This document shows positions 1-64,000 of a stretch of DNA of 64,000 bases, in pieces. Source of the DNA: Zygaena filipendulae. Lineage: Eukaryota; Arthropoda; Insecta; Lepidoptera; Zygaenidae. Below the pieces are notes generated by a model. That model was not told where the DNA came from, did no database searches, and saw nothing but the letters and a program-made list of their open reading frames with translations. Within the stretch, counting starts at the first letter, position 1; each line of letters starts with the position of its first letter. The DNA lies in contig OU015652.1 in assembly GCA_907165275.2 (NCBI GenBank), positions 4,231,001 to 4,295,000 of the forward strand. The letters run 5' to 3'. The translations under genes were made by a program, and so were the position numbers.

Positions 1-160
1 GTAAAGCTACTGCGGATTATTCTTGTTTCTTCTGACTTATTGGACAGATAATAAGTATTACTGTTGAATCTTCGCTTCGTCATTTTCCATGAAATAGTTT
101 TAGTAAAGTTAATACTTGAGAAAAACTCTAAAGTCCACCTATATCTAATCTATTTTATAT

Positions 161-235
161 ATAGTCCACCGCGGTTTCACACGCGCGAGTTTCGGAATTC
201 TCGCAGGAACTATCAGAGATTAGCCGGAACAAGCA
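161..235 (-). repeat. Helitron-like 3' fragment
   Basis: CCACCGCGGTTTCACACGCG followed by GGAATTCTCGCAGGAAC; truncated on both sides. Confidence 0.5.
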
Positions 236-400
236 GATAGACAGACAGAGAAAAAAAAATAGAAATTGGTATTTTTATGTAAGTAGGTATAACTGTAGGC
301 ATAGTACATAATAGGCATATACTTTCATATGCATTTAGTGAAAGGATGTTAATTTGGAATCATAAACAGACACTTCAATTTTATTTACCTGTTTAGATTA

Positions 401-642
401 TCTATCTATATATATAAAATGCTTTGTCCTGAATGACTGATGGATCAACGCGCAGCCTAAACCGCTGATCGTAGAAACCTGAAACTTGGAGGGTGTGTTC
501 TTTGTACGACGTAGGCATTCGGTAAGAAAGGATTTTTGAAAATTCAACCCCTAAGGAGATGAAAAGGGGTTGCAAAGTTTGTATGGAATAATTTCGCGGG
601 AACTTCGAAATTATCGCGGGTGAAACCGCGCGGGACAGCTAG
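401..642 (+). mobile_element. Helitron-like element, family 1
   Basis: Starts at TCTATCTATATATATAAAATG, then CTTTGTCCTGAATGACTGAT. It ends with the GC hairpin of GTGAAACCGCGCGGGACAG followed by CTAG (639-642). Two more copies lie at 10689-10933 and 13874-14121. The 3' hairpin plus CTAG fits Helitron ends. Confidence 0.75.
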
Positions 643-882
643 TAATTTATAAATGTGCATTTTTGTAGACATATCTGTAGATATGTGTGTTATACTTCGT
701 ATGTATGTTCGCGCATATACTGCTAGAACGATGATGATAAAATCACACAAAATAATTTTCTAAATGAACACGTAATACTTTTTCACCAGTATTTCCTGAG
801 GGAAATCCACGTGGGCAAAGAAGCTATACTATATATTTTTATACTATATTCCTTAAATTTTAAAATGTTATCTATTTTTAAA

Positions 883-1016
883 ACTCCATTCCCATTCCAG
901 GTCGGCAACGCACCTGCATGCCTTCTGGTGTTGCAGATGTCCATGGGTGGCGGTAGTCACTTGCTTTCAGGTGTACCACCTGCCCGTTTGCCCCCTATGA
1001 TATAAAAAAAGATAGT
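883..1016 (+). mobile_element. SINE 3' fragment
   Basis: Matches the 3' part of the SINE at 62375-62730: CATTCCCATTCCAGGTCGGC, then GCATGCCTTCTGGTGTTGCA, ending TTTGCCCCCTATGATATAAAAAA. 5'-truncated; no tRNA-like head. Confidence 0.75.
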
Positions 1017-1460
1017 TAAAAAAACTTATTTTTGACCCTTATAAAGCATTGCATTATTGTGTCTTTTAAATATCTTCAATATAGAGACGCGTTTCAACTT
1101 ACAGTCTCATTTAATGTATAGATAGATATATATTATGATTGTAAATTCACAGCGTAACATTGATAAAAGTTTCCAAACCATTACCCTTAAGGTTGGGAAA
1201 AGTACTCCTTTATGTTGAAATCCCTTTCCTTTTACTCAACGTTATATATTTTTGTCTAAAGAAATTTTCTCACCACTGATAAATTCCAGCACCAAATTTT
1301 ATTTGAGAACCACAAAGATTGCTTAGAACAGGATGATTTTATTCCGATGAGATAGTACATTGAGTTATTTAAATACCAAAACAATCTTGTTGTCATGGTT
1401 TTAGTTCAGCCTAGAAATAGTCTGAGAAGTGCAGGTCTACATTTTAAAGTTTCTATACTA

Positions 1461-1690
1461 GATAGTGGGCAAACGTGCACGTGGTACACTTTATGGTAAG
1501 TGATTACCGCTGCCCATGGACATCTGCAACACCAGAAGGCATGCAATTGCGTTGCCGACCTGCAATGGGGATGGGAACTGGCTTTCAAGTGGGGCTGCCG
1601 GAACACACCGTTAGGTGCTTGACGACAGATTTACAACTGGAAGGTGGTATAGCTAGCCAGCCGGACACTAGAAAGTGCCCTACCACTATG
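1461..1690 (-). mobile_element. SINE 3' fragment
   Basis: Minus copy of the same SINE, from GTGGGCAAACG to about CACTATGC. It includes GCAACACCAGAAGGCATGCA and TTCAAGTGGGGCTGCCGGAA but lacks the A and B boxes. Confidence 0.75.
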
Positions 1691-1699
1691 CAAAATGCA

Positions 1700-1945
1700 C
1701 CATGCTAAAAGGTAGCCTATGTCCTTCTCCGTACCCCCGACAACGTATATGCAAAATTTTGTGGTGATCGGTTGAGCCGTTTAACCGTGATAGAAAGTAC
1801 CCTATGTCCTTTTCTGTACCCCTGACAACGTGCATGCCAAATTTCATCCAAATCCGTTCAGCCGTTTTTGCGTGATTGAGTAATAAACATCCAAACATCT
1901 AAACATCCAAACATCCACACTTTCACATTTATAATATTAGTAGGA
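1700..1945 (-). mobile_element. Helitron-like element 5' part with internal duplication
   Basis: The 5' end, read on minus, is TCCTACTAATATTATAAATG (ending 1945). A roughly 85-bp block (TATGTCCTTCTCCGTACCCC..GCAAAATTTTG..) occurs twice (about 1711-1790 and 1797-1875). The CTAG hairpin end is missing, and the element abuts the SINE at 1461-1690. Confidence 0.65.
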
Positions 1946-2523
1946 CTATGAATGTAAAGGTAGTGACTATAAATTGATTTTTGACTGGTTTTTTAAGACT
2001 CATTCTATCGAGGTGCGGTAAAATTTGTGTGTTTTACCTCAAATATGTTAGAATCCGGAAAAAACTGTCTATTAAATAGTACCTAATAATAATTATGATA
2101 TAATATCAATCACATTAAAGTTACCACCGTCAATAGTCACCATGAAAATTCAAAAGAATCAAGTCCGATTCCCACTCCGCAGTCCTGATATTTTCTGCCG
2201 TATTTATTTTATTTATTTGTGTAAAAAAAAAACAGACGAAAACAATTCTGAATCTAGACTTGTTACATGAGTCCTCACATATTGCATCAATAAGAAGACT
2301 TGAATCGTATTCGATTGCGAACAAATAAAACGACCGGATCTATCGGATGTGATACTGCGAAATGTGTCTGGGAATTTTCCCTCATGTTCGAGCAAAGGGA
2401 CCTAAAATCTTTTTCACTTCAAAGAGCCTTCTATCCACAGAACAGATGGAAATGACATTAACTAAGTTTATTATGAAAACAAACGAAAACCAGTGTCGCC
2501 GAGTGATTGTAAGTAGTCACAGA
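1946..2523. other. AT-rich stretch, nothing recognised
   Basis: No convincing ORF, RNA or repeat found. Confidence 0.4.
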
Positions 2524-2833
2524 TAATCTATACTATAATAAAAGAGTAGAATCTGCGATTCTGTACATTGAATAGTTTTACCTAAAATTGAGAGGGTTGA
2601 TAAAAGAAGAATAACCAAGCCCAAAAAAAAAGTTTTTAAAATTCTTTTCTGTCTATCTGTCTGTCTGTTCGCGATAATCTCCGCATCTACTGAACCGATT
2701 ATCATGCAGTTTTCACAGGTAGATTAAGCTTAGGCTGGAGCTACATAGGCTTTGTTTCATTTAAATCGGATGTCAGGAAAAAAGTTGTTATATAAAAACG
2801 TTCCACGCGGGTGAAACCGCGGGGCAGAGCTAG
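2524..2833 (+). mobile_element. Helitron-like element, family 2
   Basis: Starts AATCTATACTATAATAAAAG, includes GTCTGTCTGTTCGCGATAAT and the CTACATAGGCTTTGTTTCAT block, and ends GTGAAACCGCGGGGCAGAG plus CTAG (2830-2833). Other copies: 13511-13833 and 63130-63400, both minus. Confidence 0.75.
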
Positions 2834-3342
2834 TATAATAATAATACTATACTAGTAGGTAGTAGTGCACAAAACTATTCATCGCACACAAAAACATTAA
2901 TTAACGTAACGGTAACGAAATGTATTATACGCCGTCTGGTTAGGTTTTAACTTAGTCGTTGTTTACATAATTCACAGCTTCGGGAATATTGTGGAAAATA
3001 TTTACGGGATGCCAACAAAAGAAGTTTTTAAAATGTTAGAGCATTCGCTCTAACTTCCTTAGCAACCTTAGTGACCTGCCCACATGTCATCTCTAGTTAT
3101 TTCTTTTCTCTGTGCTTCTATCTAGGCCCAATCTAGACACATAATTATTATTTACCTAACCCAATAGCAGCTGTATTCGCATCGATTTACCTATACGTTA
3201 CATAATAATACTTAATTAATCTTCATTTCGGAATATAAAAAAAAAATATTAACCCATTATAATAAATTACCTATATTACTCTATTAAAAACCTATTTCAG
3301 TTCTTTTGTTTAATAGAAAATTTATTCATCCTTACATATTAT

Positions 3343-3416
3343 AAAACAGTCCTTTGCCGCGTCTGTCTGTAATTTCGGAGTTCCCGCTCACTCTGCGGAG
3401 AAGGACCGCTAGTGTA
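3343..3416 (+). repeat. Deleted Helitron-like element, family 3
   Basis: Retains the family-3 start (ATATTATAAAACAGTCCTTT, GCCGCGTCTGTCTGT), then jumps to a GGAGTTCCCG block and GCTAGTG; the middle is deleted. Confidence 0.55.
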
Positions 3417-3499
3417 GATACATTTTTTTGTAATGGAATCTATTTTTAAAATATCTCTTATTGTATAGAGATAGACACAACAAAACTGTCAAAGGAACA

Positions 3500-3690
3500 T
3501 AATATTTGAAATGAAACGAAATGAAATGAAATAAACTTTATTTGTTACGACAACCGTTAATATATACAATAACAAAAACAAGCACAACCAGCGTGTCGCA
3601 ACAAAAAGGCAACCAGCTCAGCATAAGTCGGGAACCGGGGGGCCGACGCTGATCTTCCGCTGGTGCCGCATGTGGCGTCACGGATGTGAG
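3500..3690 (-). mobile_element. LINE 3' UTR fragment with (CATTT)n-type tail
   Basis: On minus: CCCCCGGTTCCCGACTTATG, GACACGCTGGTTGTGC, then AACAAATAAAGTTTATTTCA and short pentamer repeats (plus 3508-3535). A polyadenylation hexamer lies just before the tail. It may be the tail of the RTE relic next to it or of a separate insertion. Confidence 0.55.
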
Positions 3691-4915
3691 CGAAGAGAAA
3701 AACTTAAATTATATTTTTATATTAATTTCATACATACAGGTAATCTCAAACCGTAATAGGCAATAGCTGAAGACAAAAAGAAGTCGCAAAATATGTACAT
3801 AAATTACATTATAATATTACATAAATAAAATAACAGCGTCAAATGTAGCCAGAGACACGTACAGAAATAAACCACGAGACAAAATATTATTTCCGCGGAT
3901 ATTGGCCCGTGTCTGTCCGCAAATGCACAGCCGTGTTACGATAGATGTGAACGCATATGCATTGCATAGGAGAATATTCATCACGGCCCTATGTCGTCCA
4001 AGAGCGGACGTAGGCCTCCTCCAAACTCTTCCACGTCCGGCGATGTTGGGCCGTCGCCATCCAGTTTCGGCCTCCGTGTCGCCTGATATCGTCGACCCAC
4101 CGCCTAGGTGGTCGACCTCGCGGTCTGGTGTTAGTCCAAGGTCTCCACTCCAGCACTTTCCTGGTCCACTGAGCCTTGTCCATTCGTGCTATGTGCCCCG
4201 CACACATCCACTTCCGGTGGGCTATTGTCTCGACCACATCTCTCACGCCGGTCTAGCTCCGTATCCATTCATTTCGTTTGCGGTCGCGCAAAGTGATTCC
4301 AAGCATAGCTCTCTCCATTGCTCTTTGCGCGACTCTGAATTTCTCGGCGGATTGCACCGTGAGTGACATGGTTTCAGCTCCGTAAGTGAATACAGGCAGG
4401 ACACATTGCTCAAATACTTTTGCCTTCAGTGCGTTGGGCAACTTCCCGCGCAGGATACCTACGCTTATTGGCGCCAAAAGCAGCCCAGGCTTGGGAAATT
4501 CGTCGGTCTACTTCAGCCGTTTAGTTATTACTACCCAGCATAATTTATGGCCCAAATAGATGTATTCTTGAATGACTTCGACTGGGAGGAGATAGTTTTG
4601 TGCCTGTGGTATATTTGTGATAATTTTTGTCTTTGAAGTGTTAAATTTTAGGCCTACTTTTCGGGATTCGATTGTGATTTCCTCAAGCATCGCTATCATA
4701 TCTTCAACATTATCCGAGATTAGTACGAGATCGTCGGCAAATCTCAAGTTTGATAGTCGCTCGCCGTCAATAGTAACACCCCTCTCGTCCCAGGTTAACT
4801 CTAGGTCTGTATTAAATAGTTTCGTAGATATAGTGTCACCCTGGCGCACTCCTCTTCCTAATCGGAATTTGTCGGTCTTTTTGTGAAGATTAACGCATGC
4901 TGTAGCTATTACTTA
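3690..4915 (-). pseudogene. RTE-clade reverse transcriptase relic, 5'-truncated and frameshifted
   Basis: The minus-strand translation begins with RT motifs GVRQGDTIS, GVTIDGERLSNLRFADDLVL (catalytic FADD near 4735) and IYLGH in 4508-4849 (continuing upstream to about 4915). It continues in another frame through 4253-4477 (QCVLPVFTYGAETMSLT, VAQRAMERAMLGITLRDR) and in a third through 3989-4246 (WMCAGHIARM, RGRPPRRWVDDI, HRRTWKSLEEAYV). This order and wording is typical of insect RTE-type endonuclease-reverse transcriptases. The endonuclease and the N-terminal half of RT are missing, and at least two frameshifts break it. Plus-strand frames at 3902-4366 and 4617-4886 are antisense shadows. Confidence 0.85.
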
Positions 4916-4960
4916 CTATATACTTACTATATTTAGGAGAATATTATCACAATATTATTT

Positions 4961-5012
4961 TGTCTGCGACGGAACGTGTCTGGCACGCTCAGTGTCTGGA
5001 TAAATGGACCTT
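4961..5012. repeat. Solo end of a TIR element
   Basis: GTCTGCGACGGAACGTGTCT..GGATAAATGGACC matches the terminal repeats of the element at 46298-46712. No partner end was found nearby. Confidence 0.5.
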
Positions 5013-5726
5013 TAAACGGTTTCTGTTTTTACCTCAATATATAAAACTCTTTTTGCGTTATTTTATTTATTTTTATTTATTTATTTTTAGGAAGACCAAC
5101 CGCCTTCAAGAAAAAAACACTTTTGAAAGGTTTTAGAGGTAACAAATCTACCTGTAGGAGACTGACTGGTGTTTCCCCTTCCCGTCAGCCGCTTTGCGTT
5201 GCCTGCGGACCTATGTTCAAGTTCATCCATCCGTGAATATGAATATCATTGCTCTCAACACAGGGCATTTTCATCAAAGCAGACTCTACCCATAATAATA
5301 ATAATTTCAAGGATTTACAAAGAGATTTCTCATTGAGCTTATTAATTTTTAATGATGAATATTATATTTTTCCATAATTATTTGGCGTTCTTACGATCTT
5401 GATGATTTAATCGAAAAAAACAGTAGGTATTATTTTATACGGACTGTTGTTTCATGAATATTAAATAAATAAGTTTAACTGTAGCGCGATATGACATTTA
5501 AAAAAAAACACATCTTAATAATTTCCAGTACCACAATTTAAAAGCAATTTTAAAATACACGTGATCAAATATAGTCTTCACAGCAGCTAAATCAACCAGG
5601 AGGTAAAACGTATGAATTATGAATGACACAAATAATATCAGAGTAGGTAGGTACCTTAGGTAGGTACCTACGTAAATAAAATTAAAATGAACATTAGGTA
5701 ATTACTTAGTAAAGTCTGCACACCGA
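5013..5726. other. Unassigned stretch
   Basis: Mostly AT-rich. The segment 5091-5230 follows a T-rich tract ending in TTTTAG and stays open for about 45 codons in one frame to a TGA; it could be an exon or a repeat 3' end. Copies of the GTAGGTACCT motif lie at about 5643-5672. Confidence 0.3.
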
Positions 5727-5742
5727 TAGGTGGCGCCACCTA
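5727..5742. promoter_or_regulatory. 16-bp perfect palindrome with two AGGTGGCGCC cores
   Basis: TAGGTGGCGCCACCTA. Each half resembles the insect CTCF-type core AGGTGGCGC, recalled and not tested. No flanking gene context supports an insulator. Confidence 0.3.
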
Positions 5743-5872
5743 AATTTTTACCACGCGCTGTCGTTTGCTCACAGTAAATACTGTATTTAGTTGAGATTGA
5801 CAAATTCTGGTAAGACCTTACTTCATAGGATCATTTCTATAGTAAGCTCTTCGCAAGACCTTCACACTATGT

Positions 5873-5985
5873 GAGTCTCCAATAGTCACGATGAAGAAAC
5901 GTGGCGCGGCGCCCTGAGCGTGAGACAGGCGGTGGTGTTCACCTGTCACCACCAGCCCTCGATGATCGTTCGCTTCCCTCTCAAT
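5873..5985 (+). other. Coding-like GC-rich segment, identity unknown
   Basis: Between the TGA at 5872 and about 5985 one frame is open and reads HDEETWRGALSVRQAVVFTC then HHQPSMIVRFPLN. It is GC-rich against AT-rich surroundings. Splice-like signals are ambiguous: GTGAG occurs both at its start and inside. The frame stays open to 6231 but becomes low quality. It could be an exon or a decayed gene copy. Confidence 0.25.
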
Positions 5986-6477
5986 GGGGGAGGAGTGGGG
6001 TGTTGTCGCTGTCTGAGTGGCTATTTTAAAAAAACTTATATATGCATATTATTATATTCTTATTTAGCTAAGGGAGACCAAATTTTATTCTTCGGTAACA
6101 ATCGATATGTCGAAGGTCGCAAGAGGGGTAAATTCTGCTGTAGTGACAGTGACGAATTGGATAATTTGGTTTTTTCAAGGTATTACAAAAAAACGGCACA
6201 ATTTGATATCGAAACTTCAGAATTAATTTAAACTTATCAAAAAGCTCACTCTTAGAAAGAGCACATAGCCACATACCAATTATAATATTATGGGAAACAA
6301 AGGAAGAACTATCTGGGGGCACGGTAGTGCCCCCGCCAAGACGAGTCAAGCGAAGCGTACTACCTATCTTTTCTCGAAGCGGTTCGTCGTTTTTTTGAAT
6401 CCTTAAAACTTGGGTTTGGTTTATACCAGTTAAACAAAATTCTCGGTATATGTTGCCAATAGCGGACTTATCCTACT

Positions 6478-6718
6478 TCCTACTAATATTATAAACGCGA
6501 AAGTTTGTAAGAATGTATGGATGGATGGATGTTTGTTACTCTTTCAAGCAAAAACTACTGGATGGATTTAAATGAAACTATTATTGTAAAGTTTCATATA
6601 AATCCATCCAGTAGTTTTTGCAGCTTATACATCAGATTTACACATAGGGTACTTTTTATCTCGGAATTCCCGTGGGAACTCTGAAATTAACGCGGGTGAA
6701 ACCGCGGGGCACAACTAG
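6478..6718 (+). mobile_element. Helitron-like element with 5' TCCTACTAATATT end
   Basis: The 5' end TCCTACTAATATTATAAACG is followed by GGATGGATGGATG. An internal inverted duplication (GCAAAAACTACTGGATGGAT versus its complement, about 6546-6622) follows. It ends with the GGGTGAAACCGCGGGGCACAA hairpin and CTAG (6715-6718), then T. 241 bp. Confidence 0.75.
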
Positions 6719-6993
6719 TCAAACATATAAAGTTTCAAGTCTATAGCTCTTATACTTTAGATTTTATTGATATCTAAAAAACCCTCGTCACTGACTCACT
6801 GATGATCATCAAAATTCTTAGGGTATTTCCTAATATCTTAGAAAGCTAAAATTTGGCATGTCAGCTAGTATTAGTACACAAACAACAAAAAAATTATAAA
6901 ACTTGTAACTTTTATCCCCCAACCCCTTAACTAGGGGATGGAAGTTTGTATGAGAATTCCGTAATTTTGACTTACATAAAGAAATGAAATCCC

Positions 6994-7435
6994 AATCCCA
7001 CCAAAAACATATTCATGTAAAATGATGCCAAGACGAGTCCATATGACGGGCACTGTCAAAAAGTTATCAGATCTCATGTAGAGCCAAGCTTATTTAGCTC
7101 TACACACACACCCTAACTCTACAAGGCCTAACTTTTCAAAATCTACACCTTAGAATATGTGGCTTGGCCGTTTCGTTGCTGCAACAACCTTTGTATAACA
7201 GAGAAGTAATTAACAGTGGATAAATTTTTCACTTTGTGCTCATGTGAATAGAGCGAAATGGGCAAGCCACATATTCTGACTAAGGTGTAGAGTTTGAGTA
7301 GTTAGGCCTTGTAGAGTTAGGGTGTGTAGAGTTATACGCTTGGCTCTACATGAGATCTGATAACTTTTTGACAGTGCCCGTTAATTAAGGACTCGTCTTG
7401 GCATCATTTTACACGGAAATTATTTTGGTGGGATT
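6994..7435. mobile_element. MITE with about 170-bp terminal inverted repeats
   Basis: Left AATCCCACCAAAA..TGTAAAATGATGCCAAGACG is mirrored at the right end. Long inner matches (GGGCACTGTCAAAAAGTTAT, CAGATCTCATGTAGAGCCAA, CTAACTCTACAAGGCCTAAC, CACATATTCT) are inverted. A loop of about 60-80 bp around 7190-7255. No ORF. Superfamily unclear; no target duplication fixed. Confidence 0.75.
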
Positions 7436-7566
7436 AATGGTTCCTAACATCTACCGTACGGTACCGTATTTCTCATTTAATTTAAACATTTCTGTTATAC
7501 AACTGAAGTTCCGTAATGATATTTTTTTGTTTGGACTTTATGTTGAACAGTTAATATTATGTTTCA

Positions 7567-7789
7567 CTAGTTATGCCCCGCGGTTTCACCCGCGTTAATT
7601 TCATAGTTCCCGCGGGAATTCCGAGATAAAAAGTACCCTATGTGTTAATTTGATGTATAAGCTATATTATTGTAAAGTTTCATTTAAATCCATTCAGTAG
7701 TTTTTGCATGAAAGAGTAACAAACATCCATCCATCCATCCATCCATCCATACATTCTTACAAACTTTCGCGTTTATAATATAAGTAGGA
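7567..7789 (-). mobile_element. Helitron-like element, minus orientation
   Basis: CTAG at 7567-7570, hairpin CCCCGCGGTTTCACCCGCG, (CATC)n at about 7722-7750, and 5' end read on minus TCCTACTTATATTATAAACG. Same family as 6478-6718. Confidence 0.75.
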
Positions 7790-8204
7790 TTTGAATTAGA
7801 GAGCAGAGTTTAGAAGATAAAACTAGTAGATAATATTGATTTGCTCTTATAAGCCTATGTCAGACGAAAATAATATGTAGGAGTACGAGAAAAAGTTGGA
7901 GTTGCTCGACCCCGTTCGACGTATGTATGAATAATAAAACACAATTGCTAGAACCATCATAAAGGAGCATGTAAATCCATTATGAGGTTAATAAAAATTT
8001 TAATTAAACTTTTTTAATCAAACGTCGTCGTATTGTATATTAAAACCCCTTTGTTTGATGTGCGTAGGTAAATTTACTACCTATACTTATACATATATTG
8101 ATATAACTGCAGTGGCGAGTCGCCATTGCGCTGAACGTTGCTTTTTTTTTTCTTTAAAATTTTCTATGCAAGCGATTCCTTTGCACATTCAACCAATATA
8201 CCAG

Positions 8205-8351
8205 GGGCCGTATTTTCGAATTGCTCGAATTACTTTCGCACACGGAATCGCGAATTCACATATATTTTCTCATATATTTTTTAAGCATTCACGTGTGAAT
8301 CTTGCGATTCCGTGTGCGAAAAGTAATTCGAGCGATTCAAAAATACGGCCC
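8205..8351. mobile_element. Palindromic MITE, GGGCCGTATT ends
   Basis: GGGCCGTATTTTCGAATTGC, then ACTTTCGCACACGGAATCGC, is mirrored as GCGATTCCGTGTGCGAAAAG..AATACGGCCC. The arms are about 65 bp with few mismatches around an AT-rich loop; the transcript would be a long hairpin. Confidence 0.75.
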
Positions 8352-8610
8352 TAGTTGTATTGCACGGAGAATTCATTCGCTCGGTATTGGATTTCGTTTT
8401 GTTGCTGGTGTGGTAAAAATTATAAAATCGATTAATTTTAAAATTCATTTCAGTAGTTTTCACTTTTCAGCTACACGTATAAACTGAGCATTATATAATG
8501 CTCAGTTTTAATGAAATCCGTTAAGCTTTTTGGGCTAACGAACAAACCAACAACAGTTTATTATTATTTATGTTATGAATATTTATTTTTAATTTTATAA
8601 TTTATCCTTA

Positions 8611-8825
8611 TATTATATTGTAAAACAAATCCCTCCGCCGTGTCTTCTGTCAGTCTGCCCGTCTGTCTGTCTGTTTGCAATAGACTCAAAAACTACTGAA
8701 CGGATTTTAGATCAGTAGATACTAAGATAGAGTGATTCCAGAGGAAGGTTTATAAGTCTGGTTTATTCTGGGATTGCCGTGGGAACTCCAAAATTACCAC
8801 GGGTGAAACCGCAAGAGACAGCTAG
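8611..8825 (+). mobile_element. Helitron-like element, family 3
   Basis: Starts TATATTGTAAAACAAATCCC and CCGCCGTGTC, then repeated GTCTGTCTGT, ending GGGTGAAACCGCAAGAGACAG and CTAG (8822-8825). The terminal hairpin has lost part of its pairing. Confidence 0.65.
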
Positions 8826-9838
8826 TAAAGTGTTTAGAAAAAAAGAATGTTATTCACATCACCGCCAAACATGTAGGAACTACATATACGTATATATATA
8901 CTAATTTAAGCAGCTGCTGAGCCATATGTTATATTTTTTTTTTTTTATTGAAGGACATTTTGATTTCGCCTAACCTAATCCATCCAATATATGTATTTTG
9001 TTAGCAGAAAAAAACCACGGTGATTTATTCTACCAACATTTGGGAATATTCGATTTATTGTTAGAATTCGATACGGGTTTATTAAATCGATTGGTATTCA
9101 TTCAATGCGCTATTGTCTCGTGGTCGAGGAGTTGATGTCTGTTTTTTTCTATTTGCTATATCAATATACAGGGTGTAAGGTAAAACGAGGAACGTATATT
9201 GAACTTGAAGGAGCGTATTCAATATTCGAATCTTGTCTAGAATTTGTAAAAAAAAAACATTATCATTAATTATTTTGATGCAGAAAAATAAATAAACCAG
9301 CAAGTGCCGACCCGATGACGGATCCATACCCAAGGGTTAGTAACCGCTTCTTTCCTACCGCTATACTACCCGCGGGAACTCCAAAATTAACGTCAGTGAA
9401 ACCGAAGGAACATCTAGTAGATATTAATGTACCTAATATTGCTATATGTTCGAAGTTAGTACAACTATAGGTTCTGTATCGCAGATTCACAACGGAAATT
9501 GTTTGCTTTTAATTTAGCTTTGTTTAGATATCGCCGTATGAATATTACGCGTCGTCAGCTCAGATAAAAGGTGAGAGAGACGTGCCACTGAATATATCTT
9601 TGTACATCTATGTAAGCTCACCTAACTCCAATGGATGTACCTACCTTAGCAGTCAAAAACAAAACTCACACACGGCACACAAATTACATACGACAGCAAA
9701 TGGAGACTTTTGAATGTTGCCCTTGGAAATTATTGGGATAGATTTTATATCTGCAGATCGGTTAGACGTTAGCGGGCATAGATCTATTTTTTTATTATTA
9801 AATATAGATATATAACGTATCCTTACATATATCCTATT
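8826..9838. other. Unassigned stretch with one Helitron-like 3' fragment
   Basis: CCCGCGGGAACTCC..CTAG at about 9367-9417 is a Helitron-like 3' end. The rest is AT-rich with no gene seen. Confidence 0.4.
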
Positions 9839-10049
9839 TCCTACTAATATTATAAACGCGAAAGTTTCTAAGAATGTATGGATGGGTGGATGGATGGATG
9901 TTTGTTACTCTTTCACGCAAAGACTACTGAATGGATTCAAATGAAACTTTATAGCTTATACTTCAGATTAACACATAGGGTACTTTTTAACCCGGAATTC
10001 CCGCGGGAACTCTGAAATTAACGCGGGTGAAACCGTGGGGCACAACTAG
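9839..10049 (+). mobile_element. Helitron-like element, same family as 6478-6718
   Basis: 5' TCCTACTAATATTATAAACG, GGATGGATGGATG tract, and the end CGGGTGAAACCGTGGGGCACAA plus CTAG (10046-10049). It is followed within 2 bp by the next element. Confidence 0.75.
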
Positions 10050-10051
10050 TA

Positions 10052-10237
10052 AGTATATTATAAAGAAAAGTCCTCCGCCGCGTCTGTGTGTTTGTATGTC
10101 TGTTCGCGATAAACTTAAAAATTACTGAATAGAATTTCATGCGGTCTTCACTAATAGATAGAGTGATTCATGTATAGTTAATCCTGACTTCCTCGCGGGA
10201 ACTCCGAAATTACCGCGGGTGAATCCATGGGGGACAG
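10052..10237 (+). mobile_element. Helitron-like element, family 3
   Basis: TATATTATAAAGAAAAGTCC, CCGCCGCGTCTGTGTGTTTG, end GGGTGAATCCATGGGGGACAGCTA. The terminal G of CTAG is mutated. It sits directly behind another Helitron-like copy, a head-to-tail pair. Confidence 0.7.
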
Positions 10238-10688
10238 CTATGTAGTTACTACATATTTTTCTTGTTTTAAAATATTATTATATGTATAAAAGTTGGACGG
10301 AAATATGTAGGTAAGTATTTGTGTTTCCAAAGCTTTCCAAGAACTCTGAATTTGAATAAAGAAAACACAAAAGCCCTATATTGTTAGAATAGAGGCAAGT
10401 ATTATAGGTATATCGAGACCGGATCGTTCGGGAATGAGAGTATGAATTTTAAAGAAAGTAAATCGAAATAGAGCGAGCGGTCCCTACACTTCTCGGTGAG
10501 ACGGGAGTAATCTTCGCCTCCCTTAGTACCGAATAACAATTGTATTTTAATCCGCCCAGATCCGCCGCGAAGTCCGAAATTGCTTTTGTTTCACGAACAC
10601 AAAAAGAAGGATAACGTCTCAGATGAAATCTTGATTTGTTTTTGATTATGGAATGCTTATTGCAATACTTGAATTTGTTTTTATTAAT
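10238..10688. other. Unassigned stretch
   Basis: No repeat or gene recognised. A moderately GC-richer block at about 10420-10600 has no convincing ORF. Confidence 0.35.
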
Positions 10689-10933
10689 CTATCTATCTAT
10701 ATATATAAAATGCTTTGTCCTGAATGACTGATGGATCAACGCACAGCCTAAACCGCTGATCGTAGAAACCTGAAACTTGGAGGATGTGTTCTTTGTATGA
10801 CATAGACATCCGATAAGAAAGAATTTTTGAAAAATCAACCCCTAAGGGGATGAAAAGGGGTTGCAAAGTTTGTATGGAACAATTCCGCGGGAACTTCCAA
10901 ATTATCGCGGGTGAAACCGCGCGGGACAGCTAG
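10689..10933 (+). mobile_element. Helitron-like element, family 1
   Basis: Near-identical to 401-642 over its full length, ending GTGAAACCGCGCGGGACAG plus CTAG (10930-10933). Confidence 0.75.
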
Positions 10934-11129
10934 TACATAATAAAAACAAAGTCGTAAGTATATAACCTAGCTAATGTATCTAAAAGTCATTCACGTGCGA
11001 AAAGGTTTTTTTTTAGCTATCACACATTTATGTAACTTGCAAGCATGAGTTATCGATAGTAACTAATAAGTTCCTTATTCAACCTTACACCCAGTATATA
11101 AAAAATAAGAAAGTACTTTTCAACCCTAT

Positions 11130-11198
11130 AGGTACCAAGAGTTCCTGAGGTAATCCCAAAATTGACGCGAAACAGAAATGGCGAGGGAACAACTAGTG
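11130..11198 (+). repeat. Decayed Helitron-like 3' fragment
   Basis: GAGTTCCTGAGGTAATCCC, ACGCGAAACAGAAATGGCGAG and ACTAGTG: the usual end with a damaged hairpin. It lies just downstream of the Tctex1 gene's signals. Confidence 0.45.
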
Positions 11199-11240
11199 GG
11201 CTCACAATAATATCCAGATATACATAGGTACATGACACAA

Positions 11241-11259
11241 TTTATTTAGAGATTTTATT
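11241..11259 (-). promoter_or_regulatory. Candidate polyadenylation signals of the Tctex1 gene
   Basis: Two AATAAA hexamers read on the minus strand (plus-strand TTTATT at 11241-11246 and 11254-11259), about 235-250 bp past the TGA. They are the first canonical signals downstream of the stop that I noticed. No transcript evidence. Confidence 0.45.
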
Positions 11260-11493
11260 TATCATCCAATAATAGTCTCAAAAAGGTAACATAATTGTAC
11301 AATAAACCCAAAAACACCCAAAACCAAGGGTTTTCGTTTCATTCGTCGCCAATAAAAACGCTAGTCAAAGTAGATAATATGTACCTACTGCGTTTGTCCC
11401 TAGATAAAAATATGTATAAAGACCGAAAACTTCCGGTTCTATTTAAAAACTACCTATCAAACTTTGCCGCTTTTCAAAATCAACTAATTCAAC

Positions 11494-13251
11494 TCAGTCA
11501 AGATACACCCCAAAGACGGTCACTTGGATAAAGCACGTGGGTTCCTCTCGCTGTACGTTGACGTAGTTATCTCTCTCGTGGTCCCACAGGAAGGAGATGG
11601 CGTTGTTGTAGCTCTGCGCTCGGTAGTGGCCGATGGTGAAAACAGTCACGATCCTGTATCGATTGAACTGCATCGTTTTGATCTTGCGCATCAGTTCCCC
11701 CGCCAGGCGCACCATCATCCCCGGAGACTCCTGTTAGTGATAATACAGAGTGGTAAAAATTCTGAATTGAAAAATGTATACGGGCAGAAGTTCCTCACGC
11801 CTTGAATTCATCTCCGAATGTGATTTGATATGAATATTTTGACATGTTAGTTACTGAAAAACCAATTTAACAGGAGAATATTTTGACCATTGAGAAACAC
11901 TAGCTGTGTGTGCTGTGTGTGTGGTTACAAAATTTTATCAAAATCCGTTCGGTAGTTTCGGAGTCCATCGCGGATAAACAACGTGACACGTGATTTATAA
12001 ATATTAGACTGTCCCCCGCGATTTCATCCGCGGTAATTTCGGAGTTCCCGCGGGAATTCCGGGATAAAAACTATCCTATCTTTTAAGTTGGACCATATTA
12101 TAAATGGTTACAAAATTTTATCAAAATCCGTTCAGCAGTTTCGGAGTCCATCGCGGACAAACAACGTGACACGTGATTTATATATATTAGATATATATAT
12201 ATTAGATAAGATAAGAGATAAAGATAATGATGTAAAGAAGTATTGCGGTCAGCACCTGATGATATAATTATGTAATAATATCTGAACTACGCCGGACGGA
12301 ACCGTACGTCGCGATTATAAATAAACGTTTTTTTCTGGAGTGACGCATGACGATTTCTGTGATTTTCTAAAGTTACGGAACTTCGTTCCAAAAAATATTG
12401 CTTTCAGCCAAAAGAATATAGATATTCTTATTTCTTATTCAGAAATATTTTTGTACTCAATAAATAATATATTGTTTATTAAGTACAAAAATATGTCTAA
12501 CGAATTTTACATCCAAGTCAGGTTTGTTCTATATGGAATGAATAGATAGATATTTCAGATGATAATATTAAGATCATTGATATCGGAATTAGAAACAATA
12601 CCTGAGCGTTATATTTGTGACCTGTGAAATTCTCATCCAAAATTTCATCTATGGCTTCTCTAACTCTGACTACATGGAATTTTTCTCTTGGATCTAATTG
12701 GTAGGTGTTTAGAAAGAGCAAAGGAGGCCGCTTAAACTCGATGCCAAGCTGGAAAAAATATTAATAAAAAATCCGTATAACGAAAGGTGATAACCAGAAG
12801 ATATATCTAAACTAGCTGCTCCCCGCAGTCTCACCCGCGGTAATTTCGGAGATCCCGCGGGTATTCTGAGATAAAGTACCCTACAGTTTTGAGTGGCACC
12901 CCGCTTTATAACAGAGAATTTTGAAAAGTTTGTATGTTGCAGTTAATTTATATAAGTAAGTAGTTGTGCCCCGCATTTTCATCCGCGGCAATTTCGGAGT
13001 TCCCGTGGGAATTCCGGGATAAAAAGTACCCTATGTTAGTAGGATAGTAGGATTAAACGTTATGTAAACTTATCGGTAGGTACCTGCGATGTTCTTTCTA
13101 CAGGTCTGATGCCAGGTACTCCAGAGAAACCATAGGAAGGCCTCCTGACTTTTAACCTGCTCATAGACTTTGGGTGTATGCCCCCAAGAGATTTAGCACT
13201 CTTTATACCTGTCATGGAGACTCTACTTTTCTTTGGCTCGTCGTCTCCCAT
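11494..13251 (-). CDS. Tctex1 domain (dynein light chain Tctex-type) protein, 3 exons
   Basis: Exons on the minus strand are 13251-13084 (56 codons, ATG start), 12748-12602 (49 codons) and 11730-11494 (78 codons plus TGA), giving 183 residues. Donors read CAG|GTACCT and CAG|GTATTG; acceptors read TTTTTTCCAG and TCACTAACAG. Both introns (335 and 871 bp) are phase 0. The N-terminal about 56 residues are basic and Ser/Pro rich. Exon 2 carries the family entry motif NTYQLDP..KF followed by a charged helix. Exon 3 carries the domain core: a helix ending KIKTMQFNRYRIV, then the strands TIGHYRAQ, FLWDHERDNYV and the closing FGVYLD. The length is close to vertebrate TCTEX1D1/DYNLT5 (about 180 residues), a family of dynein light chains or ciliary dynein accessories; the exact orthologue is not decided here. 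The start is the only ATG upstream in frame with a long basic leader; an extra 5' non-coding exon cannot be excluded. Fragments of Helitron-like repeats sit in both introns. Confidence 0.9.
11925..12190. repeat. Helitron-like fragment with internal duplication, in Tctex1 intron 2
   Basis: Two about 88-bp copies (near 11923-12008 and 12103-12190) share the stretch GTTACAAAATTTTATCAAAA through CACGTGATTTAT. They flank a GC-hairpin block (about 12010-12070) with the CCGCGGGAATTCCGGGATAAA hallmark. The two copies differ by a few substitutions, so this is an old duplication. Confidence 0.6.
12815..13050 (-). repeat. Two Helitron-like 3' fragments in Tctex1 intron 1
   Basis: Fragments at about 12815-12890 (starting ACTAGCTGCTCCCCGCAG) and 12960-13050 (TTGTGCCCCGCATTTTCATC, ending near TAGTAGGAT). 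Both are minus-oriented 3' ends with the GC stem. They make up most of the 335-bp intron while leaving both splice sites intact. Confidence 0.65.
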
Positions 13252-13510
13252 TTCATATAGTATTCAGTCAATTGCGATATTCAAACGACTTTTATCAAAA
13301 TAACTAAAAAAAGATTGTCGTATGTGAAACTCTCAGGTGAAACTAAATGTATTCTCTTTGAATGAACATTCAAGATTGACGGAATGTAATGATATATTAT
13401 TTTTGACTGACAGAAATTTGATAACTGTGACCAAGTAGGTAATCTTAGAAAACAAAGGTTCTAATCTGCCTAAAGACATGTATTTATTTGAATTTACGTA
13501 ATATTTGTCA

Positions 13511-13833
13511 CTAGCTGTGCCCCGCGGTTTCACCCGCATGAAAGGTTTTTATACAACAATTTTTTTCCCGACATCCGATTTCAATAAAACAAAGCCTATA
13601 TGTAGCTCCAGGCTAAGGTTAATCTACCTGTGAAAACCGCATGACAATCGGCTCAGTAGATGCGGAGATTATCGCGAACAGACAGACAGACAGAAAATAA
13701 TTTTAAAATTATTTATTTTAATTTTTTTTTTGGGCTTGGTTACTCTTCTTTTATCACCCCTCTCAATTTTAGGTAAAAATATTCCATGTACAGAATAGCG
13801 GATTCTACTCTTTTGTTATAGTGTAGAAAATAG
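13511..13833 (-). mobile_element. Helitron-like element, family 2
   Basis: CTAG at 13511-13514, CCCCGCGGTTTCACCCGCAT hairpin, AAAGCCTATATGTAGCTCCA, a GACAGACAGACAG tract, and the far end GATTCTACTCTTTTGTTATA. Within 260 bp upstream of the Tctex1 start codon. Confidence 0.75.
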
Positions 13834-13873
13834 ATTATAATAGAGTATCAAATGACATTCTATGTATTAAAAT

Positions 13874-14121
13874 CTTATCTATCTATACATATCAAATGCT
13901 TTGTCCTGAATGACTGATGGCTCAACGCACATCCTAAACTACTAATCGTAGAGACTTGAAACTTGGAGGGTGTGTTCTTTGTATGACGTGGGCATCCGAT
14001 AAGAAAGGATTTCTATAAATTCAACCCTTAAGGGGATGAAAAGGGGTTGCAAAGTTTGTATGGTACATTTCCGCGCGGGAACTTCGAAATTATCGCGGGT
14101 GAAACCGCGCGGGACAGCTAG
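13874..14121 (+). mobile_element. Helitron-like element, family 1
   Basis: CTATCTATACATATCAAATG, GCTTTGTCCTGAATGACTGA, end GTGAAACCGCGCGGGACAG plus CTAG (14118-14121). Confidence 0.75.
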
Positions 14122-14124
14122 TAT

Positions 14125-14502
14125 GTATATAAAAATCTCATGCCACAGTGTTTGTTATCGAACTCCTCCGAAACGCCTTGACCGATTTGTATGAAATTTT
14201 TTGTGTATATTTGGTAGGTCTGAAGATAGGTCGTAGGCAATTTTTTATACCACCAGGTGATGAGGATAGCCATCTCCGGAATTTTTTATTTTTATTTTTT
14301 GGACAAAACTTTACTGTGGAGTTCTTGCGGGAATTCCGAAACTCACGCGGGTGAACTTAACTTAGCTTTCACGCTTTTACTATTTAACTGATTTTGCATA
14401 GAGGTTGTCAGGGGTACAGAAAAGGGCATACGGTAGTTTTCACCCTGGAATCTTTTCAGGAGCTCCGAAATTAACGCAGGTGCAATCGCGAGGATTAGCT
14501 AG
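14125..14502 (+). mobile_element. Helitron-like element, fourth type
   Basis: Follows the previous element directly. TGTATATAAAAATCTCATGC, GTTATCGAACTCCTCCGAAA, an internal GGAATTCCGAAACTCACGCG block, and the end GGTGCAATCGCGAGGATTAG with CTAG at 14499-14502. Two 3'-end-like blocks suggest a composite. Confidence 0.6.
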
Positions 14503-14759
14503 TATAAAATAAATTAGAAGATCCTAAGAAAATTGCGGTTAGTAGATACGTTGAATGTTGATACCACTCGAAACAGCAAACACATATGGCAATAGTAAAG
14601 TCTTACTAACTTGCGATCCCCGGTCGTCGACCCTCCCATAACAGAAATAAACAACAAGACATCGAATTGCAAGTTGTGCGCTGCATCTGCTGTTTGATGT
14701 TTAATACTGGCGATACGATGGGGCCCTACGTCAACATCGCTTGCACTTTAGGTCAGTTA

Positions 14760-15147
14760 TAAGACTGTTCACCCCTTGGGTGGGACTGGGTGGGACAGTA
14801 TTGTTGGCTCAGTGGCCTCAGAGCACGCGAACACACTCCGATGTGACCGATATGGAAATTGGCACTTTCGATGGCGTTCCAGAATTTCTATTCGAAATTT
14901 TTCGAAGTTGCTAGATTTTACTATTGCTATCTGTACTTATATTAGACATACCACACAAATGACCAAATATGATATTGTTTCTTGTTTAGTTTTATTTCAT
15001 TATTCTTTATTTTGTTTTTTCTTTATTTTTTTATTACTTATTTTGTTATTATTTAATTGTTTTCATTTGTGTTGTTCTGTATGTGTTCATTTATGTTATA
15101 AGAGGAGAACCTCTTGCTTAAATAAATCTTTCTTTCTTTCTATTATG
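14760..15147 (+). mobile_element. LINE-like 3' fragment with (CTTT)n tail
   Basis: A T-rich 3' UTR-like stretch runs to CTTGCTTAAATAAATCTTTC, then CTTT repeats (15128-15145): polyadenylation hexamer plus short-repeat tail. The 193-codon frame at 14776-15357 reads through this low-complexity tract into the next element and is not a gene. Confidence 0.45.
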
Positions 15148-15364
15148 AATGCGAAAGTAACTCTTTCTGTCTGTCTGTTTGTTACCGTTTCACACCTTAA
15201 CTACTCAACGGCTCATCAAGAAATTTGCGTTTGCAGGGGGAGGGAAGGTTTGTTTACATGGGTGAAACCGCATGAATTTTTGCATGTACGTTATCAGTTG
15301 TACAGAAAAAACATAGGGTACTTTTATCCCGGAATCCCGCGAGAACTCCAAAATTAGCGCAGGC
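15140..15364 (+). mobile_element. Helitron-like element
   Basis: ATTATGAATGCGAAAGTAAC, CTGTCTGTCTGTTTGTTACC, CATAGGGTACTTTTATCCCG, decayed end AAATTAGCGCAGGCAAAA. The CTAG end is not preserved. Confidence 0.6.
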
Positions 15365-15834
15365 AAAAAATTTTGCACAATGTTGAGGAAAACACCGATG
15401 GTTTGTATTTACGAGTACCTCGGTATGCTAGTTTAGGTTAGGTTTGAACTATGACCACAACGGAGTCAAATACTATCGATTTCCAATATCCGAGCATCCA
15501 CCACAACCATAACCACAACGCATTTCCTATTCTCGATATTACACAAATTCTAGGTGTTTAATGGAAGACTTATACGTATACAAGATGACAACAATAAAAC
15601 CTACTACACTATAGATATTGACTAGTAGAAAATCTCCACCTTTTTTATGAAATCAGTAAAGAGTATTTAGTTTTGCGCTCGTAGATGTTATGTATTTAAC
15701 GTTACCACCAGCCTTGGCTGAGTCGACAATCTTTTGTCGTTATCACTATAAAATAAGGAACTTACAGTCGTGTCACGAAAAATCGTAGTAAATTTTTGTA
15801 GCCACGTGGCATGATGATAATAATATGTTCCTTA
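15365..15834. other. Unassigned stretch
   Basis: AT-rich, no feature supported. Confidence 0.35.
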
Positions 15835-16071
15835 CCGCCGCACTCAGAGTCGACTTTAATGATTACTTAGTTAAGTATTGATTTTTAAAACAAAACTGCC
15901 GCAATCAGAGACGTTCAGTAAATTAATGTTAATTGGAATTTACTGAGATATAACATAATTAGTTAAATGCCAATTAACATTAATTTATTAAACTTGTCTG
16001 ATTGCGGCAGTTTTGTTTTAAAAATCTATACTTAACTAAGTAATCATTAAAGTCGACTCTGAGTGCGGCGA
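15835..16071. mobile_element. Harbinger-like MITE, copy 1
   Basis: CCGCCGCACTCAGAGTCGAC at the left is mirrored as GTCGACTCTGAGTGCGGCG at the right. Inner inverted matches include ATGATTACTTAGTTAAGTAT-like and AACAAAACTGCCGCAATCAG stretches. It is flanked by TTA on both sides (15832-15834, 16072-16074), a 3-bp TWA duplication as in PIF/Harbinger. The second copy is at 34651-34887. Confidence 0.75.
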
Positions 16072-16074
16072 TTA

Positions 16075-16854
16075 GTTTTTAAAGATTGAAAACGATTAAA
16101 GGTTGTCAACTTGACTAAAGTCGCTGATCACTCTCCAAATTACAATCTTCAGTGGAAGCCATCTGGAGAGTACATTTCATAACACAAAGCGTATCTCAAT
16201 GTTAATCTAAGTGCACTGTGCTGAGGTACTGAGTATGACGTAACGGGAGGGCTTTGACCGACGACGTACTCGCACTAGGGGACCGACGACCCAAAGTGCA
16301 TTGAGCTTGCAACTTTGAACTGCATCGTTTAGTTGATAACAAACGGATTTTGTATGTAAGTAACCTTTATTTATTTCAGTTTTTTTTACATCAAATCATA
16401 AATATTCATAAGGATAATTCATATTAACACATATTCTAAAGGATAATTGTGATCGTCAAAGAAGTAAATTTCGGTAGGTATAAGTAAATGTCAGAATAAA
16501 TAAAATTACATATTTAAGGTAAAACATTTAGAGAAATTAAAATTAACATGTCGAACAAACAAAACAAAAATTCAAATGCAATAAATTAATGTCAATGGGA
16601 AATATTATGAGGTATTCCTATTTTCAGTAGTAGTAAGCAATTAACAAACTTTACCTCAATACTAGGTACTATAGATTAATATAGATAAACTGTGTTTTCT
16701 ACTTCATTCGCACAAAATAAGGAATAGAATTTCTATTTTTTGAGTTAAATAATTTCGGACAGACAGACAGCTAAACAAAAAATGTTCTGGTTAAGGTATT
16801 AACTTAAAATCAACAAATCGTCAAATCAGAAAAATTTTACAACAGCAAACAGAC
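16075..16854. other. Unassigned stretch before the FoldBack pair
   Basis: AT-rich with no gene or known repeat recognised. Confidence 0.35.
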
Positions 16855-16863
16855 AATTTCATT
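16855..16863. other. 9-bp target-site duplication, left element (outer)
   Basis: AATTTCATT directly before the left element; its partner is at 25578-25586. Confidence 0.85.
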
Positions 16864-19176
16864 GGCGGTGTGAAGTTGGCCCCCCAATGTCAAAAAAAAA
16901 ATAAAATAAAGTGAGTTCTAGTGGCCCCCCACATAGTTCCGGAGTTCTTTATACTTTTTGGAAATAGTTCTGTTGTTTACATAGACCAAAAATGGTTTTT
17001 AAATAATGGGGGGCCAACTTCCCGATTTTCATATTTTACGGCCTTATACCGCGAAAATTATTAGTCAAATCGAAAAATGTTATAGAGATAATGTGTAGAA
17101 CTCTTTGGGGGGCCAACGGAACTCTTACAACAAAATCGATTTTTGAATATTTTATTTTTTTTCAAAATAATTAATTATTTTCATCTGAACCTAGCGTCTT
17201 TCCTATCGGTTATATCGAAATAAGTTATAGGAAAAACTAATAGAACTCTTTGAGGAGCACCTAGAAATCTAAGAAAAAAATTCATTTTCCGGAAACTAGA
17301 TGAAAATTGAGAAAAACTTTTTTTTTATACACAAGTTTTTAAAAAAATAGCATGAGTTCTAGTTGCCCCCCACATAGTTCTGAACATCTATATACATTTT
17401 AGAAATAGTTCTGTTGTTTACATAGTCCAAAAATGGTTTTGAAATAATTTCCCGATTTTCATATTTTACGGCCTTATACCGCGAAAAGTATTAGTCAAAT
17501 CGAAAAATGTTATAGGGATAATGTGTAGAACTCTTTGGGGGGCCAACGGAACTCTAACAAAAAAATCGATTTTTGAATATTTTATTTTTTTCCAAAATAA
17601 CTAATTATTTTCATCTGAACCTAGCGTCTTTCTTATCTGTTATATCGAAATAAGTTAGAAGAAAAACTTGTAGAACTCTTTGAGGGGCACCTAGAAATCT
17701 AAGAAAAAAATTCATTTTCCGGAAACTAGAAGAAAATTGAGAAAAACTTTTTTTTTATACACAAGTATTTAAAAAAATGGCATGAGTTCTAGTTGCCCCC
17801 CACATAGTTCTGAACATCTATATACATTTTGGAAATAGTTCTGTTGTTTACATAGACCAAAAATGGTTTTGAAATAATTGCCCAATTTTTTTACGGCCTT
17901 GTACCGCGAAAAGTATTAGTAAAATCGAAAAATGTTATAGGGATAATGTGTAGAACTCTTTGGGGGGCCAACGGAACTCTAACAAAAAAATCGATTTTTG
18001 AATATTTATTTTTTTCCAAAATAACTAATTATTTTCATCTGAACCTAGCGTCTTTCTTATCGGTTATATCGAAATAAGTTATAGGAAAAACTTGTAGAAC
18101 TCTTTGAGGGGCACCTAGAAATCTAAGAAAAAATCATATTTTCCGGAAACTCGATGAAAATTGAGAAAAACTTTTTTTTTATACACAAGTTTTTAAAAAA
18201 ATGGCATGAGTTCTGGTTGCCCCCCACATAGTTCTGAACATCTATAGACATTTTGGAGATAGTTCTGTTGTTTACATAGCCCAGAAATTGTTTTGAAATA
18301 ATTTCCCAATTTTTTTACGGCCTTGTACCGCGAAAAGTATTAGTCAAATCGAAAAATGTTATAGAGATAATGTGTAGAACTCTTTGGGGGGCCAACGGAA
18401 CTCTAACAAAAAAATCGATTTTTGAAATTATAATTTTTCCAAAATAACTAATTATTTTCATCTGAACCTAGCGTCTTTCTTATCGGTTATATCGAAATAA
18501 GTTAGAAGAAAAACTTGTAGAACTCTTTGAGGGGCACCTAGAAATCTAAGAAAAAATCACATTTTCCGGAAACTCGATGAAAATTGAGAAAAACTTTTTT
18601 TTTATACACAAGTTTTTAAAAAAATGGTATGAGTTCTGGTTGCCCCCCACATAGTTCTGAACATCTATATACATTTTAGAAATAGTTCTGTTGTTTACAT
18701 AGCCCAAAAATGGTTTTGAAATAATTTCCCAATTTTTTACGGCCTTGTACCGCGAAAAGTATTAGTCAAATCGAAAAATGTTATAGGGATAATGTGTAGA
18801 ACTCTTTGGAGGGCCAACGGAACTCTAACAAAAAAATCGATTTTTGAAATTATATTTTTTCCAAAATAACTAATTATTTTCATCTGAACCCAGCGTTTTT
18901 CTTATCGGTTATATCGAAATAAGTTAGAAAAAAAACTTGTAGAACTCTTTAAGGGGCACTTAGAAATTTAAGAAAAAATCACATTTTCCGGAAACTAGAT
19001 GAAAATTGAGAAGAACTTTTTTTTTATACACAAGTTTTTTAAAAAATGGCATGAGTTCTAGTTGCCCCCCATATAGTTCTGAACATCTATATACATTTTA
19101 GAAATAGTTCTGTTATTTACATGGACCAAAAATGGTTTTGAAATAATGGGGGACCAACTTGCCAATTTTCATGTAC
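16864..19176 (+). repeat. Tandem-unit arm (left arm of left element)
   Basis: The landmark CACATAGTTC recurs at 16930, 17371, 17801, 18225, 18648 and (as CATATAG) 19070, giving periods of 441, 430, 424, 423 and 422 bp. Each unit has a TTGGCCCCCCA-type block, the palindromic core AAAAATCGATTTTT, TACCGCGAAAAGTATTAGT and CGATATAACCGATAAG-like stretches. The same landmarks recur in mirror order in the other arm. Confidence 0.85.
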
Positions 19177-19201
19177 TACTACTACTACTACTACTACTAC
19201 T
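19175..19201 (+). repeat. (ACT)9 microsatellite
   Basis: Nine perfect ACT triplets at the inner edge of the arm. The same number is found in the other element at 32018-32044. Confidence 0.9.
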
Positions 19202-19515
19202 AAATTACTGTTATCGACGTCTGGTTTTGAGTTTTTTTTTTTTTTTAGTTTTGCCGTTCTTACTGCCTCTGTGCACCCTTGATCACTATGCCTTAAAGAT
19301 TGTAACTTTTTAATCTATAAATAATGTAATAAAAATGTAATTGATCGCTGTCTGTACATGGGAGATATAAGACAAAAAATATTATTGGGACCTTTATCAA
19401 CGCAATAGCACTGCATAACAATGATTGTTAGAATTTTTATCTTTTTTCATGTGCGTTTGTGCACGCTTATCTCAGAAATGGCTTATCTGATTTAGATGAA
19501 ATTTTTATTATGTAA

Positions 19516-19690
19516 CTAGCTGTTCCCCGTAGTTTCACCCACGTTAATTTCTGAGATCCCGCGAAAATTTCGGGATAAAAAGTACCTTTTATCCTTCTCT
19601 GTATCCCTGGCAACGTGTATGCAAAATTTCGTAATGATCGGTTTAACCGTTAAGGCGTGAAATTATAACAGACAGACAGACGTGAAAATA
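19516..19690 (-). mobile_element. Helitron-like remnant inside left FoldBack element
   Basis: Starts CTAGCTGTTCCCCGTAGTTT (3' end), then the usual TCCCG..GGGATAAAAAGTACC block, ending in GACAGACAGACG. It was present before the element duplicated, because the mirror copy has it too. Confidence 0.7.
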
Positions 19691-19698
19691 ATATTTTT

Positions 19699-22179
19699 TT
19701 ACTTCTTACTGATCGACCATCATCTGCTGGATTTCGGATCGGAGTTCTGGTTTAGTATCCAGTTCTAAATTGAAGATACCATACTGATCTGTGACAAATG
19801 CAGAAGTTCCGTCCTTCACGTGCTAGTGGAACTGTCAAAATAATATTGTTTTACTTTGTCTCGGCTCTACCATGATCAGATGGGTTTTAAACGGGAGTTC
19901 TGGTTTTCAATCCAGTTCTGTATCTAAGTTCTGATATTCGTCTGTGAGATACGAAGGAGTTCCGAGCTTCACGTGCTGGTGGAACTGTTAAAATATTTTT
20001 TTTAAACTTTTTAACTGCTCTACCATGATCTGCTGGATTTTGAAACGGAGTTCTGGATTTTTATCCAGGTCCTAATTGAAGATGTTATACTGATCTATGA
20101 GAAACAAAGGAGTTCCCGCCTTCACGTGCTAGTGGAACTGTTAAAATATATTTTTTTTTACTTTTTAACTGCTCTACCATGATCTGCTGGATTTTGAAAC
20201 GGAGTTCTGGATTTTTATCCAGGTCCCAATTGAAGATGTTATACTGATCTATGAGAAACAAAGGAGATCCCGCCTTCACATGCTAGTGGAACTGTTAAAA
20301 TATATTTTTTTTACTTTTTAACTGCTCTACCATGATCTGCTGGATTTTGAAACGGAGTTTTGGATTTTTATCCAGGTCCTAATTGAAGATATTATACTGA
20401 TCTATGAGAAACAAAGGAGTTCGCGCCTTCACGTGCTAGTGGAAATGTTAAAATATATATTTTTTTACTTTCTAACTGCTCTACTGTAATCTGCTGGATT
20501 TCGGATCGGAGTTTTGGTTTAGTATCCAGTTCTAAATTGAAGATGCCATACTGATCTGTGAGAAACGCAGAAGTTCCGTCCTTCACGTGCTAGTGGAACT
20601 GTCAAAATAATATTGTTTTACTTTGTCTCGGCTCTACTATGATCAGATGGGTTTTAAACGGGAGTTCTGGTTTTCAATCCAGTTCTGTATCTAAGTTTTG
20701 ATACTGGTCTGTGAGATACGAAGGAGTTCCGCCCTTCACGTGCTGGTGGAACTGTTAAAATAATATTTTTTTACTTTCTAGCTGCTCTACCATGATCTGC
20801 TGGATTTTGAACCAGATTTCTGGATTCGTATCCAGTTTTAAATTGAAGATGTCATACTTACCTGTGAGAAACGAAGGATATCCGTCCTTCACGTGCTAGT
20901 GGAACTGTTAAAATATTTTTTTTTTTTACTTTTTAACTGCTCTACCAAGATCTGCTGGAGTTCGAAACAGAGTTCTGGATTCGTGTCCGGTTCTAAATTG
21001 AAGATATCATAGTGATCTACGAGAAACCAAGGAGGTCCCGCCTTCACGTGCTAGTGGAACTGTTAAAATAATATTTTTTAAATTTTTCTCGGCTCTACCA
21101 TGATCAAATGGGTTTTAAACGGGAGTTCTAGTTTTTAATCTAGTTCTGTATCTAAGTTCTGATACTGGTCTATGAAATACTAAGGAGTTCCGCCCTTCAC
21201 GTGCTAGTGGAACTGTTAAAATAATATTTTTTTTACTTTTATGCTGCTCTACCATGATCTCCTGGATTTGAACCGGATTTCTGGATTCGTATCCAGTTTT
21301 AAATTGAAGATGTCATACTTACCTGTGAGAAACGAAGGATTTCCGTCCTTCACGTGCTAGTGGAACTGTTAAAATAATATTTTTTTTACTTTTTAACTGC
21401 TCTACCAAGATCTGCTGGAGTTCGGAACAGAGTTCTAGATTCGTGTCCGGTTCTAAATTGAAGATATCATAGTGATCTGTGAGAAACCAAGCAGTTCCCG
21501 CCTTCACGTGCTAGTGGAACTGTTAAAATAATATTCTTTACCTTTTTCTCGGCTCTACCATGATCAGATGGGTTTTAAACGGGAGTTCTGGTTTTTAATC
21601 TAGTTCTGTATCTAAGTTCTGATACTGGTATATGAAATACTAAGGAGTACCGCCCTTCACGTGCTAGTAGAACTGTTAAAATAATATTTTTTTTACTTTT
21701 ATGCTGCTCTACCATGATCTCCTGGATTTGAACCGGATTTCTGGATTCGTATCCAGTTTTAAATTGAAGATGTCATACTTACCTGTGAGAAACAAAGGAT
21801 TTCCGTCCTTCACGTGCTAGTGGAACTGTTAAAATAATATTTTTTTACTTTTTAACTGCTCTACCAAGATCTGCTGGAGTTCGGAACAGAGTTCTAGATT
21901 CGTGTCTGGTTCTAAATTGAAGATATCATAGTGATCTGTGAGAAACCAAGGAGTTCCCGCCTTCGCGTGCTAGTGGAACTGTTAAAATAATATTTTTTAA
22001 CTTTTTCTCAGCTCTACCATGATCAGATGGGTTTTAAATGGGAGTTCTGGTTTTTAATCTAGTTCTGTATCTAAGTTCTGATACTGGTCTATGAGATACG
22101 AAGGAGTTCCGCCCTTCACGTGCTGGTGGAACTGTTAAAATAATACTTTTTTCCTTTTTAACTGCTCTACCATGACGGC
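19699..22179 (-). repeat. 153-bp minisatellite with higher-order organisation (left element)
   Basis: Mirror copy of 29040-31520: sixteen units, described there. Short open frames such as 20085-20279, 20392-20586 and 21319-21507 are windows on this repeat and not genes. Confidence 0.85.
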
Positions 22180-22660
22180 CAGAGCTCTTGTTTCTTACAG
22201 ATCAGTAACAGGTCTTCAATTAAGAACTGGATACGAATCCAGCACTCCCGTTTAAAGTCCAGCAGATCATGGTAGAGAAATAATAATTAATATTAATATT
22301 GCTTGAACATTATCACATTATCATCTAGTATAGTCCCAAACTAAAAAGAAATATTGGTTTTAAACTAATGAGGGACCAACTTCCCAATTAAATTTTTTGC
22401 GGTCTTGTACCGACAAAAGTATTAATAAAATCGAAAAATGTTATAATTTGTAGTAAAACTCTTTGGGGTCAACCGAAACTTCAAAAGAAAAATTGGTTTT
22501 TTATTATATTATTATGATTGACGTAGATTTTTTTTAATTATTTTCTTTTTTTGGTGTTATTTTTTATAACGCGTCGGTCCGGATTCCAGAGATAATCCCA
22601 TCGTGCATCTATTTCATACTTGTGGCCGTCGCGAGCAAATCCTCACCGTCTCCCTCTTAA

Positions 22661-23210
22661 TAGAATAGAATAGAATAGAATAGAATAGAATACACTTTAT
22701 TGTACACCAAAATAATGTTACAGTGTGTTAACAAAAACTTATAACTAAAGGCATACAAAAGGCGGTCTTATCGCTTTACTAGCGATCTCTTCCAGACAAC
22801 CTTTGGGTGGACAGGACAACTACAGAAAATTTATATGTTGATAGGTAGAATAGGAATCATAAAATAATACAAAATATGCACATAGAACATAAATATAAAA
22901 AAATAAAAATACATAAGAAGATATACAAAGATACACGCATAGATATAAAATATACATACAGAAAAATATATATAGATAGATAAAATACATAATGTGATTA
23001 CATACAATATATTATATATCAACAGCATACGTAACTAAAATTAAAATAAATATTAATTAATACGTTACATACATAGATACATAAATACGCACTCACATAT
23101 ACATACATACACATACATACGCAATCTTAATCCCTTATTTTATAATTTTATCAGACCTTAGGAGGTAAACCCGCAGTCAGAGAGAAGGTAATCACTACGT
23201 TTTCCCGCCA
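22661..23210 (-). mobile_element. LINE 3' tail inside left FoldBack element
   Basis: Minus-oriented. Read 5' to 3' it has TTGTCTGGAAGAGATCGC, AAGCGATAAGACCGCC and GTGTACAATAAAGTGT, then (TTCTA)6. This is the 3' UTR and short-repeat tail common in lepidopteran non-LTR elements. About 550 bp with no RT-coding part; it interrupts the inner end of the arm near 23210. Confidence 0.7.
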
Positions 23211-23217
23211 AAGAGTT

Positions 23218-25577
23218 CTACACATTATCCCTATAACATTTTTCGATTTGACTAATACTTTTCGCGGTACAAGGCCGTAAAAAAATTGGGAAATTATTTC
23301 AAAACCAGTTTTGGTCTATGTAAACAACAGAACTATTTCCAAAATGTCTATAGATGTTCAGAACTATGTGGAGGGCAACCAGAACTCATGCCATTTTTTT
23401 AAAAACTTGTGTATAAAAAAAAGTTTTTCTCAATTTTCATCGAGTTTCCGGAAAATGTGATTTTTTCTTAGATTTCTAGGTGCCCCTCAAAGAGTTCTAC
23501 AAGTTTTTCTTCTAACTTATTTCGATATAACCGATAAGAAAGACGCTAGGTTCAGATGAAAATAATTAGTTATTTTGGAAAAATTATAATTTCAAAAATC
23601 GATTTTTTTGTTAGAGTTCCGTTGGCCCCCCAAAGAGTTCTACACATTATCTCTATAACATTTTTCGATTTGACTAATACTTTTCGCGGTACAAGGCCGT
23701 AAAAAAATTGGGAAATTATTTCAAAACAATTTCTGGGCTATGTAAACAACAGAACTATCTCCAAAATGTCTATAGATGTTCAGAACTATGTGGGGGGCAA
23801 CCAGAACTCATGCCATTTTTTTAAAAACTTGTGTATAAAAAAAAAGTTTTTCTCAATTTTCATCGAGTTTCCGGAAAATGTGATTTTTTCTTAGATTTCT
23901 AGGTGCCCCTCAAAGAGTTCTACAAGTTTTTCCTATAACTTATTTCGATATAACCGATAAGAAAGACGCTAGGTTCAGATGAAAATAATTAGTTATTTTG
24001 GAAAAAAATAAATATTCAAAAATCGATTTTTTTGTTAGAGTTCCGTTGGCCCCCCAAAGAGTTCTACACATTATCCCTATAACATTTTTCGATTTTACTA
24101 ATACTTTTCGCGGTACAAGGCCGTAAAAAAATTGGGCAATTATTTCAAAACCATTTTTGGTCTATGTAAACAACAGAACTATTTCCAAAATGTATATAGA
24201 TGTTCAGAACTATGTGGGGGGCAACTAGAACTCATGCCATTTTTTTAAAAACTTGTGTATATAAAAAAAGTTTTTCTCAATTTTCATCGAGTTTCCGGAA
24301 AATGTGTTTTTTTCTTAGATTTTTAGGTGTCCCTTAAAGAGTTCTACAAGTTTTTCCTATAACTTATTTCGATATAACTGATAAGAAAGACGCTAGGTTC
24401 AGATGAAAATAATTAGTTATTTTGGAAAAAAATAAATATTCAAAAATCGATTTTTTTGTTAGAGTTCCGTTGGCCCCCCAAAGAGTTCTACACATTATTT
24501 CTTTAACATTTTTCGATTTGACTAATACTTTTCGCGGTACAAGGCCGTAAAAAAATTGGGAAATTATTTCAAAACCATTTTTGGGCTAGGTAAACAACAG
24601 AACTATTTCCAAAATGTATATAGATGTTCAGAACTATGTGGGGGGCAACTAGAACTCATGCCATTTTTTTAAATACTTGTGTATAAAAAAAAAGTTTTTC
24701 TCAATTTTCTTCTAGTTTCCGGAAAATGAATTTTTTTCTTAGATTTCTAGGTGCCCCTCAAAGAGTTCTACAAGTTTTTCTTCTAACTTATTTCGATATA
24801 ACAGATAAGAAAGACGCTAGGTTCAGATGAAAATAATTAGTTATTTTGGAAAAAAATAAAATATTCAAAAATCGATTTTTTTGTTAGAGTTCCGTTGGCC
24901 CCCCAAAGAGTTCTACACATTATCCCTATAACATTTTTCGATTTGACTAATACTTTTCGCGGTATAAGGCCGTAAAATATGAAAATCGGGAAATTATTTC
25001 AAAACCATTTTTGGACTATGTAAACAACAGAACTATTTCTAAAATGTATATAGATGTTCAGAACTATGTGGGGGGCAACTAGAACTCATGCTATTTTTTT
25101 AAAAACTTGTGTATAAAAAAAAAGTTTTTCTCAATTTTCATCTAGTTTCCGGAAAATGAATTTTTTTCTTAGATTTCTAGGTGCTCCTCAAAGAGTTCTA
25201 TAAGTTTTTCCTATAACTTATTTCGATATAACCGATAGGAAAGACGCTAGGTTCAGATGAAAATAATTAATTATTTTGAAAAAAAATAAAATATTCAAAA
25301 ATCGATTTTTTTGTAAGAGTTCCGTTGGCCCCCCAAAGAGTTCTACACATTATCTCTATAACATTTTTCGATTTGACTAATAATTTTCGCGGTATAAGGC
25401 CGTAAAATATGAAAATCGGGAAGTTGGCCCCCCATTATTTCAAAACCATTTTTGGTCTATGTAAACAACAGAACTATTTCCAAAAAGTATAAAGAACTCC
25501 GGAACTATGTGGGGGGCCACTAGAACTCACTTTATTTTATTTTTTTTTTGACATTGGGGGGCCAACTTCACACCGCC
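23218..25577 (-). repeat. Tandem-unit arm (right arm of left element)
   Basis: GAACTATGTGG recurs at 23361, 23783, 24207, 24631, 25061 and 25502. The periods 422, 424, 424, 430 and 441 repeat the left-arm series in reverse. The arm reaches slightly further inward than its partner and is interrupted at its inner end by the LINE tail. Confidence 0.85.
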
Positions 25578-25641
25578 AATTTCATTATATTTATTTGTAT
25601 TGATTTACCACTATTTGCGGAATTACTACTAGGTAAGGTAT
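25578..25641. other. 64-bp spacer between the two inverted elements, with both inner target-site duplications
   Basis: AATTTCATT (25578-25586), 46 bp of unique AT-rich host sequence, then GTAAGGTAT (25633-25641). Removing both elements and one duplication copy each joins 16863, this spacer and 34365 into a continuous empty site. It is the loop of a potential cruciform with 8.7 kb arms. Confidence 0.85.
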
Positions 25642-28001
25642 GGCGGTGTGAAGTTGGCCCCCCAATGTCAAAAAAAAAATAAAATAAAGTGAGTTCTAGT
25701 GGCCCCCCACATAGTTCCGGAGTTCTTTATACTTTTTGGAAATAGTTCTGTTGTTTACATAGACCAAAAATGGTTTTGAAATAATGGGGGGCCAACTTCC
25801 CGATTTTCATATTTTACGGCCTTATACCGCGAAAATTATTAGTCAAATCGAAAAATGTTATAGAGATAATGTGTAGAACTCTTTGGGGGGCCAACGGAAC
25901 TCTTACAAAAAAATCGATTTTTGAATATTTTATTTTTTTTCAAAATAATTAATTATTTTCATCTGAACCTAGCGTCTTTCCTATCGGTTATATCGAAATA
26001 AGTTATAGGAAAAACTTATAGAACTCTTTGAGGAGCACCTAGAAATCTAAGAAAAAAATTCATTTTCCGGAAACTAGATGAAAATTGAGAAAAACTTTTT
26101 TTTTATACACAAGTTTTTAAAAAAATAGCATGAGTTCTAGTTGCCCCCCACATAGTTCTGAACATCTATATACATTTTAGAAATAGTTCTGTTGTTTACA
26201 TAGTCCAAAAATGGTTTTGAAATAATTTCCCGATTTTCATATTTTACGGCCTTATACCGCGAAAAGTATTAGTCAAATCGAAAAATGTTATAGGGATAAT
26301 GTGTAGAACTCTTTGGGGGGCCAACGGAACTCTAACAAAAAAATCGATTTTTGAATATTTTATTTTTTTCCAAAATAACTAATTATTTTCATCTGAACCT
26401 AGCGTCTTTCTTATCTGTTATATCGAAATAAGTTAGAAGAAAAACTTGTAGAACTCTTTGAGGGGCACCTAGAAATCTAAGAAAAAAATTCATTTTCCGG
26501 AAACTAGAAGAAAATTGAGAAAAACTTTTTTTTTATACACAAGTATTTAAAAAAATGGCATGAGTTCTAGTTGCCCCCCACATAGTTCTGAACATCTATA
26601 TACATTTTGGAAATAGTTCTGTTGTTTACCTAGCCCAAAAATGGTTTTGAAATAATTTCCCAATTTTTTTACGGCCTTGTACCGCGAAAAGTATTAGTCA
26701 AATCGAAAAATGTTAAAGAAATAATGTGTAGAACTCTTTGGGGGGCCAACGGAACTCTAACAAAAAAATCGATTTTTGAATATTTATTTTTTTCCAAAAT
26801 AACTAATTATTTTCATCTGAACCTAGCGTCTTTCTTATCAGTTATATCGAAATAAGTTATAGGAAAAACTTGTAGAACTCTTTAAGGGACACCTAAAAAT
26901 CTAAGAAAAAAACACATTTTCCGGAAACTCGATGAAAATTGAGAAAAACTTTTTTTATATACACAAGTTTTTAAAAAAATGGCATGAGTTCTAGTTGCCC
27001 CCCACATAGTTCTGAACATCTATATACATTTTGGAAATAGTTCTGTTGTTTACATAGACCAAAAATGGTTTTGAAATAATTGCCCAATTTTTTTACGGCC
27101 TTGTACCGCGAAAAGTATTAGTAAAATCGAAAAATGTTATAGGGATAATGTGTAGAACTCTTTGGGGGGCCAACGGAACTCTAACAAAAAAATCGATTTT
27201 TGAATATTTATTTTTTTCCAAAATAACTAATTATTTTCATCTGAACCTAGCGTCTTTCTTATCGGTTATATCGAAATAAGTTATAGGAAAAACTTGTAGA
27301 ACTCTTTGAGGGGCACCTAGAAATCTAAGAAAAAATCACATTTTCCGGAAACTCGATGAAAATTGAGAAAAACTTTTTTTTTATACACAAGTTTTTAAAA
27401 AAATGGCATGAGTTCTGGTTGCCCCCCACATAGTTCTGAACATCTATAGACATTTTGGAGATAGTTCTGTTGTTTACATAGCCCAGAAATTGTTTTGAAA
27501 TAATTTCCCAATTTTTTTACGGCCTTGTACCGCGAAAAGTATTAGTCAAATCGAAAAATGTTATAGAGATAATGTGTAGAACTCTTTGGGGGGCCAACGG
27601 AACTCTAACAAAAAAATCGATTTTTGAAATTATAATTTTTCCAAAATAACTAATTATTTTCATCTGAACCTAGCGTCTTTCTTATCGGTTATATCGAAAT
27701 AAGTTAGAAGAAAAACTTGTAGAACTCTTTGAGGGGCACCTAGAAATCTAAGAAAAAATCACATTTTCCGGAAACTCGATGAAAATTGAGAAAAACTTTT
27801 TTTTATACACAAGTTTTTAAAAAAATGGCATGAGTTCTGGTTGCCCTCCACATAGTTCTGAACATCTATAGACATTTTGGAAATAGTTCTGTTGTTTACA
27901 TAGACCAAAACTGGTTTTGAAATAATTTCCCAATTTTTTTACGGCCTTGTACCGCGAAAAGTATTAGTCAAATCGAAAAATGTTATAGGGATAATGTGTA
28001 G
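25642..28001 (+). repeat. Tandem-unit arm (inner arm of right element)
   Basis: Mirror image of 23218-25577: the same units and the same terminal GGCGGTGTGAAGTTGGCCCC. Confidence 0.85.
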
Positions 28002-28008
28002 AACTCTT

Positions 28009-28558
28009 TGGCGGGAAAACGTAGTGATTACCTTCTCTCTGACTGCGGGTTTACCTCCTAAGGTCTGATAAAATTATAAAATAAGGGATTAAGATTGCGT
28101 ATGTATGTGTATGTATGTATATGTGAGTGCGTATTTATGTATCTATGTATGTAACGTATTAATTAATATTTATTTTAATTTTAGTTACGTATGCTGTTGA
28201 TATATAATATATTGTATGTAATCACATTATGTATTTTATCTATCTATATATATTTTTCTGTATGTATATTTTATATCTATGCGTGTATCTTTGTATATCT
28301 TCTTATGTATTTTTATTTTTTTATATTTATGTTCTATGTGCATATTTTGTATTATTTTATGATTCCTATTCTACCTATCAACATATAAATTTTCTGTAGT
28401 TGTCCTGTCCACCCAAAGGTTGTCTGGAAGAGATCGCTAGTAAAGCGATAAGACCGCCTTTTGTATGCCTTTAGTTATAAGTTTTTGTTAACACACTGTA
28501 ACATTATTTTGGTGTACAATAAAGTGTATTCTATTCTATTCTATTCTATTCTATTCTA
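28009..28558 (+). mobile_element. LINE 3' tail inside right FoldBack element
   Basis: Mirror of 22661-23210, with AATAAAGTGT followed by (ATTCT)n at 28520-28560. The 65-codon frame at 28191-28388 is AT-rich noise within it. Confidence 0.7.
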
Positions 28559-29039
28559 TTAAGAGGGAGACGGTGAGGATTTGCTCGCGACGGCCACAAG
28601 TATGAAATAGATGCACGATGGGATTATCTCTGGAATCCGGACCGACGCGTTATAAAAAATAACACCAAAAAAAGAAAATAATTAAAAAAAATCTACGTCA
28701 ATCATAATAATATAATAAAAAACCAATTTTTCTTTTGAAGTTTCGGTTGACCCCAAAGAGTTTTACTACAAATTATAACATTTTTCGATTTTATTAATAC
28801 TTTTGTCGGTACAAGACCGCAAAAAATTTAATTGGGAAGTTGGTCCCTCATTAGTTTAAAACCAATATTTCTTTTTAGTTTGGGACTATACTAGATGATA
28901 ATGTGATAATGTTCAAGCAATATTAATATTAATTATTATTTCTCTACCATGATCTGCTGGACTTTAAACGGGAGTGCTGGATTCGTATCCAGTTCTTAAT
29001 TGAAGACCTGTTACTGATCTGTAAGAAACAAGAGCTCTG

Positions 29040-31520
29040 GCCGTCATGGTAGAGCAGTTAAAAAGGAAAAAAGTATTATTTTAACAGTTCCACCAGCACG
29101 TGAAGGGCGGAACTCCTTCGTATCTCATAGACCAGTATCAGAACTTAGATACAGAACTAGATTAAAAACCAGAACTCCCATTTAAAACCCATCTGATCAT
29201 GGTAGAGCTGAGAAAAAGTTAAAAAATATTATTTTAACAGTTCCACTAGCACGCGAAGGCGGGAACTCCTTGGTTTCTCACAGATCACTATGATATCTTC
29301 AATTTAGAACCAGACACGAATCTAGAACTCTGTTCCGAACTCCAGCAGATCTTGGTAGAGCAGTTAAAAAGTAAAAAAATATTATTTTAACAGTTCCACT
29401 AGCACGTGAAGGACGGAAATCCTTTGTTTCTCACAGGTAAGTATGACATCTTCAATTTAAAACTGGATACGAATCCAGAAATCCGGTTCAAATCCAGGAG
29501 ATCATGGTAGAGCAGCATAAAAGTAAAAAAAATATTATTTTAACAGTTCTACTAGCACGTGAAGGGCGGTACTCCTTAGTATTTCATATACCAGTATCAG
29601 AACTTAGATACAGAACTAGATTAAAAACCAGAACTCCCGTTTAAAACCCATCTGATCATGGTAGAGCCGAGAAAAAGGTAAAGAATATTATTTTAACAGT
29701 TCCACTAGCACGTGAAGGCGGGAACTGCTTGGTTTCTCACAGATCACTATGATATCTTCAATTTAGAACCGGACACGAATCTAGAACTCTGTTCCGAACT
29801 CCAGCAGATCTTGGTAGAGCAGTTAAAAAGTAAAAAAAATATTATTTTAACAGTTCCACTAGCACGTGAAGGACGGAAATCCTTCGTTTCTCACAGGTAA
29901 GTATGACATCTTCAATTTAAAACTGGATACGAATCCAGAAATCCGGTTCAAATCCAGGAGATCATGGTAGAGCAGCATAAAAGTAAAAAAAATATTATTT
30001 TAACAGTTCCACTAGCACGTGAAGGGCGGAACTCCTTAGTATTTCATAGACCAGTATCAGAACTTAGATACAGAACTAGATTAAAAACTAGAACTCCCGT
30101 TTAAAACCCATTTGATCATGGTAGAGCCGAGAAAAATTTAAAAAATATTATTTTAACAGTTCCACTAGCACGTGAAGGCGGGACCTCCTTGGTTTCTCGT
30201 AGATCACTATGATATCTTCAATTTAGAACCGGACACGAATCCAGAACTCTGTTTCGAACTCCAGCAGATCTTGGTAGAGCAGTTAAAAAGTAAAAAAAAA
30301 AAATATTTTAACAGTTCCACTAGCACGTGAAGGACGGATATCCTTCGTTTCTCACAGGTAAGTATGACATCTTCAATTTAAAACTGGATACGAATCCAGA
30401 AATCTGGTTCAAAATCCAGCAGATCATGGTAGAGCAGCTAGAAAGTAAAAAAATATTATTTTAACAGTTCCACCAGCACGTGAAGGGCGGAACTCCTTCG
30501 TATCTCACAGACCAGTATCAAAACTTAGATACAGAACTGGATTGAAAACCAGAACTCCCGTTTAAAACCCATCTGATCATAGTAGAGCCGAGACAAAGTA
30601 AAACAATATTATTTTGACAGTTCCACTAGCACGTGAAGGACGGAACTTCTGCGTTTCTCACAGATCAGTATGGCATCTTCAATTTAGAACTGGATACTAA
30701 ACCAAAACTCCGATCCGAAATCCAGCAGATTACAGTAGAGCAGTTAGAAAGTAAAAAAATATATATTTTAACATTTCCACTAGCACGTGAAGGCGCGAAC
30801 TCCTTTGTTTCTCATAGATCAGTATAATATCTTCAATTAGGACCTGGATAAAAATCCAAAACTCCGTTTCAAAATCCAGCAGATCATGGTAGAGCAGTTA
30901 AAAAGTAAAAAAAATATATTTTAACAGTTCCACTAGCATGTGAAGGCGGGATCTCCTTTGTTTCTCATAGATCAGTATAACATCTTCAATTGGGACCTGG
31001 ATAAAAATCCAGAACTCCGTTTCAAAATCCAGCAGATCATGGTAGAGCAGTTAAAAAGTAAAAAGAAATATATTTTAACAGTTCCACTAGCACGTGAAGG
31101 CGGGAACTCCTTTGTTTCTCATAGATCAGTATAACATCTTCAATTAGGACCTGGATAAAAATCCAGAACTCCGTTTCAAAATCCAGCAGATCATGGTAGA
31201 GCAGTTAAAAAGTTTAAAAAAAATATTTTAACAGTTCCACCAGCACGTGAAGCTCGGAACTCCTTCGTATCTCACAGACGAATATCAGAACTTAGATACA
31301 GAACTGGATTGAAAACCAGAACTCCCGTTTAAAACCCATCTGATCATGGTAGAGCCGAGACAAAGTAAAACAATATTATTTTGACAGTTCCACTAGCACG
31401 TGAAGGACGGAACTTCTGCATTTGTCACAGATCAGTATGGTATCTTCAATTTAGAACTGGATACTAAACCAGAACTCCGATCCGAAATCCAGCAGATGAT
31501 GGTCGATCAGTAAGAAGTAA
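29040..31520 (+). repeat. 153-bp minisatellite with higher-order ABC organisation (right element)
   Basis: The CACGTG of each unit starts at 29097, 29250 (CACGCG), 29403, 29556, 29709, 29863, 30016, 30169, 30324, 30477, 30630, 30784, 30938 (CATGTG), 31091, 31244 and 31397, so the spacing is 153-155 bp. The first nine units cycle through three types. A has GAAGGGCGGAACTCC and AACTTAGATACAGAAC; B has GCGGGAACTCCTTGG; C has GGACGGAAATCC and CACAGGTAAGT. Then follow A, D, three E-like units, A and D. Every unit carries TTTTAACAGTTCCAC, an AGTTCC/GGAACT inverted repeat and usually GATCATGGTAGAGC. The unit length is 51 codons and one frame is open except for a TAA and a TAG near the unit junction, so it may derive from coding sequence; the source protein is not recognised. 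Confidence 0.85.
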
Positions 31521-31528
31521 AAAAATAT

Positions 31529-31703
31529 TATTTTCACGTCTGTCTGTCTGTTATAATTTCACGCCTTAACGGTTAAACCGATCATTACGAAATTTTGCAT
31601 ACACGTTGCCAGGGATACAGAGAAGGATAAAAGGTACTTTTTATCCCGAAATTTTCGCGGGATCTCAGAAATTAACGTGGGTGAAACTACGGGGAACAGC
31701 TAG
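31529..31703 (+). mobile_element. Helitron-like remnant inside right FoldBack element
   Basis: Mirror of 19516-19690, ending GGGGAACAGCTAG. Confidence 0.7.
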
Positions 31704-32017
31704 TTACATAATAAAAATTTCATCTAAATCAGATAAGCCATTTCTGAGATAAGCGTGCACAAACGCACATGAAAAAAGATAAAAATTCTAACAATCATTG
31801 TTATGCAGTGCTATTGCGTTGATAAAGGTCCCAATAATATTTTTTGTCTTATATCTCCCATGTACAGACAGCGATCAATTACATTTTTATTACATTATTT
31901 ATAGATTAAAAAGTTACAATCTTTAAGGCATAGTGATCAAGGGTGCACAGAGGCAGTAAGAACGGCAAAACTAAAAAAAAAAAAAAACTCAAAACCAGAC
32001 GTCGATAACAGTAATTT

Positions 32018-32044
32018 AGTAGTAGTAGTAGTAGTAGTAGTAGT
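32018..32044 (-). repeat. (AGT)9 microsatellite
   Basis: Mirror of 19175-19201 with identical repeat number. Confidence 0.9.
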
Positions 32045-34355
32045 ACATGAAAATTGGCAAGTTGGTCCCCCATTATTTCAAAACCATTTTTGGTCCATGT
32101 AAATAACAGAACTATTTCTAAAATGTATATAGATGTTCAGAACTATATGGGGGGCAACTAGAACTCATGCCATTTTTTAAAAAACTTGTGTATAAAAAAA
32201 AAGTTCTTCTCAATTTTCATCTAGTTTCCGGAAAATGTGATTTTTTCTTAAATTTCTAAGTGCCCCTTAAAGAGTTCTACAAGTTTTTTTTCTAACTTAT
32301 TTCGATATAACCGATAAGAAAAACGCTGGGTTCAGATGAAAATAATTAGTTATTTTGGAAAAAATATAATTTCAAAAATCGATTTTTTTGTTAGAGTTCC
32401 GTTGGCCCTCCAAAGAGTTCTACACATTATCCCTATAACATTTTTCGATTTGACTAATACTTTTCGCGGTACAAGGCCGTAAAAAATTGGGAAATTATTT
32501 CAAAACCATTTTTGGGCTATGTAAACAACAGAACTATTTCTAAAATGTATATAGATGTTCAGAACTATGTGGGGGGCAACCAGAACTCATACCATTTTTT
32601 TAAAAACTTGTGTATAAAAAAAAAGTTTTTCTCAATTTTCATCGAGTTTCCGGAAAATGTGATTTTTTCTTAGATTTCTAGGTGCCCCTCAAAGAGTTCT
32701 ACAAGTTTTTCTTCTAACTTATTTCGATATAACCGATAAGAAAGACGCTAGGTTCAGATGAAAATAATTAGTTATTTTGGAAAAATTATAATTTCAAAAA
32801 TCGATTTTTTTGTTAGAGTTCCGTTGGCCCCCCAAAGAGTTCTACACATTATCTCTATAACATTTTTCGATTTGACTAATACTTTTCGCGGTACAAGGCC
32901 GTAAAAAAATTGGGAAATTATTTCAAAACAATTTCTGGGCTATGTAAACAACAGAACTATCTCCAAAATGTCTATAGATGTTCAGAACTATGTGGGGGGC
33001 AACCAGAACTCATGCCATTTTTTTAAAAACTTGTGTATAAAAAAAAAGTTTTTCTCAATTTTCATCGAGTTTCCGGAAAATATGATTTTTTCTTAGATTT
33101 CTAGGTGCCCCTCAAAGAGTTCTACAAGTTTTTCCTATAACTTATTTCGATATAACCGATAAGAAAGACGCTAGGTTCAGATGAAAATAATTAGTTATTT
33201 TGGAAAAAAATAAATATTCAAAAATCGATTTTTTTGTTAGAGTTCCGTTGGCCCCCCAAAGAGTTCTACACATTATCCCTATAACATTTTTCGATTTTAC
33301 TAATACTTTTCGCGGTACAAGGCCGTAAAAAAATTGGGCAATTATTTCAAAACCATTTTTGGTCTATGTAAACAACAGAACTATTTCCAAAATGTATATA
33401 GATGTTCAGAACTATGTGGGGGGCAACTAGAACTCATGCCATTTTTTTAAATACTTGTGTATAAAAAAAAAGTTTTTCTCAATTTTCTTCTAGTTTCCGG
33501 AAAATGAATTTTTTTCTTAGATTTCTAGGTGCCCCTCAAAGAGTTCTACAAGTTTTTCTTCTAACTTATTTCGATATAACAGATAAGAAAGACGCTAGGT
33601 TCAGATGAAAATAATTAGTTATTTTGGAAAAAAATAAAATATTCAAAAATCGATTTTTTTGTTAGAGTTCCGTTGGCCCCCCAAAGAGTTCTACACATTA
33701 TCCCTATAACATTTTTCGATTTGACTAATACTTTTCGCGGTATAAGGCCGTAAAATATGAAAATCGGGAAATTATTTCAAAACCATTTTTGGACTATGTA
33801 AACAACAGAACTATTTCTAAAATGTATATAGATGTTCAGAACTATGTGGGGGGCAACTAGAACTCATGCTATTTTTTTAAAAACTTGTGTATAAAAAAAA
33901 AGTTTTTCTCAATTTTCATCTAGTTTCCGGAAAATGAATTTTTTTCTTAGATTTCTAGGTGCTCCTCAAAGAGTTCTATTAGTTTTTCCTATAACTTATT
34001 TCGATATAACCGATAGGAAAGACGCTAGGTTCAGATGAAAATAATTAATTATTTTGAAAAAAAATAAAATATTCAAAAATCGATTTTGTTGTAAGAGTTC
34101 CGTTGGCCCCCCAAAGAGTTCTACACATTATCTCTATAACATTTTTCGATTTGACTAATAATTTTCGCGGTATAAGGCCGTAAAATATGAAAATCGGGAA
34201 GTTGGCCCCCCATTATTTAAAAACCATTTTTGGTCTATGTAAACAACAGAACTATTTCCAAAAAGTATAAAGAACTCCGGAACTATGTGGGGGGCCACTA
34301 GAACTCACTTTATTTTATTTTTTTTTTGACATTGGGGGGCCAACTTCACACCGCC
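32043..34355 (-). repeat. Tandem-unit arm (outer arm of right element)
   Basis: Mirror image of 16864-19176, including its private substitutions. Confidence 0.85.
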
Positions 34356-34364
34356 GTAAGGTAT
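34356..34364. other. 9-bp target-site duplication, right element (outer)
   Basis: GTAAGGTAT directly after the right element; its partner is at 25633-25641. Confidence 0.85.
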
Positions 34365-34647
34365 AGGTTACTGAACGACCTGTATGTATAGTCGCGGGGG
34401 CTAAACGAGCCGAGGGGGTTAAATTCGGCGTTGTTAAAATTTGTTTAGGTAATTAAATTTTATAGCATCCCACTTTTCATTAATAAGGTAATTCTTTGTA
34501 CTTGAATAAAAGTTTTAGAAGGTACCTTTATAATAGTTTATCATAACTGTTTTAGTAGGTATATGAAATATTACGATTTAGGATTGGTTTTTTGCTATCA
34601 ATATCAACAAGACAGATGTATTATTTTTACACAAGCAAATATGATAC
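34365..34647. other. Unassigned stretch after the FoldBack pair
   Basis: No feature supported. Confidence 0.35.
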
Positions 34648-34650
34648 TTA

Positions 34651-34887
34651 CGGCCGCACTCAGAGTCGACATTAATGATTACTTAGTTAAGTATAGATTT
34701 TTTAAACAAAACTGCCGCAGTCAGAGACTTTCAGTAAATTAATGTTAATTGGCATTTAATGAGATGTAACTTAATTAGTTAAATGCCAATTAACATTCAT
34801 TTATTAAACTTGTCTGATTGCGGCAATTTTGTTTTAAAAATCTATACTTAACTAAGTAATCATTAAAGTCGACTCTGAGTACGGCGG
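34651..34887. mobile_element. Harbinger-like MITE, copy 2
   Basis: Same element as 15835-16071 in the same orientation, flanked by TTA (34648-34650, 34888-34890). The terminal bases of the two ends differ slightly (CGGCCGCAC versus CCGCCGTAC read inward). Confidence 0.75.
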
Positions 34888-34890
34888 TTA

Positions 34891-35371
34891 TATCCAATAG
34901 GAAAAGGTTTTGTTTATTTTATTGTGCCTAATTTATAAATGTCTACAACATTATTTATGTAAAATTATTAATTAAAACCTGGGGAAACAACGCACAAACC
35001 GACTCAACAGCGCAACAAAATGGACAACCGCGTTCACAATGATAAAGTATTCATCATTAAGTACCTAAGCTTATCTTGGATAAAAGCGACCATTAAAAAT
35101 TAACTGAGCAGGCCATAAAGCTTCCTAAATCCATGTTAGAATTTATCATGAGCTTTTAGCTTGAGTAATAAAAAGGTGAAGCATGATGTACCTGCTACGT
35201 ACAAAACCGAAGTCACTATCAAAAAAAAACATAATATTATCACTGTGTTTTGTCAGCATTCACTGAAACAATAAATAGGTATTAATTTTTAATCACTTTA
35301 ATTACCGAATAAATAAACTTTTTGAAATGACTTTTATAAATCTGACATTGACAATCGTAATTACAATTGGC
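34891..35371. other. Unassigned stretch
   Basis: AT-rich; no feature supported. Confidence 0.35.
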
Positions 35372-35640
35372 TACTTGACAAAAAATTTTTTTTTAGTCCG
35401 TCGTGTAGATTAGTAAAAAATATTGGACACGTATTTTTTCTTTTTTTACGTACTCAAAAAATAACAGAGATACATTGAGTTGAAATTTCGCGTGACGTCA
35501 CAATTCTGTGCGGTTTGTATGGCGCTTATAATGCGCTTTATCTATGTTCATTTTCATTAAATTGAAAAAGCAAAAAATACGTGTCTATTATTTTTTTATT
35601 TTCTAACTGACGGACTAATTAGAATTTTGATATTCATACC
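35372..35640 (+). mobile_element. TGACGTCA-carrying MITE, copy A
   Basis: Inner inverted block AGTCCGTCGTGTAGATTAGT..GGACACGTATTTTTTCTTTT, mirrored by AAAAAATACGTGTCTATTAT..CTAACTGACGGACT. TGACGTCA at 35493-35500. The outer ends are more degraded than in copies B and C. Confidence 0.65.
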
Positions 35641-37150
35641 TTGGAGAATACCCAATTGTGGAATCATAAAACCACTTAACTTGCACGTGAAGGTTAAGGT
35701 TTCAGATTACACAATAAAATTGTTAGGTACTGTAAGTTCTCTTAAATTGTTCTTCTACTGTATATCCGTACGAATTTTTTGAATTGTCTCATCAACTTTT
35801 TTCGTATTAAACGAAAATAGTAGGCATCTTTCACGTTGACTTGATGGGACCTGAGCCACATACATATTTTTTATTTACTAGCTCTCCGTTCCGTTTCTCT
35901 TTTATAAAAAGAATATTCATTATTAATATATTAATCATGAAATTACCGATAATTACGTATGTTTATCTTTTCTACTCTTTTGTCAACGATTTATTTGTGT
36001 TTCTTCCTTTATTACTTTTCATTTTAAATACATACACATTACATACAATAATTAATTAATTCTATATCAAAGAGATTACATTTGCTTCAAAGGAAAACAC
36101 GAGCTTCTCTACGTAGGTACCTAGCTGGCGCAGTGCTCAGGCAAATGGGCAATGACTTCATCCAGAGCAGTGCACCAGAAGATGCAACTGCGCTCAGCTT
36201 AGCTTGGTGCAGTTATATACTGAGGTGGAGTTATGTTTGCTTCACGTAGATGCTTTTGTAGTAATTCTAGATACATTTCACTTGGAGTGGGGTGTGTAGG
36301 TACCGTGTATTTAAATCAACATTCGACACCCGTTGTTAAAGCTGTTCAGATACATTTTACAAGATTTCATTCATTGGTGAAAATATTTTTTATTTCTTTT
36401 TATTTCATACAATGGTTTCAATTTCATTTTTTTTTGTTATTTTGAAAATGGCAGGTACAGGATAGTATTTTTTAATTTACTCTCTATAGTACACACCATG
36501 CCTATCATCTATTGTAGGAAAAAGGTTTCATAAATATTGTTTTGGAGATAATAAAGGGGATAGGTAGACCTACCTAATAGAACGCAGAAGGCGTTGATTG
36601 GGATTGTCCAACAGCTAAGTTACCTACGCATATAAAAATTGGCAACGTAACCAATGATATTTTAAGTATTAAAGCAAAACAACAAATTCACGCAATTCAC
36701 CTACAACTATATTCACCTGTAGGTAATTTCCGTCACACGCGTGTTTTGAAGGCCCTTAGAGATGTGTAATTAATCGCCACCCATTTGAAAAGTTCGATCT
36801 TCTTTTGACTTGGCGCGTACCTACGCTAAACTTTCATGATAAACTTTTCAGTAGGTATTGTACTGTAATTATGCGGGTCTACTTTATTGTTTAAGATCTG
36901 TTAGGATTTCTGTGACTACTGAATACGTGAAACTTTCACTGGCGTACCGTTGTGTGGGTTAGCTGAAGCTTTCAACAGCTCGTCTTTGTTACGTCTCGAT
37001 CTGAGTTTCAAGTTTCATGATACAATCTAGGACCCTTCGCCTATTACCTACTACTTACATATCTGCGTAGAACGACTTTTAGCACAGTAAATAAGTTTTA
37101 TTGTGGCGACGCGTCACGTTGTGATTTCTTGCACCATTCTGCTCATCATC
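35641..37150. other. Unassigned stretch
   Basis: Mostly AT-rich and unassigned, apart from the open segment 36052-36249 listed separately. Confidence 0.3.
36052..36249 (+). other. Coding-like segment with a BH3-like string, identity unknown
   Basis: Open from a TAA at 36049 to TAG at 36247-36249, with a GC-richer part at about 36115-36210. The translation includes RRYLAGAVLRQMGNDFIQSS and APEDATALSLAWC. The LRQMGNDF string resembles a BH3 helix (L..[I/M]G[D/N][E/D]F). There is no upstream ATG; an acceptor-like CCTAG precedes CTGGCG. Too short to assign; it may be an exon or chance. Confidence 0.2.
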
Positions 37151-37159
37151 TATAAACTA

Positions 37160-37456
37160 CATAATATTTATATAAATAAATCCCTATTTCGCTTGGTCAC
37201 GGCATCACGCGTGAACGGCTGGACCAAAATTCTTTTTTTGTTATGTTTGTTAATGTAAGGAGAAGAAGAATAAAAGAAATTTGAAGTTCCTGCGGGAATT
37301 CCCAAACTCACGCGGGTGAATCTCCGAAACGATTCGATCGATTTTGACTGGACTTTCACTGGTAATTATTTAATGTTTTAAAGAGTAAATTAGGCTACTT
37401 TGGAGTCCCTGCAGAATTCCAAAACTCACACGGCTGAAATCGCGGGGCACAGCTAG
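37160..37456 (+). mobile_element. Helitron-like 3' region, duplicated
   Basis: Two successive 3'-end blocks: GGAATTCCCAAACTCACGCG (about 37295) and AATTCCAAAACTCACACGGC, ending GCGGGGCACAG plus CTAG (37453-37456). Confidence 0.6.
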
Positions 37457-37458
37457 TC

Positions 37459-37610
37459 CTATTATAAATGCAAATATGAGTTTGTTTGTTTATTACGCTT
37501 TTACAGCATAACTATCCAACCGATCACCATGAAATTTCGCATATACACTTTTTCAGAGGTACCTGCTTACTTTTACCCTGGTATTCCCGCGGGACTATAG
37601 AAATAGATGG
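37459..37610 (+). repeat. Helitron-like element, 5' part
   Basis: TATTATAAATGCAAATATGA, TGTTTATTACGCTTTTACAG, CCGATCACCATGAAATTTCG and a TTCCCGCGGGA block. It is adjacent to the previous CTAG end; its own terminal hairpin is lost. Confidence 0.55.
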
Positions 37611-37904
37611 AGAATATCATAGAACTAGATTTCCCCCGGCTCACCTGAAGGTCAAGGAACGCTGAACATAAACCGGTGGAATTTATTTCGCGATTAATGT
37701 ACATTCATACCTGAGGAAAGCATGAATGATAAATGAGAGCGGGAGTAGATGAGCTCTAACTCGACGCTCCCGCTCGCCCCGGCCCCGGCTCGGACGGGAA
37801 ACATGAAATAATAATCACTATTAGATTCGTACCTCGATTTGTTTGTGTACACTGGACTCCAGAGGTGAGGGTCGTGGGAACTGGCTGGAATCCCGTGAAG
37901 ATTC

Positions 37905-38060
37905 TTGACTTTTGTCCGGTGTGGTGGTGAGTTAACCTGACTGCGACGCCAAGTGTCGTAGATTCGATCCCCACATCGAAGCAAACGTTTAAGTGAAGAA
38001 TATTGGTGTTTACCCTGATTCTGGAATATATAACTGGAAGGGCGGATATGGTCACTAAAA
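37905..38060 (+). mobile_element. tRNA-derived SINE remnant, second type
   Basis: TGGTGGTGAGTTAACC, then a B-box-like GATTCGATCCCCACATCG, GAAGCAAACGTTTAAGTG and GTTTACCCTGATTCTGGAAT, a layout I recall from lepidopteran tRNA-type SINEs. The A box is weak. Minus frames at 37694-38055 are shadows. Confidence 0.45.
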
Positions 38061-38820
38061 AATTGTGGCGCCTTTACAAATCGAAAGGTTTATGAGTTTG
38101 ATTATCGATGGAAGCTGAATTTCTATGATAAACACAAGGTTCTACTCCGATTCTGAGGTTATAATTTATAGTGAACCTATAGAGAGAGATTTGCTTGGTT
38201 TCCACGATACGAGCTTGTGCTTGTTTGGATCGAGTATAGATCTGTGTGTTGTGAAATTTAACAAGTATCTACTATCTTAAAACGAGCCATTCTTGTATAT
38301 ATAATCTATATAGGTATATATAATCTGAATCTCGGAAACGGCTCCAACGATTTTCATGAAATTTGGTATGTAGGGGATTTCGATTAATCGACTAGGTTTC
38401 ATTTTTAGAAAACGTCGTTTTATCCGTGTTTTCAGGCAATGAAAAATGAGTGTTTGTTTTTCTACGTAAGACCAGATGGCGCTATACACAACGAGCGAAG
38501 CTCCGTGACCCAGATATTTTATGATTGCAGAGACAATACACACATTGCACAAAATTAATTAAAAAACATTAGCTATATCTTTTATAAAATTGTATGGTTA
38601 TTAAAATATAATAACTATGCTAGCTCGAGCTTTTGTAGTCCACTGTACTACGTATAGTTAGGTGTAATTTATTTTTGCGGCTCCTCGTAAAACGTATCCC
38701 GAGCCAAGACTGTAAAATTGAAATTGTAAGACTGTAAAATTTTCAGCGGGCACAAAAGTAATTATTATTACCTGTAAAACATAGATCGCGCACAAAGTGG
38801 TAGAATTTGGAAACGACAAG
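38061..38820. other. Unassigned stretch
   Basis: No gene recognised. A CAGATGGCGCT motif lies near 38474. Confidence 0.3.
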
Positions 38821-38824
38821 CCTT

Positions 38825-38975
38825 ACTGTGCAAGATAAACAGATTATAGATTAAAAGATACACGAATCACTCTATCTATTGGTGAAAATCGCATGAAAAT
38901 CTGTTTAATATTTTTGAGTTTATCCCAAACAGACGGACAGCCGCGGTGGAGGACTTTGTTTTATAATATGTAGTG
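38825..38975 (-). repeat. Family-3 Helitron-like 5' part
   Basis: CACTCTATCTATTGGTGAAA, GTTTATCCCAAACAGACGGA and GGACTTTGTTTTATAATATG: the family-3 start read in reverse, with no hairpin end. Confidence 0.55.
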
Positions 38976-39149
38976 GCATACGTTTCCGACACCGTCAGTG
39001 CCCATGGAAATCACATAAAAATTAAGAAAACGTTCAGAAAACTATAGAGTCCAGTGACTTCAATCTTCAATTCTTCAAGCCAGGTTTTCTTCAAATTAAA
39101 ATAACACGAAATCGCAAAATTCAAATCAATACATATCCTATTTCTTATA

Positions 39150-39336
39150 GGTACATATATAAAAATAAATTGCTGTTCGTTTGTCTCGCCAAAACTCGAG
39201 AATGACCGATTTGGCTAATTTTGATCTTGAAATATTTGTAGAAGTTCGGGGAAGGTTTACAAAGTAAATTAGGCTACTTTGGAGTTCCTTCGGAAATTCT
39301 GAAATTCACGCGGGTGAAACTGCGGGGCACAACTAA
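39150..39336 (+). repeat. Helitron-like element, decayed
   Basis: AATTGCTGTTCGTTTGTCTC, then GGAGTTCCTTCGGAAATTCT, ACGCGGGTGAAACTGCGGGG and CTAA in place of CTAG. Confidence 0.55.
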
Positions 39337-40260
39337 ATATTTTTATCTAGTCATTTAATAGGAATAACTCGGGGCTAACAGTTTGGTAAGTACCTATGGT
39401 TTGATTCAAAATTCCGTTCGAAGTTGAAGCACAAAACTAATCGACCTATACCTAGGTATACCTTCGGCTTCGGTGACGCGTGGCACGAATACTATTCACC
39501 GTAATCAGGCTTTTTAGCCTTACTTTAAATGGTTTCACTCTGCTTGCATTCTCTATCTTTATGTGTCTGTTAATTATATGGTTATAAGTATACTTATTTA
39601 TTAGATTAACCAGAACAAAAAAGGAAAGAAAGCGACGAACAGTGACCTCTATAAGACTAATTTTCCTAAAGGAGATGTCATGAGATTAGAGAGCTTAAAA
39701 GTTTTTGTAATTGGATGGCACTATGATGGCTCCTCTGCGATATAGCGACCGTTCGGAGGAAAATTGTAATTTGTTTCGGCACCAACTTGTGTAATAGCCG
39801 GTGAAATTTAAACTGTTGGTACGAGTTTAGTGTTAAGTGAGTGCATGCATGTAAAAATTATTATCGTTTCATCATACCGCTATATGTATACAACGTGTTA
39901 ACGAATTAACCAAAAACCTGATACACTCCATTTAGAAAAATGAACAATAATGTGACTAAAATATAAATTATGTCGAAAAAATTTATAGTTTAAAAGTTAT
40001 TCAACATTAGTTTGGAGGTGACCTATCCACGAAATTTCCAGCACTACGCCCGCACCTACGTGTCAACGTTCGATTTAATTTTTTTTGTCTACGGGTGGCG
40101 TACGCGCCAAATATTTTATTAGAAATCATTTAGACATGGACTAGTAAAAATGAAAAAATATAACCTATATCAAAACATGGTGCAATCGATTCGGAAGTCG
40201 ATTCTGAGCAATCTACCTTCTAGTTTTCAGTTAAATCATTAACACGTTGTATATTAACCG
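39337..40260. other. Unassigned stretch
   Basis: No gene or repeat recognised. Confidence 0.35.
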
Positions 40261-41450
40261 CTAACTATTTATTTATTTATTTATAGCTTTACAGTAGAGT
40301 TGACCAAAGCGTTATGAAGTATGTAGTTCGTTAAATTAAAACTATAAATTAATATAGTCAACAATCAGTAAATATAGTGTAACTTGTTTTTGGTGTACAA
40401 TAAAGTGTTATCTATCTATCTATTTATCTATAGTAATTAACAATCAGTAAATTAATATAGTCATTATAGCATTAATACTGGCATTATTACATCATATTAT
40501 ATGGTATGGTACTACAATAATTATGCAGTCTTTACATTATTAGGTACAGTATGTCAAATTTACATAGTTACAAGTCAATAATAATATGTCAAATTTATTT
40601 AATTATTTATGATCATGTTATGGTGGTGCTCCTCGCATACCTCACCTCACATACTCTGTTGCATTCCTTCATCAGACATCCAATCCCAGTCACAAACAGG
40701 TCACAGTGCGGTGCCGCTTCCAGCACCGCATCGATGAGGGTGCACGCGCGCGCCTCCGGCGCCTGCCGCCTCGCCACCGTGCGCGCCCGCTCCTGGGTAC
40801 CGAGTCCGCATGTTAGCTTGGGTTAGCACATTGGGTACAGACAGTCGCATAAACACTTGAACTAGCTCTGTGCAATCTATTCGGTCTCTTGTGAGATTAA
40901 TTACGAATTTAGCTAACGCCACACTTCTTCTCACTTCTAACGTTTGATATACAAGCTGCCCGGTGAGGAAGAGGGTAGGGTACATGAACGGGTAGCGGTC
41001 GAACGACTTCCTGTAGAGCGCACGCAAGAACTGCTTTTGCACACGCTCCAACAGGAGTACATATTTATCTTCGTGCGGGTTCCAGACCACCGAGCTGGTC
41101 TCCAGCACGCTCCTCACCAGCGCGTTGTACAAACCCGAGGCAGCGGCGGGTCGCATCGGCCACGTGCTGCACGTGCGCGTGGAACGTCAGTGCTGCAGTG
41201 CTGGGTCGAACAGCACGCCGAGATCACGCACCTGCTGCACTCGCGACACAGTTGCGCCACCTATCGCATATTTGAAACGTAAACGAGTATTCGATCGAGT
41301 GAACGTCATGGTTTCACATTTGGAAGGATTGAACAACAATTTATTCCTAATACTCCAGCCATGAACTGCATCGAGATCGTTCTGCAGTGCATTACAATCG
41401 CATTTAAATTCACAAGTCTTATATAACTTGACATCATCCGCGAACATTCA
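40260..41450 (-). pseudogene. Jockey-superfamily (Jockey/CR1-like) reverse transcriptase relic
   Basis: On minus, 41447-41187 reads FADDVKLYKT (catalytic FADD near 41442), then WSIRNKLLFNPSKCETMTFT and VRDLGVLFDPALQH. A frame change leads to 41156-40701 with LYNALVRSVLETSSVVWNPH, VQKQFLRALYRK, TLEVRRSVALAKFVINL and DCTELV: the RT C-terminal region of Jockey/CR1-type non-LTR elements. 5'-truncated just upstream of FADD, with at least one frameshift. A possible AAATA-repeat tail lies at about 40267-40285. Plus frames over the same DNA are shadows. Confidence 0.8.
40372..40433 (+). mobile_element. Very short LINE 3' end with (ATCT)n tail
   Basis: TTGGTGTACAATAAAGTGTT followed by ATCT repeats: the same 3' end as at 28490-28560, here only about 60 bp. 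Similar sequences on both sides (AACAATCAGTAAAT) look like a target duplication. Confidence 0.55.
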
Positions 41451-42108
41451 AATAGAGGAATTCGTTACCACGTCGGGGAGTCGTATTTAGTGCCAAGCTC
41501 GAGCCTTTTTTTTACATTTGAACTTCAAATCTCTCATTTTTGCTTATGGATTGCCTTTCAAGCGTCGACATCTTTTTATGATCGTTGGCACTTTAAAAGA
41601 ACTTATAACCCGTGATGTCGCCTTATAACGCTATAGGTAAGCTCATAAATACTTATTCTTTCTAAAAACGTAATTACTACGCTTAGGTACATGATAAAGC
41701 GACCTCTCACACAATAGAACCGGGGTCAGTAAATAATGTGGAAGTGCGTTGCAATTTATTTTTATTTATGTCTTTCATTTATCTCTCCAAACGATTCTTG
41801 GTACATTTGGTGGCTCAGTGATTTGTAAACGAAATACTGCCTATATAGGTAGTAATTGTTATTGTATTGTTACGCTTCATAAATGATAGTAGGTATTCAT
41901 AGATTGAACGAATAAAACTAATCTTTATGAAATACATATAATCAAAATGTAAATAATAGAAAAACTGCACACTGCACAGGCCTCAATGTTTACCTACCTA
42001 GCCTGTGCGAGCGACGTTGAAAGGTAGTTCTATAGGGTGCGCAATTGCATCTCTGCGTGCGCTGGTTACCTACTACTGTTCTATGCCGATTATTTTATTT
42101 TCGTAAAT
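41451..42108. other. Unassigned stretch
   Basis: No feature supported. Confidence 0.35.
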
Positions 42109-42344
42109 GGACGCAGATAAGCAATAACATGTTAACCCACAAAACAAAGTTATTGATTCAGAACGATTTATTGAGAGTTAGAGAACGTTTTTTTAATTAT
42201 ATGTTTACCTTATTACATTGTGTAAATATGTAACTAAATATTGAACATAAAAATGTTGAAACAAAATGGCGCTATAATTTTAAAACTTTAATTTACTCAA
42301 AATTTCTCCAGTGTGGGTTAACACACTATTGCTTATCTATGTCC
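42109..42344. mobile_element. MITE with GGAC..AGATAAGCAATA ends, copy 1
   Basis: GGACGCAGATAAGCAATAAC..GTTAACCCACA is mirrored by GTGTGGGTTAACACACTATTGC..ATGTCC. Flanked by AAAT on both sides. The inside is unrelated AT-rich sequence; the frame at 42045-42233 is chance. Confidence 0.7.
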
Positions 42345-42763
42345 AAATAATTGTTATTTTCACCGTAAAAACTGGCTCCAGTTACACTTAACAAAAATAA
42401 TATATAGATAAATAAAACTGAAATCAATTCGTCAATATCTTCAGATATCTAATTTAATGATACAGCAGACGTCTGGCACATAAAGTGTATAATGTAGCAT
42501 AATACCTATAACACTGAGTCCAATAGCAATATGGAATGACCGGTGTTTACCGTCGCAGTTTAATTAATGCGTATACTGTATAGCGCTTGCTCATTAGTTA
42601 CAGGCTGCCTGAACTCGTTAGTGTGTAGTCTAAACGTCAACTGATAATAGAAACGGTGTAAACAAGACATGATTTCATTAATTACATATACTGCGTGTAA
42701 GGTTGAATGAGGAAATTATTCAAAACTTCGATAACTTATGCCTAAAATAACACAGAAAATTCG

Positions 42764-42955
42764 TACATATTATAAAACAAAGTCCTCCGCCGCGTCTGTC
42801 TGTCTGTTCGCGATAAACTCAAAAATTATTGAGCGTGTTTTTGTGCGGAAAAAGTACTTTGTTGCGCTTTAACGCGTTAACGACTCAACCGATCACCACG
42901 AAATTTTGCATATCTATACACGTCGTACAGAGAAGGATACACACAAGGGTGAATG
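42764..42955 (+). repeat. Family-3 Helitron-like 5' part, fused to another type
   Basis: ATATTATAAAACAAAGTCCT, CCGCCGCGTCTGTCTGTCTG, then a block (ACCGATCACCACGAAATTTT) otherwise seen in other Helitron-like copies such as 37459-37610. The hairpin end is missing. Confidence 0.55.
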
Positions 42956-43379
42956 ACTTTTACATTTGATTTGTGGGTGCGCCAGCGGCAATATCAAGGA
43001 AAAGAGCATTGGATGAATTGCGTTGTTTAACCATTTTTGGTTTTGGTACACGCTGAAATTTCTGTATTGAAATTTACTATGGACGCATTTTAGAGCTCGT
43101 CTTTACTAACACTAGGTATTGAGAATTTCGCTATGGCAATGTAGAATAGAATAGAATAAAATTTATTTTTGCACAACTCACAAGAATAATAAACAAACAT
43201 TAAAGAAGTACCTAATCTAAACCTGTCTGTCATTTCCATAGTAAAATTCTCAATAGTGCACTTAAGACGGGCACTAAAATGCTTCCATATTAAATTTCAA
43301 TACGATAATTTCACCGTGTATGAGATAAGAATCGGATACTAACGACCCTCTTTCAATAACTCTCACGTCTAAGCTTACA

Positions 43380-43512
43380 CCCTGTATATAAAAATCAATT
43401 GTCGTAAAAAACTCGAAAATGTTTTTATTTGCTGTGTCCTTAATCGTCAGTACAATTTCTGTGGGAATTTCGACTCACTCACTCATGCGGGTGAATCCGC
43501 GAGCACCGCTAT
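43380..43512 (+). repeat. Helitron-like 3' fragment
   Basis: TGTGGGAATTTCGACTCACT, CATGCGGGTGAATCCGCGAG and CACCGCTATT. Confidence 0.5.
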
Positions 43513-43591
43513 TTTTTTTTTTCAATAATTATAGATACCAATACGTATTAGATGGCAGATGTTTTTCTGCTGACTTTTGACAACGTGTAGT

Positions 43592-43963
43592 CTAAGATCT
43601 TCCGATCGACAAAAAATCAACTTGTTTTAAGTTCATCATAATAAAATCGATCACGATAAAAAAAAACTCCATCGTGTCTTCGAACGAATTGCGAAATAAA
43701 AAGTTCCAAAATGTATTAAAAAAAGACGAAGCTAATATCGTCTTGACCCAAATAGTAGGTGGTTCATGCAAAGCTTCTTTCAGGTTCAACGACCTATGGC
43801 TTCGTGAAGACATTTCGTCTTCTGTTGTCGTTAGATCCGCAGAGACTTCCCTAAATATAAAAGAATTCCTCGGCAATAACTCGAGTCGTGGTGCGATTGG
43901 AATTTCATTATCCTTTTTCTTTCTTTTGTTAATATTATAGGCGTAACTTTTGGAATCAAGCAC
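43592..43963 (-). CDS. Hypothetical 123-residue ORF
   Basis: Open on minus to TAG. The protein has a Lys-rich start, an acidic/Ser stretch (SADLTTTEDEMSSRSHRSLN), then KEALHEPPTIWVKTILASSF and a hydrophobic C-terminus. Composition up to about residue 95 looks coding; the end is AT-rich. No family recognised. The antisense frame at 43674-43940 is less protein-like. Could be an exon of an unseen gene. Confidence 0.25.
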   Translation of the reverse strand: MLDSKSYAYNINKRKKKDNEIPIAPRLELLPRNSFIFREVSADLTTTEDEMSSRSHRSLNLKEALHEPPTIWVKTILASSFFNTFWNFLFRNSFEDTMEFFFIVIDFIMMNLKQVDFLSIGRS

Positions 43964-44292
43964 TTACAACTTTCTCTATAGGTATTGCAAATAGGTATGA
44001 GGTTTTTCTTTACTGTAACACATTTTTTGTATGAATCTATGGTACCTATCACTTTGAATACCTTTCCAGCAAAAATGTGTCTTCCCTTTCATTCAATTGA
44101 TATTTATTTCTTAGTAAAGAAAAAGAGAAACCGTTTTTTATATTGTTTGCAGGAGTTTCTTAAAAAACCTACTTATGTAGGTACCTATATATTTTTGACT
44201 TTTGCCACGCGGCAAAAACCGGCCGTCTAAATGGAAATTCGGCTAGGTCTTGTCTAGGTAGCTTGGTGAGGCGATTTGTGAGTGATTTACAA

Positions 44293-44322
44293 GGGTCGAC
44301 TATCCGCACGGCTAGTCGACCC
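44293..44322. repeat. Perfect 10-bp-stem hairpin
   Basis: GGGTCGACTA, 10-nt loop, TAGTCGACCC; weaker pairing extends to TTTAC/GTAAA. Confidence 0.6.
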
Positions 44323-44373
44323 GTGTAAACCCCTCTTTACTGAATTTTCGTGTGCGATTTGAGCTTTGCGTAC

Positions 44374-44441
44374 GAAAACCATCCGGCGACACCATTGATA
44401 TATTAAAAAATATATCAATGGGCGACGCTGATGGTTTTCAC
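44374..44441. repeat. Short inverted-repeat (MITE remnant)
   Basis: GAAAACCATC and CCATTGATATATT mirrored by ATATATCAATGG and GATGGTTTTC; about 68 bp. Confidence 0.55.
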
Positions 44442-44483
44442 CTGTTTTCCAACCAGAGTAAGTCCATTCTACTACTGGATTTT

Positions 44484-44718
44484 GACGCAGATAAGCAATA
44501 ACATGTTAACCCACAAAATTAAGTTGTTGATTCAGAACCATTTATTGAGAGTTAGGGAACGTTTTTTAATTATGTGTTTACCTTATAACATTGCTTAAAT
44601 ATGTAACTAAATATTGAACATAAAAAATGATGACACAAAATGGCGCTCCTACTTTTAAAACACGATTTACTCAAAATTTCTCCAGTGTGGGTTAACACAC
44701 TATTGCTTATCTATGTCC
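44484..44718. mobile_element. MITE with AGATAAGCAATA ends, copy 2
   Basis: Same element and orientation as 42109-42344, about 90% alike by eye. ATTT occurs on both flanks. Confidence 0.7.
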
Positions 44719-45406
44719 ATTTATAAGTTCAGTGGCTGAAATAGTCAACATAGTCGTCTAAAACTACAGTCGGACAAATCATTTTTCACAAATCGTTCCA
44801 TTGGGTCACCACAGCACAGAATAGGCTATATAACCGTCAATAGAGCAGCAATTTACGGAGCACCATAACTTTTGTGACATCCGCGACAATACCGCGATTT
44901 ATAACTAGGATTAGTTCTGGGCCCGTCGCCATATTTATCTCAATTCTGTACTTAGAGGCATTATTTTATAGAACCTTTTTTTTTTCAAGCGAAGAACTTT
45001 TTATAATATTTATGTTTGTCGGTTTGTTTGACCCTCCATCACAGAAATCTATCTAACTAAGCGGGGATGAAATGTTTCGAACACAAAAATCTTATTAATT
45101 GTATGTTGATAAAATGATATGAAATAATTTTAAAAACACTCATCAAGTAGCACCTATTAATTTCATAAGAGAACCCAAGTAGATACCTACACTAAGTATA
45201 TACCTTTACAAGTTAAGTATTAGCCAAGTGCTAGCTACCACCTGTGATAGAAGTATTTACATAGGCTTGTAGACATACGTTTCAAATATTAATCTAGTCA
45301 GAGTACCACGGCTGCTCTAAAGAAAAACAAAGTAACTGACATTTTATTTGAGATGAGTTTTTTTTGGCGTTTTTCACGCGTAACGGACTAGATAACGCGT
45401 ACTCAC
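44719..45406. other. Unassigned stretch
   Basis: No feature supported; the frame at 44874-45056 is not protein-like. Confidence 0.3.
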
Positions 45407-45666
45407 AACCATCAAAAAGGCTTTAGTCTAAAAGAAATTAAAATTAGGAAAATCGTTAACTATGGAAGAGTTGTTTTAATTTTAAATAAAGCGATTTCCG
45501 GTTATTTTCTCCTCCTGTTAAATTTATTCTGCTGCAACAACCATCAAAACGGCTTTAGTCTTAGAGAAATTAAAATTAGGAAAATCGTTAAACTATGGAA
45601 GGTGTGTTTTAAATAAAGCGATTTCCAGGTTTTTACTCCTCCTGTAAAATTTATTCCGCTGCAATT
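45407..45666 (+). repeat. 132-bp tandem duplication
   Basis: AACCATCAAAAAGGCTTTAG (45407) recurs as AACCATCAAAACGGCTTTAG (45539). Both units run through AAGCGATTTCC and CTCCTCCTG to TTCCGCTGCAA-like ends, with several substitutions and a short deletion in unit 2. Confidence 0.75.
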
Positions 45667-45948
45667 ACTTTGTTTTACCGTATGGCAGCCAACCAGCTTC
45701 GTTGTGGGTTGGCTGTGTATTATCTCTCACCGTTGTACGTACACAGGTAAAGTATGTAGGTATGTATGGAGGTATGATTTTTAATACAACCTTGTTTGGG
45801 CTCCGAATCGTCTAGAGGCAAACCCCGATCACTAAGAAATCAAATGGAAAATATTATTATATCAATTTCAGCAGTTTCTATGTAGGTACTTAGTTGTATC
45901 TTTCAATAAATAAAACAGATCATTGTAATATGAATAGGGATGTTGACT

Positions 45949-46258
45949 ACTATTGAAAATCAAAATTCTAATTAGTCCGTCAGTTAGAAAATAAAAAAAA
46001 CAATAGACACGTATTTTTTGCTTTTTTAAATAAATTAAAATATACAGAGATAAAGCGCATTAAAGTTTAGGATGAGGAGGTCGTGACGTCACTGACCACA
46101 AAACCGCCATACAAACTGTCAGAATAGTGACGTTACGCAAAATTTTAACTCAATATATCGCCGTTATTTTTTGATTACGTAAAAAAAGAAAAAATACGTG
46201 TCCAATATTTTTTAATAATCTACAAGACGGACTAAAATCAAAAATTTGTCAACATGCC
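45949..46258 (-). mobile_element. TGACGTCA-carrying MITE, copy B
   Basis: Outer ends GGATGTTGACTAC and GTCAACATGCCC; inner TTAGTCCGTC../..GACGGACTAA. TGACGTCA at 46084-46091, and a one-mismatch copy near 46126. Inverted relative to copy C. Confidence 0.75.
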
Positions 46259-46297
46259 CATTGTATATCCCTACTCTAATTGAAATTTCTCTCTTAT

Positions 46298-46712
46298 GGT
46301 CCATTTACATCTACAGACATTGAGCGTGTCCGACATGCTCCGTCGCAGACAAATTTCTCCAATACAGTGAATATTAACGTATTCACATCTATCGTAACAC
46401 GGCCGCGCAGATGCAGACAGACACGGGCCGTACCCGGCCGGTATTCGCGGAAAGAATATTTCGACTGCGCGCTTCATTTCTGTGCGTGTTTGTGGTGCAC
46501 GAGCAGTGTGAATAGAGCATCGGCACCAGCGGCGGCGTCTGCCACGGAACGTTGCTGGCACGCTCAGATGTAAGGCCCGCCGCCCATTGTGACTTTTTGT
46601 CGACGTGACTTTCTGTCACAATGGGCGGCGGGCCTAAGTAAACGGCGGCGTCTGTCTGTGTCTATGACGGAACGTGTCTGGCGCACTTAATGTCTGTAGA
46701 TATAAACGAACC
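46298..46712. mobile_element. TIR element with GC-rich core, carrying a nested MITE
   Basis: GGTCCATTTACATCTACAGA..GTCCGACATGCTCCGTCGCA is mirrored at about 46640-46712 (GACGGAACGTGTCTGGCGCA..ATGTCTGTAGATATAAAC). A second partial terminal block (ACGGAACGTTGCTGGCACGC) lies at about 46542-46563. A Harbinger-like hairpin is inserted at 46574-46634. Overlapping ORFs inside are GC-driven. Confidence 0.65.
46574..46634. mobile_element. 61-bp hairpin derivative of a Harbinger-like MITE
   Basis: 20-bp perfect stem (GGCCCGCCGCCCATTGTGAC and complement) around the loop TTTTTGTCGACGTGACTTTCT. TAA target duplication on both sides (46571-46573, 46635-46637). The full-length relative is at 57943-58126. 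Confidence 0.8.
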
Positions 46713-47137
46713 GTTACTCGTATACATAAACGAAAATTGAATATGAAATCTCAGTCAGACGTCACTGATTGAAGTGTGAATTCAAGTAGATAACAATTAT
46801 TATATAAATCTTCAAATCCAATTTACAATAAAATTATATTTGAAGTAAGTACCTACCTAGTATCTATCAGGTATATACCGGTATATTCTTTTCTCCTGAC
46901 GTCGTTTGTTTACCGTATTAGTCAACATTTGTAAAGGTAGTTAATAATTCTAAGTGCATTGTTGCCCTATTAATTTTGAAATAATGAAAATAAAATCATA
47001 AAATTTATATTTATACTTTTTTCCATAATATCCTGACGTACAATCTACTTGATCTTAAATGTCTGTCTAAGTACAGTGATATAGACAAGCGCGGCGTTTC
47101 CAACAAGTCCGTCTGAGAACGAAAGAAAGCTAATAAT

Positions 47138-47458
47138 AGGCATGTTGACTAATATTTTTTTAGTTCGTCTTGTAGATTATTAAAAAATATTGGACACGTA
47201 TTTTTTCTTTTTTTACGTAATCAAAAAATAACGGCGATATATTGAGTTGAAATTTCGCGTGACGTCACTATTCTGACAGTTTGTATGGCGGTTTTTGCGG
47301 TTAGTGACGTCACGACCCCCTCACCCTAAAATTTAATGTGCTTTATCTCTGTATATTTTAATTTATTTGAAAAAGCAAAAAAATAGGTGTCTATTGTTTT
47401 TTTATTTTCTAACTGACGGACTAATTAGAATTTTGATTTTTAAAAGTAGTCAACATCC
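47138..47458 (+). mobile_element. TGACGTCA-carrying MITE, copy C
   Basis: Outer ends GGCATGTTGACTAA and GTAGTCAACATCC. TGACGTCA at 47260-47267 and 47305-47312. Very similar to copy B in reverse orientation. Confidence 0.75.
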
Positions 47459-49768
47459 TCATTACTGTTGTAAGAAAAATTTAACAATTTGCAGGTACCT
47501 ACTTCGGATCGAGTATAAATCGATGAGGACACAGCAATTCATCAAGTGGTGACTAGCTATCGATCATTGTCTCGTGAGTGGTGATGGTGACGTAGCTGCT
47601 GTGGCCTTGTCACTTCTTTTGATAAGGAATTTGGAAGTGTGTGCAGGAGATTTCACACTAATCTCATTGCCTACATTGTCGTATTAAGTAATAAAAAAGC
47701 CATTATTATTTAATATCCAATCCCGCTTCTGTTCAGGTCTTGTGTCATTGGCGTCTGATGGGGGCCTGCTTTGACGTCAATTATGTAGGCGTTCTTTTCT
47801 TCTCAGGAGGATATATAACTCTCTTACGATGTATTTTATGATTTATCTCATCTATCAATATTGGTTTTTGAACACAGAAATACTTTAAATATAATTTCAA
47901 AAAAGTGGCGTCGAAACGGCCTTCAGGCGCGTTAGCGTTAGGTCCCATTTCCTGAATGTCCAATCACGTCATTGCGTCTATTTTCTTGACCGTCCCCTTG
48001 ACTCCCTTGAACTTCCACTTTCCTAAATATTCCTGATTTTAACTCAACAAGTTGGTAAACTATCATCGGGAGATCTCATAAATAGTGGCAGATTTTTTAT
48101 GTTATTATAAATATTTGCTACATTGACTTCTACTACGTTAGTTGTAGAATAAGTTAATAAGAGAAGGTGTTATTAGGAAAAGTGCTATAACAATCTGCAT
48201 CTAGTTCACTTAGGATAGTATAAATCCACTTAATATCACCGGAATGCATGGTCACGCCCGGGTGCTTTTGAGTAAACCACAACTCAACATCATAATGAGC
48301 TTTGTCTACGTTTGCGGATTTGACGCGGGGAATAAGTACTTACCGTAGGTACCTACTGTTGAAAGCATTTATTTTCTTGTTTAATTTTAATTTAAAACCT
48401 TTGAGTTTGACTCTTTAATTTTTGTAGTAATCCACATATTTAAAAACCTTTTTTTTAAGAACTTAACAATATGTAAGTATACATTAAAAACCTCCTCTTT
48501 CAAGTTGTTGTTAATGAAGCTTAATAACCATGATTAAATTTAGGTATAAGCACATTGTAAAAATAATTATAAAATTTTATGCTTTTGTTCCTGACATACA
48601 ATAAAATTGTGTTTTGTAACTTGAACACTATACCTACACGAAAGCAATATTTAAACCACTAATTATTCTTTAAGCAGACAAAGATGAGAAGGAGATAAAG
48701 TTTGGTACCTATGTAGGAAGGTAGGTACCGCAAGATCTGACAGGAGCTAATCTTGCAAATGTTGACCAGTTAATGTAGATCCTTCAAAACACAACTTCAA
48801 CTTTGTGTTTACTTCAAAGTGGTTCATTTTACACGCTGAAGGGAGTAGATGCGGATCTTGTTATAATAGACGGCGTTTTCACTTGACTGAAGATGCATAA
48901 TCTCCGCATCGGATTAAATACGTCAGCGAGTAAGTTTCCGATTTAAGTTACACTCAGCGAAATTGAAATATAAATATTAATCTTTCTCTTGATTAACTGC
49001 TCATTATGAGCACTGAAATATTTATTTTTTTAAATGGCGTAGTGATGGTTGTATAGTCCTCATGTGGTAACCATAAAATGGGATAATATAATTGTTATTA
49101 AATTATAAATCTTAATCCCTTTAGTGATATAAAAACTCAAATATTTGGATGACTCAAATGTGCTACCAAGCCACTTGTTAAAAGACAGAGAGATCAGTTT
49201 ATTTTTATTACAACATAGAATCTCCGAGGGAGTTCTGAAATTCGTGTGAATGCAACCGCAAGCAATTAATGATGATTTTTAACCACTCATCACAACATTT
49301 ATAATACCTATTTGTTGTGATCGAATTTGAATATAACAAGAACTATAGTTTCCCTAAGCATTTTGTCATGAATACTACAAGTAGATATAAAAATAAAAAT
49401 AGGTCTAGTTAAATTTTATCCATGATAAGTAAAGAAAATATGTACACACATACTATTTAGTATACGTACCTACATAATATTACTATTTAGAACAAAATGT
49501 TTCCAAATAATATATTCAAGGTCGTAGCATTTGTACAGACTATCCTAATAGATGGGTATAAAAGCAATTAATGAGTTTCTAAGTGAGTCAAAGTCGCTTA
49601 AACCGAAACACACAACTTTATTGTTCTAATGCAAATATGTTTTCAGTTGTTCTATAAAATGGTTTGAATAAGTCTATTCCATTTCAAAACGTGTCTGACC
49701 TTCGATCTCCTAACTTCGTACTATAAAAGAACTCTTTTAGTAACTAATTATTATTTATTTATCTACTA
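47459..49768. other. Repeat-poor stretch, no gene recognised
   Basis: Apart from a Helitron-like trace near 49200-49262 (CCGAGGGAGTTCTGAAATTC), nothing recognised. It may be intronic or regulatory host sequence. Confidence 0.35.
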
Positions 49769-49960
49769 CTAGCTGTGCCCCGCCGTTTCACCCGCGTGAG
49801 TTTCGGATTCCCGTAGGAAATCCAAAGTAACCTAATTAACTTCTTATAACATCGGCTTATTATTAGCAGTGAAAGTCCCGTCAAAATCGGTTCAACCGTT
49901 TCGGAGATTTATCCGTGTATTTACATAACTATAAATTTGTGAAATAGTAACAAGAGAAAA
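49769..49960 (-). mobile_element. Helitron-like element
   Basis: CTAG at 49769-49772, TGTGCCCCGCCGTTTCACCC, GAAAGTCCCGTCAAAATCGG and GTTTCGGAGATTTATCC. Confidence 0.65.
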
Positions 49961-51473
49961 AAGCAGAAAGAGAGAAAGAGAATACAGACAACGATTTTAT
50001 TATTATATTTAGTTTTACAACATCCATAAAAATTGAGTTTAGTTAATTTTTTTTCTCATCATCCTTAATGCCTTTTTTGAAACGAATATCGCTGATAGGT
50101 TTCTCTGGATTTAATAATAAACGAAGATTCTCAATTAATATAAAAAAAAAATACGTCTGGGAATCTATAATTAATTCAACAGCTGTCATCCCAATGGTTA
50201 CAAGAATGCCCCGAATTATTAAGTTTGCCATTCATCCCTATTGAGCCATAAATAATTAATAAATAAGTACAATACCTATAGGTTCACCTAGGCTCCAGAT
50301 CTCCTACTTTCTCTGACTGTAACATTATATCATAATAAGTCATGTGCCTCTGGTGGAGGTAAATAAATATTATAATTTAAAGATTCACACAACAACCTCA
50401 CGAATTGCGAATCATGATGGGCATCAGACCATTGGTTCATCTAATCACAACTCAATGTCGTCGCAACGTACTTGAGCACGCGTTTTTTTCTTGACATCTT
50501 CTTGTTAACTGTTCAGAGAACCGGAAAGTAGCTGAATGCTGAATACACCAGCCACCACTTGTCGGTAACTCGCCTCGGCATACTTACTTTGCGATATCTA
50601 ATGTGAATCGAATTTAGATCAAAGTTGTTGATTGAAAATAATAGTACTTTTTGAAGTTTGCTTGAGCAGGTGAGGAAATAATAATAATTATTGCGTTACG
50701 CGTTACACTCCATGTACCTACCTATACGCACATAAATGTACCAAGACATTGTAGGTAACAGAGGGGCTATTATATTGTAACTTTTATTTCTATAATTTTT
50801 CGGTTGCATTAAAAAAACATAGCTGTTCTGCGATTACAATATGCACGTTTTTACACCCACAATACCTAGCAATCAACCAAAATAAACATACTTCAAAAGT
50901 TGAAGCTGTCTTAACATGGTTAGTTGATCCACTAATGAATGCAACAAAAGTTACATAATTGCACTGCAGGTGTCGTTGGGGTCGAAAGCGTAATACTTAG
51001 TATTTCCGTAAGTATTTATTATATTTTTATTTTATTTTCGTTTATTTAGGACGACAACAGCCACAAGAACATATTATAATTTTAGGTTTCAAGATTACAC
51101 TATTAGCCAATGATTTATTTAGTTTTCTATTAATTTTTTTTATTCAGTTGTTGACAGGTGACAATGTTTTATTAGCCACACTGCACACGTACCTTCTTTT
51201 CGAAATGAAACTTAAGATTATATGGACACGCTGGAGAATTTTTATTACTAAGATACTGTAAGCATTTGTGGTCGAATGATCACTTAGGCACCAATTCATA
51301 GAATTTTTAAATGTTCTTTACAAGTAAGTACCTACCTGCACCTAACCTACACACTGTTGCACGTACCTCTTTTTCTTTAAGCAAAACCTCGATCGTTGCT
51401 CTGATAACATAGACGTTTCAAAATATCTACCAAAAAAATACCGTTAAAAGCAGTCAAAAGCGAAGCATTCAAT
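49961..51473. other. Unassigned stretch
   Basis: AT-rich, no convincing ORF or repeat. The minus frame at 50043-50231 is not supported by any motif. Confidence 0.3.
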
Positions 51474-51680
51474 AGGCTAGTGACAGATTTTAGTTTTTAG
51501 TCCGTCATGTAGAATAATAAACCGTTTATACCAACCGCTCTATGATGTCACGAGCCCTAACGTGATGCATTTTATCTAAGTATTTTATCAATAATTTGAA
51601 AAAGCAAAAAAGTATCTATTATTTTTTTTATGTCTAACTAATGGACTAAATAAAATTTTGATTTTCATATCCAGGAAAAA
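51474..51680 (+). mobile_element. TGACGTCA-type MITE, copy D (decayed)
   Basis: TTTAGTCCGTCATGTAGAAT..GGACTAAAT ends are retained. The internal site has drifted to TGATGTCA and part of the left arm is deleted. Confidence 0.55.
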
Positions 51681-52191
51681 TGCCATATTACACACGCATA
51701 AATTATCGAAAACAACCAAAACATACACACCTACCTACGGTCAACATAGAAATTCCTTCTTTTTTGAAGTCAGTTACAGAACAAATTTCAATTCTTTAGC
51801 CGCACGTGCCTCTGCCACATAAATTAATAAATTAAGATTTTGTAGTACCTAAGTATAAACGTAATTTAGGGAAAGAACTCGGCTATACTAACAAAATTTG
51901 CTAAGGATTAATTTACCAGTGTTATGAAATAAAGTGAAATAACTTAAAAATCTCGTTTACTCTGAAAAAATCTTTACTCTAGGTTTAATAAAAAATTTCA
52001 TAAAGCTTCAAAAAAATTTGTATTAATAAGGTTGAATTAAATATCTAATTATGGTAGTAACACTTAAGTTACGAAAAAGTTACGAAAATTGGATGTGATT
52101 AATGATTATGCAATAAAGTGTCAATTAACGCAGCAAAAAGGCAACTTTGAGAAAATGCATTAAAGTTTTCAGATGACTTTTATTTTTGACT

Positions 52192-52365
52192 AACTGTGCC
52201 CCGCAGTTTAACCCGGTGAGTTTCGGAATTCCCGCAGGAACTCCAAAGTAGCCAAATTTACTGCTTGTAACATCAGCTAATTAGCAGTAAAGTCCGGCAA
52301 AATCAGTCCAACCGATTCGAAGATTCACCCGCATGAATTTCGGAATTCCCGCAGGTAGTTACATC
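52192..52365 (-). repeat. Helitron-like element, decayed and duplicated
   Basis: ACTGTGCCCCGCAGTTTAAC, GGAATTCCCGCAGGAACTCC, then a second partial 3' block near 52325-52355. Confidence 0.6.
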
Positions 52366-52615
52366 AAACTTCTTTTATTCTTCTGCTCCTTACAATATAT
52401 AACAAACACAACCAAAAATTAATTAGCGAAATTCGTCCACGCATAGTGCCGTGATCAAGGGAAATAGGGATTCATTTTTATACCTATAATATAAACATAA
52501 TATATAAAATAAGATTAGGATAGTACTAGACGATTCGAACGAAGTCGTATAATATCCCTTCTCACTTACCTACCTAGTGTTATGCACCATTTTCTTATAA
52601 TAATACTAGCTGTTC

Positions 52616-52915
52616 CCCGCGGTTTCACCCGCGGAAATTTCGGAGATCCCGCAGGAATTCCGGAATGTAAAGTACCTACCCTATGTCCTTCTCTGTACCC
52701 CTGACAATGTGTACCTAAGTATGCAAAATTTCATGAGATTTCACCGACTTTAATTTCGGAGTTCCTGCGGGAACTCCGAGATAAAAAGTATCATATGTCC
52801 GTTTCCTGGTTCTAAGCTACCTCCCTACCAATTTTCAGCCAAATCGGTTCAGCCGTTCTTGAGTTATAAATAGTGTAACTAACACGACTTTCTTTTATAT
52901 ATATATATATAGATT
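52616..52915 (-). mobile_element. Helitron-like element with duplicated 3' block
   Basis: CTAG at 52616-52619, CCCCGCGGTTTCACCCGCGG, a second TTTCACCGAC..GGGAACTCCGAG block at about 52740, then GGTTCAGCCGTTCTTGAGTT and a TATATATA end. Confidence 0.65.
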
Positions 52916-55900
52916 TAGAAAAAGAATAAATAAATAAAACAGCGGACAATCTTAATGAAAATGCAAGTTTTGTATTAGAAAAACTCGTAGGTACAGGTCA
53001 TTCTAGCAGCAAAAATTTTAACTGTTTAATGTTTATGGCACAATAATTTATGTTCGTAAAATATTACGAAATTTTGAAATATCTTACGTTGATATGCTGT
53101 ACCACACCATCCTATCTATTGAATAATAAAGTAGTCTTCTGGAATTTAGATTTTCTAAGGCTTTACTTGTAAAATATAGATGTCATATTTAATGTTCAAG
53201 CATTACAAAATTATTTTACTTAACATTTGATTGTGAAATATTCTACGACTGATATAAAACAACATGACATCCTGATGGCGTTGGCGATGTGTATCAATAT
53301 TTGTGGCTTAACGCTGTGTTGTTTATTGACATCCAGTTAACATTCCACGCGCGAAATTGTGACATTATCTAATATAATAATTCATACCTAACCCTATTAT
53401 AATGTTCGCAGTAATTTACACAAGACGCTAGTGCGACGAGCACGTTGTATAATAAATAGCATAACACGATATAGTATCTAGCCAGATCTTGCTACCTAAT
53501 ACCTACATATTATTGTACCTGCTAATTAAATTTTACCCCAAGATAAATATCACACAGTTATGTATGCTACATTGTTAATTGAAAACCGTGTCATTTATTA
53601 TTATGAGACAGTGTTAAGTCTTACTAAACGTTACACATAAGAGTGGCATAGAGCTGAGTTAAATTCGGTATTTCGTCATAGAGTTTTTATATAATGGAAT
53701 CTTTACTGTCACACCTATAAACACACAAATTGTTACATCTGTTACGTACTATATGCCTGTTCTATTATTAAACAGTGTTAAAAAAACCAGTGTTAAAAAC
53801 ACTCATCGACTTAAGACGATAATTTAAATTTTATTTTATTTTTATTTTATTTATTTATACATTCATTTTTACAAAGCAAATAATTTACAAAATAGTGTGA
53901 ATAAACTTTCAAAAGTTTCTCCTCACACTAGATGATTCGGTAGGTAACAGTTTTAACAAATTATACAAGTTCTACTACAATGAACGGAGATTGACTAATC
54001 CGCTGGTTGCCCAGATTCTTTCGAAGCAATCAATAAATAATTCAAAGGACAAGAAATTCGGTACAGTCTTCTTGTGGTCTATAGGTAAGTCAAACTTGGT
54101 AACTTTACAGTCGAAACTTGCATAAAGTTATCAACTTGGAACCGATAACGTCTCTAAGACCTAAACCAACAAACTACGTTTCGGAATAATTGATTTTGTG
54201 GCGAACTTTATGAGACCACACTTACAGCAGTTTCGGCCGGAGGTATTTGATCAAAGGTATGTTAAAACAATGATGGTGAACATCGAAATATATACTTATT
54301 GCTTAATATTTTCTAATATAGGAGATATGCAGAAGTAATATTAATCTTTGGTTACAGTAGGTAGGTACATTAGAATTTCAATGACGTTGTAGAATTGCAG
54401 ATACAAAAAACATAGCTGTTGTTAGTTTTAAATGACTATTAACATTGAAACAATATTCTGTACGCTGTGTAATAATTAGGTACATAATAGGGCTTTTGTA
54501 CCATGAAGTTTATAAATAAATAAATCAATAAAATGGTGGTGTCATGGGCACCTTTGCCGCTGGTATGACCCGGGACGGTATTTTTGAGTGACTTCTTTTT
54601 TATTTGACTGTATTTTTAAATATTATTGTATGGATTTGACTTCACTAATATGTTGATTTGTTGATAAAAGTCAGTCACAATTTATTACGATTCCCGTAAA
54701 CATTCCGAAATAACTATAGTAGGCTCCATTATGTTACTCAGAAATACTGTAGCTTCCTATGAGTGATTTTTTTTAAATAGGTTCAGTAGTTTGTTAATTT
54801 AGCAACAACCAGACAAAAATTCAAACGTGTTCTCTGTATAATATTTGTATAGATTCTCTTGCCCGCTAAGTTGACTGGAAGAGTTTTTGAATAAAATTCA
54901 TCCATTTACCCATAATATTATTAGTTCAGCATCCAATTGTGTATATTGTCCTACTAGTGTTAAATATCTGTTTATGTTGAAATAAAAAAAATGAAAACAA
55001 CAAAATAAAAATATTAGGAGCGTATTTTACCCGTTTTACGCCGGATACGTAAACTTGAGGAAATATGTATAGTGTGAGTAGTTACATACCTAAGTTTTGG
55101 CTGATTCAGCAGAAATTTGTAAAAAAAACTATCACATTCAAATTTGAATATTAATTTATTGCCCAAAAAGAATCACAAAAAATTTACTTGAAAATGATAG
55201 GAAGCAGGTTTGATTGTCCTTATATCTGTCATTGCGTCATCAAACACAGTCCTATCAGCGAAATTAAATTGTTAACAAACAAATGTAACTAAAAATTGGC
55301 ATACTAACTCTTAGACTAAGACAAAATTGTTACTAACTATAAAATTGCGTCATAGTTACTTGAAATAAAAATGATTTATTAAGTATATTAATTATTATTA
55401 TTATTATTGTTATTCCAAATAGTTAGACCAGTAATCCGATGATTAGGCAAATAAAATAAAAAAGAAAGGACACAGACAACTTTTGACATTCATTGAATCT
55501 TATTGCAGTTGAAAGACTGACAAAACTAGTTACGTAGATATTTCTGATTCTGACTGTAGGTACACACGGTACCTACTGCGGGTGTTGCGTACTTTTCAGT
55601 TAGTCGTGCGATAACGAGCAGAACCGACTGTTTCTCTTGCGCAAGTTGAATAACGACTTGATAAAATCCGTCCACATCAGAAATGAATGTAAACATAAAC
55701 CACAGTAGGCACAATACTACCACAATTTACAAACTTGTCGATAGGATTTGTACCTCACTGTTTACAAAATCAAAAAGTTCATAATTACCTAGAACTATGG
55801 ATTTCATTGTGTTTTTAAAAAATCGTCGAAAACAACTTGTCTATAGTCAACCAACCAACCAACTAATATTCTAAATAGAAACACTCTCGTGGGGAGAATC

Positions 55901-56358
55901 TCAACAAAAGTTATTTTAAATAATCAGTAAATATATATATATATTTTTTAAATAACGGAATATTTCCTTAAATAAAATTTGCTATCTTCAATATTAAGGG
56001 TAGGGTTCGATTATTCCACTCTGTTAAATCGGTTTGAGTTCAAATATTCATAAAAAGAATCGTTAATTACTCAATCAGTTTGCCCTTTTGAATATTGAAA
56101 TTTGTGCTCTTTGACTTACGCATGGTTAGTCGAATCTTTCGTAGAACAATGGAATTATTAATTTCGTTAAAATAAATCCAAATCTATAATCTAAAAGCTT
56201 AGCTTCTGAATAACTTATAAAAAGGCTAATTGAGGAAATATATTTCGATCAAATATTTTACTGGGAGGATCTGGGAGGACAGCCGTTCACGCGTGATGCC
56301 GTGATGAAGAGAAAAAGGGGATTAATTTATGTATATATATACATATATATAAAAATTA
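52916..56358. other. Repeat-poor stretch
   Basis: AT-rich. (ATT)n tract near 55390-55407. One candidate exon at 55526-55723, listed separately. No other gene recognised. Confidence 0.35.
55526..55723 (-). other. Candidate exon or small ORF with hydrophobic leader
   Basis: On minus the frame reads a hydrophobic VVLCLLWFMFTFISDVDG then FYQVVIQLAQEKQSVLLVIA and RLTEKYATPAVGT before ending in TAG. The first ATG is at 55696. It resembles a signal peptide plus a secreted or receptor N-terminus. Donor-like GTAGGT/GTACCG lie where the good composition stops, near 55575. No family recognised; no partner exon found. Confidence 0.25.
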
Positions 56359-56359
56359 A

Positions 56360-56552
56360 TCCGGAATTCCGGAGTTCCCGCGGGAATTCCGGGATAAAAA
56401 GCACCCTATGTCCTCTGTACCTCTGACAACGTGCATGGCAAATTTCATCCAAGCCGTCCAGCCGTGTGAAAGTGTGGATGTTTGTTACTCAATCACGAAA
56501 AGGTGTGATTGATGTTTGATCCACACCTTCACATTTATAATATTAGTAGGAT
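56360..56552 (-). mobile_element. Helitron-like element, 3' hairpin missing
   Basis: GGAGTTCCCGCGGGAATTCC, CTGACAACGTGCATGGCAAA, GTGGATGTTTGTTACTCAAT, and the 5' end read on minus TCCTACTAATATTATAAATG. Confidence 0.65.
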
Positions 56553-57020
56553 AATATATTATGTAATATACCCTAGGAGTCATTTTTAAAACAATGAAAA
56601 CCAAATATGTAGGTACATATTTTATCAGTTGTCAAACGAACGCTGTGAACCCTTGCAAACATTTTCTAGGATGCTTTTCGAGCATTAATGACATTTCGGT
56701 ACGGTTTTCATATTAAATAACATTACTATACATATAACCTACTGTTAGCTGTTGTCGACGTCATGTGTTATGTAACTTAGTGCTTGTTATGTTAGTGATT
56801 TAGACCGTTTAATGTTCCTAAGTCGTTCCAAGGTAAAGGTCAAACGTGCATTTCCTCATTGCAAATTGAAATCGATGCAACTTATTTCATTTCCTTAAAT
56901 ATGTAAAAACAAATTGAAACGGCTTCCTTAAGAATTATTTTGTATTTGTTTTCAATTTAATTCATGTTGTAAACATCCGAGCGGGAGAAAACGCGCAGTG
57001 CAGGATATTAATATCGAAAA
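56553..57020. other. Unassigned stretch
   Basis: No feature supported. Confidence 0.35.
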
Positions 57021-57225
57021 CTAGCTATCCCCGCGGTTTCACGCGTGGTAATTTCAGAGTTCTTGCTGGAATTCCAGAATAAACTACTCGTATATACCTT
57101 CCTCTTGAATCACGCTATCTATTGGTGAAATCCGCATGAAAATCTATTCAGTAGTTTTTAAATTTATCGCGAACAGACAGCCAGACGCAGCGGACGACTC
57201 TGTTTCACAATATGTAGTAGTGATT
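57021..57225 (-). mobile_element. Helitron-like element, family 3
   Basis: CTAG at 57021-57024, CCCCGCGGTTTCACGCGTGG, CTATTGGTGAAATCCGCATG, GCGAACAGACAGCCAGACGC, ending CACAATATG. Confidence 0.65.
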
Positions 57226-57398
57226 ATCGCACAACGAAGTTATAAAGTAAAATGTCATAGGGCTTCGAAGTAAATTTATTATTTTTACTGATCACTCAAT
57301 CGTCCGATCGACGGACGGATGAATGGATGGATATATAGGTCAATTTTCTGATTGATGGTTGAATGAATTGGCTGACCGTCAGATGAATCAATGGATAG

Positions 57399-57664
57399 AT
57401 TTTTTTTTATGTCATAGGGGGCAAACGGGCATGTGACACACTGGATGGTAAGTGATAACCGCTGCCCATGGACATTTGCAACACCAGAAGGCATGCTGGT
57501 GCGTTGTTGACCTGGAATGGGTATGGGAACTGGCTTTCAAGTGAGGCTATCAGAAGTGCTTGGCGACAGATTTTTAACTTGAAGGTACCACCAAGCGAAG
57601 GTTTCCCCACGATGTTTCCCTTCACCGACAGCTCAAGCTCATTGTTAGAGTTTGAACCTAACTA
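57399..57664 (-). mobile_element. tRNA-derived SINE, nearly full length
   Basis: Minus copy of the SINE at 62375-62730: A-rich end at 57399-57406, GGGGGCAAACGGGCATGTGA, and at the head GCTCAAGCTCATTGTTAGAG plus a B-box complement (TTTGAACCTA, 57651-57660). The middle has a deletion relative to the full copy. Confidence 0.75.
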
Positions 57665-57942
57665 TGAGCTTGGTCGGTTTTTTTTTATTTCTTCGATATT
57701 TGCCTAGGTAGGTATTTATTACGGAGGTTCTTGCTCCTATATGAAATCTGGTTTTTTTGTCAGCAAAAACCTTTTTACCTCCAAAAACTAATCAAAAAGT
57801 CCTTTAGATACTTCAATGTGCCTGATTGCTTAAATGCGGAAAAAGGTTTTTTCAGCCCTTATTGTACTGACAGCAAAACATAAATACGTCTGGCTATATT
57901 AGTGTATATTAAAGGCTTATCTGTTGGTATACATTACACTAA

Positions 57943-58126
57943 GGCCCGCCGCTGATTGTGACTTTTTGTCGACGTGACTTTCTGTCACTTATCAAGTGCA
58001 ATGAAAACTATACTGAGTCACCGTATTATCACGTTACCATTACGAGCGCACTCAGTATAGTTTTCATTGCACTTGACTAAGTGACAGAAAGTCACGTCGA
58101 CAAAAAGTCACAATCAGCGGCGGGCC
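57943..58126. mobile_element. Harbinger-like MITE, about 76-bp inverted ends
   Basis: GGCCCGCCGCTGATTGTGAC, TTTTTGTCGACGTGACTTTC and AAGTGCAATGAAAACTATAC are mirrored almost perfectly at the right. A 30-bp loop, and a TAA duplication at 57940-57942 and 58127-58129. Confidence 0.8.
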
Positions 58127-58333
58127 TAATATTATAAATTCGAAAGTGTGCTTCGGTTCACTTTATATACACAGTTGGAATATTTGTTACACATTTACAT
58201 TCAAACAGCTGAATGGATTCGGTGACATTCTGGATTGGAGATGAGTTATACCTACTCTGAATTAATTCATAGATTAAAACTGCACTACACAAGCATAGTT
58301 GAAGTCCAAGCATTATTACTAACTATTTATATA

Positions 58334-58510
58334 CTAGCTGTGCCCCGTGGTTTCACCCGTGCGAGTTTCGTAAATCTCGCAGGAACTCCAAAGTAGCTTA
58401 ATTTCTTATAACATCAGCTAATTAGAAGTGAAAGTCCCGTCAAAATCGGTCCAACTGTTTCGGTGATTCACCCGCGTGAGTTTCGGAATTCCCGCAGTAA
58501 CTCCAAACTT
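58334..58510 (-). mobile_element. Helitron-like element, duplicated 3' block
   Basis: CTAG at 58334-58337, TGTGCCCCGTGGTTTCACCC, GTCAAAATCGGTCCAACTGT, then a second TTCACCCGCGTGAGTTTCGG. Confidence 0.65.
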
Positions 58511-58654
58511 ACTGTAATGCAAACAATGTACTGCGACCTCACAGCACCACCCACCCTTATACTAAGCTACTTATATTTTTAATTTCACTCTCACTCTTTT
58601 TTTTTGTTTTTTATCTTTCTAGTTAAGTAGGTACCTATATTATGTTACTAATAT

Positions 58655-58797
58655 AAGGAAAGGTTGCCTGGAAGAAATTGCTTTTAAGCAATAAGGCCGC
58701 CCTTTGTTGCCTGTATTTTCCACCATTTATTTATATATTTGTATTTATATTTGTTTTTGGCGACAATAAAGAATATTTGATTTGATTTGATTTGATT
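58655..58797 (+). mobile_element. LINE 3' end with (TTTGA)n tail
   Basis: GGTTGCCTGGAAGAAATTGC, AAGCAATAAGGCCGCCC, GGCGACAATAAAGAATATT, then TTTGA repeats (about 58770-58792). Same 3' UTR type as 28400-28560. Confidence 0.65.
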
Positions 58798-59444
58798 ATT
58801 TTATTCTTCTTCTCCGCACAGTAACAAACAACAATAAAAATCATTTTTATATAACACCTATAGATTTAAAGTATGCTTATTATAAACATACAGTATAATG
58901 GGGCATGTCAGATGCGCCTTTGAACCTCCAAATTGCGAACAGTAGAATACTTATTAGTATAGGTACTATATAATATTATTATAGATCAACTTTTTTGCAA
59001 ACTCTATCTTGAAGGTTGTTGCAAGAAGGCCCTTCGGTAGATAAATGTTTTAATCAAAGATTATTCACATAAAAAAATACTTTAGGAAGAAGGAAGCGCA
59101 CTATTCCATATGACCTTGGGGTTACTTTATGGTCCACAATACCGATGTAGAGAAGCTATTCAACTGTAAAAATGTATTGTAGTATTTAGTTGAATTAGAA
59201 GAAAAAGAAATTGTCCTCAGACCATATTTTAATAAATACTATTTATTTATTCATTTATTCTTTCTTGCACAAAAAAGTACAAATGGCGAAGTAAACTATC
59301 CGTTACCTTACAGACTAGCGCCGACAAAAGTGCTTGTCCAATTATGTATAAGTATAATTTGCATAACGCATTTGCCTGCAAGTTGCAACACAATCCTAAA
59401 CGGATTACATGTCAAATACTTTTGCATTTTACCTAGACAAGAGG
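58798..59444. other. Unassigned stretch
   Basis: No feature supported. Confidence 0.35.
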
Positions 59445-59577
59445 CACTTAAAGGTAGTCTGGGAGATGCCACTTTAAGTGATAAGACAGCCTTTTGTACC
59501 TAATATTTTATTTTGGTTTCAAAAAAAGTTGTAGGAATCTATAGTTATAAGAAACTTTACTTTCTTTCTTTCTTTAT
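59445..59577 (+). mobile_element. Diverged LINE 3' end with (CTTT)n tail
   Basis: GGTAGTCTGGGAGATGCCAC, AAGTGATAAGACAGCCTTTT and CTTTCTTTCTTTCTTT; an older relative of the previous tail type. Confidence 0.5.
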
Positions 59578-60778
59578 AATGCAAACTAAATACGATAAAA
59601 TTTGTTAACATATTTTGTCATTCAACACATGCAACATTTCTATCTAAAGGATAATTATATTTTATATTATAAAGTGTTCTTAGTATTCGCCCCCAGAGAA
59701 TGGACACGTGACTCGTTAGTTTTTTATTCTATAAATCGACGATCGAATCGGCACAGATCTAGTTATGTTGTTTTATTCGTAAAAAAATAGAGAGAAATAA
59801 AAGATTCTGTGTTATTAATAAATAATGTTGCTAGGGAGGCGTACCTAAGTCGCCCCTTGATGGGGTCACGTTTATACAGGTGGAGGATGTCAGAGTTGGA
59901 ACTGAAAAGGTCACGAACGACACACTACGGCACCGCTAATGCCATGTTTTATTTATAAACATATACAAACGGAAACTTTCGTAATCTAGTAGTATAGGTA
60001 TGTCGTATGATAAAATATACCTATACTTCAAAATTATTGTCCTTTTCCATGTGGATCCTGTTTTTCTTTTTTTTTTTTTATTAACTCTAAGTTCGAATTT
60101 TGAATACTATTACGGATAATTATTATAAAGGTACCTATACCTATTCAAAATTTTAAGATTCTAACTTCAAGGTGTTGTATGCTTGCGTCTTGTGGCACAA
60201 AATATATCGTATTTACTTAATTTATTTCTATTTGTTTATTAGGTTTACCAAAGTTTGCTATTGGGTCTAGTATTCACGATAATGACTATTATTCAGTACC
60301 GTAAGTAAAAGTATCTAAAATCAAGAGGGATTAGATATTAACGAAGAAAGTATAATATAAAAATAATAATAATCTTTATTTTCTCCCACAAGTAAATAAT
60401 GGTTGCAGAAAGAAAAAATATAAAATTAGAAAACATACTTTGCAGGAGACAGGAGCCTAAACTAGGTAAACCCTGTGTTATAGGACTCCTGGCTCGCTCT
60501 CAGCAACGAACTTGATTTAATAAAGGATATGGATGGAACTTAATATATATCTAATATGGAACTAGTGCGTGAGGATCATGTATAAAATGAAGCCGTGAAA
60601 CGAGGAGTATATTAGATAGATGTTTTTGGAAGGCACACAACAATCAGAACCGACGTCAATGTCAAGAACAGAAAATATCTACTGTTTTGAAATGTATTAA
60701 TGCGTGCTAGGTTAGGTTGGGTTTGAACTGTGATCACAAATGGTACCGATTTCCAAAGCGCGTACAGTGTACAACCAC
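59578..60778. other. Unassigned stretch
   Basis: No gene recognised. A GC-richer piece at about 59835-59945 has no long ORF. Confidence 0.3.
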
Positions 60779-61243
60779 TTCATAATATTATATAAGACGT
60801 GGTAAAATTAGCTGCAAATATTTACAGGACTGAAAGTATACGTTATAACAAAGAGGATAAGCGAAAAAATATATAATAAGTTCGTTAGTTTTTCAGAATT
60901 CATTCATTCTCGTAGCTCACTAATACGTATGTATGTATACAAGGCACGCGCCATGCACACAGCGAGCGATGCATTAACTGGTCAGTGGTCACTGGTCAGC
61001 TCGATCGAGGTCATTGATCTTAAAATATCGGCGCACGGCGATCTGTGTGTAAAGCGATTGAGCGGCAAGAGCGGCGCCTTCACAGGTTTTCTTTTTGATT
61101 GATGTATTTTGTTTGATAATTTTTTTTTTCTTATTTTAACACTTTTTTATCGTTTTTATTTTATGAACACGTTTATAACGTTGTATACTTTCAATCCTCT
61201 AAATATTTGCAGCTAATTTCATCACATCCTATATAAACTGATT
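60779..61243. mobile_element. TIR element with GC-rich core and GGTCA direct repeats
   Basis: About 75-bp imperfect inverted ends (AAAATTAGCTGCAAATATTT..GAAAGTATACGTTATAAC versus TTATAACGTTGTATACTTTC..AAATATTTGCAGCTAATTT). The core at about 60950-61085 is GC-rich with GGTCA at 60980, 60987, 60994 and 61009. No ORF. Confidence 0.5.
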
Positions 61244-61245
61244 AA

Positions 61246-62374
61246 ATATAATATGGATACATATATTATAGCGATCACATACCTAATACTATCTACAAAT
61301 ATAGCCCATATAAAGTACTAAGGGTGTGATTTGTGATTATATTGTACCTACAGCGGGATCCATGTATTATCTCGTTTGCTCAATGCTAATTGGTAACCCT
61401 TCAAGAATGATAGAATGAATTTTTAGCCAGTAAAAACGGTATCACCTCCGCTTGTGACGTGTCAAAACTTTTTACATGTGAATATTTAAAGCGGTTGCCA
61501 ACAGAAATGGTTGAGTAAGATAAATTAAATGCGGAATACTGTCGGCAACGGTAGTTTAGCAATGCCACAGAAATCTTCTGTTTAAACATTGATACGACTG
61601 TTTGTAAATATGTTTGCTTAAAGAAAAAAATCTCTTTATGGATTGTAAAGTAAATCTTGATGTATTATGTCTTCGATTCTCTTTTTTTATTTTATATATT
61701 ATAATTTTTTAATTTTGAAAAAATATCTTAATTACGTGTGAGATGTATTTAATTTACGGTAAATATATTCTCCCAGAATTATTTTAATAGTATAGTATAA
61801 TTAATTTGTACTTAATTTATACAGCTGAAGAGTTTGTTTGTTTGGTTGAACGCGGCACTAAGTACTTACTGGTTCGAATTTAATTTTTTTTGTGGTGGAT
61901 AGTCCATTTATCGAGGAAGGCTATATCACATCACGCTACAATCACTAGGAGCGGAGCATCAATCTTCCTTTTGGGAAATTACGTTGATAGGCTGCGTAAA
62001 CGGTTAATCATTAAAGTTACGATAAAATCATGTATAATGGATTGGTCACTGCTGCACGACGACCACTTGCACTAATCCAGTCTCCACTAAAAATATCCAC
62101 AAATCCATCACTGAAACATCCATAAACGCTGTAGAATGGTATGCATTATCTTCTTTGCTGATTGTACGCGATAGGAGTATCGGCAATGATTTCCCCGCGT
62201 CACGTGGTAGTAATTTATCAAGCGTTGAAAACTTCGCCTTACTTACCCGCCAGCCCACATAACGGCAGATCGATACCAACAACTTGGGCATCCCGAAATA
62301 CCTACGATGATACGCATGATGATATTTTTATACATAAGTATATAGATAACAAATACTTATAATATGATTACAGC
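61246..62374. other. Mostly unassigned, with a likely repeat at about 61895-62040
   Basis: TTTATCGAGGAAGGCTATAT and CACTAGGAGCGGAGCATCAA match a repeat I recall from lepidopteran genomes (probably Helitron-related). Short ORFs on both strands here show no family motif. Confidence 0.35.
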
Positions 62375-62730
62375 GATGATAGCTCAGTGGTTAGTGCGTT
62401 CGGATTAACCGCCGCAAGGTGTAGGTTCAAACCCTAATAATGAGCTTGAGTTGTCGGTGAAGGAAAAACATCGGGAGGAAACCATTATAGCATGGTGGCA
62501 GGGCGCTCTCTAGTGCCCGGCTGGCTAGCTACCACCTTCAAGTTGCAAATCTGTCGCCAAGCACCTAACGGTGTGTTCCGGCAGCCCCACTTGAAAGCCA
62601 GTTCTCATCCCCATTCCAGGTCGGCAATGCACCTGCATGCCTTCTAGTGTTGCAGATGTCTATGGGCGGCGGTAATCACTTACCATCAGGTGTACCACTT
62701 GCCTGTTTGCCCCCTATGACATAAAAAAAG
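62375..62730 (+). mobile_element. tRNA-derived SINE, full length
   Basis: Pol III A box TAGCTCAGTGG (62380-62390) and B box GGTTCAAACCC (62424-62434) with the anticodon-arm region between. Then a unique body (GAGCTTGAGTTGTCGGTGAA, CTGGCTAGCTACCACCTTCA, AGGTCGGCAATGCACCTGCA) and a short A tail after CCCCCTATGACAT. It is the reference copy for the fragments at 883, 1461 and 57399. Not a functional tRNA: the acceptor stem does not close and a long body follows. Confidence 0.85.
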
Positions 62731-62824
62731 TAATTCTAGCGAGCTGTCTAAAATACACCTTGATCTTAGCCAAAACGCCAAGATGCGATCTCTTTAAAAT
62801 TTAGAATCGAAATTTCGAATTTAG

Positions 62825-62897
62825 TTCTTTTTCTTCTTCAATTATGGCAATCTATCGCGATTTATCGCATTTAATTCTGCCAATGTACATATTTTTT
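62825..62897 (-). repeat. Inverted copy of an AAG-tailed repeat end
   Basis: TTCTTCTTCAATTATGGCAA, TCTATCGCGATTTATCGCAT and TCTGCCAATGTACAT; the reverse complement of 63808-63885. Confidence 0.6.
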
Positions 62898-63129
62898 ATA
62901 ATTAAAGTAATTATGGCGTAACGCCAATGATCATGTTAGATTGTTCCCCAAGATAAAACACGGTTCTCTCTCGAACACCAGCTTCGTTTCTTACATAACG
63001 TTTCCCTGAAGCAAAGAGATTTTACTTCTGTCACTTGTGCCCACTGACAATGAGTTGCAAGCGGTTTTTCAAATTTTCTTGTGTGAAATTGTAGGTAGCA
63101 AATTCAGATCTATTATGTATATGTACTTT

Positions 63130-63400
63130 TTCCCCGACATCCGATTTCAATGAAATAAAGCCTATATGTAGCTCCAGGCTAAGCTTAATCTACCTGTGAA
63201 AACCGCATGACAATCCGTTCAGTAGATTCAGAGATTATCGCGAACAGACAGACAGAAAGACAGACAGAAAAGATTTTTAAAAACCCTTGTTTTGTGGTTG
63301 GTTACTCTTCGTTTATCGTCCCCTGTCAATTTTTGTTAAAAATATTCAATGTGCATTGTACAGAATCGCGGATTCTACTCTTTTATTATAGTATAGATAA
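63130..63400 (-). mobile_element. Helitron-like element, family 2, hairpin end missing
   Basis: CCCCGACATCCGATTTCAAT, AAGCCTATATGTAGCTCCAG, GCGAACAGACAGACAGAAAG, ending GCGGATTCTACTCTTTTATT. Lacks the CTAG hairpin found in 13511-13833. Confidence 0.7.
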
Positions 63401-63715
63401 GGTGGGGCTGACTGACAGGCTGAGAGTCTATAGGTAGGTACCAACCTATACTTATGCTTAAACAAACGAAATTTTTATTATGTATTTATGATGGGATCTT
63501 GGAGTAGGTATTTTTTATAGTAAGTCGGTCATCCGCTTTCGAAAAGCAATATTTAATGAACTGGAACGGATCAAGAAGACCACAAATGTCCACCGGAACT
63601 ACTCAATAATAGATATTTCACAGATTGCGAATTGCAATTCGATTACCTACTTCAATATGGTTGCTAAGTAACGTCAACTTTAAAATAAATGACAATGTGT
63701 AATTTGATGGGCACA

Positions 63716-63942
63716 GCATCGCGATAGATTACCATAATTAAAGAAGAAGAGGAGAAGGAGGAGATCGTAGCGAGTGGACGCCTGTCGCGTTATTTATTTG
63801 ATATTTTCACCACCGCGTACATTGGCAGAATTAAATGCGATAAATCGCGATAGATTGCCATAATTAAAGAAGAAGAAGAAGGTTTAACGCCGGTAAAGGT
63901 TTTACCATAAATTGCCATAAATAAAGAAAAAGAAGAAGAGCT
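63716..63942 (+). repeat. Three clustered AAG-tailed repeat ends
   Basis: GCGATAGATTACCATAATTA plus AAG-rich tail (63716-63765), the longer GTACATTGGCAGAATTAAAT..AAGAAGAAG (63808-63881), and AAATTGCCATAAATAAAG plus AAG-rich tail (63906-63940). Together with 62825-62897 these look like 3' ends of one retroelement family. Confidence 0.55.
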
Positions 63943-64000
63943 TTTCACTGAAGAAAGATGTCTAAAATTGGATTACTGTGTACTTTATAATATTTTAGTA

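Follow-up and report, generated by a model that had tools for sequence, protein, structure and literature searches.

Closely spaced inverted copies of an apparently non-autonomous FoldBack-type transposon in Zygaena filipendulae, most likely related by local transposition

Results

The window, a 64,000-nucleotide stretch of the Zygaena filipendulae genome, contains two transposable elements in opposite orientation, here called L and R. Together with their flanks and internal features, they are arranged as follows:

16855..16863, + strand: left target duplication of L, AATTTCATT
16864..25577, + strand: element L, 8,714 bp, an apparently non-autonomous FoldBack-type transposon
16864..19147, + strand: left arm of L, 2,284 bp, an outer end followed by tandem 424-bp units (array 17034-19147)
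19685..22175, + strand: core array of L, 16.3 copies of 153-bp units with a three-unit higher-order period
22173..22309, - strand: partial core-array unit of L, inverted and diverged
22355..22513, + strand: diverged arm-like fragment within the core of L, 76-79% identical to arm units and in left-arm orientation
22662..23124, + strand: 463-bp insertion nested in L and bearing (AATAG)n at one end, between 7-bp duplications TCTTAAT (22655-22661 and 23125-23131)
23198..25577, - strand: inverted right arm of L, with its tandem array at 23204-25529
25578..25586, + strand: right target duplication of L, AATTTCATT
25587..25632, + strand: 46-bp spacer separating the target duplications of L and R
25633..25641, + strand: left target duplication of R, GTAAGGTAT
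25642..34355, - strand: element R, 8,714 bp, the reverse complement of L save one base
28095..28557, - strand: identical nested insertion at the matching place in R, between 7-bp duplications (28088-28094 and 28558-28564)
29044..31534, - strand: core array of R
34356..34364, + strand: right target duplication of R, GTAAGGTAT

An ungapped comparison of L with the reverse complement of R gave a single mismatch in 8,714 positions, at element position 3291 (window position 20154 in L, 31065 in R). Coordinates and comparison thus agree with the original prediction of two 8,714-bp elements mirroring each other about position 25609.5. Each element lies between exact copies of its own 9-bp target duplication, and the two duplications differ, again as had been proposed; at the base composition of the window, a random 9-bp match has a probability of about 8e-6 per flank pair. 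The gap between L and R is 64 bp (9+46+9). Removal of both elements restores a clean flank-spacer-flank sequence, in line with the earlier claim of an intact empty site, and a search of the host assembly with 27 bases of the spacer, allowing up to 3 mismatches, finds only this site. The four junctions with their two different duplications also bear out the proposal that a second copy inserted in reverse, 46 bp away. R already shows the arm-specific sites 137, 268 and 376 in inverted form, and so its opposite orientation dates from insertion, barring a crossover within the outer 136 bp. At the single mismatch, R has the base of its siblings L054 and L062, and L has the derived base, which is compatible with either order of insertion or with a base-call error.

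The 366-Mb host assembly was surveyed with the 18-bp element end as query. This end occurs 95 times (90 exact matches), from which 38 paired complete copies could be assembled and a family size of about 48 copies, ranging from 312 bp to 16 kb, was estimated. An exact 9-bp target duplication flanks 36 of the 38 paired copies, and two have none. The claim of a 9-bp scar could have failed at copies other than L and R; there, the duplication was found in 34 of 36 (19/21, 12/12 and 3/3). Three clustered ends on C30 allow two pairings, neither with a duplication, and were counted as unpaired; one of these ends adjoins family-like arm sequence. The duplications of the family show a mild preference for C/G at their edges, which neither that of L nor that of R fits. 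The 18-bp end also matched entries in IMG/VR (3) and prokaryote genomes (24), and we rejected these as chance matches, the surrounding match extending to at most 28 bp in the best 60 alignment rows; three longer element patterns gave no match in IMG/VR. In the listed titles and opening parts of abstracts covering Rehavkus, FoldBack/Mutator-like elements in Lepidoptera and moth MULE-NOF elements, there was no description of the family, and a literature search with the 12-base end returned only one match, unrelated by its title.

The inverted arms of about 2.3 kb, each built of about five tandem 424-bp units, are those of a FoldBack-type element. In a linear alignment the two arms are 97.3% identical. 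Four arm units pair at 98.4-99.5%, with a register shift of one unit beyond the second unit; this shift was not recovered when the arms were realigned locally under a low gap cost. Between the 153-bp array and the two arms lie about 0.5 kb on one side and 1 kb on the other; which arm counts as 3' would follow from a transposase gene. Arm and core arrays have in common the motif AGAACT, which exceeds resampled controls and may be a putative binding site. For a 73-aa frame in the arms, the protein set searched contained no relatives. We also considered homogenisation of the arms. A signal over their outer 988 bp (P 2e-10) was dropped in view of the one-unit register shift and a missing 424-bp unit. 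Over 480 bp, arm identity was 0.979 within one element versus 0.976 between elements, and the within-element value reached the best between-element value in 2 of 23 copies; with arms hardly more alike within than between elements, homogenisation within elements is unsupported.

The family appears to be non-autonomous, with Mutator-like scars, because no stop-to-stop frame of at least 150 codons is present in the 23 copies that were read whole. One partly read 15-kb copy contains a 153-aa frame, and for the copies longer than 14 kb on C48, C53 and C31 the survey covered the ends. The assembly contains 10 loci matching the MULE profile PF10551, none of them inside the 38 paired copies. Over the roughly 3.2 kb examined at each of these loci, there was no copy of the family's 12-base end (up to 1 mismatch) and no pair of inverted ends flanked by matching 8-10 bp duplications; one locus, L072, has a 12-mer at two mismatches from the family end. 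The profile PF00872 gave no host match at E 0.001 among three scored candidates, and L073, a MULE protein, passes the PF00872 cut-off. Merlin elements have an 8-9 bp duplication and an IS1595-type DDE transposase (PF12762). The Mutator-like superfamily is described, in the portions of the literature drawn on here, as having target duplications of 8-11 bp, usually 9 bp, the size found exactly in 36/38 paired copies. In this superfamily a MULE DDE transposase is encoded either by the element or by an autonomous partner. The original placement in the FoldBack/Mutator-like group fits the arms and the scar size. It is not proven, because the copies read contain no transposase and because other superfamilies have also given rise to FoldBack-type arms (PMC3169594, in part).

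Known elements were compared with the family on the basis of portions of their published accounts. Tetris, a Drosophila virilis FoldBack element placed in Mutator by its authors, is likewise apparently non-autonomous and non-coding, with tandem-unit arms and 8-10 bp duplications. Its arm units are 220 bp as opposed to 424 bp, and the portion consulted mentions neither a 153-bp higher-order core array nor a tight inverted pair (PMC4079207). The Rehavkus group shares 9-bp duplications, present in 36/38 of our copies, an internal minisatellite and insect hosts. In Rehavkus the minisatellite precedes the 3' arm. However, its listed arms measure 26-400 bp versus about 2.3 kb in L and R, and it encodes a PHD-finger transposase, whereas none was found in the copies read here (PMC6446971). 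Tm1, a Mutator/FoldBack element of root-knot nematodes, shares mostly 9-bp duplications (8-10 bp in 45/53 complete copies), non-coding copies and tandem-unit arms whose unit number differs between the ends. It differs in its units of about 14 bp, its end motifs and the existence of a coding form, Tm1-A (PMC3169594). Muta1, a MULE of Aedes aegypti, resembles the family in its 8-9 bp duplications, in subterminal tandem repeats within the arms and in having non-autonomous relatives, which its transposase mobilises, but has 145-bp arms with 12-bp units and encodes that transposase itself (PMC5225508). Galileo, a Drosophila element of the P superfamily, has long arms with expanding and shrinking tandem repeats and some copies without matching flanks, comparable to our 2/38 exceptions. 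Its duplication is 7 bp, in contrast to 9 bp in 36/38 copies here, and its account, as far as consulted, shows that the superfamily cannot be assigned from the architecture of the arms alone (PMC3573991).

The kinship of L and R was assessed from the nested insertion and from their divergence. The filled junction of the insertion has two matches in the assembly (up to 2 mismatches), both in L and R. The empty-site pattern has 28, of which 26 lie inside paired copies, and among the other copies read whole (n=21) the site is empty in 18 and has neither form in 3. L and R are also the only two of the 38 paired copies with equal length, the other 36 all being distinct. Their nearest relatives among the copies read are L054, L062 and L036, which differ from them by 0.09-0.19% across 1.07 kb of core and carry a 424-bp unit near element position 905 that is missing from both. 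L and R differ at 1/8,714 positions, and the nearest other copy read, L054, at 32/8,235. At the latter divergence 33.9 differences between L and R would be expected, and the probability of at most one is about 7e-14. Because the nested insertion is unique to L and R in the assembly, they are, as far as can be judged from sequence comparison, each other's closest relatives.

Discussion

Two different, exact 9-bp duplications are present, and therefore the pair represents neither an inverted duplication of one insertion nor movement as a unit. We infer that L and R are both copies of a single FoldBack-type transposon that is apparently non-autonomous, and that most likely, with a probability of roughly 0.7, local transposition over 55 bp, in opposite orientation, produced one of them from the other. 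Local hopping has been stated for Tc1/mariner, P and Ac elements (PMC2874221, in part).

An unlikely alternative is that L and R both descend, through a single burst, from a third carrier of the nested insertion that is lost from this assembly or present on the other haplotype. The young subfamily formed with L054, L062 and L036 implies several recent moves. Yet the assembly has no third nested-insertion junction, and L and R would still have had to arrive independently within 64 bp of each other. It is highly improbable that an L-only and an R-only haplotype were joined during assembly through the 64-bp spacer. There is a single version of the locus in the assembly, and a shared stretch of 64 bp would suffice as a bridge; such an overlap is nevertheless probably too short for long-read overlap assembly, if that was the method, the 27-base spacer piece is single-copy and the assembly has no alternative version of the locus, and an explanation would still be needed for two closest relatives lying 55 bp from each other. 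Gene conversion is known to act on long inverted repeats separated by short spacers. The least credible reading, that two members inserted nearby at different times and became identical by arm-to-arm conversion, can draw on this property but needs an adjacency for which uniform placement of an assumed 45 copies predicts 3.5e-4 pairs within 64 bp, and a conversion that spanned the whole 8.7 kb, including the 463-bp insertion and the 424-bp unit, and halted exactly at the ends, sparing both scars.

Some observations count against local transposition. It is known in other superfamilies and only inferred here, and the next closest paired copies of the family are 22 kb apart. The two copies without a 9-bp duplication, the departure of L and R from the C/G edge preference and the failure to find a transposase also count against it, and gene conversion between L and R could also maintain their identity. 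The literature, as far as covered by the sources consulted, yielded no matching case of local transposition giving close inverted pairs.

If L and R did arise by local transposition, a transposase, probably Mutator-like and encoded at another genomic locus, would bind the element ends and perhaps also the repeated arm motifs. One copy would be cut out of a freshly replicated chromatid and inserted at a nearby target, either behind the replication fork or on the sister chromatid, and the donor would either be retained on its chromatid or be restored by sister-templated repair. The product would be a palindrome with two 8.7-kb arms and a 64-bp centre, which is expected to be unstable and, if transcribed, is predicted to be capable of producing long double-stranded RNA.

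Close inverted transposon pairs are usually ambiguous among chance, duplication and assembly. In this case, two different scars and a nested insertion confined to the pair show two separate insertions by closest kin, so that local transposition in a natural genome becomes nearly readable from sequence alone. The evidence for closest kinship is unusually clean, in a family that otherwise belongs to the known FoldBack type, and the locus likely records the birth of a 17-kilobase DNA palindrome. The family looks recently active, which makes it useful in the hunt for its transposase and for the question of palindrome survival. It is tempting, though the reading is unlikely, to extend this to a family that hops locally, head to head, in which a single short hop creates a 17.5-kb near-perfect palindrome. 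Each such palindrome would be an endogenous source of double-stranded RNA and of chromosomal rearrangements, comparable in an animal to maize Mu killer.

Two separate insertions in inverted orientation

The palindrome in the window is formed by two copies of one FoldBack-type transposon, separated by a 64-bp spacer.

Elements of the pair (window coordinates)
16864-25577, plus strand: element L, 8,714 bp
25642-34355, minus strand: element R, 8,714 bp

In keeping with the original prediction of two equal inverted elements, L and the reverse complement of R differ by a single mismatch, at element position 3291. The R base recurs at the corresponding array position in the sibling copies L054 and L062 and in many other copies, so that the change would lie in L, unless a T run there caused a base-calling error. 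Each element is flanked by its own exact 9-bp target duplication, and the two target sites lie 55 bp apart (9 + 46). An inverted duplication of a single insertion, already rejected in the original prediction, and a composite move of the pair are both excluded by the differing outer and inner flanks, because either would leave one shared scar. One 27-base stretch of the spacer occurs just once in the host assembly, which therefore contains no second version of the locus. The original finding is real, and its interpretation was largely right.

On both sides the pair is flanked by a 253-bp self-complementary (palindromic) repeat (15822-16074 and 34638-34890, 93.7% identical). These repeats resemble a pair of small MITE copies, and their positions are asymmetric about the L/R palindrome. 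A reverse transcriptase fragment (PF00078, E 4.7e-10) is located at 4508-4912 on the minus strand.

The family across the assembly

In the host assembly (365,880,709 bases, 56 contigs), the 18-bp end has 95 matches at up to one mismatch, 90 of them exact, and the reversed control has none. Ends were paired by position, and flanks were read for 38 complete copies (L, R and a further 21, 12 and 3). The unpaired 19 of the 95 ends comprise 16 with flanks unread and a cluster of three on contig C30. Other copies lacking 9-bp duplications would have spoken against the proposed insertion history; exact duplications were present in 36 of the 38 paired copies, L and R included. The two exceptions, C26:64851-76581 and C21:8188754 (L056), can be likened to the Galileo copies with non-matching flanks, which are termed chimeric by their authors (PMC3573991). 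Neither of the two possible pairs in the C30 cluster (C30:1440940-1494352, L101-L103) shows a duplication. The flanks there do not match, and one right end directly adjoins sequence resembling a family arm's inner edge, which would fit insertion of one family element into another.

Complete copies range from 312 bp (C23) to 15,970 bp (C31). The miniature copy (C23:5160437-5160748, L094), one end of which has one mismatch, suggests that the arrays are dispensable for mobility, since it leaves no room for them and has an exact 9-bp duplication. The lengths of the 36 copies other than L and R are all distinct; the nearest two, copies of 14.09 kb at C48:71302-85389 and C53:88937-103028, are 4 bp apart in length and have different 9-bp duplications. 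Among 33 duplications (31 others, L and R; C48, C53 and C31 left out), C at position 1 or G at position 9 was found in 31 of 66 cases, a preference matched by neither the L nor the R duplication. No stop-to-stop frame of 150 aa was found in the 23 copies read whole, and there was one of 153 aa among three longer copies read in part.

Kinship of L and R

A 463-bp insertion, ending on one side in (AATAG)n and flanked by a 7-bp duplication of its own, TCTTAAT, is nested in both L and R. Another 21 copies were read whole: in 18 of them the site is empty, and the remaining three (L056, L057 and L064) have it in neither form. The filled left junction has 2 matches in the assembly at up to two mismatches, both within the window, and the empty-site pattern has 28, 26 of them from paired copies, the other two from the C30 cluster. 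A 52-bp stretch of the MULE locus L072 (3202-3253) matches a portion of the nested insertion at 98% identity; the insertion therefore belongs to a repeat dispersed in the genome.

Differences from L in full alignments against six copies (L as reference)
R: 1/8,714
L054: 32/8,235
L036: 34/7,200
L062: 58/7,864
L043: 130/7,805
L061: 167/8,203

Near element position 905, a 424-bp unit absent from L and R is present in L054, L062 and L036. Over 1.07 kb of core, where median divergence is 1.4% (205 pairs with enough data), these three copies cluster with L and R in a young group, 0-0.28% divergent. To judge from these comparisons, L and R are more closely related to each other than to any other copy in the assembly. 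The kind of element is already known, and this closest kinship is the result added here.

Classification and transposase

As to the FoldBack/Mutator-like group originally proposed, the arms correspond to the FoldBack type and the scar to the Mutator-like one; membership of the MULEs is likely but unproven. We place the family cautiously, as FoldBack-type with Mutator-like scars, because FoldBack-like arms arose in several superfamilies (PMC3169594). None of the 10 PF10551 (MULE) loci in the assembly lies inside the 38 paired copies. Two of them, L070 and L073, have frames of 596 and 598 aa with the MULE domain above its cut-off in both, and a SWIM finger that passes its cut-off in L070 and fails in L073. 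No sequence link from these loci to the L/R family was found, and the genome search gave no match to PF00872. Three further MULE-domain loci (L067, L068 and L069), with open frames of 459-796 aa, are at least 99.79% identical over at least 2.4 kb; recent activity therefore seems likely for a coding MULE family in the genome as well. In a survey of MULEs across 4,268 arthropod genomes (PMC13359780), the arms of complete lepidopteran elements measure 24-1,193 bp; those of L and R are longer and belong to non-coding copies. A lepidopteran host, the view taken in the original prediction, would be in line with recognisable repeat fragments. No description of the family was found in the titles and abstract beginnings of the papers retrieved on FoldBack, Rehavkus and Mutator-like elements.

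Origin of the pair

Chance placement would be expected to give 3.5e-4 pairs within 64 bp (45 copies assumed; the 95 ends suggest about 48). Because this rarity of chance adjacency combines with the close kinship of L and R, the simplest account would be a local jump of one element beside the other, by a postulated transposase. The enzyme would be supplied in trans; one copy would be excised from one chromatid and reinserted nearby, on replicated DNA, and the donor copy would be kept or restored. Local hopping is known for Tc1/mariner, P and Ac elements (PMC2874221). Against a local jump counts the distance between the next closest paired copies, 22 kb, from which it follows that tight pairs are uncommon in the family; a possible exception is the unpaired C30 end abutting family-like arm sequence. 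The identity of L and R could also stem from gene conversion, or from a donor since lost. The opposite orientation is original to the insertion, unless a crossover took place within the outer 136 bp, because the arm-specific sites 137, 268 and 376 are already inverted. A bold reading would see the palindromes as a source of silencing, modelled on maize Mu killer, which contains a partial inverted duplication and is a proposed hairpin RNA producer (PMC3440606).

Anatomy and candidate binding motifs

Arms of the element (element positions)
1-2284 and 8714-6430, inverted: 97.3% alike in linear alignment

The arms are built of 424-bp units and show a one-unit register shift between left and right: in unit comparisons, identity is 99.5% between left and right units 0 and between left and right units 1, 99.5% between left unit 2 and right unit 3, and 98.4% between left unit 3 and right unit 4. 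The core array (153-bp unit, 16.3 copies) is a three-unit higher-order repeat, because mean unit identity peaks at lags three (0.883) and six (0.863), with 0.78-0.81 at the remaining lags up to seven. Beyond the array come a diverged inverted partial unit and then a diverged arm-like fragment, an arrangement that suggests layered growth.

The reverse of part of the terminal sequence, GGGGGGCCAAC, is present 13 times in one element and absent from the window outside the pair. AGAACT occurs five times in one arm unit, and six and five times in two core 460-bp repeats; among 2,000 pairs of resamples from a first-order Markov model, a count of five in both members was not attained by any hexamer of at least three letters. 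Both AGAACT and GGGGGGCCAAC would be likely transposase-binding motifs. CACGTG is found 14 times in one element, always within the 153-bp core array (19685-22175 and mirror), and 15 times in the window outside the pair.
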